This document shows positions 1 through 64,000 of a DNA stretch of 64,000 nucleotides, piece after piece. The notes under the pieces were generated by a model. It was not told where the DNA came from, ran no database searches, and saw only the letters and a program-made list of their open reading frames with translations. The stretch lies in contig NZ_JBGNYA010000001.1 in NCBI RefSeq assembly GCF_041477585.1, positions 1,240,001-1,304,000 of the forward strand, in the 5' to 3' direction. The translations under genes were made by a program, and so were the position numbers. Numbering within the stretch: the stretch's first letter is position 1; every line of letters begins with the position of its first letter. The DNA is from Halobellus sp. MBLA0158. Its GTDB lineage: Archaea; Halobacteriota; Halobacteria; Halobacteriales; Haloferacaceae.

Positions 1-106
1 TGCTCGGCACGTCGACGCGGGCGCAGCCGTGCCGACTGTTCGCCTTTTCGCCGCAGCGCTCTCTGTCGGCTACTCGGCCTCTACTTCCGGCGCTCCTTCG
101 CCCCGC

Positions 107-1702
107 TCAGTCGTGTCTAAAGCACCGCCGCCCGGTGAACACCATCGGCACGTCGTGGGCGTCGCAGGCGGCGATGACATCCTCGTCGTTGACCGAGCCG
201 CCGGGCTGGATCACCGCCTCGACGCCGGCGTCGATCGCCTCCTCGACGCCGTCGGGGAACGGGAAGAAGGCGTCGGAGGCCATCACCGCGCCCTCGGGGC
301 TCTTGCCCTCGGCGTGTTCGTCGGCCTTCATCGCCGCGAGCCGGACGGCGTCGACCCGCGAGACCTGGCCCATTCCGACGCCGACGGTCTCGGTCCCGTC
401 GGCGAAGACGATGCCGTTGGACTTCACGTGCTTGAGCACCTTCCAGGCGAACAGCATCGTCTCCAGCTGCTCGTCGGTCGGCTGGGTGTCGGTGGCGATC
501 TCGACGTCCTCGCGGTCGGGCGCCCAGCGGTCGCGCTCCTGGACGAGTCGGCCGCCGACGAGCCGCTTCTCGGTGAGCGCGTCGGTCCGCTCGCCGAGCG
601 ACCCGACGTCGAGGACGCGGAGGTCGTCCTTCGCACGGAGGACGTCGAGCGCCGCGTCCGTGTAGCCCGGCGCGACCACGACCTCCTTGAACGAGTCGAC
701 GATCTCCTCGGCGGTCGCCGCGTCGCACTCGCGGTTCAGCGCGACAATTCCTCCAAAGGCGCTCATCGGGTCCGTCGCGAGCGCGTCGGCGTAGGCGTCC
801 GCGAGCGTGTCGGCCGTCGCACAGCCCGCGGGGTTGGTGTGTTTGATCACCGCCGCCGCCGGCTCGTCGTCGGCGAACTCCTTGATCAGGTTCAGGGCCG
901 CGTCGGCGTCGTTGTAGTTGTTGTACGAGAGGCCCTTCGCGCCCTCGTTCAGCTGCGGCGCGCCGACGACGCTCGCTTCCGTGTCGGCGGCGTCGGCGTA
1001 GACCGCGGCGTCCTGGTGGGGGTTCTCGCCGTAGCGCAGTTCGGCCACGCGGTCGTTCGAGACGACGCGTCGCTCGGGGAAGTCGCCGCCGTCGTCGCCC
1101 TCGACCGAGACGGTGAGCTCGCCGTCCCGCTCCGAGACGTCGAGACGCCCTTGGGCGAACCACCGCACGGCGCGCGGGTACGCCGTGAACTCGGCGTCGT
1201 AGAGGACGCGCGACTTCAGCGACTCAGCGTTGTCGTCGCCGTAGACCGGCACCGACTCCTGGGTGACGACCGGCCCGGCGTCGACCTCCTCGGTGACGAC
1301 GTGGACGGTGCAGCCGGTCACGCTGACGCCGGCGTCGAGCACCTGCTCGTGGGCGTCGTCGCCGGGGAACGACGGCAGCAGCGACGGGTGAACGTTGAGG
1401 ACCGTCGGCGTCGCTTCCAGGAACGTGTCGGTGAGGATCCGCATATAGCCGTCCAGACAGATCAGGTCGAAGTCGTAGCTCGACAGCGCATCGAGGATCC
1501 GCCGCTCGTGGTCCGCGCGCGACTCGTCCTCGCCGCGCTCGACGACTTCCGTGGGAATGCCGCGCTCGGCGGCGGCGTCGAGGACGGGCGCGCCCTCGTG
1601 GTTCGCGAGGACGACGCCAAGCTCGGCGCCGCCGGGCGCTCGCTCGTCGATGTGCAGGAGGTTTCGGCCGCGGTTGCTCGCTAGGCCGGCGATCGTGGTC
1701 AT
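107..1702 (-). CDS. purH: Bifunctional GAR transformylase (PurN) - AICAR transformylase fusion
   Basis: About 531 residues. The first ~185 residues are a PurN-type glycinamide ribonucleotide formyltransferase, with the formyl-folate signature NVHPSLLPSFPG followed by the conserved VTGCTVH and VDAGPV segments. From about residue 215 the protein is an AICAR transformylase domain, beginning RYGENPHQ and carrying the catalytic Lys-His motif KHTNPAGC. The bacterial IMP cyclohydrolase domain (MGS fold) is absent, so this is not classical PurH; archaea usually close the ring with PurO. Both activities move a formyl group in de novo purine synthesis in the cytoplasm. The ATG at 1702 is chosen because MTTIAGLASN begins the Rossmann core; an upstream start at 1762 would add 20 non-conserved residues. 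Divergent from purB. Confidence 0.9.
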   Translation of the reverse strand: MTTIAGLASNRGRNLLHIDERAPGGAELGVVLANHEGAPVLDAAAERGIPTEVVERGEDESRADHERRILDALSSYDFDLICLDGYMRILTDTFLEATPTVLNVHPSLLPSFPGDDAHEQVLDAGVSVTGCTVHVVTEEVDAGPVVTQESVPVYGDDNAESLKSRVLYDAEFTAYPRAVRWFAQGRLDVSERDGELTVSVEGDDGGDFPERRVVSNDRVAELRYGENPHQDAAVYADAADTEASVVGAPQLNEGAKGLSYNNYNDADAALNLIKEFADDEPAAAVIKHTNPAGCATADTLADAYADALATDPMSAFGGIVALNRECDAATAEEIVDSFKEVVVAPGYTDAALDVLRAKDDLRVLDVGSLGERTDALTEKRLVGGRLVQERDRWAPDREDVEIATDTQPTDEQLETMLFAWKVLKHVKSNGIVFADGTETVGVGMGQVSRVDAVRLAAMKADEHAEGKSPEGAVMASDAFFPFPDGVEEAIDAGVEAVIQPGGSVNDEDVIAACDAHDVPMVFTGRRCFRHD

Positions 1703-1851
1703 ACCTGAGCCCCCTCGCGCGGGTAGTAAGTCAGTTGCGGTCTCCCCGAGGTGAGTATGCACGGACGCGGATAGCGTACTCGGAAAACGGGCTGAAACAC
1801 ACCGGATCTATGCACGGGAATGGGATACCCACCGCCACCGCTTCGACACGC

Positions 1852-1859
1852 TTTTTTAG
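1852..1859 (+). promoter_or_regulatory. TATA box of purB
   Basis: A TTTTTTAG stretch is centred about 26 bases before the purB ATG. This spacing in haloarchaea predicts a transcript starting at or next to the start codon. Confidence 0.5.
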
Positions 1860-1880
1860 CGGACGGCGGAGTCTCTCCGT

Positions 1881-3269
1881 ATGCAGGACCTCTCCCGTTC
1901 CGACCCGCTCGCGGCCGTGTCGCCGCTCGACGGACGGTACGCGGGCCGCACCGAACCGCTCGTCCCGTACGCCAGCGAGGCGGCGCTGATGCGGGCCCGA
2001 CTCCGTGTCGAAGTCGAGTACCTGATCGCGCTCGCGGACCTCGATGCGACGCCCCTGTCGCTTTCGGACGCCGAGCGCGCGGACCTCCGCGCCGTCGTCG
2101 ACGGCTTCGACGGCGAGGACGCGCGGCTGATCAAGCGGCTGGAGACCGAGGGCGCCGAGGGGTACAGCGCGACCAACCACGACGTGAAGGCCGTCGAGTA
2201 CTTCCTGCGGACCCGAGTCGAGGAGGCGGTCCACCCGTGGATCCACTTCGGGCTCACCTCCGAGGACGTCAACAACCTCGCGCACCGACTGCTCGCCAAG
2301 CCGGCCGTCGAGGAGGTGCTCTTGCCCGCGCTCGCGTCCGTCCGCGACGAACTGGAGTCGCTGGCGCGCGAGTACCGCGACACGCCGATGCTCGCGCGGA
2401 CGCACGGCCAGCCCGCGACGCCGACCACCTTCGGCAAGGAGATGGCCGTCTACGCCGCCCGGCTCGGACGGGCGATGGGCCGCGTCGCCGACGCCGCGTC
2501 CGGCCTCTCGGGCAAGCTCGCCGGCGCCTCGGGGACGTACGCGGCCCACGTCGCCGCCTACCCGGACGTCGACTGGCGCGCGTTCTCCCGCGATTTCGTG
2601 ACCGGGCTGGGGCTGGAACACACCGCTCTCTCGACGCAGGTGAACCCCTGCGACGACCTCGCGGCGCTGTTCGACGCGCTCCGCGGCGTCAACAACGTCC
2701 TCCTGGACCTCGACCGCGACGTCTGGCTCTACGTCTCCGACCGGTACCTCGGCCAGGAGGCCGAGGAGGGCGAGACCGGCTCGTCGACGATGCCGCACAA
2801 GGTGAACCCGATCGACTTCGAGAATTCGGAGGGAAACCTCTCGAAGGCGAATTCGGACCTCCAGTTCCTCGCGGACTACGTCACCACCTCGCGGCTCCAG
2901 CGCGACCTCTCCGACTCGACGGTGAAGCGCAACGTCGGCGCGGCGTTCGCCCACTGCCTGATCGGCTACGGAAAGACAGAGACCGGGTTAGGAAAGGTCG
3001 TCCCCAACGAGCGGGTGATGCGCGAGGACCTCGACGCCCACCCGGAACTCATCGGCGAGGCGGTCCAGACCATCCTCCGGCGCGAGGGCGACACCGAGGC
3101 CTACGAGCGCGTCAAGGAACTCACCCGCGGCCGCGAGGTGACCCTGGCGGACTTCCGCGACCTCTTCGAGGACCTCGACGTCGACGAGTCGGTCCGGGAG
3201 GAACTCCGCGCGCTCTCGCCGGCCGAGTACGTCGGCGTCGCCGACGCGCTCGTCGACGAACTCGACTGA
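1881..3269 (+). CDS. purB: Adenylosuccinate lyase
   Basis: 462 residues, the usual length. It catalyses two beta-eliminations in purine synthesis: SAICAR to AICAR plus fumarate, and adenylosuccinate to AMP plus fumarate. The fumarase/aspartase superfamily signature SSTMPHKVNP lies at residues 301-310 and includes the mobile catalytic loop serines. Further conserved segments are TSEDVNNLA near residue 135 and ARTHGQPATPTTFGKE near residue 172, which holds a catalytic histidine. It faces away from the PurN/AICAR transformylase gene, so two purine genes share a 178-base divergent promoter region. Confidence 0.95.
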   Translation: MQDLSRSDPLAAVSPLDGRYAGRTEPLVPYASEAALMRARLRVEVEYLIALADLDATPLSLSDAERADLRAVVDGFDGEDARLIKRLETEGAEGYSATNHDVKAVEYFLRTRVEEAVHPWIHFGLTSEDVNNLAHRLLAKPAVEEVLLPALASVRDELESLAREYRDTPMLARTHGQPATPTTFGKEMAVYAARLGRAMGRVADAASGLSGKLAGASGTYAAHVAAYPDVDWRAFSRDFVTGLGLEHTALSTQVNPCDDLAALFDALRGVNNVLLDLDRDVWLYVSDRYLGQEAEEGETGSSTMPHKVNPIDFENSEGNLSKANSDLQFLADYVTTSRLQRDLSDSTVKRNVGAAFAHCLIGYGKTETGLGKVVPNERVMREDLDAHPELIGEAVQTILRREGDTEAYERVKELTRGREVTLADFRDLFEDLDVDESVREELRALSPAEYVGVADALVDELD

Positions 3270-3306
3270 TGCCGGGCTCTTGCGATCGCCCCTTTATCTT
3301 AACTCG

Positions 3307-3328
3307 AAAAGGAATAAATCTTTTATCG
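3307..3328 (+). promoter_or_regulatory. gdh promoter with an inverted repeat over the TATA box
   Basis: TTTTATC is centred 27 bases before the gdh ATG. An inverted repeat AAAAG-N8-CTTTT (3307-3324) runs into this TATA element. Because the next gene encodes a GfcR-type regulator, this is a candidate control site; that link is inference. Confidence 0.4.
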
Positions 3329-3349
3329 GCTCGGGAGAGAGGAGCCTGT

Positions 3350-4426
3350 ATGAACGCGATCGCGGTCGAACGCGGGGGGGAGAGACCGGTCGTCGTCGAC
3401 ACCGCACGGCCGACGCCCGCGCCCGGCGAGGCGCTCGTCCGGACGCTCCGGGTCGGGGTCGACGGGACCGACCAGGAGGTCATCGCCGGCGGCCACGGCG
3501 GCTTCCCGGCGGACGCCGACCACCTGATTCTGGGTCACGAGGCCGTCGGCGTCGTCGAGGACGCCGGCGACACGCGGTTTTCCCCCGGTGACGTCGTGGT
3601 GCCGACCGTCCGGCGGCCGCCAGGCGAGTCCAACGAGTACTTCGACCGCGGCGAGCCCGATATGGCGCCCTCGGGCGAGTACTACGAGCGCGGGATCGAG
3701 GGCGCACACGGATTTATGTCCGAGTACTTCACGAGCCCCGGCGAGTACCTGGTGTCGCTGCCGCGCGAGCTCGCCGACGTCGGGTTTCTCGTCGAACCGC
3801 TCTCGGTCGCGGAGAAGGCGATCGAGCTCGCCGCCGCCGCCCGCTCGTCGTTCGATTGGGCGCCCGAGTCCGCGCTCGTCCTGGGCAACGGGAGCCTCGG
3901 GCTCCTCACGCTGGCGCTCCTCCGGGACCGCCACGACTACGAGCGGCTCTACTGCCTCGGTCGCCGCGACCGCCCCGATCCCACGATCGACATCATCGAG
4001 GAACTGGGCGCGACCTACGTCGACTCCCGGGAGACGCCGGTGGAGGCGGTTGCCGACGCCCACGAGCCGATGGACCTCGTCTACGAGGCCACCGGGTACG
4101 CGAAACACGCCTTCGCGACGGTCGAGGCGCTCGCGCCGAACGGGGTCGGCGCGCTCCTCGGCGTCCCCGAGCCTTGGGAGTTCGAGATCGACGGCGGCCG
4201 CCTCCACCGCGAGATGGTCCTGGAGAACAAGGCGCTCGTCGGGAGCGTCAACTCGAACGTGCGGCACTTCGAGGCGGCCGTCGAGGCGCTCGGGACGCTC
4301 CCGGAGTGGTTCTGCGACGCGCTCGTCACCGGCGTCTACGGTCTCGGGGACTTCGAGTCGGCGTTCGTCGACGACGACACCACTATAAAAACCGCCGTCC
4401 AATTCAGCGCGTATGAAGAACGTTGA
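3350..4426 (+). CDS. gdh: Glucose 1-dehydrogenase, zinc-dependent, haloarchaeal type
   Basis: 358 residues, medium-chain dehydrogenase. It oxidises glucose to gluconolactone with NAD(P)+, the first step of the haloarchaeal semi-phosphorylative Entner-Doudoroff pathway. Zinc ligands known from the Haloferax mediterranei enzyme are present: Asp38, His63 and Glu64 in GHEAVG, and Glu149 in LVEPLSV. The Rossmann motif LGNGSLGLL and the LYCLGRRDRPDPT segment are near-identical to characterised haloarchaeal enzymes. The ATG at 3350 gives the family N-terminus MNAIAVERG. It overlaps the downstream gfcR by 14 bases, so the two are probably co-transcribed. Confidence 0.95.
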   Translation: MNAIAVERGGERPVVVDTARPTPAPGEALVRTLRVGVDGTDQEVIAGGHGGFPADADHLILGHEAVGVVEDAGDTRFSPGDVVVPTVRRPPGESNEYFDRGEPDMAPSGEYYERGIEGAHGFMSEYFTSPGEYLVSLPRELADVGFLVEPLSVAEKAIELAAAARSSFDWAPESALVLGNGSLGLLTLALLRDRHDYERLYCLGRRDRPDPTIDIIEELGATYVDSRETPVEAVADAHEPMDLVYEATGYAKHAFATVEALAPNGVGALLGVPEPWEFEIDGGRLHREMVLENKALVGSVNSNVRHFEAAVEALGTLPEWFCDALVTGVYGLGDFESAFVDDDTTIKTAVQFSAYEER

Positions 4427-5063
4427 CGATCTCATCGCCAGCGCGGCCGAACTCGCCGAGCGTGGGCTCTCGAAGGGCGAGATCGCGGACGAACTGAACG
4501 TCTCCAGGGAGACCGCGAGCTGGCTCGTCGAGCGGAGCGGCTCGACGGGATACGAAGAGCCGGACCAGCCCGACGCGGAGACGACCGGCGCGAGCGGGCC
4601 GCACGACATCCACGTCGACTGGAGCGCCGTCGGCCGGGACTCGACCCGCCTCACCCAGATCGGGCGCGCGATGGCCGACCTCCTGTTGAAGGAGGGCGAG
4701 GAGGTCGATCTCACCATCGGCATCGAGAAGGCGGGCGCGCCGCTGGCGACGGTCGTCGCGAGCGAACTCGATACGGATCTCGGCTCCTACGCGCCGGCGA
4801 AACACCAGTGGGAGGAAGGCGATATCGAGGAGCTCGGCGGGTCGTTCTCCCGGAACTTCGCGCAGATCCGCGACCGCGAGTGCTACGTCGTCGACGACAC
4901 GATCACCTCCGGGACGACGATGCGCGAGACGGTCGAGTCGATCCGCGAGGAGGGTGGCGACCCGGTCGCCTGCGTCGTGATCGTCGACAAGCAGGGCATC
5001 GACGAGATCGAGGGGGTCCCCGTCTACTCGCTCATCGACGTCGTGCGCGTCGGCGAGGAGTGA
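4413..5063 (+). CDS. gfcR: Transcriptional regulator GfcR (HTH + phosphoribosyltransferase-like)
   Basis: 216 residues. An N-terminal helix-turn-helix (about residues 1-45, with GLSKGEIADELNVSRETASWLV) is followed by an orotate-phosphoribosyltransferase-like domain with the PRPP-binding motif VVDDTITSGTT. This architecture and position match GfcR of Haloferax volcanii, which activates sugar-degradation genes and is not a pyrimidine enzyme. It overlaps the 3' end of gdh by 14 bases, the same neighbour as in Haloferax. Regulation of gdh itself is expected from the family; the effector ligand cannot be seen from the sequence. Confidence 0.88.
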   Translation: MKNVDDLIASAAELAERGLSKGEIADELNVSRETASWLVERSGSTGYEEPDQPDAETTGASGPHDIHVDWSAVGRDSTRLTQIGRAMADLLLKEGEEVDLTIGIEKAGAPLATVVASELDTDLGSYAPAKHQWEEGDIEELGGSFSRNFAQIRDRECYVVDDTITSGTTMRETVESIREEGGDPVACVVIVDKQGIDEIEGVPVYSLIDVVRVGEE

Positions 5064-5139
5064 CCCGCCTTCCCCGGCCTCCCCGTCCCCGACGGTCGCC
5101 GACGCAACCCATTTGACTGCGGACCGCCTACGGGTCGGT

Positions 5140-5481
5140 ATGACGTTCCAGCCCGATTCGGACCTGTCCGACGACGAAGTGCAGTCCCGGGTCGACGAGG
5201 CCATCGAGTCCAACGACGTGGTCCTGTTTATGAAGGGGAACCGACTGATGCCCCAGTGCGGCTACTCCCAGCGCGCGGTGAACCTCATCTCCCAGTACGA
5301 AGAGGAGTTCGAGACGATCGACGTCCTCCCCGCGCTCGATCAGTACCGGGCGGCGCTCGAATCCCACAGCGGCTGGGAGACGATCCCGCAGACGTACGTC
5401 GACGGGGAGTTCATCGGCGGCAGCGACATCCTCGCGGAACTCGACGAGCGCGGCGAGCTCGAAGCGACGCTCCAGGCGTAG
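5140..5481 (+). CDS. Monothiol glutaredoxin (Grx4-like)
   Basis: 113 residues. The thioredoxin fold contains the monothiol site MPQCGYSQRAV, a CGYS variant of the CGFS motif of iron-sulfur-cluster-carrying glutaredoxins, plus the cis-proline stretch ETIPQTYVDG and the FIGGSDIL glutathione-binding segment. Likely role: iron-sulfur cluster transfer or redox repair in the cytoplasm, where haloarchaea use gamma-glutamylcysteine. An upstream in-frame TTG at 5113 would add nine unlikely residues, so the ATG at 5140 is used. Confidence 0.85.
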   Translation: MTFQPDSDLSDDEVQSRVDEAIESNDVVLFMKGNRLMPQCGYSQRAVNLISQYEEEFETIDVLPALDQYRAALESHSGWETIPQTYVDGEFIGGSDILAELDERGELEATLQA

Positions 5482-5534
5482 GGGAGGCGTCCGACCGGAG
5501 CGGTCCGTCCCGCCCAGTTACCAGATAGCAGAGA

Positions 5535-5544
5535 CCCTATAAGC
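5535..5544 (+). promoter_or_regulatory. Probable TATA box for the 188-residue hypothetical gene
   Basis: CCTATAAGC lies about 80 bases before the ATG at 5623, implying an untranslated leader of roughly 50 bases. The leader holds CCCGTAC (5551) and GTACGGG (5595) as possible stem arms. Confidence 0.35.
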
Positions 5545-5622
5545 CCCCGGCCCGTACCATCACGCAGGTACCGACGTCGCGTCGCGTCCGTCTCGTACGG
5601 GTACCATCCAACCACCATAACT

Positions 5623-6189
5623 ATGTCAGGCCGCGTATTCCGACTTCACTCGACACTTGAACTGCCCCTCGAAGAGGTCGAAGAGTACCTGAACGGTGAC
5701 CCGGACCTGCCCCCCGAGGTCGACGACGTCGAGGTGACCCGTCGCAACAACACGCTCATTCTCAAGGCCGTCGCCGCCGAGGACGACCTGAGCAAGTACA
5801 CGCCGACGGCACAGCTGAAAGCCAGCATCACGGAAAACCGCGTCTACGAGGAGGAGCCGCCGCGCGCCGGCGCGCCCCGCTGGGAGGAAGAAGAAGAGGA
5901 GATCCCCTCAGAGCTCGTCGAGTTCGCCTGCTTCAAGGGCGACCGCGAGACCGTCCTCCAGAACACCGCCCTCCAGTATCCGATGTTCCTCGTCCTCCGC
6001 GAGATCGCGCTCCTCGCCGAGAAGGGGACGCTCACGGCGATCACTGAGGTCGACGACGAACTCGAAGCCCACCGGATCGTCGAGGGCGAAGAGCGCCCGG
6101 CGAGCATCGAAGTCGTCGAGAATCCGTCCCAGAGCGAGGGCGGCTCGAACGGCGTGAACTGGCGCGACAACAAATTCATCTCGGACTGA
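5623..6189 (+). CDS. Conserved haloarchaeal protein, function unknown
   Basis: 188 residues, acidic and soluble. No signal peptide, membrane segment or catalytic motif is visible. The N-terminal half (residues 1-75) alternates short beta-type segments (VFRLHSTLELPLEEV, VEVTRRNNTLILKAV). A glutamate run near residue 90 links to a helical part containing VEFACFKGDRETVLQNTALQYPMFLVL. I recognise it as a protein found widely in haloarchaea but know no function. It stands alone; the next gene is on the other strand. Confidence 0.75.
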   Translation: MSGRVFRLHSTLELPLEEVEEYLNGDPDLPPEVDDVEVTRRNNTLILKAVAAEDDLSKYTPTAQLKASITENRVYEEEPPRAGAPRWEEEEEEIPSELVEFACFKGDRETVLQNTALQYPMFLVLREIALLAEKGTLTAITEVDDELEAHRIVEGEERPASIEVVENPSQSEGGSNGVNWRDNKFISD

Positions 6190-6267
6190 TTCTGCGGCGA
6201 CTCGACGCCCCGTTCGCGCGAGCGACGTGCGGAACGCGAGCGCAGAACCGCAGAGCCGCAGGACCCT

Positions 6268-7605
6268 TCAGCGCCGATCGGCCTTGTACGGGGCCTTCGC
6301 GACGGTCGCGGAGATCTCCGTTTCGACGTGGCGCTCGACGCTCTTGTTCCCGGAGCCGTCGGCCTCGCCCCAGGTGAGCGTGACCTCAGTACCGGGTTCG
6401 GCGTACTCGGTGTCGAGGAGGGCCAGCGAGAGCATCTCCCGGTGGTTGTAGATGTAGCTCATCCACTTCGAGACGCCGACGTGCTCGCCGTCCTTCGTCA
6501 CTTCGTCGTAGTGGCACGCCGACGAGCGCGGCGCCGGCATATCCATAAATTTGTGCGTCTCGCCCTCGCGGAAGAGCGACGCGAAGACGTCGACGACGTC
6601 GTCGTCGTCCCACACCAGCGTGACCTTCTTCCGGTCGGGATCGTCGATCTCCTCTTCGAGGGCCGCCTTGCCGACGAAGTCGTGGTCGAAGTCGACGATG
6701 TGGTCGTAGCCGACCTCGATCGGCGTGACGTAGTAGTCCTCGATGTCCTCGGAGTCGAAGCTCCCGCCGATGGAGATGAGCCCGCGCCGGAGGTCGAGCC
6801 ACTCGCGGAAGTCCCGCATCTCCTCGCCGGTGTAGATCGCCGGCACCGGCAGCGGGAGCCACCCCAGGACGGTGTTGGCGCTCTGGTAGCTCTTCGAGCC
6901 GAGCCGGCGGATTCCGTACTCCTCGCCGGCGTCGAGGATCGTTTCCCGGACCGCGTCGCCGTCGTCGTAGTCGCCCCAGAACTCGAAGCCGGCCTCGCCG
7001 GCCATCCCGTGGCGGAGGAGGTAGGCGTCGACGCCGTCGATCGAGACCTCCGCGAAGCGGAAGAAGCCGAGGTCGGGGATGTCGCCGTCGAGCGCTTCCT
7101 CCATCACGGCGACCGCGTCGGGGCCCTGGACCTGGAACCGGAAGTTCTCGGGGTCGTCGCCGGTCGCGACCGGCCGCGGCTGCATCTCGACGTCGACGTC
7201 GTAGTCGCCTGTTTCTGCCTGGTAGTCGAGCCAGTTGTGAGCGGCTGCGGCGCCGACGCTGAGGAAGCGGTCTTCGGCCTCGCGGAAGAGGATGGCGTCG
7301 CCGATGAGGTAGCCGTCGGGGTTGGGGACGACGAGCTGTTTCGCCTGCCCGACGTCGAACTGACTGAAGTCGTTGACGGCGTATTCGGCGTAGAGGTCGA
7401 CGGCCTCGCGGCCCTGGATCCGCAGGTCCGTCATGTGGTACGACTGGTCGGCGAACGCGACGCTCTCCTGCCAGGCGCGCTGTTCTTCGATCCAGTGGGT
7501 GAACTCGTCCGGGAGGTCTGTGAACTGCGCCAGTCCGAGGTCCCGGAGGAGACTCACGGGGCTCTCTGCGGACTGGATCGCGTCCTCTAGCGTGCGGTCT
7601 GACAT
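6268..7605 (-). CDS. GcvT-family methyltransferase, LigM-like O-demethylase
   Basis: 445 residues, aminomethyltransferase (GcvT/DmdA/LigM) fold. The N-terminal part SYHMTDLRIQG followed by VNDFSQF and PNPDGYLIGDAILF resembles LigM and DesA, tetrahydrofolate-dependent vanillate/3-O-methylgallate/syringate O-demethylases, more than GcvT of the glycine cleavage complex, which is near 370 residues. Expected reaction: transfer of an aryl-O-methyl group to tetrahydrofolate; haloarchaea do use folates. No gcvH, gcvP or metF is adjacent. DMSP demethylase (DmdA) is a related alternative. A TATA-like TATTATG lies 25-40 bases upstream. Substrate is inference. Confidence 0.72.
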   Translation of the reverse strand: MSDRTLEDAIQSAESPVSLLRDLGLAQFTDLPDEFTHWIEEQRAWQESVAFADQSYHMTDLRIQGREAVDLYAEYAVNDFSQFDVGQAKQLVVPNPDGYLIGDAILFREAEDRFLSVGAAAAHNWLDYQAETGDYDVDVEMQPRPVATGDDPENFRFQVQGPDAVAVMEEALDGDIPDLGFFRFAEVSIDGVDAYLLRHGMAGEAGFEFWGDYDDGDAVRETILDAGEEYGIRRLGSKSYQSANTVLGWLPLPVPAIYTGEEMRDFREWLDLRRGLISIGGSFDSEDIEDYYVTPIEVGYDHIVDFDHDFVGKAALEEEIDDPDRKKVTLVWDDDDVVDVFASLFREGETHKFMDMPAPRSSACHYDEVTKDGEHVGVSKWMSYIYNHREMLSLALLDTEYAEPGTEVTLTWGEADGSGNKSVERHVETEISATVAKAPYKADRR

Positions 7606-7726
7606 CGGAACTCACGCGGTACTCGGTAGATATTCACATAATAGTTTACGATACTGGTGCGAGAGTCCCGAAGGCGTCGGATATCCGTGGCTTCGTTTAC
7701 TCGCGGCCGAATACGGACGGCGGCAG

Positions 7727-7737
7727 TATACTTATTT
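7727..7737 (+). promoter_or_regulatory. TATA box upstream of the ACT-protein gene
   Basis: TATACTTATTT is centred about 34 bases before a tiny ATG-initiated frame at 7766 and 62 bases before the ACT-protein ATG at 7794. If the spacing is standard, transcription starts near 7760-7766. Confidence 0.45.
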
Positions 7738-7765
7738 CGACCCCACGGTTTGATTGGGACTGCCA

Positions 7766-7801
7766 ATGACTCGCACGACGGGGTGGGACGCCGATGAGTG
7801 A
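7766..7801 (+). CDS. Possible leader peptide (11 residues) overlapping the ACT-protein start
   Basis: The frame reads MTRTTGWDADE and stops, with its last eight bases overlapping the ATG of the ACT-domain gene. It begins at about the predicted transcription start, so it could be read as a leaderless upstream ORF that couples translation to the next gene. Three of the first five residues are threonine. It may equally be chance: a frame this short proves nothing alone. Confidence 0.25.
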   Translation: MTRTTGWDADE

Positions 7802-8318
7802 CGCACAGTCGGACATCCGGGCGTACACCCTCAGACTGGAGCTGATCGACGAGCCGGGCGAACTCCTCCGGTCGCTCCGGCCGATCGCGGACAACGGCGG
7901 GAACCTCCTGTCGATCTTCCACGAGCGGGGCAACGTCACCCCGCGCGGGCACATCCCCGTCGAGGTCGACGTCGAGGCGACGCCGGACCGCTTCGAGAAG
8001 ATCATCGACGACCTCCGCGACGCCGGGATCAACGTGATCCAGGCCGGCACCGAGCGGTACAGCGAGGGCCTCACGGTGATCCTCTCGGGGCACGTCATCG
8101 ACACCGACCTCTCGGACACGCTCTCGCGCATCCAGGAGTCGGCGAACGCGTCGGTGACGGATCTCTCGATCTCCGCGCCCGAAGGCACGAGCGACGTCTC
8201 CAGCGCCCGCATTCGCATCGGCGCCGAGCGCGGCGCGACCGAGGACGTCCTCACCAAGATCCGCCGGATCGCCGACGAGAAGGACCTCCGGCTGGTAGAG
8301 CCGCTCAAAACAGTGTAA
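7794..8318 (+). CDS. ACT-domain amino-acid-binding regulatory protein
   Basis: 174 residues. Residues ~9-80 form an ACT domain (YTLRLELIDEPGELLRSL with the ligand-contact turn NGGNLLSIFHERG), and the second half repeats a beta-alpha-beta pattern, so probably two ACT domains. In many haloarchaea a protein like this precedes homoserine dehydrogenase and is thought to sense amino acids. Here homoserine dehydrogenase is missing and the next gene, aroD, is convergent. Ligand unknown. Cytoplasmic. Confidence 0.8.
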   Translation: MSDAQSDIRAYTLRLELIDEPGELLRSLRPIADNGGNLLSIFHERGNVTPRGHIPVEVDVEATPDRFEKIIDDLRDAGINVIQAGTERYSEGLTVILSGHVIDTDLSDTLSRIQESANASVTDLSISAPEGTSDVSSARIRIGAERGATEDVLTKIRRIADEKDLRLVEPLKTV

Positions 8319-8324
8319 CAGCGC

Positions 8325-8338
8325 AAAAAGCGAAAATC
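8325..8338 (-). terminator. T-rich terminator of aroD
   Basis: Read on the minus strand, the 48-base convergent gap gives TTTTCGCTTTTTGCG just after the aroD stop. Paired T-runs are the usual archaeal intrinsic termination signal. Confidence 0.45.
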
Positions 8339-8366
8339 GACGACTGACGCCGTCGCGGCCGCCTTC

Positions 8367-9110
8367 TCAGTTCGGGAGCGTCAGCTCGGAGGGAACGGTG
8401 ACGTCGTCCTCGACGGCCTCGATCCGTTCGAGGTTCGTCCCGGCGATCCGCGTCGACTCGACGAGCGCCCGGAGCTTGCCCAGCGGGATCTGTCCCGGGG
8501 CGTACTCGCTGTCGTCGTCGAGGAGCGGCGCGTAGCCGAGCTTAGAGCCGTAGACGTGTCCGATGGCGCGGGTGTGGCTGCCGATCTCGCCCATCGCGAT
8601 GCCGGCGGCGTCGATACCCGCCTCGGTGGCCTCCCGGAGCACGTCAAGCAGCGTCAGCGTGTCCGAGAGGTCCTTCGGGTAGACCGCGACCTTCGCGATG
8701 TCGCCGTAGCCCGCGCACTGGTCGATGATCGCGGTGAGGACGTCCTCGTCCGGCGTCGTCTCGAAGTCGTGGTGTGAGATGATCAGGCGGACGTCGTTCT
8801 CGCGGAACTCCTCGAGGATCCACTCCTTCGCCCGCGCGGTTTCGAGCTCGATGTCGACGTACGCGACGTCGTCGAACCGAGAAGCCGCGAAAAGCGTGTC
8901 CAATCGCCCTTGGTCCCGCGCCTTGCCGCCGAACCACTGATTGCGGTTCGTCGCGATGATCGGAAGCTCGCCGTCGTAGGATTCCAGTTGTTCGATCGGA
9001 TTTTCCGCCTTGTCCATACGAAATTCGACGATGTCTGCTTTCCCTCGGGCGTCTTTCTCCCGTGTGAGGTCGTTTGTTGTGGCCGCGAGGGCGAAGCCGT
9101 CGATCTTCAT
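8367..9110 (-). CDS. aroD: 3-dehydroquinate dehydratase, type I
   Basis: 247 residues, TIM-barrel class I enzyme. It converts 3-dehydroquinate to 3-dehydroshikimate in aromatic amino-acid synthesis through a Schiff base. Visible catalytic elements are EFRMDKAEN near residue 30, the general-base histidine in SHHDFETTPD, and the Schiff-base lysine Lys140 in AKVAVYP. C-terminal GEIGSHTRAIGHVYGSKLGYAP matches the family. The ATG at 9110 is preferred over a GTG two codons upstream (9116). The class I enzyme and a separate shikimate pathway start are typical of haloarchaea. Confidence 0.93.
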   Translation of the reverse strand: MKIDGFALAATTNDLTREKDARGKADIVEFRMDKAENPIEQLESYDGELPIIATNRNQWFGGKARDQGRLDTLFAASRFDDVAYVDIELETARAKEWILEEFRENDVRLIISHHDFETTPDEDVLTAIIDQCAGYGDIAKVAVYPKDLSDTLTLLDVLREATEAGIDAAGIAMGEIGSHTRAIGHVYGSKLGYAPLLDDDSEYAPGQIPLGKLRALVESTRIAGTNLERIEAVEDDVTVPSELTLPN

Positions 9111-9400
9111 TGTCACGCCGTAGCATCCAGGTGCATATAAATTTGGCCATCAGGCCGTTCACGGCACGTTCTGGCGAATTCGACGCGGCCGCTATGCTGA
9201 CAAAATACCAGAATTAAATTTGTAACAGATAAGAAACCTAAAAATAGTTTGAAAAGATAGAAAGGGCTTAATAGAGTACTAAATGCAGTAGAAACTAAAA
9301 TAGAATACTCAGATTACTGTTTTGTACACTAAAATACTGTTTAAATTACTGAAACGGGTGCCGCCTCACTTCGTCGTCATACAGCCACGGCCCGGCCGGC
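9111..9400. other. Gene-free stretch with an AT-rich core
   Basis: I see no coding frame here. Bases ~9190-9350 are strongly AT-rich, unlike the flanking genes, with many short A and T runs and no long inverted repeat. It holds the upstream region of aroD and the 3' flank of the MBL-fold gene. It may be a decayed transferred segment or a chromatin/replication-relevant spacer; the sequence alone does not say. Confidence 0.6.
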
Positions 9401-10051
9401 TCACGAGTAGGTGAGCGACCACTCGCGATTGAGCAGCCAGTCGTCGAGCTTTCCGAGCGGGTCGTCGTAGACGTGGCTCCCGTGACTCACGAGGACGGTC
9501 TCGATGTCGTACTCGAACAAGCGGCCCAGATTCCGTTCGGCGGCCGCGTGGCCAGCGTCGGCGAACTCCGCGGCCGGGGGGACGAGATACCCCGCGGGGA
9601 GTCCGCGCCGATCGGACCCCTCCAGGACGTCGCCGGCGATCAGAACCCCCTCGTCTTCGAGGAGGAAACTGCTGTTCGCGGCGGTGTGTCCCGGGACCTG
9701 GATCACGCGAACTCCGCCGTCGAGGCGCTCGTCGTGGCTGAAGTGGTGGTCGGCGTCGTAGTCGAGCGCGTCGTAGAATCCCTTGCAGCCGCCCGGCACG
9801 AGGAGTTCGGGATCGAACGCCTCCATCAGCGCGGGCACGCCGCCGAAGTGTCCCTCGTCGCCGTGGGAGACGATCAGCCGATCGACCCCGCCGTACTCGG
9901 ATTCGAGGGTGGAGACGACGTCCTCGCCGTCGTCGGGGAATCCGGCGTCGATGACGGTGACGTCGCCGGCGGGCCGGTCTTCGAGCACGAACACGCGGAC
10001 GTGATCTAACTGCACGACACCCACGCCGTCTGCTGGACTCTCGACTGACAT
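9401..10051 (-). CDS. MBL-fold metallohydrolase (paralogue 1)
   Basis: 216 residues, metallo-beta-lactamase fold. The metal motif is altered: where most hydrolases have HxHxDH, it reads His63-Gly-Asp65-Glu-Gly-His68. The later ligands VPGHT, IAGDVLEG and VSHGSH are kept. The conserved tail DPLGKLDDWLLNREW is shared with the gene at 10370. A TATA box lies 27 bases upstream and fixes the ATG at 10051; a longer frame upstream has no family similarity. Divergent from its paralogue across a region with two IclR-type palindromes. A lactonase or thioesterase role is possible; substrate unknown. Confidence 0.82.
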   Translation of the reverse strand: MSVESPADGVGVVQLDHVRVFVLEDRPAGDVTVIDAGFPDDGEDVVSTLESEYGGVDRLIVSHGDEGHFGGVPALMEAFDPELLVPGGCKGFYDALDYDADHHFSHDERLDGGVRVIQVPGHTAANSSFLLEDEGVLIAGDVLEGSDRRGLPAGYLVPPAAEFADAGHAAAERNLGRLFEYDIETVLVSHGSHVYDDPLGKLDDWLLNREWSLTYS

Positions 10052-10073
10052 ACACCGTTCCGTCGTCGGCTTG

Positions 10074-10083
10074 TATATATAAA
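10074..10083 (-). promoter_or_regulatory. TATA box of MBL-fold gene 1
   Basis: TTTATATATA on the minus strand is centred 27 bases before the ATG at 10051, predicting a leaderless transcript. Confidence 0.65.
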
Positions 10084-10139
10084 CCCACCCTCCGGTTTTC
10101 ATCTGCTGGTAGTGACGTGGGAAGACGGCGCTCCAGCGT

Positions 10140-10154
10140 TTCAACATCGTTGAA
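10140..10154. promoter_or_regulatory. Perfect palindrome TTCAAC-ATC-GTTGAA, candidate IclR operator
   Basis: A 15-bp perfect dyad (6-3-6) centred 96 bases before the MBL gene 1 start and upstream of its TATA box. Near-copies occur at 10238, 20514 and 22388, each upstream of a gene, one of them the IclR gene itself. Confidence 0.6.
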
Positions 10155-10237
10155 TCTGAGATCGCACAGTCCTTGCTTTGAATAACATACGTACATATGT
10201 TATTGAATCCGAGACGCCCGCCTGTTCGCCGACAGTA

Positions 10238-10254
10238 TTTCGACATTGTTGAAA
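10238..10254. promoter_or_regulatory. Near-perfect palindrome TTTCGAC-ATT-GTTGAAA, candidate IclR operator
   Basis: A 17-bp dyad with one mismatch, 99 bases from the first site and 124 bases before the second MBL-fold gene. The region 10052-10369 between the two paralogues has no gene and carries these two sites and two TATA boxes. Confidence 0.55.
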
Positions 10255-10333
10255 CACGCATCAAAACCCCCGGAATTCGGATCTCGACAGCGTGGGGCGC
10301 GACGGGACGGCGAACGAACGATCGGTCTCCGTC

Positions 10334-10345
10334 AAAATTATGTAG
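10334..10345 (+). promoter_or_regulatory. TATA-like element of MBL-fold gene 2
   Basis: AAAATTATGTAG is centred about 30 bases before the ATG at 10370. Confidence 0.45.
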
Positions 10346-10369
10346 TAGATCGACCCAGTTTCAGGCGAG

Positions 10370-11044
10370 ATGACCGTCAGCAACGTCGTCGAGGACATCG
10401 ACCAGATTCAGTTCGAACACGTCCGCGTGTTCGTCCTGCAGAACCAACCCGAGGACGGCCAAGTCACGCTCGTCGACACCGCGTTCGAGGAGAACGGGGC
10501 CGAACTCGTCGAGACGCTCGAATCCGAGTACGGCCGCGTCGACCGCGTCATCCTCACCCACGGCGACCACGGACACCACGGGGGGCTGGAGCACGTCGTC
10601 GAGGCGTTCGACCCCGAGATCGCGATGCCCGCGGACGAGACGAAGCTCTACGAGCACTTCGACGAACTCGGCATCGAGATCGAGCCCGACGTCGCCTACG
10701 AGGACGGCGACCTCCTCGATGGCAACATCCGCGTGATTCAGGTGCCCGGCCACACCGAGGCGACCTCCGCGCTCCTCTTAGAGGACCGTAACATCCTGAT
10801 CTCGGGCGACGTGCTCGACGGCGCCGACCGCGGCGGGCTCCCGGCGGGCTACCTCCTGCCGCCGCCGGCGCTGTTCAACGCGAACCACGAGGACGCCGAG
10901 CTGAACCTCTATAACCTCCTGCAGTACGACTTCGAGACGCTGCTCGTCTTCCACGGCTCGCACGTCTTCGAGGACCCGAAGGGCAAGCTCGACGACTTCC
11001 TCGTCGAGCGCGAGTGGAACGAGTGGGACCCGCGGACCGACTGA
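10370..11044 (+). CDS. MBL-fold metallohydrolase (paralogue 2)
   Basis: 224 residues, clear paralogue of the protein encoded at 9401-10051 and aligned with it over the whole length (HVRVFVL, ETLESEYG, RGGLPAGYL, KLDDFLVEREW). The metal motif is His64-Gly-Asp66-His-Gly-His69, again lacking the second histidine and the aspartate of HxHxDH. Other metal positions VPGHT, ISGDVLDG and VFHGSH remain. No signal peptide, so cytoplasmic. Shares a divergent control region with paralogue 1, so both are probably induced together. Function unknown; hydrolysis of a lactone or ester is a guess from the fold. Confidence 0.82.
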   Translation: MTVSNVVEDIDQIQFEHVRVFVLQNQPEDGQVTLVDTAFEENGAELVETLESEYGRVDRVILTHGDHGHHGGLEHVVEAFDPEIAMPADETKLYEHFDELGIEIEPDVAYEDGDLLDGNIRVIQVPGHTEATSALLLEDRNILISGDVLDGADRGGLPAGYLLPPPALFNANHEDAELNLYNLLQYDFETLLVFHGSHVFEDPKGKLDDFLVEREWNEWDPRTD

Positions 11045-11131
11045 AGCGGCCTCTCGGACAACCGAAGTCGGGCCGAGAATACGATCGAGCGTTCGGTGGG
11101 CCTGCGGAACTGCTGCGGGCTCGATGCCGCC

Positions 11132-12178
11132 TTATTCTTCGCGCAGTACGGAGACGTCGAAGACGGGCTTGCACGTCTCGCCCGCCAGGAACGACTCGAA
11201 GGCGGACTCGGCGTCGAGGAGGTCGAACCGGTCGTCGAGGAAGGTCTCGTGGTCCACGTCGCCGGAGGCGCTCAGGCGGAACGCCCGCTCGAAGTCCTCG
11301 TAGAGCGCGCTGTAAGAACACTGGAGGTCGACCTCGGCGCGGACGAGCGGCGTGTAGGAGATCGTCGCCTCGCCGGGCTGGCCGACCAACACGATCTGGC
11401 CGCCCTTCCTGACCTCGTCGGCGGCCAACTGGAGCCCCGACGGGTGGCCGGTCGTGTCGAAGACGACGTCGTAGCCGATGCCGTCGGTGAACTCTTCGCG
11501 ATAGGTCTCAAGGTCCGTCTCTTCGATGTTGACGGCCTCGAAGCCCAGTTTCTCCGCGAGCGGGAGTCGGTACTCGGTGTCCGAACTCACGCCCGCGACG
11601 GTGACGACGGCACCCTGGGCGCGCGCGACCTGCGCGGTGAGCAGTCCGATCGGGCCCGGTCCCGCGACGAGGACCCGATCGCCGGCGCCGACCCGGGAGT
11701 TCTCGATGACGGCGCGCGTGCTCACGGCGGTCGGCTCCGCCAGCGCGGCGTGCCGCGGATCGACGTCGTCGGGGACCGACTGGAGAGTGTCGGCGGGCGC
11801 GACGATGTACTCGGCGTACGCGCCGTCGTGGTCGATCCCGGTCAGTTCGATGTCCTGACAGAGGTTCTCCAGGCCGGTCTGACACTGGTAACACTCGCCA
11901 CAGCCTCTGATCGGCCGTTCGACCACGCGCTCGCCGACGGAAAACGACGTGACGTCCGCGCCGAGTTCGACGATCCGCCCCGTGTACTCGTGGCCGATCA
12001 CCGTCGGCGGATCCATCCGCTCGAACGCCGGCTTGAACGCGTAGATCCCCGCGTCGCTCCCGCAGAGTCCCGCGTAGTCGACCTCGATGAGCACCTCGTC
12101 CGCGGACGGGGCGGGTCGATCGAGGTCGAGGAGTTCCATCCCGCCGAACTCTCGGGTGGTCTTCGCTAATCCGCGCAT
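11132..12178 (-). CDS. Zinc-dependent medium-chain alcohol/polyol dehydrogenase
   Basis: 348 residues. Catalytic zinc ligands sit in AGLCGSDAGIY and GHEYTG, and the structural zinc lobe is complete (GCGECYQCQTGLENLC). The nucleotide-binding motif is VAGPGPIGLL. The nearest characterised types are L-threonine 3-dehydrogenase and sorbitol/L-idonate/galactitol dehydrogenases; the substrate cannot be chosen by eye. It stands between the MBL genes and the TRAP transporter, so it may oxidise an imported polyol or hydroxyacid. ATG at 12178, TATA 27 bases upstream. Confidence 0.83.
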   Translation of the reverse strand: MRGLAKTTREFGGMELLDLDRPAPSADEVLIEVDYAGLCGSDAGIYAFKPAFERMDPPTVIGHEYTGRIVELGADVTSFSVGERVVERPIRGCGECYQCQTGLENLCQDIELTGIDHDGAYAEYIVAPADTLQSVPDDVDPRHAALAEPTAVSTRAVIENSRVGAGDRVLVAGPGPIGLLTAQVARAQGAVVTVAGVSSDTEYRLPLAEKLGFEAVNIEETDLETYREEFTDGIGYDVVFDTTGHPSGLQLAADEVRKGGQIVLVGQPGEATISYTPLVRAEVDLQCSYSALYEDFERAFRLSASGDVDHETFLDDRFDLLDAESAFESFLAGETCKPVFDVSVLREE

Positions 12179-12191
12179 ACGTGAGGGTGAC

Positions 12192-12209
12192 GATTATCGT
12201 ATTATAATC
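12192..12209. promoter_or_regulatory. Inverted repeat GATTAT-N6-ATAATC over the dehydrogenase promoter
   Basis: The dyad covers the TATA box (ATTATAATC) of the minus-strand dehydrogenase gene. A repressor site is possible, but AT-rich promoters give such repeats by chance. Confidence 0.3.
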
Positions 12210-12376
12210 TTTTGGAACGAAACTGATCGATAGCGACGGCGACGCATCGGGGGCGGTCGCCGGGCGCCGTTCCGCGGTGATGGCTCCTCCGCGGCGAGGT
12301 CGACAGTGGCGCTCTGCGGTCGGGGACATCGAGACGCGATCCGGGGCGCTAGCCGCTCTCGCCAGAGATCCCAGAG

Positions 12377-12384
12377 TTTATAAT
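12377..12384 (+). promoter_or_regulatory. TATA box of dctQ
   Basis: TTTATAAT is centred 27 bases before the ATG at 12408. This supports that start over an upstream in-frame TTG at 12387. Confidence 0.6.
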
Positions 12385-12407
12385 CATTGGTAAACGTCCA
12401 CGATAGT

Positions 12408-12881
12408 ATGGGAACAGACTGGTTCGATAGGATCACCGTCGCGATCGGCGTACTACTGTTGCACGTGATGTTGGTGGTGGGCGTCGTTCAGGTTCTCAGC
12501 CGGTACGTGTCGTTTCCGATCGACCTGTACTGGACCTACGAAGTCGCCAGGACGACCCTCGCGCTCTTGTCGATCCTCGCGATTCCGTATCTCTTCAAGA
12601 ACAACGCGGACATCTCCTTCCTGCCGGTCCTCCGGCGGATCACCGATCGAACGGACCAGCTCTTGCTCGTCCGCAACGTCCTGATGGGGGGGCTGTCGGT
12701 CGTCCTCGTCTGGTCGGCCTACGTCGCCGCACAGACCGCCGGCGACACGGGGCTACCCCTCATCAGTTGGTTCAAGGTGGGGTGGGGCTACCTGTTCTTC
12801 GGCGTCAGCGCGGCGGTCCTCTTGGTGGCCGTCCTCGACGACACGCGGCGTCGGCTCGGTGAGATCCGGGAGGGGATCTGA
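12408..12881 (+). CDS. dctQ: TRAP transporter small permease DctQ
   Basis: 157 residues with four predicted membrane helices: IGVLLLHVMLVVGVVQVL, LALLSILAIPYLF, LMGGLSVVLVWSAYV and YLFFGVSAAVLLVAVL. The segment WTYEVARTTL matches the DctQ family. It forms the membrane complex with DctM and works with a secreted binding protein. Its stop overlaps the dctM start by one base. The matching binding-protein gene is probably the one at 15947-17056, on the other strand about 1.8 kb away. Confidence 0.85.
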   Translation: MGTDWFDRITVAIGVLLLHVMLVVGVVQVLSRYVSFPIDLYWTYEVARTTLALLSILAIPYLFKNNADISFLPVLRRITDRTDQLLLVRNVLMGGLSVVLVWSAYVAAQTAGDTGLPLISWFKVGWGYLFFGVSAAVLLVAVLDDTRRRLGEIREGI

Positions 12882-14179
12882 TGTCCGAAGTCGTCCTCGC
12901 CGCGTTCATCGGCATCCTGATGCTCCTGTACGGGATCGGCGTCCCCGCGGCCTACTCGCTGGGCCTCACCGTGGTGGCGATTATGATGCTCCCGATCGGG
13001 CCCGAACTGAACTACATCGTCATCACCCAGCGGTTCTGGGCCGGGATGAACTCCTGGGTCCTGCTGGCGGTGCCGTTCTTCCTGATGGCCGGGCGGATTA
13101 TGAACATCACCGGGATCACCGACGATATGTTCAACTTTGCCACCGAACTCGTCGGCCCCGTCCGCGGCGGGCTCGCGCAGGTGAACGTCGTCGTGAGCCT
13201 GATCTTCTCGGGGATGAGCGGCTCCGCGGTCGCCGACGCGGCCGGCATCGGCAGCGTCGAGTACGAGGCGATGACCTCGAACGGCTACGCCGGCGACGAC
13301 GCCGTCGGGATCACGGGCGCCTCCTCGATCATCGGGCCGATCATCCCGCCGAGCATCCCGATCGTCGTCTACGCCGTCCTCGCCCAGGAGTCGATCGGGA
13401 CGCTGTTCATCGCCGGCGTCGTCCCCGGGGTCCTGATGGCGCTCGCGATGGCGGCGACCGTCTACTACCTGGCCCGCACCGGCGACTGGCCCCAGGAGGG
13501 CTCCTACGACCTCTCGGCGCTCCTGGAGTCGTTCGTCAAGGCCGTGCCGGGGCTCATCACGCCGCTCATCATCGTCGGTGGCATCCTCGCCGGCATCTTC
13601 ACCGCGACGGAGGCCGCGCTGGTCGCCGTCGTGTACGCGATCTTCCTGGGCTTCGTCTACTACCGGTCGATCACGCTCTCGGACCTCTTCGAGGTGAGCA
13701 AGGACACCTTTGAGGACACCGCGAGCATCGTGGTCATCTTCGGGTTCGCGAACCTCTATGCCTACTGGCTGACGCTCGCCGGCATCCCGGATCTCATCGG
13801 GGGCATCATCACCGGGATCGGCGCGGGGCCGACCGTGACGATGCTGCTCTTGGCGCTCGTCCTCCTGGTCCTCGGGACGTTTATGGAGGGGACGGCGGTG
13901 CTCCTGATTATGGTCCCGATGCTGGTCCCGCTGTACCCCGAACTCGGGATCGACCCGATCCACTTCGGGATCGTGATGGTGGTCACGCTGATGTACGGGC
14001 TCATCACGCCGCCGTTCGGCCTCATCCTGTTCGTCCTCGAACGGGTGACAGACGAGTCCCTCGACGAGGTGATGCGGTCGATGCTCCCGTACTACCTCCC
14101 GCTTGCCTTCGTGCTTCTCCTCCTCATCCTCCTGCCGGAGCTCGCGCTCGCGCTCCCGCGGGCGTTCGGCCTGCTCTGA
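12881..14179 (+). CDS. dctM: TRAP transporter large permease DctM
   Basis: 432 residues, strongly hydrophobic with about 12 membrane segments. Family hallmarks are GMSGSAVADAAGIGSVEYEAM near residue 105, PSIPIVVYA, and ITPPFGLILF near the C-terminus. It is the transport subunit of a sodium- or proton-driven TRAP system for carboxylic or sugar acids. Translationally coupled to dctQ. Confidence 0.92.
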   Translation: MSEVVLAAFIGILMLLYGIGVPAAYSLGLTVVAIMMLPIGPELNYIVITQRFWAGMNSWVLLAVPFFLMAGRIMNITGITDDMFNFATELVGPVRGGLAQVNVVVSLIFSGMSGSAVADAAGIGSVEYEAMTSNGYAGDDAVGITGASSIIGPIIPPSIPIVVYAVLAQESIGTLFIAGVVPGVLMALAMAATVYYLARTGDWPQEGSYDLSALLESFVKAVPGLITPLIIVGGILAGIFTATEAALVAVVYAIFLGFVYYRSITLSDLFEVSKDTFEDTASIVVIFGFANLYAYWLTLAGIPDLIGGIITGIGAGPTVTMLLLALVLLVLGTFMEGTAVLLIMVPMLVPLYPELGIDPIHFGIVMVVTLMYGLITPPFGLILFVLERVTDESLDEVMRSMLPYYLPLAFVLLLLILLPELALALPRAFGLL

Positions 14180-14266
14180 TCGGTCGCTGATCGATCGCCC
14201 TTTCGGATTCACCCCTGCCGCGGACGCGTCGACGTCGCCCTCGCGTCGCGTTTTCTTCCCTCGGCT

Positions 14267-15226
14267 TCAGATCACGATCCCGGATTTCAACAGCGCGATG
14301 ACGACCGTCACGATCGGAATCGACGCCAGCGTCGTCACGAAGACGCTCGCCGAGACGAACTCCGGCAGCCGCACGCCGCCGACCGTCGTGTCGCCGGCGA
14401 ACTCCACGACGAAGATGACCGGCGCGACCGCGACCGGCATCGCCGTCAGCAGGACGAACACCTCCGCGACCACCGCGTTCTGAAATCCGAGCGCGACGGC
14501 GACGACGAGGCCGACGAGCGGGGAGACGCCGAAGCGGAACAGCGTGGGCGTCACCGTCATCGAGAGCGCGCCCCGGTACTCCGTCTCCGAGAGTTGGATG
14601 CCCAAGATCAGGAGCATCACCGGAATCGACGCCTCGCCGACGAGGCCGAGGGTCTCCATCAGCGCCGAATCGGCCGGCGGGACCACGCCGGCGGCCCGCG
14701 CTACGATCGCCAGCCCCACGGCGTAGACGAGCGGATAGCGGAGCACTCGCTTGAGGACGGTGGCGCCGGCCTCGTCGTCCGAGTTCAGCGCGATGAACAG
14801 CCCGAGGGTGAACACCAGCGCGCCGTGGACGGCGGCGAAGAGGACCGCCGTCTGTCGGCCGAGATCGCCGTACGCGAAGTCGGCCAGGGGAATCCCGAGC
14901 GCGCCGGTGTTGCCGAAGACGGCGACGAGCAGGAAGGTGTTCAACACCGCGTCCTCCTTGCCCGTCGCCCGCCCGTAGAGCCAACTCACCGCGAGGAGTC
15001 CGAAGATGAACGCGCCGACGCCCGCGGTGATCCGCAGCAGCGTGCCGGCACCCAGATCGGTGAGGGTGATGCTGTGGATCACGAGCGCCGGCGTCAGGAC
15101 GAACAGCGAGAGCGTGTTCAGCGGCCCGGGATCGATGTCCTGGGCCCGGTCGAGCGCGAATCCGGCGGCGAGAATCAGCAGGATCGGGACGATAGCGGAG
15201 ACGATGATGCCGAGCGGCGATGCCAT
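14267..15226 (-). CDS. AEC-family transporter (auxin efflux carrier type)
   Basis: 319 residues with about ten hydrophobic segments in two halves. The family-like stretches are NTFLLVAVFGNTGALGIPL in the first half and ASIPVMLLILGIQL in the second. Members move organic anions such as malate or malonate out of or into cells. Placed between the two parts of the TRAP system, so it may handle a related acid. The ATG at 15226 is chosen over a GTG at 15244. Confidence 0.82.
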   Translation of the reverse strand: MASPLGIIVSAIVPILLILAAGFALDRAQDIDPGPLNTLSLFVLTPALVIHSITLTDLGAGTLLRITAGVGAFIFGLLAVSWLYGRATGKEDAVLNTFLLVAVFGNTGALGIPLADFAYGDLGRQTAVLFAAVHGALVFTLGLFIALNSDDEAGATVLKRVLRYPLVYAVGLAIVARAAGVVPPADSALMETLGLVGEASIPVMLLILGIQLSETEYRGALSMTVTPTLFRFGVSPLVGLVVAVALGFQNAVVAEVFVLLTAMPVAVAPVIFVVEFAGDTTVGGVRLPEFVSASVFVTTLASIPIVTVVIALLKSGIVI

Positions 15227-15289
15227 CACACGCGGGTCGACCACCGACGATAAAAGGCCTGTCCCTCGCGGCGCCCGGCGGGTATCTCA

Positions 15290-15304
15290 CGATAAAAATA
15301 TAAG
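15290..15304 (+). promoter_or_regulatory. TATA box of the universal stress protein gene
   Basis: CGATAAAAATATAAG is centred about 30 bases before the ATG at 15328, predicting a leaderless message. Confidence 0.5.
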
Positions 15305-15327
15305 AAGGATGGGGTCGAACGGCGAAT

Positions 15328-15768
15328 ATGGTTATCGTAGCCGCAGTCGACAGCGGTGGTCAAGCACAGGCCGTCCTCAGCGAGGCCGACACGCTGGCCC
15401 GGCAGTTCGACGAGCCCATCCACGTGCTCCACGTGATGACGCGCTCGGAGGCGATCCAGGAGGAAGAAGACAGCTACACCCACACCGACGAGGCCGTCTC
15501 GGTCGACACCCTGCGGGACCGAGCGGCGAGCGTCGCGTCGGACCTGATCGAGGAACACGCCCCGAGCGCCGAGACGGAAGCCATCGGACGGATCGGTGAC
15601 CCGGCAGACGAGATCGTCGCCTACGCCGACGACGTCGAGGCGCGGTACATCGTCGTCAGCCCCCAACAGCGGAGTCAGACCGGCAAGATCCTCTTCGGCA
15701 GCGTGGCCCAGTCGGTCCTGCTGAACGCCGGCTGTCCCGTCGTCTCGCTCCGCTCGGAGTCGGTGTAG
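15328..15768 (+). CDS. Universal stress protein (UspA family)
   Basis: 146 residues, single Usp domain. The N-terminal strand MVIVAAVDSGG and the C-terminal nucleotide-contact region VVSPQQRSQTGKILFGSVAQSVLLNAGCPVV match the ATP-binding subfamily in outline, with SPQQRSQTG in place of the usual G2xG9xG(S/T) start. UspA proteins often sit beside TRAP transporter genes and, in one halophile, bind the TRAP system; this gene lies between DctQM and DctP. Confidence 0.85.
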   Translation: MVIVAAVDSGGQAQAVLSEADTLARQFDEPIHVLHVMTRSEAIQEEEDSYTHTDEAVSVDTLRDRAASVASDLIEEHAPSAETEAIGRIGDPADEIVAYADDVEARYIVVSPQQRSQTGKILFGSVAQSVLLNAGCPVVSLRSESV

Positions 15769-15786
15769 TCCCGGCGGACCGTCTCG

Positions 15787-15792
15787 TTTTTT
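15787..15792 (+). terminator. Poly-T terminator after the Usp gene
   Basis: A run of six T follows 19 bases after the stop, in a gap before the convergent dctP gene. Confidence 0.4.
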
Positions 15793-15946
15793 GGACCAGC
15801 CTCCCGCTGGCGGCGACACGCCCGACCGTCGATTTCCTTCCGTCGACCGTTTCGGGAGCGCAGACGCGACTCCTCCGATAGAAGCGACTGCGGGATCGTC
15901 GGAGCAAAAAAGACGCGTCGAACGGAGAGACGGACTCAGCCCGCGA

Positions 15947-17056
15947 TCAGGCCAGGTCCTGGACGTCGCTGATGCTCACGGCCCAGCGGGACTCCGAGAG
16001 CTCTTCGAGCGCGGGCTGGCCGGCCTCGACGAAGGCGTCGCGGTCGACGTCCTCGGCGGGGACGACCGTGGTGCCTTCCTCTTCGGCCTGGGCGTACAGC
16101 TCCTCCTCGCGGGACTTGATGTCGCTCGTCATCCCCTCGACGGCGTCGGCGGCGGTCGAGGTGATGAGCTCCTGGTCGTCGTCGCTCAGGCCCTGGAAGA
16201 ACTCCTCGTTGTAGAGGAAGTGCTTCGTGTCGAGCAGGTGGTTGGTGACGCTGAAGTGGGACTGGACCTCATAGAGGCTGACGGCCAGGAACTGCGAGAT
16301 CGGCCCCTCGGAGGCGTCGACGACGCCGGTCTGGAGGGCGGAGTAGAGCTCGTCGTAGGCGACCGGCGTGACGTCGGCGCCGATCTCGTCCCAGACGGTC
16401 GTCCAGGTCTCGTACTGGGGCAGTCGGAGCTTCATTCCCTGGACGTCCTCGGGGCTCGTGACCGGCGAGTTGCTGGTGTAACAGCGGTTCCCGACGTAGA
16501 AGGCGTCGCCGAGTCGAATGCCGTTGTCCAGGAGGATGCCGTTCAGGCCGTCCTCGGGCTTGAGGAACTCCTCGGTCACGGCGTGGTAGTGCTCCATGTC
16601 CTCGATGACGAACGGGTCGCCCGCGAAGGAGTACTCCGTGGCGAACCGCTGGGAGAGCGCCGTCGGGCTCTCGTGGAGGATGTCGACGGTGCCCGCTTCG
16701 AGCGCGTCGAGGTTGTCCTCGGTCCCGCCGAGCGTCGCCGCCTGGAGGTCGACCGTGATGCGACCGTCGGTCTCTTCTTCGATGACGTCGATGAAGTGCT
16801 CCTGGGCCGCCTGGACGGAGACGTTCTCCGGCGGCTGGGTGGTCGCGAAGGTGATCTCGAACTCCTCGGCGCTGCTCCCGCTCGTCGTCGTGGCGCCGCC
16901 GGTGTCGCCGCCGTCGGTAGTCTCGTCACCGCCGTCGTCACCGCCGCCGCTGTTGCCCCCGCTGGAACAGCCGGCGAGTCCGACGCCGACGCTCAGCGCG
17001 ATCCCGCCGTTTTTCAGTACACTCCGCCGTGTGGTTGGCTTCGACTCTCGAGCCAT
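15947..17056 (-). CDS. dctP: TRAP transporter substrate-binding protein DctP, Tat lipoprotein
   Basis: 369 residues. It starts with a Tat signal (Arg10-Arg11 in TRRSVLK) and a lipobox LAGC with Cys30, followed by a flexible Gly/Asp/Ser linker, so it is exported folded and anchored to the membrane. The DctP domain shows TLGGTEDNLDALEAGTVDI, the GMKLRLP motif and ALQTGVVDASEGP, which includes residues of the carboxylate-binding region. It pairs in all likelihood with DctQM. The ATG at 17056 has a TATA box 29 bases upstream, bracketed by an inverted repeat. Confidence 0.9.
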   Translation of the reverse strand: MARESKPTTRRSVLKNGGIALSVGVGLAGCSSGGNSGGGDDGGDETTDGGDTGGATTTSGSSAEEFEITFATTQPPENVSVQAAQEHFIDVIEEETDGRITVDLQAATLGGTEDNLDALEAGTVDILHESPTALSQRFATEYSFAGDPFVIEDMEHYHAVTEEFLKPEDGLNGILLDNGIRLGDAFYVGNRCYTSNSPVTSPEDVQGMKLRLPQYETWTTVWDEIGADVTPVAYDELYSALQTGVVDASEGPISQFLAVSLYEVQSHFSVTNHLLDTKHFLYNEEFFQGLSDDDQELITSTAADAVEGMTSDIKSREEELYAQAEEEGTTVVPAEDVDRDAFVEAGQPALEELSESRWAVSISDVQDLA

Positions 17057-17073
17057 ACACGAACGCAACCGAC

Positions 17074-17097
17074 TAACACCTAATAAAGATTGTGTTA
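17074..17097. promoter_or_regulatory. Inverted repeat TAACAC-N12-GTGTTA around the dctP TATA box
   Basis: The two 6-base arms flank CTTTATTAGG, the minus-strand TATA element of dctP. A protein bound here would cover the promoter, so repression is the simplest reading. Confidence 0.45.
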
Positions 17098-17220
17098 ATT
17101 ATCCGTTCGGCTCCGGTTCGGTACGGTGAGTAACCATCTCATACGGACCCCGTTCGGCCGGCTCGCGGCGGCGACCCCCACACCGACAGCGTTTATGTGG
17201 ATCTCGCTCCGAACGCCGGT

Positions 17221-18552
17221 ATGACCGACGCACGCGACCGGGACGGGGCGACGCCCGCCGAGACGGCACGCGAGGCCGTCCGCGCCGGTATCGCCGCGGC
17301 GCGCCCCGAGACGGTACTGGGCGAGGCCGTCGACGTGACCGACGGGCGGCTCCGAGTCGCCGACGAGACGTACGACCTCGACGACTACGAGGAACTGTTC
17401 GTCCTCGGGGGCGGCAACGCCGCCGGACGGGCCGCGAGCCACCTCGCCGAATCCCTCGGCGAGGCGCTGGACGGCGGTATCGTCGTCACCGACGACCCCG
17501 CGCCGGCCGGGCCGATCGACGTCGTCGCGGGGACGCATCCGGTCCCCGACGAAGCCAACGTCGCTGGCGCGCGCCGGATCCTCGACGCCGCGGCTGACGC
17601 CGACGAGGACACGCTCGTTCTGGCGCCGATCACCGGCGGGGGCAGCGCGCTCCTGGCGGCGCCCGTCGACGGCGTCTCGCTCGCCGAACTCCGCGCGCTC
17701 ACCGAGGCGCTGGTCCGCTCGGGCGCGCCGATCGACCGGATCAACGCCGTCCGCAAGCACGTCTCCGAGGTCAAAGGCGGACGTTTGGCACGCGCGCTCG
17801 CGCCGGCGACGACGGTCGGCCTCGTGTTCAGCGACGTCACCTCCGGCGACCCATCGGTCGTCGCCAGCGGGCCGCTCTCGCCCGATCAGACGACTTACGC
17901 GGATGCGCTCGCGACGCTCTCGGAGTTCGGCGTCGACGCGCCCGACGCGGTCCTGGCGCATCTCCGCGCCGGCGCCGCCGGCGAGATCGACGAGACGCCC
18001 GGCGCCGACGACCCGGCGTTCGATCACGCCTCGGTCCACGTCCTCGCCGACAACTTCACCGCGCTCGCGGCCGCCCGCGACGCCTGCCGCAAGGCGGGGT
18101 ACGGGACGCTCGTGCTCTCGTCGTCCGTGCGCGGCGAGGCGCGCGAGGCCGCGAAGACCCACGCCGCGATCGCCGAGGAGGTCCGGCGGACCGGCAATCC
18201 GGCCGAGCCCCCGCTGGCGGTCCTCTCCGGCGGGGAGGCGACGGTGACCGTCCGGGGCGACGGACGGGGCGGGCCGAACCAGGAGTTCGCGCTCGCCGCC
18301 GCGATCGAGTTCGCCGCTGGAGACGCGGGCGAGGCGGTCCTCTGTGCGGTCGACACCGACGGGATCGACGGCCCGACCGACGCGGCCGGCGCCCTCGTCT
18401 CCCGCGAGACCGTCGACGACGTCCGGCGCGCCCGCTCGCTGCTCGCCGACAACGACGTCGCCGAGTACCTCGACGAGCGGGACGCGCTCGTCCGGACGGG
18501 CCCGACGGGCACCAACGTCAACGACCTGCGCGTGCTGTTGCTTCCGGAATGA
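17221..18552 (+). CDS. Glycerate 2-kinase (MOFRL family)
   Basis: 443 residues. The N-terminal DUF4147 domain carries LGGGNAAGR and GTHPVPDEAN, then ITGGGSALL and VRKHVSEVKGGRLA; the C-terminal MOFRL domain has LSGGEATVTVRG and DTDGIDGPTDAAGA. These match the ATP-dependent class II glycerate 2-kinases that make 2-phosphoglycerate. It faces the D-2-hydroxyacid dehydrogenase convergently; hydroxypyruvate or tartronate semialdehyde reduction to glycerate followed by phosphorylation would be a coherent route. TTTATG is 26 bases before the ATG at 17221. Confidence 0.9.
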   Translation: MTDARDRDGATPAETAREAVRAGIAAARPETVLGEAVDVTDGRLRVADETYDLDDYEELFVLGGGNAAGRAASHLAESLGEALDGGIVVTDDPAPAGPIDVVAGTHPVPDEANVAGARRILDAAADADEDTLVLAPITGGGSALLAAPVDGVSLAELRALTEALVRSGAPIDRINAVRKHVSEVKGGRLARALAPATTVGLVFSDVTSGDPSVVASGPLSPDQTTYADALATLSEFGVDAPDAVLAHLRAGAAGEIDETPGADDPAFDHASVHVLADNFTALAAARDACRKAGYGTLVLSSSVRGEAREAAKTHAAIAEEVRRTGNPAEPPLAVLSGGEATVTVRGDGRGGPNQEFALAAAIEFAAGDAGEAVLCAVDTDGIDGPTDAAGALVSRETVDDVRRARSLLADNDVAEYLDERDALVRTGPTGTNVNDLRVLLLPE

Positions 18553-18572
18553 GGTAGCGGCACTTCCGAGGG

Positions 18573-19583
18573 CTATTCGAGGCCCGCGTCCGACAGCGCC
18601 GAGTTCGGGAGCGGTTCGCCCTCGATGCCCGCCTCGACGTTCGCGGCGGCCATCTCGGCCATCCGGCCCCGCGTCGCGACGCTCGAACTCCCGATGTGCG
18701 GCGTCACGACGAGCTTCTCGGGCGCGTGTCGCAGCAGCCGGTGGTCGGCCGGGAGCGGCTCGGGGTCGGTGACGTCCAGTCCGGCCCGGCCGATCTCCCC
18801 CGCGTCGAGCGCGGCGTCGAGGGCGTCGGTGTCGACGACCTCGCCGCGGGCGGTGTTGACCAGGACGGCGTCTTCGGCCATCGTTTCCAGCTCGGCCTCG
18901 CCGATGAGGCCCTCGGTCTCCTCGGTCAGGGGGACGTGAAGCGAGACGAAGTCGCTCTCCGTCAGGAGGTCCTCGAGATCGACGTACGTCGCGTCGACGC
19001 CGTGCTCGACGAGCTCCGTCTCGCGGTCGGGCTTGCGGCTCCGCCCGGTGTACAGGACGTCCATATCGAAGCCCGCGGCGCGCCGCGCCGTGGCGGCGCC
19101 GATGTCCCCGAGGCCGACGATCCCGAGGGTGGCGCCGTGGACGTCCGCGCCCATCAGGAGCGTCGGCACCCAGGCCTCCCACTCGTCGGCCGCGACGTAG
19201 TCGTGGCCCTCGACGGTCCGCCGAGCGCAGGCCATCAGGAGCGACCACGCGAGGTCGGCCGTCGTCTCGGTCAGGACGCCCGGCGTGTGGCCGACGGCGA
19301 TGTCCCGCTCGGCGGCGGCCGCGAGGTCGACGTGGTCGTAGCCGACCGAGTACGTGCTGACGACCGCCAGATCGGGCGAGGCGTTCAACACGTCGTCGTC
19401 GATCTCGTCGGAGAGCAGACAGAGCAGCCCCTCCGCGTCGTGCTCGCGGAGTTGGGACTCGATGTGGGACTTCCCTGGCGGGAGCTTCTCCTCCCAGACG
19501 ACGACCTCGTACCGCTCGCGGAGTCGGTCGAGCCCCGCGTCCGGGATCGCCCGCGTCACGTACACCGTCGGTCTGTCTGTCAT
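18573..19583 (-). CDS. D-2-hydroxyacid dehydrogenase (glyoxylate/hydroxypyruvate reductase type)
   Basis: 336 residues. The Rossmann motif is GIVGLGDIGAATARRA, with the catalytic Arg in VNTARGEVVD, Glu in the LDVTDPEPLP segment and His in TPHIGSSS. The N-terminal TYSVGYDHVDL and TETTADLAW segments resemble GhrB/GRHPR enzymes. It would reduce glyoxylate or hydroxypyruvate with NAD(P)H, giving glycolate or glycerate for the neighbouring kinase. The ATG at 19583 is chosen because the family core MTDRPTVYVTRAIP starts there. Confidence 0.88.
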   Translation of the reverse strand: MTDRPTVYVTRAIPDAGLDRLRERYEVVVWEEKLPPGKSHIESQLREHDAEGLLCLLSDEIDDDVLNASPDLAVVSTYSVGYDHVDLAAAAERDIAVGHTPGVLTETTADLAWSLLMACARRTVEGHDYVAADEWEAWVPTLLMGADVHGATLGIVGLGDIGAATARRAAGFDMDVLYTGRSRKPDRETELVEHGVDATYVDLEDLLTESDFVSLHVPLTEETEGLIGEAELETMAEDAVLVNTARGEVVDTDALDAALDAGEIGRAGLDVTDPEPLPADHRLLRHAPEKLVVTPHIGSSSVATRGRMAEMAAANVEAGIEGEPLPNSALSDAGLE

Positions 19584-19670
19584 ATCTCCCCCTCCGACCC
19601 GGACCGTCAAAGTATCTTGGAGTCGCGGCGACGCGCGCCCGGTGAACGGTCGCCGCGACGCCTCCGATGG

Positions 19671-19680
19671 TTTGATATGC
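19671..19680 (+). promoter_or_regulatory. TATA-like element of the RraA-like gene
   Basis: TTTGATATGC is centred 27 bases before the ATG at 19702. Confidence 0.4.
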
Positions 19681-19701
19681 CGTATCCGTCTCTTCGCGCG
19701 T

Positions 19702-20391
19702 ATGCACACGATCGAACACGACATCGAGCGACCCGACCGCGACGTCGTCGCGGCCTTCGAGGAGATCCCGAGCACCATCGTCTCCGACGTCACCGGGAAC
19801 GTCGGCATCACGATGGATCCCGGGATCCGCCCCGCCTCCGACGGCATCGAGATGGCGGGGACCGCGATCACCGTCAAGGCCGCTCCGGGCGACAATCTGA
19901 TCATTCACAAGGCGATCACGATGGCCGAGCCGGGCGACGTCCTCGTGATCGACTGCGACGGCTACGTCGGCACCGGCCACGTGGGCGAACTGATGTGTAC
20001 CTCCTGCAAGGCGAACGACCTGGCGGGGCTCGTCATCGACGGCGGCTACCGGGACAGCCGCGAGATCGCCGAGATGGCGTTCCCCGTCTACGGCCGCGGC
20101 GTGAACCCCCAGGGGCCGCTGAAGCAGGACCCCGGCTCGGTCAACGTCACGGTCTCCTGCGGCGGCGTCAGCGTCGATCCGGGCGACATCGTCGTCGGCG
20201 ACGACGACGGGCTGGCCGTCATCCCCGGCGACGGCGCCGAGCGCGTCCTCGAACTCGCCCGCGAGAAGCTCGACGCCGAAGACACGACCCGCGAAGAGAT
20301 CGAAGACGGCACGTACCTCTTCGACCTGAAGGGCTACGACGAGCTGTTCGAGGAACTGGAAGTCGTCGGGCCCGAGGACTCGATCCAGTAG
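19702..20391 (+). CDS. RraA-like / 4-hydroxy-4-methyl-2-oxoglutarate aldolase family protein
   Basis: 229 residues. The RraA fold shows STIVSDVTGN at the N-terminus, the GTAITVKAAPGDN loop, and GLVIDGGYRDSREI with the Arg-Asp pair that places the divalent metal in HMG/CHA aldolases. These class II aldolases split 4-carboxy-4-hydroxy-2-oxoadipate or related 2-oxoacids to pyruvate; many family members act as oxaloacetate decarboxylases. Regulator RraA of RNase E is unlikely in an archaeon. It is followed by the IclR gene on the same strand. Confidence 0.82.
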   Translation: MHTIEHDIERPDRDVVAAFEEIPSTIVSDVTGNVGITMDPGIRPASDGIEMAGTAITVKAAPGDNLIIHKAITMAEPGDVLVIDCDGYVGTGHVGELMCTSCKANDLAGLVIDGGYRDSREIAEMAFPVYGRGVNPQGPLKQDPGSVNVTVSCGGVSVDPGDIVVGDDDGLAVIPGDGAERVLELAREKLDAEDTTREEIEDGTYLFDLKGYDELFEELEVVGPEDSIQ

Positions 20392-20410
20392 GCGCGACTG
20401 ATCGCTCCCC

Positions 20411-20452
20411 GTTCGCAGTTCGCAGTTCGCAGTTCGCTGTCCGCGGTTCGCA
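20411..20452. repeat. Tandem 7-bp repeat (GTTCGCA, about six units)
   Basis: Units 1-3 are perfect GTTCGCA; units 4 and 5 are degenerate and unit 6 is perfect again. It fills part of the gap between the RraA-like gene and the IclR gene. No protein frame uses it. Confidence 0.75.
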
Positions 20453-20513
20453 ATTCTTCATCCGTGGCCCTCCCATCGCCGTCGAGCGCCCACCCCGCTT
20501 CATCTCTCCGAAC

Positions 20514-20528
20514 TTCAACATCGTTGGA
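20514..20528. promoter_or_regulatory. IclR-type palindrome upstream of the IclR gene
   Basis: TTCAAC-ATC-GTTGGA, one mismatch from the perfect site at 10140. It lies just upstream of a TTAAG TATA-like element and is centred 51 bases before the IclR start, suggesting self-control. Confidence 0.55.
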
Positions 20529-20571
20529 ATCTCTCACAGCGCTTAAGACCCCGGAGATTCACGGATCGAGT

Positions 20572-21348
20572 ATGACTGACCCGGACGAATCGGACGCACG
20601 CGGACTGAAGAGCGTCGAGCGGGCTTTCGACGTGATTGAATTTCTCCGGGACTCCGGCGGGGCGACGCTCTCGGAGACGGCCGACGCGCTCGACCTGGCG
20701 GTGAGCACGGCCCACATCCACCTCTCGACGCTCGTCGACACGGGCTATCTCGTCCGCGACGGCGACGAGTATCGCTGTAGCTTCGAGTTCCTGCGGACCG
20801 GCGGCGACCGGCGGGACGGGATGGCGCTCTACCGGGCGGCGAAGCCCGAACTCGACGAACTCCGCGACGAGACCGGCGAGCACACGAACGTGATGGTCGA
20901 AGAGCGGGGCTACTCGGTGCAGCTCTACAAGTCCGAGAGCCCGGAATCCATCGACGACGATGCCTCGCTCGGCGACCACTTCTATCTCCACCTGACCGCC
21001 ACCGGGAAAGCGATCCTCGCGGAGTTCGACGACGAGCGGGTCTCCGAAGTGCTCGACCGGCGCGGGATGCCGGCCAACACGGAGGATACGATCACCGACG
21101 AGGCGGTCCTCCGGGAGGAACTGGAGACGATCCGCGAGCGGGGCTACTCGATCAACCGCGGCGAGCACTTCCCCGGCGTCTGTGCCATCGGGACGGCGAT
21201 CGTCTCCGAGCCCGACGGCGCCATCGGCGCCATCAGCATCAGCGGCCCGCGGAGTCGGCTCACGAGCGAACGGATCGAGACGGAGCTCGCGCCGGCGCTC
21301 CTCAACAAGAAGAACATCATCGAGCTGAAAATCCGTCAGTACGAGTAG
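20572..21348 (+). CDS. IclR-family transcriptional regulator
   Basis: 258 residues. The N-terminal winged helix-turn-helix (residues ~11-70; LKSVERAFDVIEFL, then GATLSETADALDLAVSTAHIHLSTL) precedes the IclR effector domain with LHLTATGKAILA and GVCAIGTAIV. Haloarchaeal IclR proteins of this sort (for example XacR in Haloferax) activate sugar-acid pathways. A palindrome before its own promoter recurs before the SDR gene and both MBL-fold genes. The ligand is unknown. Confidence 0.9.
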   Translation: MTDPDESDARGLKSVERAFDVIEFLRDSGGATLSETADALDLAVSTAHIHLSTLVDTGYLVRDGDEYRCSFEFLRTGGDRRDGMALYRAAKPELDELRDETGEHTNVMVEERGYSVQLYKSESPESIDDDASLGDHFYLHLTATGKAILAEFDDERVSEVLDRRGMPANTEDTITDEAVLREELETIRERGYSINRGEHFPGVCAIGTAIVSEPDGAIGAISISGPRSRLTSERIETELAPALLNKKNIIELKIRQYE

Positions 21349-21397
21349 CGGACCCTCGGACGCTCAGGCTACGCCGCGGGGATTCGTGCCGGTCGGG

Positions 21398-22294
21398 TCA
21401 CTCCGGCGGGCTGTCCCACTCGCCGCCGTTGTCCTTCGGCTCGTAGCCGAGGACGGCCTGGGCGTGCTCGATGTCGAACCACCGCGCGTCGTTGCCGCTG
21501 ACCGCGTAGAACGCGTCGTAGGTGACGTCGTCGTCTTCGAGACAGCACTCCAGCAGGTGCGCGAAGTCCCGCTGGGAGGTCCAGGAGGCCTTAAGCCGCT
21601 TTACCATCTCCTCGTACTCCTCGCTGCCGCGCTCCCACGAGCCGGTCTGGGACTGGTCCCACACCTCGTCCTCGTCGACCTTGTGCTCGTCGCCGCGGTC
21701 GACCCCGCGCTCGGCGTCGCCGTAGGGGTGGTCGTACTCGGCGGTCCGCACGCTCGAAATCCGCAGCGAGTAGACCTGCTCGGGGGCGCCGTCGCGGCGC
21801 GCGTGCGTCCGGCAGATGTGCTCGCCGAACATCTTGGAGGCGCCGTAGTAGCCGTCGGGCTTCGGCAGCGACTCGTGTGTGAGACGGAACGGATCGTGCT
21901 CGCTCGGGTAGTCCTCGTCGTAGAGGTCGGGAGCGTGGTCCTCCTCGTAGAGGCCCATCACACGCTGTGAGGACGCGTAGATGAGCTTCGGGACGTCGGC
22001 GTCCTTCATCGCCTGGAGGACGTTGTAGGTCCCCACGATGTTCGGCTCGATGATGTCCTCGAAGTCGGCACCCGCGTCGGACTGCGCGGCGAGGTGGATC
22101 ACCGCGTCCTGTCCGTCGAACGCCGGCCGGATCGCCTCGTAGTCGGCGATGTCCGCGACGTGCGTCTCGTAGTCGGGGTGGTCGCTCCGGTTCAGGTAGG
22201 TGAAGTCGTACTGTTCCTTCTCGGCCAGGTGATTGAGGATGGCCTCTCCCGCCTCGCCGAACGGACCCGTCACAAGGACGTTCTGGGCTTCCAT
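21398..22294 (-). CDS. NAD(P)-dependent epimerase/dehydratase, uronate-dehydrogenase-like SDR
   Basis: 298 residues, extended short-chain dehydrogenase fold. The cofactor loop is TGPFGEAGEAI, the catalytic serine region is IYASSQRVMG, and the Tyr/Lys pair is in YYGASKMFGE. The order of motifs and length are close to uronate dehydrogenases, which oxidise glucuronate or galacturonate to an aldarolactone. Sugar epimerase activity is an alternative. The ATG at 22294 is preferred; TATTTAAAATTATG lies about 30 bases upstream. An IclR-type palindrome is centred 102 bases upstream. Confidence 0.78.
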   Translation of the reverse strand: MEAQNVLVTGPFGEAGEAILNHLAEKEQYDFTYLNRSDHPDYETHVADIADYEAIRPAFDGQDAVIHLAAQSDAGADFEDIIEPNIVGTYNVLQAMKDADVPKLIYASSQRVMGLYEEDHAPDLYDEDYPSEHDPFRLTHESLPKPDGYYGASKMFGEHICRTHARRDGAPEQVYSLRISSVRTAEYDHPYGDAERGVDRGDEHKVDEDEVWDQSQTGSWERGSEEYEEMVKRLKASWTSQRDFAHLLECCLEDDDVTYDAFYAVSGNDARWFDIEHAQAVLGYEPKDNGGEWDSPPE

Positions 22295-22387
22295 CACTGG
22301 AGCAATCTTCCCAGCCAACCGTATTTAAAATTATGCATCCGAGGACGATCGCGGCCGGGATTCGACCCCCTCAGCCGTTCGAGGGTG

Positions 22388-22404
22388 TTTCAACAATATT
22401 GAAA
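22388..22404. promoter_or_regulatory. IclR-type palindrome upstream of the SDR gene
   Basis: TTTCAAC-AAT-ATTGAAA, one mismatch from a perfect 17-bp dyad. Centred 102 bases before the SDR start, almost the same distance as the site before MBL-fold gene 1 (96). Confidence 0.55.
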
Positions 22405-22910
22405 TAAGATCGTATGGAAGTCCATCGATTCTCACGCCTGTACGAGTGTTATTTTCGACCTCGGCCGGAGCGTCTCGACCGGAACCGACCGCGAACAGGC
22501 GGTTCAAAATAATGGAAAATAATGGGTGACTCCCGCGTTCGGTTCCGGGTCGGTGCCGGATCGCGTCGGGATCTCTGATGCACTTCGCCTACGCCGTCGC
22601 GATCGGCGCCCCGTGTTCTGGACCGGGACCCCGACGTCCCTGATCGCGAGGCGGGCGACCGTCTCGGATAGCGGAGATCCATCGGAAATCGAAATATGTC
22701 TTCTAAATAAAAAGACAGCAAACAATGAAATACTGTTATCCATAAATTAGATAATAGTAATTCAAAAGCTTATCAGATGGTAATTCACACTGAATCCTAA
22801 AAATATAGAATTATATAACATTTGAAAATACATAACAGAAATACTATGAAAATCTCTTTCTTCCGCGTCGAGAGCACTCACGTCGAAGCCTCATCGAATC
22901 CCAAAAGGCA
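22405..22910. other. Intergenic stretch without a supported gene, AT-rich at the right
   Basis: About 500 bases with no convincing frame; short frames here lack any family pattern. The right half (~22680-22860) is AT-rich, like 9190-9350. Near 22506 AAATAATGG occurs twice in succession. It separates the SDR and CysD-like genes, which are divergent. Confidence 0.6.
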
Positions 22911-22939
22911 TTTATCGGACTGTAATTAGATGTAATTAC
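22911..22939 (+). promoter_or_regulatory. TATA box and 10-bp-spaced repeat TGTAATTA before the CysD-like gene
   Basis: TTTATC is 29 bases before the ATG at 22943. TGTAATTA occurs at 22921 and 22931, exactly one helix turn apart, and the second copy lies in the palindrome GTAATTAC. The repeats lie between TATA and start, where a bound repressor would block initiation. Confidence 0.5.
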
Positions 22940-22942
22940 GAG

Positions 22943-23914
22943 ATGTCAGACGAGTTCCCCGATTACCTCGACGTCGACTACACGGACGGCGAAGGCGAGA
23001 CGCCCGAGGATTACCCGACGATCCAGGACAAGATCGAGAAGGCGATCGAGGTCACGAAGCGCGGCCTCGAAGAGTACCGCAACCCCGCGGTGATGTGGAC
23101 CGGTGGGAAAGACTCGACGCTCACGCTGTACTTCATCAAGGAGGTCGCCGAGAAGTACGACCTGGAGACCCCGCCCGCGGTCTTCATCGACCACTACCAG
23201 CACTTCGACGAGATCCACGACTTCGTCGACCACTGGGCCGAGGAGTGGGATCTCGACGTCGTCTACGCCCGCAACGAGGACGTCGGCGCCTACGTCGACG
23301 AACACGACCTCGAACCCGGCGACGACATCCCCGTCTCGGAGCTCTCCGAGCACAATCAACACCACGTACGGAACCTCCTCGAATACGAGGAGGATACCTT
23401 CCCGTTCCTGCTGGACACCTACGTCGGCAACCACCTGCTGAAGACGGTCGCGCTGAACGACGTCCTCGAATCCGAGGACATCGACGGCGTCATCTCCGGC
23501 GTCCGCTGGGACGAACAGGAGGCCCGCGCCGACGAGACGTTCTTCTCGCCGCGGCACGACCCCGACATCTACCCGCCGCACGACCGCATCCAGCCCATCC
23601 TCCAGTTCGACGAGGCGTCGGTCTGGGAGGCCTTCTGGCACTTCGTGGTCCCGGACACCGTCGAGGACTACCCCGACGACGGCTACGTCCCGCAGGGCGC
23701 CGACGACCTGCCGAACGGGCTCGCGATGGACGACATCCCCGTCTCGCCGAAGTACTTCGCCGGCTTCCGCTCGCTCGGAAGCGAGGTCTCGACCGACAAG
23801 ACCACAGAAGAGCCGGCGTGGCTGCAGGATATGGAGAACACGACCGAGCGCGCGGGCCGCGCCCAGGACAAGGAGGACCTGATGGAGCGCCTGCGCGACC
23901 TCGGCTACATGTAA
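22943..23914 (+). CDS. PAPS-reductase-family ATP pyrophosphatase, CysD-like
   Basis: 323 residues. The PP-loop WTGGKDSTLTL (residues ~53-63) and the C-terminal RAGRAQDKEDLMERLRDLGYM resemble CysD (sulfate adenylyltransferase subunit 2), whose ending is also GR...D...M...GY. RWDEQEAR and the FSPRHDPD segment match CysD-type ATP and arginine contacts. No CysN GTPase or APS/PAPS reductase lies nearby, and the catalytic Cys of PAPS reductases is not evident, so the activity may differ from sulfate activation. Start fixed by the promoter 29 bases upstream. Confidence 0.78.
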   Translation: MSDEFPDYLDVDYTDGEGETPEDYPTIQDKIEKAIEVTKRGLEEYRNPAVMWTGGKDSTLTLYFIKEVAEKYDLETPPAVFIDHYQHFDEIHDFVDHWAEEWDLDVVYARNEDVGAYVDEHDLEPGDDIPVSELSEHNQHHVRNLLEYEEDTFPFLLDTYVGNHLLKTVALNDVLESEDIDGVISGVRWDEQEARADETFFSPRHDPDIYPPHDRIQPILQFDEASVWEAFWHFVVPDTVEDYPDDGYVPQGADDLPNGLAMDDIPVSPKYFAGFRSLGSEVSTDKTTEEPAWLQDMENTTERAGRAQDKEDLMERLRDLGYM

Positions 23915-23932
23915 GCTCGGTCCGAAAACAGC

Positions 23933-25090
23933 CTACTGCGCGGGCGCGTCGGACTCGACGTCGACGCGCTCGTGGATCGGCCCCTCGCGTTCTTTGAGGT
24001 GCCGCGGCTCCCGCCCGTTCGAGACCGCCAGCGCCTCGCCCACGATGCTGTGGGCGATCTGGTAGGGCGACCCGCCGCCGAGGTCGAGTCCGACCGGCGT
24101 GTACAGCGACGCCAGTTGGGACTCCGTGTAGGTCTCGTCGAAGGCCTCGCGCATCTCCTCGAAGCGCTCGCGCGGCCCCATCAGGCCGACGTACGGCACG
24201 CCGGCGTCGAGCAACGACTCGACCGTGAGTTGATCGTCGACGAAGTTGTGCGTCATCACGACCGCGTAGGTCCGGTCGTCGAGGTCGAGGTCGTCCGGGA
24301 CGGTCGCGGGCGAGGTGGTGACGATCCGGTCCGCCGCGGGGAAGCGCTCGTCGAGGTCGACCGCGCCGCGGAAGCCGACGACCGTGACCCGGAAGTCGTT
24401 CTTCGCGGCGAACTCCGTGACGGGGCCGACGTCGTGGCCGGTCCCGAACACGACCAGGTCGGCCGGCGCGGCCAGCCCGTCGATGAAGACCTCGATTTCC
24501 GTCCCGTCGTGATCGACGGTGACGGTGTCGGCCTTTCCGTCCGCGGCCAGTTCGCCGGCCGGCCCCGCGAGCCCCGCCGGCCAGTCCGCCGCGTCGTCGC
24601 CGTCGGGCGTCCGCAGGGCGTCGCGCTCGGGGTGGTAGTACGCGCGGTCGCCCTGCTCGAACGCCGAGTCGCCGCCGTCGAGGACGGTGAGCACGCCGAC
24701 GTCTCTCCCCTCCGAGAACGCCTCGACGGCCGGGCGGTAGGTCTCCGAGAGGGGTTCGAGGAGGACCTCGATGACGCCGTTACAGCCGACGCCGAGTCCC
24801 CAGACGTCCTCGTCGTCGTCCTCCATCAGGTCGTAGGTGACGAGCTCGGGCCGACCGCGCTCGCGGACCCGGGCGCCGACTTTCACGAGTTCGTCTTCGA
24901 GACAGCCGGCGGTGATGCTGCCGACGCCCGCGCCCCCCTCGTCGAGGAGCATCTTCGCGCCGGGCCGCCGGTAGGCGTTGCCGTCGACGTCGACGATGGT
25001 CGCCAGGACGTCGGTGCCGCCGGCGTCGAGTCGGTCGCGGATGCGCTGTACTACCTCCGTCTCGGGAACGCTCCAGTTTCGCTGTGTCAT
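23933..25090 (-). CDS. XdhC/CoxI family molybdoenzyme maturation protein
   Basis: 385 residues. The N-terminal XdhC domain has RRPGAKMLLD and SITAGCLEDELV (a variant of the GGC motif), and the C-terminal Rossmann domain has VVFGTGHDVGPV and VGLMGPRERFEE. XdhC-type proteins bind the molybdenum cofactor, protect it and aid its sulfuration before insertion. This is the last gene of the cox operon, with an ATGA overlap at its start (25087-25090), so it probably matures the CO dehydrogenase. Confidence 0.88.
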   Translation of the reverse strand: MTQRNWSVPETEVVQRIRDRLDAGGTDVLATIVDVDGNAYRRPGAKMLLDEGGAGVGSITAGCLEDELVKVGARVRERGRPELVTYDLMEDDDEDVWGLGVGCNGVIEVLLEPLSETYRPAVEAFSEGRDVGVLTVLDGGDSAFEQGDRAYYHPERDALRTPDGDDAADWPAGLAGPAGELAADGKADTVTVDHDGTEIEVFIDGLAAPADLVVFGTGHDVGPVTEFAAKNDFRVTVVGFRGAVDLDERFPAADRIVTTSPATVPDDLDLDDRTYAVVMTHNFVDDQLTVESLLDAGVPYVGLMGPRERFEEMREAFDETYTESQLASLYTPVGLDLGGGSPYQIAHSIVGEALAVSNGREPRHLKEREGPIHERVDVESDAPAQ

Positions 25091-25956
25091 GGATTCGTGG
25101 ATTCGTCGTGGCTCTCGGTCGTCTCCGGCTGTGCTCGCTCGCCGCCCCTCCCGTCCGCCCGTTCGCCGAGCGCGACGCCCGCGGGGCGTGCCCCGGCGAC
25201 GTACACCTTCTCGACGCCGGCGTCGTGGAGGTCGGTGCCGCACGCCCCCGCCGCGACAGCCTCGCGAGCCCGCGAGCGGTCCGTGACCGACGCGCCGGCG
25301 ACGACGTCGACGCCCGCCTCGAACAGCGGCCCGGGGAGGAACGACGCGGTCGCCCCGATCACGATCACCGTCGCCTCGGCGGGCGCCGCCGCGAGGTACC
25401 GGTCGATGCCGCCGTAGATGAGCGCCGATCCGGTGACGAAGACGACCGCCGCGTCCGAGAGCGCCGCGTCGGCCCCGGCGGGCGTGTGGGTCCGCACCGC
25501 GATGCCGTCGGGGTCGGGCACGTCGTCGATCGGCTCGCGCTCGATCACCCTGACCTCGACGCCGTCGAACTTCCGGAACGCGGGGCCGAACAGTCCGACC
25601 GTCGCGATGCGCTCGACGTCGGCGTCGAGCAGCGCCATCGGATCCCCCGTCTGCCAGTCGACGAGCGGCGCCGAGAGCGCGTTCGCGGTCGCGATCCCGA
25701 GCGCCCGCTCGGCTCGTGTCGCGTCGTCGCACGCCCCGTCCAGCAGCGCTTCGACGTCGCGTTCGGCGGTCGCAGCCCCGCCGTCGACCCACTCGGACGG
25801 CCGGTGTGCCAGCCCGGCGTCGACCGCGCCCGTGTTCGTCTCCCGTATCTCGACGAGGACGACCCGCTCGCCGACCGTGATCCGCTCGATTTCGGTACTC
25901 CCGACGTCCCGCGCCTCGCGGATTCGATCGACCACGGCCCGAAGGATCCCGCTCAT
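25087..25956 (-). CDS. DUF364-type (putative heavy-metal chelation) protein in the cox operon
   Basis: 289 residues. The second half has a Rossmann-like core (TVGLFGPAFRKFDGVEVRVIER, then VFVTGSALIYGG and VIVIGATASFLPGPLFEAGVDVVAG) that matches DUF364, a family proposed to handle metals or pterin-bound metal, preceded by a DUF4213-like part. It overlaps coxE and xdhC by four bases at each end, so it is an integral part of the operon. A role in molybdenum or copper supply to CODH is inference. Confidence 0.72.
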   Translation of the reverse strand: MSGILRAVVDRIREARDVGSTEIERITVGERVVLVEIRETNTGAVDAGLAHRPSEWVDGGAATAERDVEALLDGACDDATRAERALGIATANALSAPLVDWQTGDPMALLDADVERIATVGLFGPAFRKFDGVEVRVIEREPIDDVPDPDGIAVRTHTPAGADAALSDAAVVFVTGSALIYGGIDRYLAAAPAEATVIVIGATASFLPGPLFEAGVDVVAGASVTDRSRAREAVAAGACGTDLHDAGVEKVYVAGARPAGVALGERADGRGGERAQPETTESHDESTNP

Positions 25957-27413
25957 CCGTCACTCCCCGCGTCGGCCGCGCGTTCGGTCCTGCGTCGGGC
26001 GTCGAACTCGTAGCCGACGCGCCGACCGAGCCCGCGCTGTTCGATCTGCCTCGCGGCTTCGGCGAGGTCCGCCGGCTCCGCGAAGCCGAAGAGGGCGTCG
26101 AGGTACGGCTCGACGGTCGCCATCCCCCGCGCCCGCGGCTCGTACTCGGGCGAGACGGCCAGGGGATTCAGCCAGATCACCGCGCCCGCGCGCTTCGCGA
26201 GCCAGGTGATCCCCCGCGCCAACACGTCGGGATCGCCCACGTCGAGGCCGTCGCTCACGACGACTACTACGGTACGCCGGTCGACGGCGTAGGGATGTTG
26301 CCGCCGGAGCGTCTCGAACGCGGCGCCGATCTGCGTCCCGCCGCCCCACTCGACTTCGGCCTCGCGGAGCGCCCGCGCGGGGTCGCCGCCGGCCCGCTCG
26401 AACTGCGGCGTGACGTCGACCAGGTCGGTGTCGAACAGGAAGACGTCCGCCGAGCGCGCGCTCGCGTGCAGCCGCTCGGCGACGGCGAGCAGGACGCTCC
26501 GATCGATCGTGTCGAGGACCGAGCCGCTCACGTCCACGAGCAGACAGCACCGCAGTTCGCTCGGGACCGGCTCCAGGCTCGGCAGGTCGATCGGCGCGCC
26601 GCCGGTGGCGAGGCTCGCCCGGAGCGCCCGCCGCGCCGCGACCTGCTCGCCCGCCGCGGCGTGGCGTCGGCGCCGCCCGGGCACCGTCGAGAGGGCGTCG
26701 ACGAAGCGCTCGATGGCGCCGACCTCCGCGCTCGTCAACTGCGCGGGGTCGACGTCGACGCGCTCGCGCCCGCCGACCGCGCTGTACCGCCGGGCGTCGC
26801 CCTCGCCCGTCGTCGCCGGGCGCTCGCCGGTCGCGTGCCGCCGCTCTGTGGGGATCCGGACGTCGGCGTCGCCCTCTCCTTCCCCGCTCATCTCCGGCGG
26901 CTCGGCGTCTTCGAGGATCCCTGCTTCGTCGCTCGCGGCCGACGCCGACTCGGGCGTGGGTACCGATCGGTCGTCGCCGCCGTCGCCGTCGTCGCCGGCG
27001 GTCGGGCCGTCGTGGTCGGTCCCGATGGCGCTCAGTCCCGAGCGGAGCCGGTGCCAGAACGTCTCGAAGGCGGACTCGAAGGCTTCGGTGTCGGTGGCCT
27101 CGGAGAGCATCGTCGCCCGCAGCGCGTGCTCCGCGCGAGTCTGGTCGTCCAAGCCGACGATCGCGAGCGCCCGCGCCGACTCCATCGTCGCGCTCGGCGG
27201 GACCGCCACGCCCTCGCTTCGGAGCCGCGCCGCGAGGCGGAGCAGCTCGATCAGGACGTGGCGCCGCGCCGCCCGGAAGTCGGGGACGCCGTCGTCGCTC
27301 TCGCCGACGCCCGGGCTCCCGCCGTCCGTCCGTCCGTCGCCGTCACCATCGTTGTCGCCGGGACCGGGCGGGCGTTCGGATGCGCGCTCGGCGTCGGCCT
27401 CCCTCTCGGTCAT
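25953..27413 (-). CDS. coxE: CoxE-like von Willebrand factor A protein
   Basis: 486 residues. The C-terminal vWA domain has the MIDAS motif LVDVSGS (DxSxS) and VVVSDGLDVGD; GGGTQIGAAF carries the MIDAS threonine. The first 240 residues are acidic and low-complexity with a helical core RRHVLIELLRLAARLRSEGV. CoxE works with the AAA+ ATPase CoxD to build the Mo-Cu active site of CO dehydrogenase. Separated by eight bases from coxD. The ATG at 27413 starts the acidic part. Confidence 0.85.
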   Translation of the reverse strand: MTEREADAERASERPPGPGDNDGDGDGRTDGGSPGVGESDDGVPDFRAARRHVLIELLRLAARLRSEGVAVPPSATMESARALAIVGLDDQTRAEHALRATMLSEATDTEAFESAFETFWHRLRSGLSAIGTDHDGPTAGDDGDGGDDRSVPTPESASAASDEAGILEDAEPPEMSGEGEGDADVRIPTERRHATGERPATTGEGDARRYSAVGGRERVDVDPAQLTSAEVGAIERFVDALSTVPGRRRRHAAAGEQVAARRALRASLATGGAPIDLPSLEPVPSELRCCLLVDVSGSVLDTIDRSVLLAVAERLHASARSADVFLFDTDLVDVTPQFERAGGDPARALREAEVEWGGGTQIGAAFETLRRQHPYAVDRRTVVVVVSDGLDVGDPDVLARGITWLAKRAGAVIWLNPLAVSPEYEPRARGMATVEPYLDALFGFAEPADLAEAARQIEQRGLGRRVGYEFDARRRTERAADAGSDG

Positions 27414-27421
27414 CTTCTGGA

Positions 27422-28387
27422 TCAGGCTTCGAGGCGTTCGTCGGCGGCCGCCGCGGCCGCCTGCAACTGTTCCAGCAGTTCGGTGTCCACGCGGTCGAGG
27501 TCCTCGGCCTCCTTGAGCAGACAGCCGAGCGTCCGCTCGATCTCGTCGGTCGAGAGCGGGCCGTCGTCCTCGTCGTGGCGGAGCTGCGCCACCGCCCGCG
27601 CCCAGTCCAGCGTCTCGGCGACGCCGGGCTGCTTGAGGAACGCCTCCTCCCGGAGCCGGTCGACGACGGCGCACACCTCGGCGGCGATCGCGACGTCGAG
27701 TTCGGGCACCTTCCGGCGCACGATCTCGTACTCGTCCTCGAAGGACGGCGGCTCGACGTGGAGGTACAGACACCGACGCTTGAGCGCATCAGAGAGCCCG
27801 CGCGTGCGGTTCGAGGTCAGCACGACCACGGGCGGCTGGTCGGCGGAGACGGTGCCGAACTCCGGGATCGACACCTGGAAGTCCGACAGCAGCTCCAGGA
27901 GGAACGCCTCGAACTCCTCGTCGGCGCGGTCGATCTCGTCGACGAGCAGGACGGGCGGCACCTCGCCGTCGGCGGTCAGCGCGCGCAGGAGCGGCCGTTC
28001 GAGGAGGTACTCCTCGTCGAATACCGAGCGGTCCCGCCGCGGGTCCCCGTCCCGTTGGCCCTCCGCCGGCGCGTCGCCCACGACGGACCCCTCGTTGGCC
28101 TGCACGGCCAGCAGCTGCTTCGTGTAGTTCCACTCGTAGAGCGCGTTCTCGGCGGTGAGCCCCTCGTAGCACTGGAGCCGGATGAGGTCTGTGTCGAACG
28201 CGCTCGCGAGTACCTTCCCGAGCTCTGTCTTGCCGCTCCCGGGCGGCCCCTCGACGAGCAGCGGCCGGCCCATCGTGAGTGCGAGATAGACCGACGTCAC
28301 GGTGCGGTCGTCGGCGACGTACTCCGCGTCGTCGAAGCGCCGTCGCAGGTCCGCCTCCGTCACGGACTCGAACGCGCGCCGGCTCAT
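27422..28387 (-). CDS. coxD: CoxD-like MoxR-type AAA+ ATPase
   Basis: 321 residues. Walker A GPPGSGKT (residues ~47-54), Walker B VLLVDEIDRAD, sensor 1 LTSNRTR and the arginine finger region ALKRRCLYLHVEPP are all present, as in MoxR/CoxD. In Oligotropha, CoxD is a membrane-linked chaperone ATPase needed for sulfur and copper insertion into the CODH active site. The stop of the XdhC-YHS gene overlaps its start by four bases (28384-28387). Confidence 0.9.
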   Translation of the reverse strand: MSRRAFESVTEADLRRRFDDAEYVADDRTVTSVYLALTMGRPLLVEGPPGSGKTELGKVLASAFDTDLIRLQCYEGLTAENALYEWNYTKQLLAVQANEGSVVGDAPAEGQRDGDPRRDRSVFDEEYLLERPLLRALTADGEVPPVLLVDEIDRADEEFEAFLLELLSDFQVSIPEFGTVSADQPPVVVLTSNRTRGLSDALKRRCLYLHVEPPSFEDEYEIVRRKVPELDVAIAAEVCAVVDRLREEAFLKQPGVAETLDWARAVAQLRHDEDDGPLSTDEIERTLGCLLKEAEDLDRVDTELLEQLQAAAAAADERLEA

Positions 28388-29487
28388 GCTGAGGCGGTCT
28401 CCTCTCCGTCCAGGTACGACTCGGGATCGTCGCGGAACGAGCCCGCACAGCCCTCACAGCAGAAGTAGTACGTCTCGCCGTCGTGTTCGACCGACGGGGC
28501 CGTCTCGGGGTCGGCGTCCATCCCGCAGACCGGGTCGGTCGCGAGCTCCGGGGGGTCGTCGGCGTCGGCATCGGCGTCGTCGTCCACGTCCGCGTTCGCG
28601 TCCGCATCACCCCCGACTTCGACCTCGCCGGCCCCGACGAGTCCCGCCTTCGACCGCGCTTCGACGACCTCGGCGAGGATGCTGACGGCGATCTCGGCGG
28701 GCGTCCGCGCGCCGACGTCGATGCCGGCCGGGCTCGTCACCGCGTCGGCGACCGACTCGGGGTCGGTCTCCGAGAGCGCCGCGGCGCGCTCGATGACCTC
28801 CTCGCCCCGCTTCTCGCTGGCGACGAGACCGACGTAGGGGGCTCCGGTACGCACGCCGGCGGCGACGCCGCGGGCGTCGAACTGCCCCATCGACGCGACC
28901 ACGACGAGGGGCGCGGGGCCGACGGCGTCGGCGATCGCCGCGGGGTCGGTCGTCGCGAGCGTCGTCGCGTCGCCGTGGTCGCCGCCCTCGGGGTCGACGA
29001 CCGTCACGTCGACGGCGAGCTCGCGGGCCAGTCGGGCGACCGAGCGGGCGATCGGTGAGTCGCCGACCACGAGCAGCGTCGGGCGCGGATTCACGGGCTC
29101 GACGAACAGTTCGAGGACGCCCTCGCTGTGGCAGTGCATCGGGAACGCCTCCAGCCCGGGGCGGTCCACGTCGTCGGGGTCGGGCGCGATTCCGACGAGT
29201 CGCGGCTCGCCGGCTTCGAGCGCTGCCTGCGCCTCGCTCGTCGCCGTCGTCTGCGCGCAGGCCGCGCCGCCGATCCACCCGTGGAGGTCGCCGTCGGCGG
29301 TCACGACCGCCCGGTCGCCGACGTTCGCCGACACCGGCGGTTCCCGGCGGACGACCGTCACCCTGGCGTACGGTTCGCCTCGCTCTTCGAGCGTTCGTTC
29401 CAGCGCCGCGACGTCGCCGTCGGTCGCGTCGGCGTCCGCCGGCGGCGTCTCTCCGTCTCCGCTCCCGTCTGTCTCGTGTCCTGTCAT
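28384..29487 (-). CDS. XdhC-family protein with C-terminal YHS metal-binding domain
   Basis: 367 residues. The N-terminal XdhC domain (GDRAVVT, GWIGGAACAQT) and Rossmann part (LLVVGDSPIARSVARLA) are joined through an acidic Asp/Ala linker to a YHS domain in the last ~50 residues: TDPVCGMDADPE, then YYFCCEGC. YHS domains bind transition metals, in copper ATPases among others. This fusion could carry metal to the molybdenum cofactor centre of CODH. Overlaps coxD by four bases; separated from coxL by 159 bases. Nearest named counterpart is CoxF. Confidence 0.85.
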   Translation of the reverse strand: MTGHETDGSGDGETPPADADATDGDVAALERTLEERGEPYARVTVVRREPPVSANVGDRAVVTADGDLHGWIGGAACAQTTATSEAQAALEAGEPRLVGIAPDPDDVDRPGLEAFPMHCHSEGVLELFVEPVNPRPTLLVVGDSPIARSVARLARELAVDVTVVDPEGGDHGDATTLATTDPAAIADAVGPAPLVVVASMGQFDARGVAAGVRTGAPYVGLVASEKRGEEVIERAAALSETDPESVADAVTSPAGIDVGARTPAEIAVSILAEVVEARSKAGLVGAGEVEVGGDADANADVDDDADADADDPPELATDPVCGMDADPETAPSVEHDGETYYFCCEGCAGSFRDDPESYLDGEETASA

Positions 29488-29567
29488 CTATCGTTGAGGA
29501 CGGCGGCTGCGGCCGGGTGGCCGCCCGCCGAATCGCCTGTCGTACGGTCCGCTCGGAATTGTGCTTT

Positions 29568-29585
29568 CCGCTCGTTCCGCTCGTT
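29568..29585. repeat. Two tandem 9-bp copies in the coxL to XdhC-YHS gap
   Basis: CCGCTCGTT is repeated end to end in the only gap (29488-29646) of the cox operon. No promoter-like TATA is obvious here, so transcription most likely runs through. Confidence 0.5.
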
Positions 29586-29646
29586 CGCCCCGTTCGCTGC
29601 CGCGGGGGGCCGGCGTCACCGCTCCCGCGCGGCCGACTACGGGCGC

Positions 29647-32140
<2,494 letters not shown>

Positions 32141-32148
<8 letters not shown>

Positions 32149-32872
32149 CTGTCTCCTCCGTGGTGTCGCGGTCGAGTTCTCCGTTCAGGTCGTCGAATCG
32201 GTCGTCTGGGCCCTCGATGTGCTCGTACGTCGAGTCCGCGGCCGGCCCGCCACAGCAGTTCTCGACGCCGCAGTCGAACGCGGCCGCCGAATCGCGCGCC
32301 GCGTCCGTGTTCGCGTCCGTGTCGGGCTCGGCTCCGGTGTCGCTCTCGCCGCTCTCGGCGACGACGCCGCCGTCTGCGGCCGCCTTCTCGTCGAGCTTGT
32401 CGGCCGCGTACTCGATCGAGCTGACGATGTTCTGGTAGCCGGTGCAGCGACAGAGGTTGCCGCTGATCCCCTCGCGGATCTCCGCCTCGTCGGGGTCGGG
32501 ATTCTCGTCTAGGATCGCCTTCCCGGACATCAGCATACCGGGGGTGCAGTACCCGCACTGGAGGCCGTGCTCCTCGCGGAAGCCCTCCTGGAGCGGGTGG
32601 AGGTCGCCGCCGGCCTCGGGGAGGTCTTCCATCCCCTCGACGGTGAGGATCTCGCTCCCGTCGGCCTGGGTGGCGAACATCATACAGGACTTGATCGGCT
32701 CGCCGTCCCGCAGGACGGTACAGGCGCCGCAGTTGCCCGTGTCGCAGCCGATGTGGGTGCCCGTCAGGTCCAGGTCCTCGCGGATCGCGTGGACCAGCAG
32801 GCGTCGCGGTTCCACCTCGATGGTGTGTTCGGTGCCGTTTACCGTCAGCGTGATCTCGCGTTCGTCTGTCAC
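32141..32872 (-). CDS. coxS: Carbon monoxide dehydrogenase small (2Fe-2S) subunit
   Basis: 243 residues. Two [2Fe-2S] clusters are encoded by Cys43, 48, 51 and 63 ([10 protein letters not shown], then SC), and by Cys106, 109, 141 and 143 (CGYC, CRC). The first 160 residues match CoxS. The usual protein ends near there, but this one goes on for ~80 acidic residues and includes Cys201, Cys206 and Cys207 in [11 protein letters not shown]. It passes electrons from the Mo-Cu site to the FAD subunit. Overlaps coxL by eight bases and coxM by four. Confidence 0.93.
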
Positions 32873-33756
32873 GGTGTGACCCTCCGTTTCACCACGCCGG
32901 CGCGCTCGGCGGCGTCGCCGAGCGCCCGCTGGGTGAGTACGTCGACCATTCGTTCCTTGTACGAGGCGTCGCCGTGCTCGTCGGACTCGGGGTTCGACTG
33001 CTCGGCGGCGAGTTCGCCCGCGTCCTCGAACAGCTCGGCGCTGGGCCGCTCGCCTTCGAGGCGATCCTCGGCGTCGGACGCGCGCGCGTTCGTGATGTCC
33101 ACGGCCGTCATCCCGATGCCGGCCTCCTCGATCCGGCCCTCGTCGTCGAAGCGGAGTCGGGCCCCGACGCCGGCCATCGCGTAGTCGCCGGTCTTGCGCT
33201 TCAGCTTGTGGTAGGCGCTGCCCTCCCGCTCGTTCGGGATCGGCACCCGCGCCTCGGTGATGAGTTCGTTCTCCCCCAGGGAGGTGTCGTAGGGGAGCAA
33301 GAACAGCTCGTCCGCCGGGATCGTCCGCTCGCCGTCGGGCCCGCGGGCGACCACTTCGCCGTCGTGGGCGATGAGGACCGATCCCCAGTCGCCCTTGGGA
33401 TCGGCCTGGGCGATCGAGCCGACGATCGTCCCGCGGTTCCTGATCTGGGGGTCGGCCACGAGCGGCGCCGCGTCGGCGAAACTGCCGTACTTCTCGGCGA
33501 TGAGGTCCGACTCCTCGATGTCGGCGTGCCGCGCCAGGGCCCCCATCTTGAGGTAGCCGTCCTCCTCGCGGAGGTAGTCCAGCGAGTCGATGCCGTTGAT
33601 GTCGACGACGGTGTCCGGGCGCGCGAGCCGGAATCGGAGCATCGGGACGAGGCTCTGGCCGCCCGCCAGGATGGTCGGGCTATCGAGGCTCTCCAGGAGG
33701 CTCACGGCCTTGTCGACCGTCGTGGGTTCGTGGTGCTCGAACTGGGCTGCTTTCAT
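32869..33756 (-). CDS. coxM: Carbon monoxide dehydrogenase medium (FAD) subunit
   Basis: 295 residues. The two FAD-binding stretches are [10 protein letters not shown] (residues ~32-41) and [20 protein letters not shown] (~105-124), followed by the CODH-type region [15 protein letters not shown]. Electrons leave through FAD, probably to quinone or a cupredoxin. The ATG at 33756 is chosen because [11 protein letters not shown] is the family N-terminus; it overlaps coxG by four bases. Confidence 0.92.
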
Positions 33757-34349
33757 AGCATATTCCGGAGCCGGTCTGTGACGCCGCCGCCGGTCTCCTC
33801 GTCGACGTCTGACATCTGCTTCTCGATGCTTCCGAAGAAGTTGTTCACGATCTTGTTGGCCACGGGGTTGATCACCCGCGAGCCGAGCTGGGCGATGCGG
33901 CCGGAGATGTCGGCCTCGGTCCACCACTCGATCCGGGAGCCCTCGCCCTCTTCGAGCTCGTGGATCCGCATCCCCGAGTTCATACTGAAACTGCTCCCCG
34001 AGGCGTCGCCGCCGCCGGAGGCGAGCATCTCGAAGTTCTCGTCGTCGCGCTCGTCGATGGTGACGGTCGTCTCGAAGCGCGGCTTCACGCTCCCGACGCC
34101 GATCTGCATCAGCGCCGCGTACTTCTGGCCCGCGACGAAGGCTCGCTCGGCGACGACTTCCGGGTCCGCGTCCGGCAGCGTCTGGATGTCCTCTTCGGGC
34201 TCGTACTCGTCGAAGTTGAAGTCGTCGTCCATCGGTGTGATGTACTTACACCCCTTCAGGGAATCGCGGACCGCGATCGGGTCCGACAGAACGATCCAGG
34301 CTTTCTCGGGCGGTACACCGTCTAACTCGAATTCTCCTTCAAATTCCAT
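33753..34349 (-). CDS. coxG: CoxG-like protein (SRPBCC/START fold)
   Basis: 198 residues. The START-fold CoxG core includes FEGEFELDGVPPEKAWIVLSDP and the DSLKGCKYI motif (normally P.C.PG, here D.LKGC), with WWTEADISGRIAQLGSRVI and a C-terminal helix FFGSIEKQMSDV. CoxG anchors CODH to the membrane and helps electrons enter the quinone pool in characterised systems. It is the first gene of the operon, with an ATGA overlap into coxM. An in-frame start at 34376 is less likely. Confidence 0.85.
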   Translation of the reverse strand: MEFEGEFELDGVPPEKAWIVLSDPIAVRDSLKGCKYITPMDDDFNFDEYEPEEDIQTLPDADPEVVAERAFVAGQKYAALMQIGVGSVKPRFETTVTIDERDDENFEMLASGGGDASGSSFSMNSGMRIHELEEGEGSRIEWWTEADISGRIAQLGSRVINPVANKIVNNFFGSIEKQMSDVDEETGGGVTDRLRNML

Positions 34350-34398
34350 AGTCCTGCTGTGTCGTTGGATTCGCACGGCGGTGGTCGCACGGCGTCAT

Positions 34399-34408
34399 CT
34401 TTTAAGTA
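34399..34408 (-). promoter_or_regulatory. Probable TATA box of the cox operon
   Basis: Read on the minus strand, TACTTAAAAG lies about 55 bases before the coxG ATG, leaving a short untranslated leader. No second TATA is seen nearer the start. Confidence 0.4.
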
Positions 34409-34607
34409 CTACCACTATGTGCATACTATTAGCACGTACAATGATAACAAATAGGACCCCAATAAATGTTTGTGTCAGACGCGCCGAACCAACGCGTTCC
34501 GCGCGGTTGCGCATCCTTCGGAGCGAAACGACGACCGATTACGCGCCGGATGGCCGGACGGCGTCCGCCCGCGTGACCGCCGACAGACGGAACTGGCCCC
34601 GGGATCT

Positions 34608-35870
34608 ATGAGCGGCGAGATGGACCACGACCACGACGACCTCTTGGCGGTCGAGGCGGGCGCCGCGCGGGCCCGCGCGCTCCGGGAGCGATGGCTCCCC
34701 CGCCTCGGCACCGAGACCGTCGCCCTGGATCGGATCGCCGGCCGGACCCTGGCCGAACCCATCGACGCGCCGACGGCCGTGCCCGCACGGAGCCACGCGA
34801 CGATGGACGGCTTCGCCTTCGACGCCACCGACGACTATCCCCTCGACGTCGTCGACAGCGAGATCTACCCCGAGGACGACCCGCCCGCCATCGAGTCGGG
34901 CCAGGCCGTTCGGATCGCCACCGGCGCGCCGGTTCCGGCCTCGGCCAACGCGGTCCTCAAGCGCGAGGAGGCCCGGGTCGAGGAGGGAGCGCTGACCGGG
35001 ACGGACCTCGACCCCGGCACGTACGTCTACGAGCGCGGGAGCAACGTCGCCGAGGGCGAGCGCCTGTTCGCGGCCGGCGAGCGGCTCGGCCCGAAGGACG
35101 CCATCCTCCTCGGCGACCTCGGCATCGATTCGGTGACCGTCCGCGCGCCGCTCTCCGTGGGACTGCTCGCGACCGGCACCGAGATCCACGAGGGCCGCCA
35201 CCGCGACCTCGACTCGCCGATGCTCGCGGGGCTCGTCCGCTCGTGGGGCCACGACGCCGCCTACGAGGGCAGCGTCCCCGACGACTACGATCGGGTCGAA
35301 TCGCGGATCGAAGCGCTGGCCGACGAACACGACGTCGTGATGACCACCGGCGGGACGAGCGTCGGCGACAAGGACTACGTGATCCGCGCGCTCGATTCCC
35401 TCGGCGACGTCCTGTTCCACCGCGTGCGACTCCGCCCGGGCAAACCCATCGCCGTCGCGGAGCTCCCCGACCACGACGCCGTCGCGTTCGCGATTCCGGG
35501 CAAGCCCGTCGGCGCCCACGCCGTCACGTCGCTCGTCGCGCGCCCGTTCTTCACCGGCGAGACGGAGCTCCCGACGGTCGAGGCACGGATGGCCCGCGGC
35601 GTCGACATCGCCACGCCCGGCTTCGTGTACGCGATTCCGGTGACGCTCGACGACGCGGACGCGGATACGGGCGCGGACGCCGAAGCACGGACGGCGATGC
35701 CGCTCGGCCACGCGGACTCGCCGCTTGGGGTCTACGACCGGACCTTCGACCCGAGCGTCCTCTCGTCGAGCACGCGCGCGACCCGCGCGGACGGCTTCGT
35801 CCTCACCGAGTCCGACGTCGAGCGCGGCGACTCCGTCGGCGTCGTCCCCTACCCGGTCGTCGAGCGATGA
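34608..35870 (+). CDS. moeA: Molybdopterin molybdenumtransferase MoeA family protein
   Basis: 420 residues, MoeA fold. Visible are ATMDGFAFDATD (Mo-cofactor site), VRIATGAPVP, the GTEIHEGRHRDLDSPML segment, TTGGTSVGDKDYV and RLRPGKPIAVAE. It inserts molybdate into adenylylated molybdopterin. The usual PGNP is here IPGKPVG, a Lys for Asn. It lies back to back with the cox operon and overlaps mocA by four bases, so it is likely dedicated to CODH cofactor synthesis. The ATG at 34608 is chosen: the upstream in-frame sequence has no family pattern. Confidence 0.88.
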   Translation: MSGEMDHDHDDLLAVEAGAARARALRERWLPRLGTETVALDRIAGRTLAEPIDAPTAVPARSHATMDGFAFDATDDYPLDVVDSEIYPEDDPPAIESGQAVRIATGAPVPASANAVLKREEARVEEGALTGTDLDPGTYVYERGSNVAEGERLFAAGERLGPKDAILLGDLGIDSVTVRAPLSVGLLATGTEIHEGRHRDLDSPMLAGLVRSWGHDAAYEGSVPDDYDRVESRIEALADEHDVVMTTGGTSVGDKDYVIRALDSLGDVLFHRVRLRPGKPIAVAELPDHDAVAFAIPGKPVGAHAVTSLVARPFFTGETELPTVEARMARGVDIATPGFVYAIPVTLDDADADTGADAEARTAMPLGHADSPLGVYDRTFDPSVLSSSTRATRADGFVLTESDVERGDSVGVVPYPVVER

Positions 35871-36508
35871 GCGGGGGCGACGGCGGCCTCCCGGTCGTCG
35901 AGCCGCCGTTCGCGGACGCCCCCGCGGACCCGGCCCCGCGAGTCGCGGGCGTCGTCCTCGCGGCGGGCACGAGCAGCCGCTTCGGCGACCGGAACAAACT
36001 GCTCGCGACCCGCGGGGGCGAGCCGCTCGTCCGTCGGGCGGCCCGGACGCTGCTCGCGACCCGCCTCGATCCGGTGGTCGCGGTCGTCGGCCACGAGGCC
36101 GACCGCGTCGCGGGCGCGCTCGACGGCCTCGACGTCGAGATCGTCCGCAACGACGCCTACGCGGAGGGGCAGGCGACCTCCGTCCGGGCGGGGATCGAGG
36201 CGCTCTCCGACCGCGGCGTCGACGCCGCGCTGATCGCGCTCGGGGATATGCCGTTCCTGGACCCCGAGACGATCGAGACGCTGCTGGACGCCTACGCCGC
36301 GGGCGTTGGCTCCGCGCTCGCGGCCGCCCACGCGGGCGACCGCGGGAATCCGGTGCTCTTCGATCGAACCCATTTCGCGGCGCTGTGTGCCGTCGACGGC
36401 GACGTCGGCGGGCGGGAGATCCTCCTGGAGGGCGAAGACAGCGCCTGCGTCGCGGTCGACGATCCGGGCGTCCGGCGGGACATAGACGAGCCCGGGGATC
36501 TGGAGTAA
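35867..36508 (+). CDS. mocA: MocA-family molybdenum cofactor cytidylyltransferase
   Basis: 213 residues. The nucleotidyltransferase motif LAAGTSSRFGDRNKLLA (residues ~27-43) and the metal site ALGDMPFLD match MocA/MobA-like proteins. CO dehydrogenases carry molybdopterin cytosine dinucleotide, which MocA makes from Mo-cofactor and CTP, so it fits the neighbouring operon. An ATGA overlap with moeA shows co-translation. MobA (guanylyl transfer) is a possible but less likely reading. Confidence 0.85.
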   Translation: MSGGDGGLPVVEPPFADAPADPAPRVAGVVLAAGTSSRFGDRNKLLATRGGEPLVRRAARTLLATRLDPVVAVVGHEADRVAGALDGLDVEIVRNDAYAEGQATSVRAGIEALSDRGVDAALIALGDMPFLDPETIETLLDAYAAGVGSALAAAHAGDRGNPVLFDRTHFAALCAVDGDVGGREILLEGEDSACVAVDDPGVRRDIDEPGDLE

Positions 36509-36727
36509 GCGCGTCCATCTGCTGTCGCGGTGTTTGGGTACCGAGTACGGTAGTGTACACCTTGAGTCGTGACAGCACCGTACGAGACTCCGTCGCGACT
36601 GTTGAACTCCGTCGACAGCAAGAGTAGATTATTTAGATACAATCATTCACTATTTTTAATATTCATTGGACAATAGTTCACCTATATCTCCAAAATACTT
36701 AATAGACAACAGTAATTGGGTGCTCAC

Positions 36728-38077
36728 GTGTCCGATACGACCAAACGCGTCTCACGTCGTACAGTACTTCAAGGAACGACTGCCGCAGGGGTTCTTGCGC
36801 TTGCTGGCTGTTCCGGTGGGAGCGACAGCGGGAGCGATAGCGGCGGTAGCACCGAGACGACCGGATCGACCGCCACGACGATGTCCGGTGGGGACTCGGA
36901 GAGCAGCGGTCGCACGATCAAACAGGGGTATCTGCTCCCGTTGACCGGCGATCTCGGCTCGCTCGGGACAGCGATGCGGAACGCCGGCGTGATGGCCGCC
37001 CAACAGGTGAACGATGCGGACATCAGTCTCTCTGTCGACACACAGATCGAGGACACACAAACGACGGTCCCCGACGCGATCGACGGCGCGAACGCGCTCG
37101 TCAATTCCGGCTATCCGATGATGGTCGGATCTGCGACCTCGAACATCGAGATCGGAAACCGCGTGTTCGTCCCGCAGGGGATGCTCGCGTGCTCACCGTC
37201 GAACACGCTCCCGACCCTGAGTACGTTCGAGGACAACGACCTCTTCTTCCGGACGACGCCGGGCGACCAGTATCAGGGGTTCGCGATGGCACAGGCGGCC
37301 GCCGAGCGCCTCGACGGGATCGAGACCGCCGCGACGACGTATATCAACGACGACTACGGGCAACTGCTCTCGCAGTGGTTCACCGACCACTTCGAGCAGA
37401 CGTTCGGGGGGACCGTCCAGAACCAGGTGGTCCACGATCCGGTACAGTCGTCGTACTCGTCCCGCCTCCAGACCGCGCTGGCCGACGATCCCGATCTCTT
37501 CGTCGTGATCACCTATCCGCAGAGCGGGGTTCAGCTCTTCCGCGACTACTACTCGGAGTTCGGGACGGACCGCCCGATTATGCTCACCGACGGGGCGAAG
37601 GACCCGACCCTCCCGCGGAAGGTCGGCAATCCGATGGAGAGCGCCGTCGGGACGATGCCGGCGGCCGCCGGCCCGACCTACGACACGTTCACCTCGATGT
37701 TCGAAGAGCAGTACGGTAACGCCGCCGTCGCGTTCACCGCGCAGACGTACGACGCCTCGGCGGTGACGCTCCTCGCCAACGCGGCCGCCGGCGAAAACAG
37801 CGGTCAGGCCGTCTCCGATCAGATGGCCGCCGTCGCCAATCCCGGCGGGACCGAGGTCAGTATCGAGAACCTCGCCGAAGGGGTACAGATGGCCGCCGAC
37901 GGCGAGGAGGTACAGTACCTCGGTGCCGCGAGCGCCGTCGACTTCGACGAGAACGGCGACTTACAGTCCGGGTCCTACGAGATCTGGGAGTTCACCGAGG
38001 ACAGCGAGACCGGCATCAACCGCCTCGACGTCGTCGACATCAGCCAGAGTCAGGCGTTGAGTCCCGGAAGCTCGTAG
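36728..38077 (+). CDS. ABC transporter substrate-binding lipoprotein, branched-chain amino acid/amide type (LivK-like)
   Basis: 449 residues. A Tat signal (Arg10-Arg11 in SRRTVLQG) and the lipobox ALAGC with Cys28 precede a Ser/Gly/Asp linker and a periplasmic-binding type I fold, with YLLPLTGDLGSLG at its N-end and TGTTPSNL-like ACSPSNTLPTLS in the ligand pocket. It is close to Liv/urea/amide-binding proteins. The start is the GTG at 36728; the earlier in-frame TTG (36716) adds four odd residues. It converges with livF, so it is the likely partner of LivFGMH despite lying on the other strand. Confidence 0.86.
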   Translation: MSDTTKRVSRRTVLQGTTAAGVLALAGCSGGSDSGSDSGGSTETTGSTATTMSGGDSESSGRTIKQGYLLPLTGDLGSLGTAMRNAGVMAAQQVNDADISLSVDTQIEDTQTTVPDAIDGANALVNSGYPMMVGSATSNIEIGNRVFVPQGMLACSPSNTLPTLSTFEDNDLFFRTTPGDQYQGFAMAQAAAERLDGIETAATTYINDDYGQLLSQWFTDHFEQTFGGTVQNQVVHDPVQSSYSSRLQTALADDPDLFVVITYPQSGVQLFRDYYSEFGTDRPIMLTDGAKDPTLPRKVGNPMESAVGTMPAAAGPTYDTFTSMFEEQYGNAAVAFTAQTYDASAVTLLANAAAGENSGQAVSDQMAAVANPGGTEVSIENLAEGVQMAADGEEVQYLGAASAVDFDENGDLQSGSYEIWEFTEDSETGINRLDVVDISQSQALSPGSS

Positions 38078-38091
38078 CGCGGCGGTCGCCG

Positions 38092-38114
38092 TTTTTGCGG
38101 AGGATGCGGTTTTT
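38092..38114 (+). terminator. T-rich terminator after the binding-protein gene
   Basis: Two T5 runs (38092 and 38110) follow 15 bases after the stop in the 69-base convergent gap with livF. Confidence 0.45.
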
Positions 38115-38146
38115 GATTCAGATTGGCAGAGCGAACAGCTCCGGGA

Positions 38147-38851
38147 TCACCCGCCGAGGAAGTCCTGCCGCACCTGTTCGTCGTTCAGCAACGCGTCGCC
38201 GCTGTCCATATATCGGTTTTCGCCGTTGACGAGGACGTACCCGCGGTCGCACCGCCGCAGCGCCTCCTTCGCGTTCTGTTCGACCATCAGCACCGCTGTC
38301 CCCGACTCCGTGATTCGGTCGATCCGATCGAACATCTCGTCGACGAGATCGGGGGCGAGCCCCGCGGAGGGCTCATCGAGGAGGAGGAGATCGGGATCCA
38401 GCACCAACGCCCGGCCCATCGCCAGCATCTGCTGTTCGCCTCCGGAGAGATCGCCGGCGCGCTGTTCCGACCGCTCTCTGAGAATCGGGAATCTGTCGTA
38501 CACCCGATCGAATGCCTCCTGTGGACGCGAGTCCCGGATATACGCTCCCATTTCGAGGTTCTCCTCGACAGATAGAGGGGCGAAGACATTGTCGTTCTGT
38601 GGGACGTACCCCATTCCCTCCCGGATGATCTGTTCGGGATCGTATCCGGAGATTTCGGTGCCGCCGTACTCGATGCGCCCACCCATATAGGTCGTCAGGC
38701 CGAACACCGACTTCATCATCGTCGACTTGCCGGCCCCGTTCGGACCGACAATCGTGACGTACTCCGCCTCGTCGACGTGGAGATCGACGTCTGAGAGGAT
38801 CTGTAACTCCCCGTATCCGGCGTCGAGCGACGCCACTTCGAGGAGACTCAC
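38147..38851 (-). CDS. livF: ABC transporter ATP-binding protein LivF
   Basis: 234 residues, single ABC domain. Walker A GPNGAGKST, signature LSGGEQQMLAMGRAL, Walker B LLLLDEPSAGLAP and switch LMVEQNA are complete. Length and the opening MSLLEVASLDAGYGELQIL fit LivF. It is the last gene of the transporter operon and starts four bases inside livG. Confidence 0.92.
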   Translation of the reverse strand: MSLLEVASLDAGYGELQILSDVDLHVDEAEYVTIVGPNGAGKSTMMKSVFGLTTYMGGRIEYGGTEISGYDPEQIIREGMGYVPQNDNVFAPLSVEENLEMGAYIRDSRPQEAFDRVYDRFPILRERSEQRAGDLSGGEQQMLAMGRALVLDPDLLLLDEPSAGLAPDLVDEMFDRIDRITESGTAVLMVEQNAKEALRRCDRGYVLVNGENRYMDSGDALLNDEQVRQDFLGG

Positions 38852-39678
38852 GCCACGTCACCCCCCAGGTAGGCCTCGACGACCCGCTCTTCGGACTTGA
38901 TCTCCTCGGGGGTGCCGGTGACCAACGTCTCGCCCTGATGCATCACGATCACGCGCTCGCAGTGCTCCATAATGAGGTCCATATCGTGTTCGACGAGAAG
39001 GAACGTGTGTCCCTGTTCCCGGAGCGTCCCGATCCGTTCGAGCAGCCGTTCCTCCAGCGAGGGGTTGACTCCGGCGAACGGCTCGTCGAGCAGGAGGAGT
39101 TCCGGATCGAGCATCAGCGCCCGAGCCAGCTCAAGCAGCTTGCGCTGGCCCCCCGAGAGCGACCCCGCGTTTTCGAGCGCGAGGTGGTCGATGTCGAAGA
39201 ACTCGAGCATCTCCCACGCGCGCTCGAAGATCTCCTCTTCCTGATGGCGGACGTCGTCTCTGGTCCCGGGGAACACGGCACGCCACGCCGCCTCGCCGGC
39301 TTGCCCTTCGGGTGCGACCATCAGGTTCTCCAGGACGGTCATATTCTTGAACTCCCGAGCCAACTGAAACGTCCGGACGAGCCCCCGCTGGGCCGTCTGA
39401 TGGGACGGGAGCCCCGTTATCTCCTCGTCGACGAACGTGACGGTCCCCGAATCCGGGGACAAGACGCCGCTGATGACGTTGAACGTCGTCGACTTTCCGG
39501 CGCCGTTCGGGCCGATCAACCCCGTGATCGTTCCCGACGAAACCTCGAACGAGACTCCGTTCAGCGCGTCGATCCCGCCGAACGACTTCCGCAGCGAATC
39601 GACCGTCAAGAGCGTGTCCGCGTCGGAGTCACGGGTCGCTTCCACTGCAGAGGCTCCGGCGGACCGTTCGGCGGTCAT
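38848..39678 (-). CDS. livG: ABC transporter ATP-binding protein LivG
   Basis: 276 residues. The ABC motifs are GPNGAGKST, LSGGQRKLLELARAL, LLLLDEPFAGVNP and LLVEHDMDLIM. The inserted region between Walker A and signature (AREFKNMTVLENLM, then a long helix) and C-terminal ETLVTGTPEEI are LivG features. Couples ATP hydrolysis with LivF to transport through LivH and LivM. Four-base overlaps with livM and livF. Confidence 0.92.
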   Translation of the reverse strand: MTAERSAGASAVEATRDSDADTLLTVDSLRKSFGGIDALNGVSFEVSSGTITGLIGPNGAGKSTTFNVISGVLSPDSGTVTFVDEEITGLPSHQTAQRGLVRTFQLAREFKNMTVLENLMVAPEGQAGEAAWRAVFPGTRDDVRHQEEEIFERAWEMLEFFDIDHLALENAGSLSGGQRKLLELARALMLDPELLLLDEPFAGVNPSLEERLLERIGTLREQGHTFLLVEHDMDLIMEHCERVIVMHQGETLVTGTPEEIKSEERVVEAYLGGDVA

Positions 39679-41003
39679 TCGGCGTCACCCCCAGGTTCGT
39701 TCGATCCGGCGCGTCGGCTCCGAACCCGCTCTTCGAGATCGATGCTCGAAGCGATCTCCCGTCTCTCGCCGAGGAGCCCCTCCGGACGGGTCTTGAGGAG
39801 CCAGACCAGAAACACCCCGGTGAGGACGACCCGGAGCGCGCTCGTCTGATCCAGCGTGTAGAGGAGGATGGCCTGCGGGTCACCGGCCAACAGAGAGCCG
39901 ACGGCGTTCGGGAACGTCGAGACCGTGCCCGACAGCGAGAGGTACTGTTCTACGAGCCGCCGGAGATAGCCCGGACCCAGGTAGATGAACCCCACGAACA
40001 GGATCGTACCGATGATCGATCCGGTGTTGGAGCCGGGCCCGCCTACGATCACCGCGATCCAGATGAAGAACGTGAGCTGCGGGACGAACAGCCCGGGCGC
40101 GATATACCCCTGACTCCCCTGCCAGACGATTCCCAGGAGTCCGAGCACCGCACAGCCGATGATGAACGCGCGGATCTTGAACGACGCCGTGTCTTTCGCG
40201 AGCGCCGCCGTCGCCTCCTCGTCGTCACGGATCCCCTTGAGGACGCGACCGAAAGGCGACTCCGCCAGCCGGACGATCAGCCAGAACACGATGCCGAGAA
40301 GCGCCGCTACCACGAGAACGAACGCCCAGCCGGGGACGAGCGCGCCGTCGATGCCGAGCCCCGAAACCGCGGTCACGAGCGGCTGCCCCGGGCCGCTGAA
40401 GAACTGGTCTACGGGGTTCGGGTACGTCCGAATTCCGCGGCCGCCGCCGGTTCCGATCGTCACCCCGAAGATCGTGAACTCCTGAAGCGCAGAGGCCTTC
40501 GCGGTGATCCTGATAATCTCCGCGAAGGCGAGCGTGACGATCGCGAAGTAGTCGTCGCGGAGCCGGAGCGACGGGAGCGCAGCGACGTATCCGACCGCCG
40601 TGGCCGCGAGAACGCCACCGACGATGGCGATCGGGAGAGGGAGTCCCAGTCCGGGGAGCGTCCCCGTCGGGTTCTGTCCCTGGATCGGACGGGTGAGAAT
40701 CGTCGTGGTGTAGGCCCCCACCGCCATAAACCCGACAACGCCGATGTTGAACAGGCCGCTGTAGCCCCAGTGGAGGTTCACGACGAGCGCTCCGATGCTG
40801 TAGAGGACGATCAGAAACGTGAGTCGGCGGAGGGAGTTGAGTTGTCCGGAGAGATCGTATCCGAGAAGGACGCCCGCAACGAGGTAGAGCCCGTAGACCA
40901 GACCGAGGGTCGCGGCGATCTTCACGGCGTCGTTCTCCCAGTAGTCGCTCGCCAGCGCTGAGAGCGACTCGCCGAGGGAATCTGTCACGGTCGGGTCGCT
41001 CAC
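39675..41003 (-). CDS. livM: ABC transporter permease LivM
   Basis: 442 residues with about ten membrane segments. FNIGVVGFMAVGAY, ALPSLRLRDDYFAIVTLAFAEIIR and GGPGSNTGSIIGTILF are typical of LivM. The C-terminal ~60 residues (TRPEGLLGERREIASS) are cytoplasmic and charged. Membrane partner of LivH. Four-base overlaps at both ends. Confidence 0.9.
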   Translation of the reverse strand: MSDPTVTDSLGESLSALASDYWENDAVKIAATLGLVYGLYLVAGVLLGYDLSGQLNSLRRLTFLIVLYSIGALVVNLHWGYSGLFNIGVVGFMAVGAYTTTILTRPIQGQNPTGTLPGLGLPLPIAIVGGVLAATAVGYVAALPSLRLRDDYFAIVTLAFAEIIRITAKASALQEFTIFGVTIGTGGGRGIRTYPNPVDQFFSGPGQPLVTAVSGLGIDGALVPGWAFVLVVAALLGIVFWLIVRLAESPFGRVLKGIRDDEEATAALAKDTASFKIRAFIIGCAVLGLLGIVWQGSQGYIAPGLFVPQLTFFIWIAVIVGGPGSNTGSIIGTILFVGFIYLGPGYLRRLVEQYLSLSGTVSTFPNAVGSLLAGDPQAILLYTLDQTSALRVVLTGVFLVWLLKTRPEGLLGERREIASSIDLEERVRSRRAGSNEPGGDAE

Positions 41004-42106
41004 GTCGCCTCACCTCCGAACAGTCCCTGCGGGCGCGTCAGGAGGATGAGGATCATAATCGCAAACCCCATCGCTTGGGTGAAGCTCGCCGGGATCCAGA
41101 CGAGCGAGAGACGCGTGATCAGGCCGATCAGGACCCCGCCGGCGATCGCGCCGTACACCGATCCGATCCCGCCCATAATCACCCCGGCGAACACGAGCAA
41201 CAGCAAGGTCCATCCGATCTGGTAGGTGATCGTTCCCTGCAAGAGTGCGATCATGAAGCCCGCCAGTCCGGCCAGTGCGCCCCCGACGATCCAGGTCGAC
41301 CGGATGACCCGTTCGGACGGGATGCCGGAGACACGTGCGAGGTCGCGATTCGCGCCCATCGCCCGCATCGCCTTCCCGAACTTCGTCCGCGTCAGCATCA
41401 GGTGGACGCCGAACATCGTTACGATCGAGACCCCGATCAACAGCAGTGACGGGGCGCTGATGCTGACGGTGCCGCCGGGGAGCGCCAGATCGTACGTCCA
41501 GGCACTCACGGTCAGCCCGAACGACTGCTGTGTAAACGTGTAGACGGTCAGGTATCTGAGGGTGAACGCGACGCCGACGGAAGCGATGAGCAACGTGATC
41601 GCACCCGTGCCGCGCATCGACTTGTAGACGACGCGGTCGAGCACCACCGCGACCGCCGCCCCGGCGACCGCCGCGGCCAACAGCCCGCCGACGATGGCGA
41701 GCGGCGTGTTCGTCACGCTGATCCCCACGTCACCCGGATAGACGGTCCCGCCGACCCCGAGGAAGAAGAGCGATCCCGGATCCAACTGGCCGAGTCCGGC
41801 GATCAGATACGCCGACCCCCACCCCACGAACGCCGAGACAGTTATGTAGTCGCCGTGCGCGAAGTTCGCGAACTCCAGGAGGTCATACGTGAGAGAGAGT
41901 CCGACCCCGGCAAGTCCGACGATCACGCCGAACGTGAGCCCGTTCCAGAGGTAGCCCGCCAGCAGCGAGACGGTCAGGTCACCGACGAACAGCCGCCGGA
42001 GCAAATCGAGACCCACGACCCCGACGATCGCAGCAATCATCAGTGTACGTCTGTTTCGATTCTCGAACGATCGTTGTTGAAGTAGTTCAACGACTGTCGA
42101 TAACAC
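41000..42106 (-). CDS. livH: ABC transporter permease LivH
   Basis: 368 residues with about eight membrane segments. LTYDLLEFANFAHGDYITV, RTKFGKAMRAMGANRDLARVSGI and GGIGSVYGAIAGG match LivH. The GTG at 42106 sits 29 bases below the TATA box ATATATAA, arguing for a leaderless start there. An ATG at 42040 would drop 22 residues and leave the palindrome 42076-42091 upstream. First gene of livHMGF. Confidence 0.87.
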   Translation of the reverse strand: MLSTVVELLQQRSFENRNRRTLMIAAIVGVVGLDLLRRLFVGDLTVSLLAGYLWNGLTFGVIVGLAGVGLSLTYDLLEFANFAHGDYITVSAFVGWGSAYLIAGLGQLDPGSLFFLGVGGTVYPGDVGISVTNTPLAIVGGLLAAAVAGAAVAVVLDRVVYKSMRGTGAITLLIASVGVAFTLRYLTVYTFTQQSFGLTVSAWTYDLALPGGTVSISAPSLLLIGVSIVTMFGVHLMLTRTKFGKAMRAMGANRDLARVSGIPSERVIRSTWIVGGALAGLAGFMIALLQGTITYQIGWTLLLLVFAGVIMGGIGSVYGAIAGGVLIGLITRLSLVWIPASFTQAMGFAIMILILLTRPQGLFGGEAT

Positions 42107-42130
42107 GTAGTATCCGTTATCGAATTGGCG

Positions 42131-42140
42131 TTATATATGT
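42131..42140 (-). promoter_or_regulatory. TATA box of the livHMGF operon
   Basis: ACATATATAA on the minus strand, centred 29 bases before the GTG at 42106. Confidence 0.6.
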
Positions 42141-42200
42141 AACTATGTGTATTTTATAATCAATATCGAATCAGCCCGATCGGTCCCTCGCTGCCCCTCG

Positions 42201-43112
42201 TCAGAACGGCACCGAGAGGTACTCCGCCGGACAGGCGTTCCTGACGGTCACCAGGGGGTCGACGACCTGGCTGATCTCCAGTCCGCCGACGAGGCTCGAG
42301 AACGTGTACGCCTCCGTCGGCGTCATCCCGTGCTCTGCGGCGAGGAGATCGATGAGATCCTCGTTCGCGAGGGCGACGGCATCTTCCAGTGTTTCGGCGC
42401 TGGCGATCGTTTTCCACGCGTCCGGGGTTCGGATGAGCGGCCGTTCGATGGAGGTCTCGGGGTCATCGATCACCGACACCGTGACGTCGATGTCGGTGCC
42501 GATCTCCGAGCCGGTCCCGCACATCTCCCCGTCGGCCATCGCCGCCTTCGAATCGCCCATCGCCAGCAGACCGCCCTCCTGGAACACCGGGAAGTATGCG
42601 GTCGTTCCGCCCGTCATATCGGTCGTGTCGAGATTGCCACCGTGGTCGTGGGGCGTGAGCGTCGAAATCGTCTCGGACTCCGTGGCGACGCCGATCGTTC
42701 CGATCACGGGCTCGATGGGCACGTCGATCCCGTCGTACTCTATCGTCTCTGTCGACTCGTCTACCGGCGTGATGCGAGTGAACGGGTGCTGAATCTCGTC
42801 GTTGTCCTGGAGAAGTCCGAATCCCGGGGCCGTGACGACCCGACCCTGCGCCTCGTTCACGCGGACGTCCTCTATCTCCACCTTCAGAACGTCGCCGGGC
42901 TCTGCCCCCTCGACGGCGACGGGTCCGGTCGCGGCGTTGACCTCTTCCGGAATCGAATCGAGGAGGTCGTCGTCGGACTGTATCTCCTTGTTCAGACTGT
43001 CTATAGTTTCGAATGTGAGCGATTCTCCGTCTTCTGCTGTGTATATTGGATCAATATCCGGTGAAAATTCGTAAATATGGCCGTCTTTATACGATATTGT
43101 TGTCCGAACCAT
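42201..43112 (-). CDS. Acetamidase/formamidase family protein (FmdA/AmdA)
   Basis: 303 residues. The family stretches are TGPVAVEGAEPGDVLKVEIEDV, GTIGVATE, PHDHGGNLDTTDMTGGTTAYFPVFQEGGLLAMGDSKAAMADGE split by short loops, and ACPAEYLSV at the end. Members cut formamide, acetamide or short amides into ammonia and an acid. It lies directly before livHMGF on the same strand (94-base gap, own TATA for livH), so the transporter may import the amide. No signal peptide, so cytoplasmic. Confidence 0.86.
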   Translation of the reverse strand: MVRTTISYKDGHIYEFSPDIDPIYTAEDGESLTFETIDSLNKEIQSDDDLLDSIPEEVNAATGPVAVEGAEPGDVLKVEIEDVRVNEAQGRVVTAPGFGLLQDNDEIQHPFTRITPVDESTETIEYDGIDVPIEPVIGTIGVATESETISTLTPHDHGGNLDTTDMTGGTTAYFPVFQEGGLLAMGDSKAAMADGEMCGTGSEIGTDIDVTVSVIDDPETSIERPLIRTPDAWKTIASAETLEDAVALANEDLIDLLAAEHGMTPTEAYTFSSLVGGLEISQVVDPLVTVRNACPAEYLSVPF

Positions 43113-43114
43113 CA

Positions 43115-43129
43115 GTTAGGGAGTTAGGG
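43115..43129. repeat. Direct repeat GTTAGGG at the amidase start
   Basis: Two GTTAGGG copies eight bases apart sit immediately before the amidase ATG, downstream of the TATA-like ATTTTTGTAA (43135-43144). Confidence 0.4.
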
Positions 43130-43220
43130 TCCAATTACAAAAATCCCTGGGTGGGGGCGAGCGAGCAGGTGAGCGGTTTCGGCCCGTCGCCGTGCCTGTT
43201 CGATCGGTTCTGGTGCTCTC

Positions 43221-43379
43221 TCAGCTCTCGTCCGGTTCGTACTCTGAGACGACGATCTTCCCGTCTTCGACGTGCCACTCGACGCGGTCGCCGGCGCCGA
43301 CGCCGAGGAAGTTCCGGACGGGCTTCGGGACTGTCGTCAGATTCTTCGCGGAGATCTTCGTGTCGGTGAGACTGCCCAT
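43221..43379 (-). CDS. AbrB/SpoVT-type DNA-binding protein (antitoxin-like)
   Basis: 52 residues. MGSLTDTKISAKNLTTVPKP is followed by VRNFLGVGAGDRVEWHV and EDGKIVVSEYEPDES: this is a swapped-hairpin AbrB domain, with the LGVGAGD turn between strands typical of the family. Such proteins are dimeric DNA binders, often antitoxins that repress their own promoter. The 18-bp palindrome upstream fits that. No toxin gene is recognisable next to it: the following gene on the strand is the amidase and the preceding one a 106-residue protein. Confidence 0.8.
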   Translation of the reverse strand: MGSLTDTKISAKNLTTVPKPVRNFLGVGAGDRVEWHVEDGKIVVSEYEPDES

Positions 43380-43403
43380 GTCCGGGATAGACGAGTAGTA
43401 TTT

Positions 43404-43421
43404 ACATAGCTTACGCTATGT
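43404..43421. promoter_or_regulatory. Perfect 18-bp palindrome ACATAGC-TTAC-GCTATGT, AbrB-gene operator candidate
   Basis: A 7-4-7 perfect dyad 25-42 bases before the AbrB-type ATG. It overlaps the minus-strand TATA-like TGTAAATAC, so binding would block transcription. Confidence 0.6.
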
Positions 43422-43450
43422 GCAGAAGTAGCGCGCCGCCGACGATGGCC

Positions 43451-43771
43451 TCACACCGACGACTTCCAGCGGTGGGCGCCGCCGTCGGAGGCGTTCTCGA
43501 AGTCCAGGTCGAACCGGTCGGAGTGCAGGAGGACCGGTCCGGGGAGGTACGTGTCGTCGTCGACGGCCCGCAGGACGCCCCGTTCGTCCATCGTCGAGAG
43601 GACGTCCCGGACGGTCCGCTCGCGGCCGGGAATGAGATTCGCCTCCCGGATGACGGCCTCGGTGTCCACGCGGCCTTCGAGCATCGCCAGCCTGATGGCC
43701 GCCACCCAGGTCGGCTCCCGCTTCAGTTCCCGGCACATCGCTTCGCTGTGCCGTACCGCTGGGACTCTCAT
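43451..43771 (-). CDS. Small haloarchaeal winged-helix-like protein
   Basis: 106 residues. The pattern WVAAIRLAMLEGRVDTEAVIREANLIPGRERTVRDVLSTMDERGVLR fits a winged helix with a recognition helix at RTVRDVLSTMDERG; the C-terminal part carries VDDDTYLPGPVLLHSD. A transcription regulator is likely. Encoded 71 bases before the AbrB-type gene on the same strand, so the two may form a pair, but the 18-bp palindrome lies between them. Confidence 0.7.
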   Translation of the reverse strand: MRVPAVRHSEAMCRELKREPTWVAAIRLAMLEGRVDTEAVIREANLIPGRERTVRDVLSTMDERGVLRAVDDDTYLPGPVLLHSDRFDLDFENASDGGAHRWKSSV

Positions 43772-43846
43772 AACCCTTCCGGGGCGTCGAAGCCGACAGT
43801 CCGTGCTGGTGCGCCGTGGTCGCTTCCCCTTCGCGCGGCGCTCTGC

Positions 43847-43866
43847 GCGCCCGCTGCGGCGGGCGC
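43847..43866. other. GC-rich hairpin
   Basis: GCGCCCGC-TGCG-GCGGGCGC is a perfect 8-base stem with a four-base loop, in the gene-free stretch 43772-43991 between the winged-helix gene and the kinase gene. No T-run follows, so a terminator is doubtful. Confidence 0.5.
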
Positions 43867-43991
43867 TCCCGCCGAAGGCCGCTCTGGGAGGACGCCGTAC
43901 CTCTCATCTCTCCCACACGTATGTCCGATCTGATATTCACCGCTGATACTCGGGCCGCAAGGAATACATTTCACCCACCCCGGGACAGCGT

Positions 43992-45200
43992 ATGGACGGG
44001 CTCTCGGACGGCACCGTTGGGAATTTCTCCGCGTTCGACGGCGGCACGAGCCGCAGCGACGCGGCCGCCCACGCGCAACTGTACGATATCGTTCTCGATA
44101 TCTCGACGAGTCTGATGAGTGCCGAACCCGACGAGTTCGAGACGAAGATCCGGTGGAGCCTCGAGAGCGTCGGCGCGCAGGTCGGCGCCGACCGCGGTCA
44201 GGTCTTCCAGGTGCGGGGCGACGACTTCGAGTCGCTGGCGCAGTGGACCGACGACGAGGTCGACCCCACCGGGCTCCGACGGATCGAGTTCGGGGAGTTC
44301 GACTGGCTCGGCGAGCGGATGCGGCAGTTCGACAACGTCGCCGTCTCGCGCCTCGGCGACCTGCCGTCGGACGCCCCCATCCGGGACCGCCTCCGCGACG
44401 CCGACGTCGGTGCGGTCGTCTTCCTGCCGGTCGTCGACGACTGGTCCCTCGAGGGGTTCGTCCGCTTCGACGTCGAGCACGGCGACCGCCGGTGGTCGGA
44501 CACGGAGATCGATCTGCTGCGGACCGTCGCGGACATGATCGGCCACTCGCTGGCCCGCGTGCGGCGGGAGACGCAGCTCCGCGACCAGAACGAGCGGCTG
44601 GAGACGTTCGCGAGCGTGCTCTCGCACGACCTCCGCAATCCGCTCAACGTGATGACGGGCTCGCTCGCGATCGAACAGTCCGAGGGCGGCTCCGAACACG
44701 TCGACCGGGCGCTCCGCGCGGCGAACCGGATGGAGACGCTCGTCGATCAGGTGCTGAACCTCGCGCGGCAGGGCCGCGACGTCGACGATCCCCAGCGGCT
44801 GTGGCTCGACGCCGTCGTCAGGCGGGCGTGGGAGACCGTCGAGACGTCGGCGGCCGACCTCCGGTTCGACGGCGAACTCGGGACCGTCTCCGGGGACCCC
44901 GAACGGCTGCGCGCGGCGTTCGAGAACCTCTTCCGCAACGCGATCGAGCACGCCGGCGACGACGTGACGGTCCGGATCGGCCGACTCGACGACGGCTTCT
45001 ACCTCGCCGACGACGGGCCGGGGATCCCCGAAGACGAGCGCGGGTCGGTGTTCGACCGCGGCTTCACCACCGAGGGCGGGACCGGCCTCGGCCTCGCGAT
45101 CGTCCGGAGCGTCGTCGAGGCCCACGGGTGGTCGATCGAGGCCGTAGAGGGCAACGACGGCGCCCGCTTCGAGATCAGCGACGTCGCGTTCGTCGGCTGA
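43992..45200 (+). CDS. Sensor histidine kinase with GAF domain
   Basis: 402 residues, soluble. A GAF domain occupies residues ~30-185; the dimerisation/phosphoacceptor helix has SVLSHDLRNPLNVM, with the His about residue 216, and the ATPase domain has the N-box ENLFRNAIEHA, the G1 box ADDGPGIPE and TTEGGTGLGLAIV. Autophosphorylation on His is expected. No response regulator gene is next to it. Haloarchaeal kinases of this type sense light, redox or small ligands; here unknown. Confidence 0.88.
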   Translation: MDGLSDGTVGNFSAFDGGTSRSDAAAHAQLYDIVLDISTSLMSAEPDEFETKIRWSLESVGAQVGADRGQVFQVRGDDFESLAQWTDDEVDPTGLRRIEFGEFDWLGERMRQFDNVAVSRLGDLPSDAPIRDRLRDADVGAVVFLPVVDDWSLEGFVRFDVEHGDRRWSDTEIDLLRTVADMIGHSLARVRRETQLRDQNERLETFASVLSHDLRNPLNVMTGSLAIEQSEGGSEHVDRALRAANRMETLVDQVLNLARQGRDVDDPQRLWLDAVVRRAWETVETSAADLRFDGELGTVSGDPERLRAAFENLFRNAIEHAGDDVTVRIGRLDDGFYLADDGPGIPEDERGSVFDRGFTTEGGTGLGLAIVRSVVEAHGWSIEAVEGNDGARFEISDVAFVG

Positions 45201-45236
45201 ACACCGATCCGGCCGTCGCCGGCGCGGTCGTTTCGA

Positions 45237-46523
45237 TCAGACGTCGCCCGATTCGTGTCCGACCGCGACATCCTCCCGTTCGGGCAGCGAGAGGTAGATC
45301 ACCCCGGCGATCCCGGTCAGCCCCGCCAGCAGGAAGAACGCCGTGGTGTAGCGGTCGTAGTCGGCCATCGCTCCCACCGCCGTCGAGCCCAGCGACCCGA
45401 CGACGAAGAGGGTCGTCCGGACCGCGCCCCAGGCGGTCCCCCGGACGTCCGTGGGGAGGAGCGAGACGATGTATGCGTTCGAGATCGGCCCGACCGACAG
45501 GCGCATCCCCAGAAAGAGGACGACCGCGACGAGCACCGCCAGGCTGTCGGCGTACGGGAGCGCCACGAGCGGGGGCACGCCCGCGAAGGCGACGGCCGCG
45601 AGCACCCGGCCGTGCCCGTAGCGGTCCGCGAGCGCGCCGCCGGCGGACTGGAACACCGCGGCGCTGAGGAACAGGAGCCCGAAGAGCGTCCCCGCGACGG
45701 CCTCCGAGAGGCCTTTCGCGGTCACCAGATACGTCGTCAGAAACGCGGTCAGCCCCTGGAAGGCGAACAGCATCAGCATCGTTCCGACGAGTGCGAGCCC
45801 GACGGTCCGGGACGCGACGGCGTCGCGGACGGCGCCGGCGTACGCGCGGATCCGTGCGCGCTTGCCGGCCGCGTCCGGTCCCGGATCCGGAGCGTCGTCC
45901 GTCTGCTCCGCGTCCCGCCTCGGGACGAACCGCCGGAGCGCCGCGCCGGCCAGCAGGAACCCCGGGACGGTGAGCGCGAGCGCGCCGCGCCAGCCGACGA
46001 GGCCGGAGGCGTAGGTCGCAACGGGCGGGAGGAGGGCGGCGCCGATGCTCCCCGCCGCGAGGACGATCCCGAACGCGGCACCGTCGTTGCCGGCGTAGAT
46101 CCGCGAGAGGGCGGTCCCCCGCGGCGGGCCGTAGAGGCCGGACGCCAGGCCGTAGGCGCCGGTCGCGACGAGAAACACCGCGAAGGTGGGCGAGAGCGCG
46201 TACACCGCCATCGTGAGGCCGCCCGCCACGGCGCCCGTGACGAGCAGCGCCCGCTCGCCGACGCGATCGATCAGCACGCCGGCGGGGAACTGCATCACGG
46301 CGTAGGTGACCCACAGGAGCGTGATCGCCGCGCCCGCGACGGTCTCGGAGACGGGGAAATCGGCCCTGATCGCCGGGAGCAGCGCCGGGATGACAAACCG
46401 GAGGCCGAGCGCGAAGAACCACCCGCCGGCGACGGCCACGAGCGTCCAGCCGCGGCCCCCGCCGCGCAGCGCCGCCACTGTGTCGGTGACGCGAGCGAAC
46501 GAGGAATCCGTGCGCGATACCAC
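45237..46523 (-). CDS. Major facilitator superfamily transporter
   Basis: 428 residues with twelve hydrophobic segments and a charged central loop (RRDAEQTDDAPDPGPDAAGK). The loop 2-3 motif appears as GVLIDRVGERALLV and the corresponding 8-9 loop as GGALADRYGHGRVL. Substrate unknown; MFS efflux or small-acid uptake are both possible. The start is a GTG at 46523 (cac on this strand). Divergent from the MATE gene. Confidence 0.85.
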   Translation of the reverse strand: MVSRTDSSFARVTDTVAALRGGGRGWTLVAVAGGWFFALGLRFVIPALLPAIRADFPVSETVAGAAITLLWVTYAVMQFPAGVLIDRVGERALLVTGAVAGGLTMAVYALSPTFAVFLVATGAYGLASGLYGPPRGTALSRIYAGNDGAAFGIVLAAGSIGAALLPPVATYASGLVGWRGALALTVPGFLLAGAALRRFVPRRDAEQTDDAPDPGPDAAGKRARIRAYAGAVRDAVASRTVGLALVGTMLMLFAFQGLTAFLTTYLVTAKGLSEAVAGTLFGLLFLSAAVFQSAGGALADRYGHGRVLAAVAFAGVPPLVALPYADSLAVLVAVVLFLGMRLSVGPISNAYIVSLLPTDVRGTAWGAVRTTLFVVGSLGSTAVGAMADYDRYTTAFFLLAGLTGIAGVIYLSLPEREDVAVGHESGDV

Positions 46524-46683
46524 TGACTGGGTGTCGACGCACAGACCTCAAGACGCTGACGAAACCGTTCCGACGCGCGTTCGGCTCACCGGAGTCGATT
46601 GGGTCGATCCGGGCGGGGAGGTCGCATATTCAGTGCGCCAGATTGAGTACGGTGCGGCCGATAGCTCTTGACGTACTTCTCCG

Positions 46684-48141
46684 ATGGCCGTCCGCGACTC
46701 CATCTGGCGGGTGCTCTCGCTGTTTCCGGCGGCGCTGGCCCGCGCCGGGCTCGTGAACCGCGAACAGGCGGAGTCGGCGTTCGACCTCGCGGTGCCGGTG
46801 ATGGTGACCGGCGGGCTCCGGGTGCTCCTCCGGATCGCGGACTTCCTGATGGTCGGGCTCGCGCTCGGCGACGCCGCCATCGCCGGGCTGGAGCTGGGGT
46901 TTCAGTACTACTTCATCGGCTTCGGCCTCTCGCTTGCGGTCTCCTCGGGGACGATAAGCGTCGTCTCCCGGCTCCAGGGCGCAGACCGCCCGGAGCGTGC
47001 GAACCTCGCGGTCAAACAGTCGCTCTGGCTCGCGCTCGTCGTGTCGGTGCCGCTGACGGTCGGCGCGTGGGTCTACGCCGAGCCGCTCGTCGGGATCCTG
47101 ACCGCGGACCCGGCGGCGGTCGACTACGGGGCGACCTACCTCTCGATCGTGATGCTGTCGATGGCGCCGCGGTTCTTCTCGATGGTCGCCGCGCGGGCGC
47201 TCGCGGGCAGCGCCGACACGCGCACCCCGATGTACGCGCGGCTGCTCACGCTGCCGATGAACGTCGTCCTCAACGCCGTGCTCATCTTCGGGCTCGGCCC
47301 GATCCCGTCGTTCGGCATCGCCGGCGCGGCGATCGGGACCGTCGCCGCGAACGCGCTCGCCGGCGCGCTCTTCTTCTGGCTGCTCGTCTCCGGGGAGTAC
47401 GCCGTCACGCTCGACCTCGGCGGCCGCCAGCTCGACCTCGGGCTCGTCGTCGAGATCCTCCGCGTCGGGCTCCCGCTCGCGGGGATGCGCCTGGTCCAGA
47501 CGCTCGCGCGCTTTCCGTTCCTGTTCATCCTCGGCGTGCTCGGGACGCCCGCGCTGGCGGCGTACGCCATCGCCCGCCGGGTGATGCTGCTGGCGCTGAT
47601 GCCCGCCTGGGGCTACTCGACGGCGGCGTCGACGCTCGTCGGACAACACATCGGCGCCGGCGACGACGACCTGGCCGCGGCCTACGGCTGGCAGACCCTC
47701 CGGATCGCGCTCGCGACCCAGCTCCTGATCGGAGCGGTCATCGTCGTCGCCGCGCGCCCCATCGCGGTCGCGTTCGGCACCGACCACGTCGGGCTGACGG
47801 TGTCGTTCATCCGCCTGTTCGGCGTCGTCGTCGCCGGCTTCTCAATCTCGCGGACGATGCGCGGCGGGCTGCGCGGCGCCGGCGACACCCGCTGGCCGCT
47901 GTACGCGATGATCGCCGGCTCGTTCCTCGTGCGGCTCCCGATCGCCGCGCTCGCGCTCCCGGCCGGCTTCGCCGTCACGCTACTGGGCGTTTCCCTCCCT
48001 GTCGGACTCGGCCTCGGCTTTCCCGCCATCTACGTCGCGATCGTCGCGGACTTCTACGTGAAGGCCGCGGTGAACACCGGACGGTTCCGATCGGGGCGGT
48101 GGCGAGGCGTCGCCCGGGCGTCGGGACTGGGCGGCGACTGA
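46684..48141 (+). CDS. MATE-family efflux protein
   Basis: 485 residues with twelve membrane segments in two related halves. NorM-like segments include DLAVPVMVTGGLRVLLRIADFLMVG, FGLGPIPSFGIAGAAIGT and RTMRGGLRGAGDTRWP. MATE proteins export cationic drugs or organic compounds with Na+ or H+ antiport; the actual substrate is unknown. Divergent from the MFS gene, gap 160 bases. Confidence 0.88.
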   Translation: MAVRDSIWRVLSLFPAALARAGLVNREQAESAFDLAVPVMVTGGLRVLLRIADFLMVGLALGDAAIAGLELGFQYYFIGFGLSLAVSSGTISVVSRLQGADRPERANLAVKQSLWLALVVSVPLTVGAWVYAEPLVGILTADPAAVDYGATYLSIVMLSMAPRFFSMVAARALAGSADTRTPMYARLLTLPMNVVLNAVLIFGLGPIPSFGIAGAAIGTVAANALAGALFFWLLVSGEYAVTLDLGGRQLDLGLVVEILRVGLPLAGMRLVQTLARFPFLFILGVLGTPALAAYAIARRVMLLALMPAWGYSTAASTLVGQHIGAGDDDLAAAYGWQTLRIALATQLLIGAVIVVAARPIAVAFGTDHVGLTVSFIRLFGVVVAGFSISRTMRGGLRGAGDTRWPLYAMIAGSFLVRLPIAALALPAGFAVTLLGVSLPVGLGLGFPAIYVAIVADFYVKAAVNTGRFRSGRWRGVARASGLGGD

Positions 48142-48183
48142 TCCGGCGATCCGAGACCGCTCCCACGGGGGGCGCTCGCTGGG

Positions 48184-48190
48184 TTTTTAT
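48184..48190 (+). promoter_or_regulatory. TATA box of the ZIP transporter gene
   Basis: TTTTTAT is centred 27 bases before the ATG at 48214, predicting a leaderless transcript. Confidence 0.55.
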
Positions 48191-48213
48191 CCGCCGGTGC
48201 TGCGAGTCGGCGT

Positions 48214-48996
48214 ATGGCCACGTTCGAGACGATGCTGATGGTGACGACGCTGTCCGGCCTCGTGACCGGCGTCGGCGCGGTGCCGGTCCTCTTCGGCGCT
48301 CGCGTCAGCCACCGCGTGTACGACGCCGCGCTGGGACTCGCGGGCGGGATTATGATCGCGGCGTCCGTCTTCGGACTCATCATCCCGGGGACCGAACAGG
48401 GGTCCCTGTGGTCGGTGATGGTCGGGGTCTTCGTCGGCGGCTTCGGCCTGCTCGTCGGCAACCGCGTGATCCCTCACGTCCACACGGAGTACAAGCGCTG
48501 GCGCGGCCACGGCGGCGCCACAGACGAGGAGCCGACGCTCGACGACCGCGTCCGGCGGGCCATTCTGATCGGGGGCGCCATCACGCTCCACAACGCGCCC
48601 GAAGGCCTGGCGATGGGGGTCGCGTTCGCGTCCGGCCTCGAGGAGATCGCGTTCGTCCTGGCGATCGTGATCGGCCTCCAGAACGTCCCGGACGGCTTCG
48701 CGTTCGCCGTCCCGGTCAGCCAGGCGGGGATGCCCACCTGGCGGGTCTTCGCGTACACGACGCTTTCGGGCACCGTCCCGCAGGTCGTCGCCTCGGTCTT
48801 CGGGTTCGGTCTCGTCGCGATCGCGCAGGGGGTCTTCCCCGTCGCGGCCGGCTTCGCCGCCGGGGCGATGCTCGCGGTCGTCCTCCGGGAGATGGTCCCG
48901 TCGAGCCACGGTCACGGCTACGCCGACGCCGCGACCGCGGCCTTTCTGGTGGGATTCGTCTTCTTCGTCGTCGTCGACGCCGTTATCGGGGCGTGA
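48214..48996 (+). CDS. ZIP-family divalent metal transporter
   Basis: 260 residues with eight membrane segments. The transmembrane metal site HNAPEGLAMG and QNVPDGFAFA (pseudo-repeat) are signatures of ZIP proteins, as is the His-bearing loop HVHTEYKRWRGHGG. Moves zinc, iron or manganese into the cytoplasm. Stands alone. Confidence 0.9.
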   Translation: MATFETMLMVTTLSGLVTGVGAVPVLFGARVSHRVYDAALGLAGGIMIAASVFGLIIPGTEQGSLWSVMVGVFVGGFGLLVGNRVIPHVHTEYKRWRGHGGATDEEPTLDDRVRRAILIGGAITLHNAPEGLAMGVAFASGLEEIAFVLAIVIGLQNVPDGFAFAVPVSQAGMPTWRVFAYTTLSGTVPQVVASVFGFGLVAIAQGVFPVAAGFAAGAMLAVVLREMVPSSHGHGYADAATAAFLVGFVFFVVVDAVIGA

Positions 48997-49084
48997 ATCG
49001 GTTATTCGGGACTGAAGAGGGTTGCCGGTCTGCTTGTAACCGTCTCGGAGTTGGCACTCCCTGAGTATGGCCGCGGAGTAGGAA

Positions 49085-49156
49085 TGGACTCGCCGGGATT
49101 TGAACCCGGGGCCTCTCCCATGCCAAGGGAGTGATCTACCACTGATCTACGAGCCC
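49085..49156 (-). tRNA. tRNA-Ala (anticodon GGC)
   Basis: A 72-base cloverleaf on the minus strand. The acceptor GGGCTCG pairs with CGAGTCC and has G3-U70, the alanine identity pair. The anticodon stem CTCCC/GGGAG encloses loop TTGGCAT, so the anticodon is GGC, reading GCC. The T-arm is CCGGG-TTCAAAT-CCCGG. No intron; the 3' CCA is not encoded. Reads alanine GCC, the favoured codon here. Confidence 0.96.
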
Positions 49157-49181
49157 GCGAACGCACTCTGAGGTATTCCGC

Positions 49182-49187
49182 TTTCGT
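49182..49187 (-). promoter_or_regulatory. TATA-like element of the tRNA-Ala gene
   Basis: CTTAAG lies about 27 bases before the tRNA 5' end. Confidence 0.4.
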
Positions 49188-49328
49188 TCTTAAGGGCTTC
49201 GACTTGCGGGACGACGGCGACGGGTCGGAATCCTTTTGTCGCCGTCGCGTCTGGTCTCCGACGGGAACAGCACGGCCGCAAATCTGACTCGCCGCGCGGT
49301 GCGGCTTGGGATTGCGGAAGTGCGGTGC

Positions 49329-49372
49329 GCTACGCGCATCAAACGTAGCAGTCGCGTCCAGATCTGCGACTG
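49329..49372 (+). promoter_or_regulatory. Two adjoining hairpins upstream of rps15
   Basis: GCTACG/CGTAGC (49329-49349) and CAGTCGC/GCGACTG (49349-49372) form consecutive stems of six and seven base pairs, ending 34 bases before the rps15 ATG. If transcribed, they would structure the leader of the ribosomal operon. Confidence 0.4.
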
Positions 49373-49406
49373 TCTTCTGCGGTCTGTGCCGTTCCAACCC
49401 ACAACA

Positions 49407-49874
49407 ATGGCACGAATGCACACTCGCCGCCGCGGCTCGTCCGGTTCGGACAAGCCGGTGGCAGACGACCCCCCGGAGTGGAGTGACGTCGATCCCGACG
49501 ACATCGAAGCGCGCGTCGTCGAACTCGCAGAGCAGGGCCACGATCCCAGTCAGATCGGGCTCAAGCTCCGCGACGAAGGCGTCAAAGGCGTGCCGGTCCC
49601 CGACGTGAAGGTCGCGACCGGCAAGAAGGTCACCACGATCCTCGAAGAGCACGACGCCGAGCCCGAGCTCCCCGAGGACCTGCGGAACCTGATGGAGCGC
49701 GCGGTGCGGCTCCGCCGCCACGTGCGCGAGAATCAGCAGGACATGCAGAACAAGCGCGCCCTGCAGAACACCGAGTCGAAGATCCGTCGCCTGGTCGACT
49801 ACTACCGCGGCGACGAACTCGACGAGGACTTCACCTACACCTTCGACACCGCCGTCAAACTCCTCGAAGAGTAG
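49407..49874 (+). CDS. rps15: 30S ribosomal protein S15 (archaeal, S13e-type)
   Basis: 155 residues. The archaeal/eukaryal N-terminal extension starts MARMHTRRRGSSGSDKP, then VVELAEQGHDPSQIGLKLRDEG and the rRNA-binding helices LMERAVRLRRHVRENQQDMQNKR...LQNTESKIRRLVDYYR. It binds the 16S rRNA central domain. First gene of the operon rps15, RecJ-like, pcc1, rps3ae. The ATG at 49407 precedes the canonical MARM start. Confidence 0.96.
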   Translation: MARMHTRRRGSSGSDKPVADDPPEWSDVDPDDIEARVVELAEQGHDPSQIGLKLRDEGVKGVPVPDVKVATGKKVTTILEEHDAEPELPEDLRNLMERAVRLRRHVRENQQDMQNKRALQNTESKIRRLVDYYRGDELDEDFTYTFDTAVKLLEE

Positions 49875-49879
49875 CGTAG

Positions 49880-51145
49880 ATGGCCTCCCGATCCGACTCC
49901 ACCGCGACGACGGACGCCCCCGCCGCCACCGACAGCGTCGCGTCAGTTCTCGCCGACGCGGACTTCGTCCGGCTCGTCGCCCGGGCCGACGGCGACGCGC
50001 TGGCGGCCGCCGGGCTGCTGGCGCGGGCGCTCCGCGACCTCGACGTGCCCTTCCAGGCGCGCGTCGACGCGCTCGGCGCCGACGCGCCGGCCACGGACGA
50101 GGGCGTCCTCCTCGCGGTCGGTGCGGATCGCTCCGACGCGGATCTCGCCGTGGCCCCGACCGGCGCCGACCCCGCGAGCGCGCAGGCGTTCGACATCGCG
50201 TCGACGCTCGTCGGCGACGCGCCCGACCCGGGACTCGCCCTCGCGGGCGTCGTCGCCGGCGGCGCACATCCCGGCTCGGTCGCCGGATCGCTCGTCGAAC
50301 GGGCGGAGGCGTCGGGCGCGGTCGAACGCCGACCCGGCGTGGCCGTCCCGACCGACGACGTCGTCGACGGGCTGACGCACTCGACGCTGTGGCACGCGCC
50401 CGTCTCGGGCGACGCCGCGGCCGTCGCGGACCTGCTCGGCCCGCACGCAGACGACGCGGCAGCCGCGGACGACGACGAGCGGCGGCGGACCGTCGCCTCG
50501 CTCGTCGCCCTGGCGGTCGCCGGCGACGACGCGGGCACGTCCCGCGGCGCCGAGGCGGTCGAGCGGGCGCTTCGCCCCCACGCGACGCCCGAGGGGCCGC
50601 TGGCGACGGTCGGCGGATTCGCCGACGTCCTGAACGCCGTCGCCCGAGAACGCCCGGGCACGGGCGTCGCGCTGGCACTCGGCCACGGCGGCCGCGACGC
50701 CGCGCTCGACGCGTGGCGCGATCACGCCGAGGCCGTCCACGCGGCGCTCCGCGAGGCCCACACCGGTCGCTACGACGGCGTCTTCGCCGTCCGCGCGGAC
50801 GTCGGTGGCGACGCCGACGGCCCCGGCGCGGACAGCCGGACCGCGGGCCGCCTGGCGACGCTCGCCCGACTCGCCCGCGACTTCCGCTCGCCGGAGCCGT
50901 TCGTCGTCGCGCTCGATGACGGCGTCGCGGCGCTGTCGGCGGTCGAGTCGGGTGCGAGCGACGCCGCCGACACGCTCGCCGCGGAGTTCGGCGCGGGCCC
51001 GACGCCGGCCTGGACCGGCACCGCGACCGACGCGGTCGTCCGCGTCGATCCGGACGCCGCCGACGCCGACGTCATCGCCGCGGTCAGGGACGCGACGCGC
51101 ACCACGCGCGCGGATCGGACACCGGAATCGGAGGGATCGAGATGA
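49880..51145 (+). CDS. RecJ-like/DHH-derived protein of the rps15 operon
   Basis: 421 residues. It occupies the place of the short haloarchaeal RecJ-like exonuclease gene between rps15 and pcc1. It has alternating small hydrophobic strands and GGAHPGSVAGSL, AVERRPGVAVPTDDVVDGL and a C-terminal domain with ARDFRSPEPFVVALD. The DHH catalytic motifs are not evident, so the protein may be a nuclease-dead relative; the call rests mostly on gene order. Five bases after rps15, and ATGA overlap with pcc1. Confidence 0.6.
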   Translation: MASRSDSTATTDAPAATDSVASVLADADFVRLVARADGDALAAAGLLARALRDLDVPFQARVDALGADAPATDEGVLLAVGADRSDADLAVAPTGADPASAQAFDIASTLVGDAPDPGLALAGVVAGGAHPGSVAGSLVERAEASGAVERRPGVAVPTDDVVDGLTHSTLWHAPVSGDAAAVADLLGPHADDAAAADDDERRRTVASLVALAVAGDDAGTSRGAEAVERALRPHATPEGPLATVGGFADVLNAVARERPGTGVALALGHGGRDAALDAWRDHAEAVHAALREAHTGRYDGVFAVRADVGGDADGPGADSRTAGRLATLARLARDFRSPEPFVVALDDGVAALSAVESGASDAADTLAAEFGAGPTPAWTGTATDAVVRVDPDAADADVIAAVRDATRTTRADRTPESEGSR

Positions 51146-51420
51146 CGGAGGGAACAGACACGGAACCGAACGCGGACCCGGGGCGCGAGCGCGCGCTCCG
51201 AACCGCCCGCCTGCGGACGAGCCACGCCGACGCCGAGACGGTGGCGGCGGCGCTCCGTCCGGACAACACCGACTCGATGGAGATGGCCGTCGAGGGCGAC
51301 GCCCTCGTGACGACGGTCTCCCGCGAGACGACCGGCGGGCTCCAGTCCACGGTGGACGACACCGTGGTCAATCTGACGGTGGCAGAGACCATCGTCGACA
51401 CAGTTCAAAACTATGAGTGA
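51142..51420 (+). CDS. pcc1: KEOPS complex subunit Pcc1
   Basis: 92 residues. LRTSHADAETVAAALRPDN, then VEGDALVTTVSRETTGGLQSTVDDTVVNLTVAETIV match Pcc1, the small dimerising subunit of the KEOPS complex that makes t6A on tRNA. It is translationally coupled to the genes on both sides: ATGA overlap with the upstream frame and eight bases with rps3ae. Confidence 0.88.
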   Translation: MTEGTDTEPNADPGRERALRTARLRTSHADAETVAAALRPDNTDSMEMAVEGDALVTTVSRETTGGLQSTVDDTVVNLTVAETIVDTVQNYE

Positions 51421-52054
51421 ACGATCAGTCTCGAAGCAGAGAAGCGGAAAGCGATGGTACACCCTCATCGCGCCGGAGCAGTTCGACCGGACCGAGATTG
51501 GCTCGACCTTCGCGGACGAGCCCGAGAAGGTCTACGGCCGAACCGTCGAGGTCACCCTCGGCGACATCACCGGCGATCAGGGTGAAAACAACACGAAGCT
51601 CACCTTCAAGGTGAACGACGTCTCCAGCGACGCGGCCTACACCGAGTTCATCAAGCACGAACTCGCCCGCGACTACGTCCGGAGCCTCGTCCGGCGCGGG
51701 GCCTCGAAGGTCGACGCCGCGATCACGGTGCTTACGACCGACGACTACCGCGTCCAGCTCCAGCCCGTCGCCTTCACGACGAAGAAGGCCGACCGGAGCC
51801 AAGAGCAGGCGATCCGCCGGGTGATGATCGACCTCGTCGAGGAGGCCGCCGCCGAGCGGACCTTCGCCGAGCTCGTCGACAGCGTCATCGAAGGCCGGCT
51901 CTCGTCGGCGATCTACGGCGAGGCCAAGACCATCTACCCGCTCCGCCGGGTGGAGGTCCAGAAGCTCACCCTCGAAGCGCGACCCGAAGAGGTCGCCGCC
52001 GAGGAAGAAGCCGCCGTCGACGTCGAAGAAGAAGACGTCGCGGTCGACGAGTAA
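51413..52054 (+). CDS. rps3ae: 30S ribosomal protein S3Ae (eS1)
   Basis: 213 residues. KRWYTLIAPEQFDRTEIG, GDITGDQGENNTKLTFKV and SLVRRGASKVDAAITVLTTDDY are conserved in eS1. The last 30 residues are a Glu/Val/Asp tail. Ends the operon; a hairpin and T-run follow. Confidence 0.96.
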   Translation: MSERSVSKQRSGKRWYTLIAPEQFDRTEIGSTFADEPEKVYGRTVEVTLGDITGDQGENNTKLTFKVNDVSSDAAYTEFIKHELARDYVRSLVRRGASKVDAAITVLTTDDYRVQLQPVAFTTKKADRSQEQAIRRVMIDLVEEAAAERTFAELVDSVIEGRLSSAIYGEAKTIYPLRRVEVQKLTLEARPEEVAAEEEAAVDVEEEDVAVDE

Positions 52055-52058
52055 TCGG

Positions 52059-52085
52059 CTCCGCCGGAGACGAACTTTCGTTTTT
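52059..52085 (+). terminator. Terminator of the ribosomal operon
   Basis: CTCC-GCC-GGAG forms a short perfect hairpin and is followed within 12 bases by TTTCGTTTTT. Confidence 0.55.
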
Positions 52086-52133
52086 GCGATCGAACGAGAA
52101 CAGTCCGAGCCGCAGCCACGCGATCGGCTCTCG

Positions 52134-52583
52134 CTACTCCTCGACGACGACGGTCCCGACCATCCCGGCCTGCTCGTGCGGGATGCAGAAGTACTCGTAC
52201 TCGCCGGCGACCTCGAAGGTGTGCGACCAGTTCTCGCCGCTGTCGATGACGCCGCCGAACTCCGAGGTGAAGGCCTCCCGCGCCTCCTCGGTGGTCCCGT
52301 AGTCGCCGCTGGCGAAGAACTCGGCGTCGTCGGGGATTCCCGAGTCGTAGGCCGTCACGGTGTGACCGCGCGAACTGGTGTTCCGCCAGACGACCGTCTC
52401 GCCCGTCGAGACCGTGATCTCGACGGGATCGAACGCGACGGCGGTCATCCCGACGTCGTAGTCGTCCGCGGCGCCGGCCCCGGAACAGCCGGCCAGCCCC
52501 GTCGCCGCCGCGCCGCCGACGCCCGCGAGGAAGCGCCGCCGGGACGGTGCAAACGCGCCCTCCGTCGCTCGCCTGTCGCTCAT
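52134..52583 (-). CDS. Halocyanin/plastocyanin-like copper lipoprotein
   Basis: 149 residues. A Tat signal (Arg15-Arg17, then FLAG) ends in a lipobox LAGC with Cys33, so it is anchored outside. The cupredoxin copper ligands are His in RGHTVTAY and Cys, His and Met in FCIPHEQAGM. Such proteins carry electrons between respiratory complexes and could feed the heme-copper oxidase. Stands alone between S3Ae and pssA. Confidence 0.87.
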   Translation of the reverse strand: MSDRRATEGAFAPSRRRFLAGVGGAAATGLAGCSGAGAADDYDVGMTAVAFDPVEITVSTGETVVWRNTSSRGHTVTAYDSGIPDDAEFFASGDYGTTEEAREAFTSEFGGVIDSGENWSHTFEVAGEYEYFCIPHEQAGMVGTVVVEE

Positions 52584-52714
52584 ACCCGAGGTTCAGAAGC
52601 GGAGGGACAAATGCGGCGCGGTCCCGGGGCGAGTCGAGCGCCCTCCCGCTCCGACTCCGCCGCGGCCCGCGACGGATGTAAAGAGGTAAACCGATCCTCC
52701 GAGTCGGCCGAGGT

Positions 52715-53416
52715 ATGAAGCCGCGGTTCGTCGGTCGGCTGGGCCTCGCCGACGCGGTCACGATCTCCAACGCCGCGCTCGGCTTCCTCGCGGCCGTCGC
52801 CACCACCGTCGACGTCGAACTCGCGGCGCGGCTCCTCCTGCTCGCCGCGATCGCGGACGCGCTGGACGGCGTCATAGCCCGTCGCCGCGGCGGGACCGCC
52901 GTCGGTCCCTACCTGGACTCGCTGGCCGACGTCGCCTCTTTCGGCGTCGCGCCCGCGCTGCTCGTCTCGATGGCCGTCGCCGACGCGTGGGGGCTCGCGA
53001 CCGGGCGGGGGCTCGTCGCGGTCGCGGGCGCGGCGCTCTTCGTCGCCGCCGCGGTGACGCGACTCGGCCTCTACACCGCCTACGACAGCGACGCCCACGT
53101 GACTGAGGGCGTCCAGACGACGCTCGCGGCGACGATCCTCGGCGCGACGGTGCTGGCGGGGTTCACGAGCCCGATCGTCCTGGCGCCGCTCGTCTACCTG
53201 CTCGCCGGGCTGATGCTCGCGCCGATCACGTATCCCGATCTCCACGCCCAGGACGCGCTGGTGATGGGCATCGTCCAGGCCGCCGCGATCCTCCTCGGCG
53301 GTCGGATGGGCAAGCGCCTCGTCGGCTCGATCGGCGAGGGCTTCGCCTACGGGCTGTTGTTCCTGGCGCTCGCGTACTTGTTCTTGGGCCCGAGATTCTA
53401 CTGGCGACGCGACTGA
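52715..53416 (+). CDS. pssA: CDP-alcohol phosphatidyltransferase, archaetidylserine synthase type
   Basis: 233 residues with about seven membrane segments. The CDP-alcohol motif D-G-x2-A-R-x8-G-x3-D-x3-D is intact as DALDGVIARRR and GPYLDSLAD. The long archaeal N-terminal LADAVTISNAALGFLA fits PssA, which makes archaetidylserine from CDP-archaeol and serine. In Haloferax PssA is needed for ArtA-dependent cell-wall protein anchoring, and artA lies 5 kb away here. Confidence 0.83.
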   Translation: MKPRFVGRLGLADAVTISNAALGFLAAVATTVDVELAARLLLLAAIADALDGVIARRRGGTAVGPYLDSLADVASFGVAPALLVSMAVADAWGLATGRGLVAVAGAALFVAAAVTRLGLYTAYDSDAHVTEGVQTTLAATILGATVLAGFTSPIVLAPLVYLLAGLMLAPITYPDLHAQDALVMGIVQAAAILLGGRMGKRLVGSIGEGFAYGLLFLALAYLFLGPRFYWRRD

Positions 53417-53468
53417 GTCGAGGACGCGGCCCGCGCGCCGCGGACCGGTCTCCCACGCTTGCCGCCGC

Positions 53469-53744
53469 TCACATCCCCATATCCTCTGCGGCCTCGGGGA
53501 CGGGGAGGTCGTGGGGCGAGACGCCGAGCAGCTCCGCGGCGTGATCGAGCGCCATATCGAAGCCGTAGTACCGCTCCAGTTCGTCGCCGTCGGCGGTCGG
53601 CCGGACTTTCAGCATCGCGTAGCCCTCGCGGTTCTGTGCGACCGCCGCGGTCTGTCCGTCCCGCTCGAAGACCAGCAGGCGCTCTGTCTCGGTCTCGCGG
53701 TAGCGCGCGGTGATTCCGTCGGCCGTCGTCTCGCGTTCCGCCAT
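53469..53744 (-). CDS. Small conserved haloarchaeal protein, unknown function
   Basis: 91 residues, acidic. The strand-rich start (GITARYRETETERLLVFERDG, QNREGYAMLKVRP) precedes a helical part DMALDHAAELLGVSPHDLPVPEAAEDMGM. No known domain was recognised by reading. It faces the wHTH gene at 53830. Confidence 0.7.
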   Translation of the reverse strand: MAERETTADGITARYRETETERLLVFERDGQTAAVAQNREGYAMLKVRPTADGDELERYYGFDMALDHAAELLGVSPHDLPVPEAAEDMGM

Positions 53745-53829
53745 ACCCGCGATTGGGAAGCCGGACAGTCGAACCTACCGGTTCCGCCGGACCGAAACGC
53801 ACGTGTGAGTCGAGCGCGAGGTACCGCCG

Positions 53830-54141
53830 ATGTCGCGATGGCTCCAGAGCGGGCGGCGGCGGGACCTGTGTGCGCTGCTCTACGAGGCCGGAACGCTCCG
53901 CGGACAGAAACTCAAGACGTCGCTCGAACGACACTACGACACCAGGCTCGACCCCCAGTCGTTCTACGGGAGCCTCGACGCGCTCGTCGACCGGGGGCTC
54001 GTCGCGGTCGAGACCGAGGGGATCCACGACGTCTATCGACTGACCGAGGCGGGGATCGACGGTGTCGAGTCCCATCACCGGTGGCTCACGGCACGCGTCG
54101 AGGGCGGCTCGGGAACCGAAGCCGACGGGGATACGGAGTGA
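53830..54141 (+). CDS. PadR-like winged-helix regulator
   Basis: 103 residues. RRDLCALLYEAGTLRGQKLKTSLE is helix 1-2, DPQSFYGSLDALVDRGLVAVE the recognition helix and wing, and HDVYRLTEAGIDGVESHHRW the C-terminal dimer helix. The length and pattern match short PadR-like haloarchaeal proteins. It precedes squalene synthase by 72 bases and could control it, which is not proven. Confidence 0.75.
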   Translation: MSRWLQSGRRRDLCALLYEAGTLRGQKLKTSLERHYDTRLDPQSFYGSLDALVDRGLVAVETEGIHDVYRLTEAGIDGVESHHRWLTARVEGGSGTEADGDTE

Positions 54142-54176
54142 GCGCGGGGGCCGAACTGCCGAATCGCCCCACGAAG

Positions 54177-54184
54177 TTTTTTAT
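54177..54184 (+). promoter_or_regulatory. TATA box of the squalene synthase gene
   Basis: TTTTTTAT is centred about 32 bases before the ATG at 54214. Confidence 0.5.
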
Positions 54185-54213
54185 GCCGCCCTCCGTAGGC
54201 CCTCACACTCCGA

Positions 54214-55296
54214 ATGTCTCAGCAGGAAGAACGTCCCCGAGTCGACCAAGCCGACCTCCGGTGGTGCCACGAGTCGGTCCAGGGGGTTTCTCGCACGTTC
54301 GCGCTCACGGTAGACGTGCTCGACGAGCCGATGTCCTCGTACATCTGCCTCGGGTACCTCGTCTGTCGGATCGCGGACACCGTCGAAGACGCGTCGCACA
54401 TCCCGCCCGAAGACCAAGTATCGCTGCTCGACACCTACGACGCGGTCCTCGACCCCGAGGACGACACCGACCCGGAGGCGTTCGCCGCCGCCGTGGAACC
54501 GCACCTCCCCGACGACGGGGAGCTGACCGAAGACTGGGCGGTCGTCCGCGACTCCCCGCGGGTGCTCCGGACGTTCGGGAGCCTCCCCGAGGACGTCCAG
54601 GAGGCGATCGTGCCACCGGCCAGGGAGCTGGTCCAGGGGATGGCCGAGTTCGTGGAACGCTACGAGGACGAAGGCGGCCTCCGGATCCAGACGAAAAGCG
54701 AACTGGAGGAGTACTGCTACTACGCCGCCGGGACCGTCGGCAACCTCATCACGAACCTCGTGACGCGCGGGGACGTCGCCGCCGAGCGCCGCCGCCGGCT
54801 CTACGACACCGCCGAGGAGTTCGGTCTGCTCCTCCAGCTCGTCAACATCTCGAAGGACGTCTACGACGACTACACCGCCGAGAACAACGTCTACCTCCCG
54901 GCGGAGTGGCTCCGCGACGAGGGCGTCCCCCAAGACGAGGTCGTCGACGAGGACCACCGCGCCAGCGCGGCGTCGGTCGTCCGCCGGACCGCCGAGTTCG
55001 CGGGCTCGTTCCTCGACGACGCACAGACGTACCTGGAGACGGTCCCGCTCCGCGACGGCAACACGCTCGAAGCGTGGGCGATTCCGTTCCTGCTGGCGGT
55101 CGGCACGCTCCGCGAGCTGCTCGCTCAGCCCGAAGACGCCCTCTCTGCGACCGGCGTCAAGATCTCCCGCCAGGAGGTGCTCGCCGTCGTGAGCGAGATG
55201 AGCGGCGCGGGCGGCGAGAGCCGGGAGTCCCTGGGCCAGCTCCGCGAGTCGATCGCGTCGACGCCGTACCACCGGACGCCGTCGAGCGCCGACTGA
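54214..55296 (+). CDS. Squalene synthase (farnesyl-diphosphate farnesyltransferase)
   Basis: 360 residues. The all-helical isoprenyl synthase fold has two Asp-rich sites: DTVED in RIADTVEDASH and the second in QLVNISKDVYDDYTA. The opening CHESVQGVSRTFALTVD matches squalene/phytoene synthases; the KDVYDD spacing and the extended C-terminus suit squalene. It makes squalene for membrane neutral lipids and carotenoid-independent triterpenes. Ends 84 bases before the oxidase subunit III gene. Confidence 0.86.
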   Translation: MSQQEERPRVDQADLRWCHESVQGVSRTFALTVDVLDEPMSSYICLGYLVCRIADTVEDASHIPPEDQVSLLDTYDAVLDPEDDTDPEAFAAAVEPHLPDDGELTEDWAVVRDSPRVLRTFGSLPEDVQEAIVPPARELVQGMAEFVERYEDEGGLRIQTKSELEEYCYYAAGTVGNLITNLVTRGDVAAERRRRLYDTAEEFGLLLQLVNISKDVYDDYTAENNVYLPAEWLRDEGVPQDEVVDEDHRASAASVVRRTAEFAGSFLDDAQTYLETVPLRDGNTLEAWAIPFLLAVGTLRELLAQPEDALSATGVKISRQEVLAVVSEMSGAGGESRESLGQLRESIASTPYHRTPSSAD

Positions 55297-55350
55297 CGTC
55301 GGGACGCGGCGCCGAGCGATCGCGACGCACCACCGGCCGTTTTGGGAGGC

Positions 55351-55357
55351 TTTTTAG
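55351..55357 (+). promoter_or_regulatory. TATA box of the oxidase subunit III gene
   Basis: TTTTTAG is centred 27 bases before the ATG at 55381. Confidence 0.5.
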
Positions 55358-55380
55358 TCGTCGGATCGAAAGGCACGCCT

Positions 55381-56241
55381 ATGGGTACCGAAGAAGCACA
55401 CGACGACCACGGACACCACCTCCCCGCGGTCGAGGACTGGCCCCGCGGGTTCGGTGAGGCGAGCTGGTGGCCGTTCGTCACCGCCGCAGGCGCAGGGGGG
55501 ATCTACATCGCGGCCGCGCTGTACATCCTCGGCCGCGGTGACGGTGCGATCGTCGGCCCGATGGTCGGCCCGGCGGCCCTCGTCGCCACGATCGGACTCT
55601 TCCTCGTCGGACTGTACGGCTGGACGTACCACGCCTTCGTCGTCAAGTTCTGGGACCGCGAGGCCGACGCCCAGAGCGCGAACAAGCTCCGCTGGGGGAT
55701 GCTCGCGTTCCTCGGCTCCGAACTGGCGACCTTCGGCGGCCTGTTCGGCTACTACTTCTGGATCCGCGCGGGCAACTGGGAGTCCATCTTCGTCGGGGTC
55801 CCCGAGCTGACGGGCTCGCTCGTCCTGATCAACACGGCGATCCTGATCGTTTCGTCGGTCACGCTGCACTACGCGCACCTGGCGATCCGGAAGAACGACC
55901 GCGGGAAGTTCATCGGCGGCCTCGCCGCGACGCTGCTCTTGGGGATCGTGTTCATCGGCGGCCAGGTCTACGAGTACTACGAGTTCATCATCCACGAGGA
56001 GTTCACGATCGCCTCCGGGTTCTTCGGCTCGGCCTTCTACGGCCTCACCGGCCTCCACGGCCTGCACGTCAGCCTCGGCGCGGTCCTCCTGGGGATCGTC
56101 TTCGTCCGCGCGCTCTTGGGGCAGTACTCCGCCGAGCGCCACGTCTCTGTGAGCACGGCGTCGATGTACTGGCACTTCGTCGACGTCGTCTGGATCTTCC
56201 TCGTCGTCGTCCTCTACGTCGGCGCGGAAGTCGGGGCCTGA
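55381..56241 (+). CDS. coxC: Heme-copper oxidase subunit III
   Basis: 286 residues with seven membrane segments. WGMLAFLGSELATFGGLFGYYFWI, the conserved acidic QVYEYYEFIIHEEFTIASGFFGS region and LTGLHGLHVSLGAVLLGIVFV, ending SMYWHFVDVVWIFLVVVLYV, are typical of COX III. It stabilises subunit I, whose gene start lies at the right edge of the window. Confidence 0.93.
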   Translation: MGTEEAHDDHGHHLPAVEDWPRGFGEASWWPFVTAAGAGGIYIAAALYILGRGDGAIVGPMVGPAALVATIGLFLVGLYGWTYHAFVVKFWDREADAQSANKLRWGMLAFLGSELATFGGLFGYYFWIRAGNWESIFVGVPELTGSLVLINTAILIVSSVTLHYAHLAIRKNDRGKFIGGLAATLLLGIVFIGGQVYEYYEFIIHEEFTIASGFFGSAFYGLTGLHGLHVSLGAVLLGIVFVRALLGQYSAERHVSVSTASMYWHFVDVVWIFLVVVLYVGAEVGA

Positions 56242-56272
56242 GGCGACCGCGGCCTCGCGTTTCCCCACCGCC

Positions 56273-56863
56273 GTGACTCACAGCCGAACGGATTTCTCGT
56301 CGTCGCAACGCGCCGAGCGCGCCGCCCGGCTCTCCGGGCCGCTCGGCGCCGTTCTCACCGTCGGCGCGATTGCGGCGGCGATCGCGCTCTCGCCGGAGTT
56401 CTCCTGGACGGCGAGCGCGCTCTCCGATCTGGGCGTCGCCGCCGACCCGACGGTCCGGCTCCTGTTCAACGGCGGCCTGATCGCGGGCGGCGTCGTCGCC
56501 GTCGCGTACGGGCGGGCACTCGGGCGGCACTCGACGGCGGTCGCGGTCGGGTACGTCCTCGCGATCGTCGCGATGGCGCTCGTCGGGGCGTTTCCGTCCG
56601 ACACGCCCCTGCACTTTCCGGTCGCGGTCGCCTTCTTCCTCCTCGCGACGGCGACGGTGGTGATCGACGGCTGGCGACGCCGGACGACCGCGGCGGGCCG
56701 CGTCGCGCTCGCGCTGGCCGCGGGGCACGCCCTCGGGTGGCTCCTGTGGGGATTCGAGGTCCGGCCGGGGCCGGGGCTGGCGCTGCCGGAGCTCGGCGGC
56801 GTCGTGATGTTCGGGCTCTGGGTCCTCGCGCTGGCGCCGCCGGTCCGCGGTCCGGGAGCGTAG
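56273..56863 (+). CDS. DUF998-family membrane protein
   Basis: 196 residues with six membrane segments. SALSDLGVAADPTVRLLFNGGLIAGG and VGAFPSDTPLHFPVAVAFFLLATA match the DUF998 pattern (SDLG, P/HxxxA). The start is a GTG 31 bases after coxC, so it is in the same transcription unit. No known activity. Confidence 0.72.
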   Translation: MTHSRTDFSSSQRAERAARLSGPLGAVLTVGAIAAAIALSPEFSWTASALSDLGVAADPTVRLLFNGGLIAGGVVAVAYGRALGRHSTAVAVGYVLAIVAMALVGAFPSDTPLHFPVAVAFFLLATATVVIDGWRRRTTAAGRVALALAAGHALGWLLWGFEVRPGPGLALPELGGVVMFGLWVLALAPPVRGPGA

Positions 56864-56909
56864 CCGCGAAACCGGACCAGTTTTGCCGTCGCTCGCGCGA
56901 GTGTGGCGT

Positions 56910-57131
56910 ATGGCAGACAGCGAGGAGTCCGACGACCCGACGGTCCCGATCGTCTGTGAGGCCTGCGGCACGACCTCGCGCGTGCCGCTCTCGGAGCTCC
57001 GGGAGTCGCTGGACACGCACAACGAACACCGCCACGACGGCGAGGAGATCGCCCAGGTCGACCCCGTCATCGCCGACGAGCTCGCGAACGCCGTCGCCGA
57101 CGACCTCGGGCTGTTCGAGTCCGACGAGTAG
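56910..57131 (+). CDS. Small zinc-finger protein (CxxC...HxxH)
   Basis: 73 residues. Cys16-x2-Cys19 and His37, His40, His42 form a short C2H2-like zinc finger around the helix PLSELRESLDTHNEHRH, and the rest is acidic. Small proteins of this kind are abundant in haloarchaea and act in regulation. A DNA- or protein-binding role is likely. Confidence 0.75.
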   Translation: MADSEESDDPTVPIVCEACGTTSRVPLSELRESLDTHNEHRHDGEEIAQVDPVIADELANAVADDLGLFESDE

Positions 57132-57311
57132 GCGAGACGCCGCGCTCGGGGGGCGTGGGTGACGAGTGGTCGACGGCGCGATGACCAGTCGGCCGCCGAC
57201 CGCCGCCGAACAAATCAGGCGCTGACAGCGCCACCCGCCCCTTCGCTGGGCCCGCTCAAAAGCGCACCGCCCGCGACGGCGGAGCGACGCCGACTCCGCC
57301 CTTTCACGCGG

Positions 57312-57317
57312 TTTTTA
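57312..57317 (+). promoter_or_regulatory. TATA box of dph5
   Basis: TTTTTA is centred 27 bases before the ATG at 57341. The 209-base gap before dph5 has no other recognisable feature. Confidence 0.5.
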
Positions 57318-57340
57318 CGCGCGGCCGTCCTGACGGCGGT

Positions 57341-58120
57341 ATGCTCACCTTCATCGGTCTCGGCCTCTACGACGAGCGCTCGATCACCGTCGAGGGCCGG
57401 GAGGCGCTCGCCGACGCCGACCGCGCCGTCGCGGAGTTCTACACGAGTCACCTCGTCGGCGCGACCGTCGACGACCTCTCGGCGTACCACGACATCGACA
57501 TCGAGGTCCGCGAGCGCGCGGGCGTCGAACAGCACCCCGAGGACGTCCTCGACGCCGCCGAGGACGGACACGTCGCCTTCCTCACCGCGGGCGACACGAT
57601 GATCTCGACGACCCACGTCGACCTGCGACTGCGGGCGATCGAGCGCGGCATCGACACCCGCGTGATCCACGGCGTGACCGCACAGACGGCCGCCAGCGGC
57701 CTGACGGGGCTCCAGAACTACCGCTTCGGGAAGGCCGTCACGCTCCCGTTCCCCTACGCCCACGGCGCCGAGGGGGTGCCACAGAGCGTGCTCGACTCGA
57801 TCGAGCGGAACCGCGAGCAGGGGCTCCACACCCTCGTCTATCTCGACATCAAGGCCGAACGCGACGAGTATATGACCGCCGACGTCGCCGCCGGGATGTT
57901 CGCCGACGACTGGGACGACGTCCTCGGCGTCGCCGTCGCCCGCGCCGGCAGTCCGGAGCCGACCGTCGCGGCCGACCGCCTCTCGGCGCTTGCCGAACGC
58001 GACTTCGGCGACCCGCTGCACCTGCTCGTGATCCCGGGCGATCTCCACCATGTCGAGTCCGACGCGCTGGCGACGCTCGGCGGCGCGCCCGCGGACGCGC
58101 TGGCCGAAAACGAAGTCTGA
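57341..58120 (+). CDS. dph5: Diphthine synthase
   Basis: 259 residues, SAM-dependent tetrapyrrole-methylase fold. MLTFIGLGLYDERSIT, the FLTAGDTMISTTH methyl-donor site and VIHGVTAQTAASGLTGLQNYRFGKAVTLPFP regions are those of Dph5. It trimethylates the modified histidine of elongation factor 2. Confidence 0.95.
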   Translation: MLTFIGLGLYDERSITVEGREALADADRAVAEFYTSHLVGATVDDLSAYHDIDIEVRERAGVEQHPEDVLDAAEDGHVAFLTAGDTMISTTHVDLRLRAIERGIDTRVIHGVTAQTAASGLTGLQNYRFGKAVTLPFPYAHGAEGVPQSVLDSIERNREQGLHTLVYLDIKAERDEYMTADVAAGMFADDWDDVLGVAVARAGSPEPTVAADRLSALAERDFGDPLHLLVIPGDLHHVESDALATLGGAPADALAENEV

Positions 58121-58125
58121 CGGCG

Positions 58126-58518
58126 TCAGCGAGGCTTCGGCACTCGGTCGCGGGGCTTCCGTTCTGCGGTCGGGTGCGATAGGTGCGTCTCGTCGAATCC
58201 TGACGTCAGTTTGAGCCCGTAGCCGACGAGTCGGTCGGCGCCGATGTGGCCGGCCCACACCAGCGCGCCGAGCAGCAGGATCCGCGCGTCGAGACCGTAT
58301 CCGACCGCGCCCAGCGCGACCGGGAGCGTGTAGGTGTGTCCGAGGTTGTAGACGACACTTCCGATCCGTTCGTCGACGAGGTATCCGAGCATCGAGAGGT
58401 CGGGGGCGAGCGCGAGCACGGCGAGGAGCCACCAGGGGCCGTCGAGGAGATAGTACCCGTACAGCGCTGCCGCGAGCGTGGCGCCGCCCTCGATCCGGAG
58501 AATCGTCCGCGGAGTCAT
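58126..58518 (-). CDS. DUF4260-type small membrane protein
   Basis: 130 residues with four membrane segments (IEGGATLAAALYGYYLL, WWLLAVLALAPDLSMLGYLV, NLGHTYTLPVALGAVGY, LLLGALVWAGHIGADRLVGYGLKL). APDLSMLGYLV...NLGHTY and AHIGADR patterns fit DUF4260. Convergent with dph5 (five-base gap), on the same strand as archaeosortase A. Confidence 0.7.
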   Translation of the reverse strand: MTPRTILRIEGGATLAAALYGYYLLDGPWWLLAVLALAPDLSMLGYLVDERIGSVVYNLGHTYTLPVALGAVGYGLDARILLLGALVWAGHIGADRLVGYGLKLTSGFDETHLSHPTAERKPRDRVPKPR

Positions 58519-58570
58519 ACTGCTCGGAGGGCGCCGACGGATATGACCTCGCCGGTAGTCGGGCGGACGC

Positions 58571-59494
58571 TCAGGCGCCCGGCCGATTCAGCCCGAGTTC
58601 GGATTCGAGGTCGTACTCGTCGCCGGTCACGAGGAAGAGCACGTCCTCGATCACGGTCAGCAGCTCGGGGAGCTCCCGGACGACGAGGTAGGTGATCCCG
58701 ACGAGGACGACCACCGCGAGCAGCTGGCTGATGATCCGATCCGAGATGAAAAACGAGACCATGTACGGGTCCGACGAGCCGAAGAGCAGGAGGACCTCGT
58801 CGACGAACCACTGCATGTACTGCTTGCCGAAGGCGATCGTGATGAACGTCGTCCGCAGCAGATTCAGGGCGTAGATGATCGGGACGGCGACCGCCATCGC
58901 GCGCAGTTTCCGGCGCAGCGGCGCCTTCACCGCGGCGATCAGCCCGGCGAAGATGGCGATGCTCCCCAGCCCGGTACACGCGAGCACGACCGAGACCGTC
59001 AGGCGGTGCTCGCCGTCGAAAAAGAGGAACGTGTTCAGATACCCCTGCTCGCCGACGATCATCTCGGGGTGGTATCCGAACGCGTTCACGAGGTAGCCGG
59101 TCTGGGCGGCGACGGTCTCCATCAGGATCCCGCGCGGAGCCGGCACCCCGACGCCGAACAGCGAGAACGCGGGGATCGTCTCGAACGGGAGGTAGATCAG
59201 GCCCATCGCGGCGACCGCGCGGGAGAGCACGAACAGCGAGTCGCGGCCGTTCCACAGCAGATAGGCCGTATACAGCGACGCCGGCACGGCCGCGACCGCG
59301 AGGATCCCTTCGACGTAGCTCTTGTGGACGAACGCGAAGTGCGGCACCAACTGGAGCCAAAAGCCCGCGAAGCCGACCCACGCGGCGGCGGTGAGATACC
59401 GCGCGACCCGCTCGCTTCTGTCTTCGGAGAGCGCTCCGACGGCGAACGTCAGGATCACGACCCACGCGAGCGCGTCGGAGAGCAGCCCCGGCAT
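58571..59494 (-). CDS. artA: Archaeosortase A
   Basis: 307 residues with about eight membrane segments. The catalytic residues Cys173 (ACTGLGS), Arg214 (NLLRTTF) and Arg253 (SDRIISQ) agree in number and motif with Haloferax ArtA. It cuts the C-terminal PGF-CTERM of surface glycoprotein-like proteins and ties them to archaeol lipids. pssA and the TIGR04206-type gene in this window belong to the same sorting neighbourhood. Confidence 0.93.
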   Translation of the reverse strand: MPGLLSDALAWVVILTFAVGALSEDRSERVARYLTAAAWVGFAGFWLQLVPHFAFVHKSYVEGILAVAAVPASLYTAYLLWNGRDSLFVLSRAVAAMGLIYLPFETIPAFSLFGVGVPAPRGILMETVAAQTGYLVNAFGYHPEMIVGEQGYLNTFLFFDGEHRLTVSVVLACTGLGSIAIFAGLIAAVKAPLRRKLRAMAVAVPIIYALNLLRTTFITIAFGKQYMQWFVDEVLLLFGSSDPYMVSFFISDRIISQLLAVVVLVGITYLVVRELPELLTVIEDVLFLVTGDEYDLESELGLNRPGA

Positions 59495-59588
59495 AGGCGT
59501 GAGAAGGAGAGTGACGAATAAATCCCTTGCCGTTCCGTGCGCCCGCGGCGCGACACCGGATCGGTCGCGTCGCGGGCGCTCTACCCGC

Positions 59589-60359
59589 TTACGACTCGGG
59601 GTTCAGGATCTCGATCTCGTGGCCGTCCTGGTCTCTGGTGAACGCGTAGCGGTCCTCACACGACGCGGGATCGCGGTAGTCGTCGGCCTCGCGCTCCATC
59701 AGGGTCTCCCAGTAGTCGTGGAGGTCGTCGGCGCGTACACAGAGGTGGCCCCAGGCGTCGCCCATCGTGTACGAGCGGCCGTCGTAGTTGTAGGTGAGCT
59801 CGACGGTCATCGCGGCGTCGGAGGCGCCTCGCGGCTTCATGAAGTAGTTCGCGAAGGTGTCGGACTCCCAGCGGCCGTCGGGGACGTACTCGAACTTCCG
59901 CGCCCAGAAGCCGAGCGCCTCGTCGGCGTCCTCGACGCGGATCATCGTGTGATCGAGGCTCCAGGTGGGCAGGTCGGCGTCGCGCTGGACGATCTCGACC
60001 TCGTGGCCGTCGGGGTCCTTCACGAAGGCGTAGCGGCCGCCGCAGGACTCGGGGTCGCGGTAGTCCTCGACGCCCTCGTCCAGCAGCTGCTCGTAGTGTT
60101 CTTCGAGTTCGCCCTCGGGGACGCGGACGGCGATGTGGCCCCAGGCGTCGCCCATCTCGTAGGTGCGGTCGTCGTGGTTGTAGGTGAGTTCGAGCATCGC
60201 CCCCTCGTCGTGCATCTCCTCGGGGCCGAGATAGACGTTCGTGAAGGTGTCCGCCTCCCAGCGGCCCTTCTCCTCGTAGTCCAGATGCGTCGTGTACCAG
60301 TCGAGCGACTCCTCGAGATCTTCGACCCGCATCATCACGTGATCGAGTACGCCGGACAT
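59589..60359 (-). CDS. Tandem VOC/glyoxalase-fold protein
   Basis: 256 residues made of two ~125-residue VOC units that repeat LDHVMMRVEDLEESLDWY / LDHTMIRVEDADEALGFW, and RDPESCGGRYAFVKDPDGHEVEIV / RDPASCEDRYAFTRDQDGHEIEIL. Conserved His, Glu and Asp pairs (GHEVEI) can hold a divalent metal. Lactoylglutathione-lyase-like, but haloarchaea have gamma-glutamylcysteine instead of glutathione, so the substrate is uncertain. ATG at 60359. Confidence 0.82.
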   Translation of the reverse strand: MSGVLDHVMMRVEDLEESLDWYTTHLDYEEKGRWEADTFTNVYLGPEEMHDEGAMLELTYNHDDRTYEMGDAWGHIAVRVPEGELEEHYEQLLDEGVEDYRDPESCGGRYAFVKDPDGHEVEIVQRDADLPTWSLDHTMIRVEDADEALGFWARKFEYVPDGRWESDTFANYFMKPRGASDAAMTVELTYNYDGRSYTMGDAWGHLCVRADDLHDYWETLMEREADDYRDPASCEDRYAFTRDQDGHEIEILNPES

Positions 60360-60482
60360 ACCCGAATCATCGCACGCGGTGGTGAAAAAGGGTGCTGAAC
60401 GCGCTCGCCGCGCGCCCGTTCCCGTACCGATCGGATCCCCCGCGACCTCCACTTTGATACGGGTGCGCACAGACCGCCGAGT

Positions 60483-61007
60483 ATGGATTCCCTCGTCGTG
60501 GTGCTTCCGTCGCTGGTCGCTGTCGTGGTCCTCCTGGCGCTCAGCGCCTTCTTCTCCAGCAGCGAGTCCGCGATCTTCTCGCTCCCGGACGACTGGATTC
60601 GGACGGCGGCGGCCGACGGATCGGCCGACGGCCGCACGCTCCAGCGGCTCCGCTCGGACCCGCACCGGCTCCTGGTGACGATCCTCGTCGGCAACAACGT
60701 CGTCAACATCGCGATCACGAGCATCGTCACCCTGCTCGTGGCGCGCTTCGTCCCGCCCGGCGCCACCGTCGTCGTGGCGACCGTGGCCGTGAGCGTGCTC
60801 GTCTTGGTCCTCGGCGAGATCGTTCCCAAGTCCTACGGCTTCGGGCACGCCCGGTCGTGGTCGCTCCGGGTGGCGCGCCCGCTCTCGGTGGTCGAGCGCC
60901 TGCTCGCGCCGCTGGTGTTCCTGTTCGACGCCGGGACGCGGCGGCTGACCGCGCTCGTCGGCGGCGACGTCCACATCGAGGAGCCGTACCTCGACGACGA
61001 CGGATAG
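60483..61007 (+). CDS. CNNM/DUF21-domain membrane protein without CBS domains
   Basis: 174 residues with three to four membrane segments. FFSSSESAIFSLP, LLVTILVGNNVVNIA and GEIVPKSYG are the DUF21 hallmarks of CNNM/CorC magnesium exporters. The usual cytoplasmic CBS pair and CorC_HlyC domain are missing; the gene stops after DUF21. No frame with CBS follows on this strand. Possibly a reduced magnesium or cobalt transporter. Confidence 0.78.
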   Translation: MDSLVVVLPSLVAVVVLLALSAFFSSSESAIFSLPDDWIRTAAADGSADGRTLQRLRSDPHRLLVTILVGNNVVNIAITSIVTLLVARFVPPGATVVVATVAVSVLVLVLGEIVPKSYGFGHARSWSLRVARPLSVVERLLAPLVFLFDAGTRRLTALVGGDVHIEEPYLDDDG

Positions 61008-61020
61008 CGGCGCTCTGTCG

Positions 61021-61476
61021 CTACCGACCGACGGACTGGCGGAGCACGGGCCAGTAGCCCCACCACGCGACGGCGAGGAACGCGACCGACGCGACCGGCC
61101 ACGCGGTCCGTCCGGGCTGGACCGAAAAGCCCCACGCGAGGCGGAACTGTGCGACCGCGCCGACGACGAGTAGCCCCGCCGTCACCCGCGGATCCTCGCG
61201 CCCCGTCCGCCAGCCGACGGCGGCGCTCGCGAGCGCGGCGGCGTAGCACAGCGTCGACAGCGGCCACGCGAGGATGTACGCCGGCAGTCCGCGCGTGTAC
61301 ACGAAGAGGAAGTCGAACAGCGTCGTCACCGACGGCGGGTTCGTGTTCACGAGCCCCCACGCGAAGAGGAAGGTGGCGTCGCCGACGGCGAAGACCTGGA
61401 CGGACCAGGGGATCGCCAACAGAGCCCCGAGAACGGACATCCGCGCGAGCGCCGACGGAGCGGACGGACGCGACAC
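61021..61476 (-). CDS. TIGR04206-like membrane protein (often near artA)
   Basis: 151 residues with about four membrane segments (LGALLAIPWSVQVFAVGDATFLFAWG, LFDFLFVYTRGLPAYILAW, LCYAAALASAAVG, VASVAFLAVAWWGYWPV). Length and pattern fit TIGR04206, a haloarchaeal family noted for lying near archaeosortase A. Starts with a GTG six bases after the drg stop; an ATG at 61440 would remove 12 residues. Function unknown. Confidence 0.65.
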   Translation of the reverse strand: MSRPSAPSALARMSVLGALLAIPWSVQVFAVGDATFLFAWGLVNTNPPSVTTLFDFLFVYTRGLPAYILAWPLSTLCYAAALASAAVGWRTGREDPRVTAGLLVVGAVAQFRLAWGFSVQPGRTAWPVASVAFLAVAWWGYWPVLRQSVGR

Positions 61477-61482
61477 GGTTCG

Positions 61483-62595
61483 CTACTTCCGGGCGACGAC
61501 GCGCATCACGTCTTCGTCCTGCAGTTCGTGGTCGCGGCCGACCTGCTGCTCGTCGTGCTTGGCGCTCGGCCCCGTCACGCGGGCGAAGCGGAAGCGCTCG
61601 TCGAGCGTGCCGCCGAGCTTCCGGAGCGCGTCGTCGACGGTGTTTTCGCCCTCCTGGAGGACGAGCGGCTCCTCGTAGTCGACGCCGCGGCCCGGCTTGT
61701 CCATGTACACTCGGATCAGGCCGAGCGCCTCCCACATCTCCTCTTTGAGCGCGTCGAGGCCCTTCTCGGCCTCGGCGCTGATGAACGTCGCCGCCTCGGG
61801 ATCGACGCCGACCTCCCGGAGGTTCTCCTCGACGGTGGGGAGGTACTCGCGGTCGATGAGGTCGGCCTTGTTGACGGCGACGATCGAGGGGAGGTACACG
61901 CGGTTGTCCATGATGCCGTCGATGAGTTCGTCGATCGTGACGTCGCCGCGGACGGTCACGTCGGCGTTGACGTAGCCGTGCTCGCGCAGGACGCTCTTTA
62001 TCGTATCCTCGTCCAGGGAGACGTCGTCGGAGGTCGTCACGTGCAGTCCGCCCTTGCCGCGCTTGGAGATGGTGACGTTCGGCGGCGACGTGTCGAGTCT
62101 GATCTTGTTGTCGTACAACTCGCGCTGGAGCCGCTCGTAGCGCTCGATCTCGAAGACCGACAGCAGGAACACCACGAGGTCGGCCGTCCGGACGACAGAG
62201 AGGACTTCCTTGCCGCCCCCGCGCCCGCCCGCGGCGCCCTCGATCAGCCCCGGGACGTCGAGGATCTGGATGTTCGCGCCGTTGTACTTCAGCATCCCGG
62301 GGTTGACGTCGAGGGTCGTGAACTCGTACTCGCCGACCTCGCTGTCGGCGTTCGTGAGCGCGTTGATCAGCGTCGACTTGCCGACGCTGGGGAACCCGAC
62401 GAGAGCGACGGTCGCGTCGCCGGTCTTCTCGACCGCATAGCCGTGGCCGCCGCCGGCGGAGGACTGGTTTTCGAGTTTCTCCTTCTTCTCCGCGAGTTTC
62501 GCCTTCAGCCGCCCGATGTGCTCTTCGGTGGCCTTGTTGTAGGGCGTGTTCGCGATCTCCTCGCGGAGATCCTCGATCTCTTCTTCCAGTCCCAT
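61483..62595 (-). CDS. DRG-family GTPase (Obg-like, TGS domain)
   Basis: 370 residues. The coiled N-terminus GLEEEIEDLREEIANTPYNK leads to the GTPase core with GFPSVGKS (G1), TTLDVNPG (G2-G3 region), DVPGLIEGA, VNKADL (G4) and ISAEAEKG (G5). The C-terminal TGS domain ends ELQDEDVMRVV. Orthologous to Drg1/Drg2, implicated in translation. An ATG at 62613 is six codons longer; the family start MGLEEEIEDL favours 62595. Confidence 0.92.
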   Translation of the reverse strand: MGLEEEIEDLREEIANTPYNKATEEHIGRLKAKLAEKKEKLENQSSAGGGHGYAVEKTGDATVALVGFPSVGKSTLINALTNADSEVGEYEFTTLDVNPGMLKYNGANIQILDVPGLIEGAAGGRGGGKEVLSVVRTADLVVFLLSVFEIERYERLQRELYDNKIRLDTSPPNVTISKRGKGGLHVTTSDDVSLDEDTIKSVLREHGYVNADVTVRGDVTIDELIDGIMDNRVYLPSIVAVNKADLIDREYLPTVEENLREVGVDPEAATFISAEAEKGLDALKEEMWEALGLIRVYMDKPGRGVDYEEPLVLQEGENTVDDALRKLGGTLDERFRFARVTGPSAKHDEQQVGRDHELQDEDVMRVVARK

Positions 62596-62703
62596 CGGTT
62601 CTCCCTCGTCCATCTGCGTCGAAAAAGGTGTTCTTTCCGGCCCGTCTCCGGGCCGGTCGGCAGAATCGAAGCGCTTTGTATCGTTCGGCTCCTTCCTCCG
62701 GCA

Positions 62704-63069
62704 ATGAGCACCGACCCGGGTCTGTCGGAGCAGTATCGGATGGCGAGCCCCTGGCCGCTCTTCATCGCGCTTGGGATCCCCATCGCGGAGCTCGGAATCC
62801 TCTTCGGGCTGTTTCCGCTCGCGGTGGGCGGACTCCTGCTCTTCGGCGGGAGCGTCGCCGGGATGAGCACAGAAACGGGGTACGCGCGGTCCCCGTGGCG
62901 CGCGCTGGTCGGCGTCGCCGTCCCGCTGGCGGCGCTCGGCGTCGCCTTCGTCTTCACGCCGATCGATCTACCCAGCCGGGGGACCGCGATCGTCGCCGCG
63001 GCGGTCATCCTCGTCGCGGCGGGCGGCGCCGGCGCGCTGTTCAGCCAGGGACAGGAGCCGACCTACTGA
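62704..63069 (+). CDS. Small haloarchaeal membrane protein next to oxidase genes
   Basis: 121 residues with four membrane segments (PLFIALGIPIAELGILFGLF, LAVGGLLLFGGSVAGMS, ALVGVAVPLAALGVAFVF, TAIVAAAVILVAAGGAGALF). It lies upstream of the DUF6684 gene and heme-copper oxidase subunit I. Known as an uncharacterised haloarchaeal family in that setting; a role in oxidase assembly is plausible but unproven. Its 3' end is inside a tandem duplication. Confidence 0.7.
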   Translation: MSTDPGLSEQYRMASPWPLFIALGIPIAELGILFGLFPLAVGGLLLFGGSVAGMSTETGYARSPWRALVGVAVPLAALGVAFVFTPIDLPSRGTAIVAAAVILVAAGGAGALFSQGQEPTY

Positions 63070-63094
63070 CTGGGACAGGAACCGATCTACTGAC
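63048..63094. repeat. Imperfect 24-bp tandem duplication across a stop codon
   Basis: The unit beginning GGGACAGGAGCCGAC (63048) is repeated at 63072 with two mismatches. The first copy holds the last six codons and stop (63067-63069) of the small membrane protein gene; the second copy is beyond the stop. Confidence 0.8.
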
Positions 63095-63176
63095 GGCGGG
63101 ATTCTCACCGGACCGGCCCTGACGCCGTCGGCGCCGAACCAACAACCTATTTGATTCTCCACCGAAACGGTCGCCT

Positions 63177-63671
63177 ATGGCGAACAAGATCTTCGATCGG
63201 GACACGTTGCTCGACCTCACCGTCAACGTGGTTCCCCTGTTCATCATCGCGTTCTTCGTCGTCGCGTTCGCGGTGATCTCACCGTTCGGCATCGACCCGA
63301 TGGCGTCGGCCATCCAGTTCGGGCTGCTCGCCATCCCGTTCGTCCTGCTGGCGATCCTGACGTACTTCGCCGGCCGCGCCGTCGCGGGGAGCGAACAGTC
63401 CGGCGACGTCTATCTCCCGGGCCAGGCCGGCGTCCGCGGCGCCGAACCGCTCGAAGGCTACGGCCACGACGAATCCGACTCCGAGGTCGAAGCCGAAGCG
63501 GCGGCCGGTGCGGTCGAAGGCGAGACCGACGCCGACGCGGGCGACGATGCCGAGGCGACCGAGACTGACGCCGCGAGCGCGGAAGACACCGAGGCGGACG
63601 AGGGCGACGACGGCGCGGACGCCGACGCCGCAGACACCGACGACGGCGACGACTCCTCGAAAGCGAACTGA
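63177..63671 (+). CDS. DUF6684-like membrane protein with acidic tail
   Basis: 164 residues. Two membrane segments (LLDLTVNVVPLFIIAFFVVAFAVI and FGLLAIPFVLLAILTYFAGRAV) precede a ~75-residue Asp/Glu/Ala tail. The position just before the subunit I gene and the start MANKIFDRDTLLDLTVNV fit DUF6684, a haloarchaeal family associated with cytochrome oxidase. Function unknown. Confidence 0.72.
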   Translation: MANKIFDRDTLLDLTVNVVPLFIIAFFVVAFAVISPFGIDPMASAIQFGLLAIPFVLLAILTYFAGRAVAGSEQSGDVYLPGQAGVRGAEPLEGYGHDESDSEVEAEAAAGAVEGETDADAGDDAEATETDAASAEDTEADEGDDGADADAADTDDGDDSSKAN

Positions 63672-63829
63672 GCCGCTTCCGCCGGCGTTCGATACGCGTT
63701 CTTCTCTCGGCGGATTCTCGTTCGTCACGTTCGATTCCCCCGCTGTGCCTCCTGTCGGTCGTTTTATCGGAGCTGAGACGGCTGCGCCGTCCCGAACCTT
63801 TCATTACCTTTCGTTCCTCAGACTCCCCT

Positions 63830-64000
63830 ATGCAGGTCAACGGACAGCTCGCACTGACGGTCCTTATGGGGCTCTTCCTCGTGGCCGTCGCCGCGTGGCT
63901 CGCGCGGATCGAAAACTGGCGTTCGTACAGCCCGATCGCGGGCGGCGGCGCCTTCGGGCAAGGGGAAGGATACGTTTCCGAGGAGAAACCGTCCGGTGTC
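63830..64000 (+). CDS. Heme-copper oxidase subunit I, N-terminal fragment cut by the window edge
   Basis: 57 residues are in view: an opening MQVNGQLALTVLMG, a first membrane helix LFLVAVAAWLARIENWRSY and a cytosolic segment ending EEKPSGV. In haloarchaeal oxidase subunit I the same pattern leads to the RWLTTVDHKDIG start of the core, which lies outside the window. The acid/heme ligand residues therefore cannot be checked. It is preceded by DUF6684 as in other haloarchaea, and coxC is 7.6 kb away. Confidence 0.7.
   Translation, partial: MQVNGQLALTVLMGLFLVAVAAWLARIENWRSYSPIAGGGAFGQGEGYVSEEKPSGV

Follow-up and report, generated by a model that had tools for sequence, protein, structure and literature searches.

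A large biological sink for atmospheric CO depends on aerobic CO dehydrogenase (CODH) and, to our knowledge, the route by which copper reaches the Mo-S-Cu centre of this enzyme is unsolved. A gene found in a 64,000-nucleotide stretch of the genome of Halobellus sp. MBLA0158 (hereafter the window) bears on this question, as its product joins an XdhC core to a C-terminal YHS domain: which member of the XdhC family is it, and what could a YHS domain do there? The analysis suggests that the YHS-bearing protein is the copper-step maturation factor CoxF, with the YHS domain acting as a tethered soft-metal site, probably for Cu(I), from which copper would be loaded onto the sulfurated molybdenum; from sequence comparisons, we give this reading a probability of roughly 0.6. 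A role for CoxF has already been published, and the presence of XdhC and YHS in one protein is visible to any viewer of domain annotations; what is new is the YHS-bearing form, which we did not find in print in the open-access PMC literature, where we also found no paper in which "YHS domain" occurs together with "XdhC" or with "carbon monoxide dehydrogenase". The terms "YHS domain" and "CO dehydrogenase" do co-occur in two selenium reviews.

The gene (28384..29487, minus strand) starts with ATG and encodes 367 amino acids, in which Pfam recognizes three domains, each exceeding its own cut-off. An XdhC_CoxI domain (residues 35-98; 29194..29385; E 1e-12) contains C77 and is followed by an XdhC_C Rossmann domain (residues 138-274; 28666..29076; E 2.8e-23), immediately ahead of which sits C119 in the motif MHCHSEG; both cysteines are invariant across 57 aligned CoxF. 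The YHS domain (PF04945; residues 317-360; 28408..28539; E 1.1e-13, 51.4 bits against a curated cut-off of 30.3) holds the four other cysteines of the protein, namely C321, C343, C344 and C347. The ligand set of YHS domains, an aspartate and three cysteines (PMC4626032), is found as D318, C321, C343 and C347, which are predicted as likely metal ligands and whose C-x21-C-x3-C spacing agrees with the TRASH spacing rule, C-x19-22-C-x3-C. The linker between core and YHS domain (residues 275-316; 28540..28665) contains 14 D/E and two K/R among its 42 residues and is partly disordered: in the AlphaFold2 model, pLDDT falls below 50 over residues 286-306, while blocks of ten residues score approximately 86-98 in the core and 87-97 in the YHS domain. 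The first-pass annotation of this DNA, which placed the motifs TDPVCGM and YYFCCEGC in a C-terminal YHS domain joined to an XdhC core through an acidic linker, is thus borne out by Pfam and by the linker composition. The acidity itself can be ruled out as a functional feature, since linkers of the other groups have median net acid fractions of 0.00-0.08, as against 0.26 for those of 40 haloarchaeal proteins; it is a haloarchaeal bias, the signature of a halophile, and no part of the mechanism. Another YHS domain of the same genome (G000:C2:141924-142070, locus L002) lies C-terminally in an ORF of about 474 amino acids that by eye resembles a membrane protein.

The fused gene had also been placed inside the cox operon, and it does lie between a form I coxL and coxD in a complete operon of the order coxG-coxM-coxS-coxL-coxF-coxD-coxE-DUF364-coxI-like xdhC, all on the minus strand. 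Upstream of it are coxG (33753..34376; Pfam COXG, 1.3e-17), coxM for the FAD subunit (32869..33756, start approximate; Pfam FAD_binding_5 and CO_deh_flav_C), coxS for the [2Fe-2S] subunit (32141..32872; Pfam Fer2 and Fer2_2) and coxL for the large subunit of form I CODH, with its AYRCSFR motif (29647..32148; TIGR02416, 1214 bits for a cut-off of 991). The stop codon of coxF overlaps the ATG of coxD (ATGA), which encodes a MoxR-type AAA+ ATPase (27422..28387; Pfam AAA_5, with NCBIfam MadB_ATPase below cut-off), and coxE encodes a VWA protein (25953..27413, start approximate; Pfam VWA_CoxE, 8.3e-41). Between coxE and the coxI-like gene (23933..25090; Pfam XdhC_CoxI and XdhC_C only, without YHS) lies a gene for a DUF364/DUF4213 protein (25087..25956), described by Pfam as putative heavy-metal chelation. 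It recurs in the other haloarchaeal cox loci (37 of 40; of the three lacking it, two are near contig ends), and no counterpart was detected at E 1e-3 in the bacterial cox loci sampled; its product is a candidate for a second metal factor peculiar to haloarchaea. At two haloarchaeal loci (L047 and L064), coxF-YHS is followed directly by DUF364, and no coxD or coxE was found in the stretch examined. A divergent moeA-like gene (34608..35870, plus strand; NCBIfam MoeA models below cut-off) is listed in 33 of the 40 haloarchaeal loci.

Three lines of evidence identify the fused gene as coxF. In a tree built from 93 of 187 distinct CoxF cores and 12 CoxI rows, the CoxF rows, including the window protein and CoxF of Oligotropha carboxidovorans, split from the CoxI rows with an SH-aLRT of 99 (quick method); the tree excludes cores shorter than 190 residues, together with several truncated rows, and the YHS rows of four groups were thinned by half. 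A loop signature, C-x-S-x-G, occurs in 189/197 CoxF ORFs versus 0/81 CoxI ORFs scoring above 100 bits, and the window protein displays it at C119, with neither the C-G/N-G loop of CoxI nor a place in the CoxI clade. Together with the position in the operon, the tree and the loop signature rule out a generic XdhC or a CoxI: judged by its sequence, the protein encoded at 28384-29487 is an orthologue of CoxF, and it is the XdhC encoded at 23933-25090 that is CoxI-like. Bacterial CoxF cores are 29-41% identical to that of the window.

An association of the fusion with form I cox clusters had been set as a test by the first-pass annotation, and in the genomes sampled the fusion is concordant with form I CoxL. 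Form I CoxL is present in 41 of 391 Halobacteria genomes, at 78-100% identity against at most 51% for the next relatives, and a CoxF protein (E <= 2e-51) in exactly the same 41. The YHS domain is present on CoxF in 40 of these 41 genomes, window included; in all 40 other genomes coxF is directly downstream of coxL, and every CoxL of these loci carries AYRCSFR. The exception (L073, genome G020, 8838-9890, minus strand) encodes a CoxF with the linker only and no YHS, in an ordinary form I cluster.

Bacterial samples were selected by CoxL rather than by YHS, the phylum being that of the search centre; Bacillota, Thermoproteota and others lie outside the sample, and the sampled genomes are related and hence not independent. 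In Chloroflexota, CoxL occurs in 54/251 genomes, at 54 places, and all 51 complete CoxF bear YHS, the remainder being two CoxF cut by contig ends and one place without CoxF on a short contig. In Actinomycetota (CoxL in 36/246 genomes, 39 places), YHS is present on 29 of 30 complete CoxF; two CoxF are cut and seven places show no CoxF in the stretch, two of which (L255 and L256) are long stretches from genomes with further CoxL copies. A CoxF without YHS occurs at L244 (7229-7945, minus strand), in an otherwise ordinary form I cluster of a group where YHS is the rule, and the domain has been lost at least here and in L073. Pseudomonadota are different: CoxL occurs in 13/299 genomes, at 14 places, and only two of 13 CoxF carry YHS, both from Paraburkholderia xenovorans. 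A search of the 299 genomes with the P. xenovorans CoxF gave matches in 52, the only fused places being two in P. xenovorans itself, and the 14 Pseudomonadota cox stretches showed no free-standing YHS. One of these loci (L173) is too short to judge, a CoxF-like match without YHS lying on another contig of its genome (G402). The 11 other Pseudomonadota CoxF and that of O. carboxidovorans form the YHS-less group that we call Oligotropha-type from its place in the tree. A GTDB-wide scan returned, among the matches listed, CoxF-YHS from Burkholderiales, Thermomicrobium, Dormibacterota, SAR324, an acidobacterial MAG and a myxobacterial MAG; its patterns were drawn from CoxF-YHS and are thus biased, so that it indicates breadth and not frequency, and its loci share some contigs with the Chloroflexota and Pseudomonadota samples, the distinct CoxF cores numbering 187. 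Being kept in all but one of the 41 haloarchaeal cox clusters and in bacteria, the XdhC-YHS fusion is more than a chance event.

Controls within the loci themselves bear on the specificity of this link. The domain is present on none of 90 CoxI-like ORFs of the same loci, and a CoxL with the CSF[R/M] motif is the nearest same-strand CoxL for 175 of 181 CoxF-YHS ORFs in the sampled loci, the other six being limited by their contigs (four CoxL cut ahead of the motif, two contigs without CoxL). The form II-type motif AYRGAGR was met nine times in these loci, never in the nearest same-strand CoxL of a CoxF-YHS. Variants of the form I motif were observed, namely AYACSFR at L217, L224, L226, L236, L239, L244, L246, L247 and L249-L252, and AYRCSFM at L077 (Caballeronia sp. 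SBC1). A search of 72,556 plasmid records gave 398 matches, six of them with at least 80% query coverage; the five of these that were examined all belong to cox clusters, and the sixth (H5) is a sister of one examined. P-type ATPases were the commonest YHS-only plasmid matches among those listed. Common fusions in operons of copper-free molybdoenzymes had been named beforehand as evidence against a copper link. None was seen in the sampled loci, nor any XdhC-YHS fusion beside a copper-free molybdoenzyme in the sampled genomes, the plasmid records and the GTDB-wide matches listed; the genome searches scored the best 2-7 places per genome, a depth at which weak non-cox fusions could be missed.

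What CoxF does has been studied by mutation in O. carboxidovorans, the gene of which is the only one shown to be required for copper in CODH. According to Table 1 of PMC4240915, CODH from the coxF mutant (F::km) contains 1.85 Mo, 1.40 S and 0.043 Cu per enzyme, the corresponding wild-type values, from cells grown in the same way, being 1.73, 1.53 and 1.47. An enzyme with molybdenum and sulfur and almost no copper places CoxF at the copper step, acting on a CODH that already holds molybdenum. CoxE is also absent from this mutant (PMC4240915), so that the copper loss is not cleanly attributable to CoxF. The same work proposed that CoxF supplies the copper, suspecting a site at MCPSHGTM and a phytase motif, assigned the sulfuration step to CoxD and used Cu(I)-thiourea to reconstitute apo-CODH (PMC4240915). 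Across our sequences neither motif is general: the phytase motif RHGxR (searched as RHG.R) is found in 3/187 distinct CoxF, and the two-methionine copper motif M-C-P-S-x-G-T-M in five of 12 Oligotropha-type rows. The core motif M-x-C-x-S was likewise rejected as a general copper site, its cysteine being invariant and its methionine not; our case is therefore not rested on it. Since the O. carboxidovorans CoxF works without YHS, the copper step does not require the domain in every lineage.

Because the published motifs are weakly conserved, YHS is near-universal on CoxF outside the Oligotropha type, and the YHS domain of an adenylyl cyclase responds to copper (PMC4626032), we propose a tethered Cu(I)-YHS. 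The XdhC core, with C77 and C119, would dock on apo-CODH activated by CoxD and CoxE, in which molybdenum would already have its sulfido ligand. The YHS domain, attached by a flexible linker whose length varies from protein to protein, would carry a soft metal, most likely Cu(I), on D318, C321, C343 and C347, and would pass it to Mo-SH and to the active-site cysteine of the CoxL motif AYRCSFR, giving the CuSMoO2 centre. That the YHS domain of CoxF binds Cu(I) and hands it over to CODH is what we infer from these comparisons. The idea from which the follow-up started, a single chaperone joining the molybdenum and copper supplies, survives in part. Its metal-linked reading of YHS is favoured by the tracking of form I cox clusters, by the requirement of a CoxF orthologue for CODH copper and by a copper-responsive YHS elsewhere; the joint supply finds no support, as the coxF-mutant enzyme keeps its full molybdenum and much of its sulfur (PMC4240915), and a supply of molybdenum by CoxF is not supported.

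Other functions of the YHS domain have to be weighed against copper loading. The domain could be a metal sensor that turns CoxF activity on or off according to the copper level of the cell, CODH receiving its copper from elsewhere. The one functionally studied YHS that we found behaves as a copper sensor, the C-terminal YHS of the Mycobacterium phlei adenylyl cyclase conferring a response to Cu2+ and not to the six other transition metal ions tested (PMC4626032), and the absence of YHS from Oligotropha-type CoxF, L073 and L244 would be easier to understand if the domain were regulatory. A sensor would however hardly call for such a near-strict link to the XdhC paralogue of the copper step, with no YHS on any CoxI copy of the same operons, and we consider it unlikely.

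Equally doubtful is a docking or structural module, containing zinc or free of metal, that would recruit CoxL, CoxD or CoxE rather than carry copper. It would fit the fact that CoxF adjoins CoxL or CoxD/E in all groups, and phenol hydroxylase chains carry a YHS-like stretch (PDB matches), the YHS of toluene-4-hydroxylase having been crystallized metal-free, as stated in PMC4626032. Conservation argues against it, as a pure docking module would have no need for cysteines. Of 169 distinct CoxF-YHS, 160 were pattern-matched, with the first cysteine in 159, the second in 159 and the third in 160, D or N before the proline in 159 and a first-to-second cysteine spacing of 21 or 22 in 159; all three, as C-x21/22-C-x3-C, are kept in 159/160. 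The nine unmatched sequences include variants with all three cysteines (e.g. DQVCGM) and a degenerate one (L112). Remnants lacking some cysteines were observed in Deinococcus sp. AJ005 (L075, 8986-10047, two cysteines lost) and in an actinobacterial MAG (L112, 4584-5525).

We give much less credence to YHS cysteines that carry sulfur, as a persulfide, for the sulfuration of molybdenum or that protect Mo-SH. XdhC proteins do act in sulfuration and protection of the molybdenum cofactor (PMC2997495), but the coxF mutant of O. carboxidovorans keeps 1.40 sulfane S per enzyme and loses copper, and sulfuration is assigned to CoxD (PMC4240915). That YHS was acquired once and has since been kept through linkage, serving no particular function, is barely credible: the origin was possibly single, with trees placing the YHS-bearing CoxF in one clade at least as good in AU tests (p 0.648 and 0.547), but almost every CoxF in three groups with cores far apart bears the domain, the cysteines of which are intact although the linker varies from 14 to 162 residues. 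The quick tree pointed to YHS first and its loss in the Oligotropha type, but in view of the AU tests gain and loss are both plausible.

A broader claim, to which we would give slightly less than even odds, is that YHS-bearing CoxF is the mainstream Cu(I) loading factor of Mo-Cu CODH in archaea and most bacteria, its YHS being the copper carrier that has long been missing from the picture of CuSMoO2 assembly. The only CoxF studied by mutation would then come from the one large lineage without YHS, the copper site and the phytase steps published for it being branch-specific or wrong, and another carrier would replace YHS there. As a near-constant fusion partner of the copper-step factor in the archaea and bacteria sampled, the YHS domain offers a concrete candidate for the carrier site, its three cysteines, and CoxF-YHS provides a sequence marker for the maturation clusters of Mo-Cu CODH. 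It also makes O. carboxidovorans, the model organism of the pathway, atypical.

Among the closest known systems is CoxF of O. carboxidovorans OM5 (Afipia; plasmid pHCG3), which shares with the window protein the two-domain XdhC core and the C-x-S-x-G signature and is its orthologue by tree and context; its gene directly follows coxDE, in the same place as the YHS-bearing Paraburkholderia gene, but encodes 280 amino acids without YHS. The best solved match, also combining XdhC_CoxI and XdhC Rossmann folds, is the M. smegmatis homologue of Rv0376c (2we7/2we8; phmmer 6.1e-10; Foldseek 1.3e-15; VIA-align Z 15.6, rmsd 11.7 over 236 aligned residues), in a structural alignment whose rows hardly bear on the YHS part, so that its failure to retrieve a known YHS fold carries no weight. 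Xanthine dehydrogenase needs no copper. It is served in R. capsulatus by XdhC (PMC2997495), and XdhC/CoxI chaperones differ from the window protein by their C-G/N-G type loop and, in the CoxI copies examined, by the lack of YHS. The YHS domain itself, with aspartate and three cysteines in the same pattern, recurs in heavy-metal P-type ATPases and, again at the C-terminus, in the M. phlei cyclase, which copper switches on (PMC4626032). In those proteins it is attached to a transporter or a cyclase, whereas in the window it is attached to an enzyme-maturation factor.
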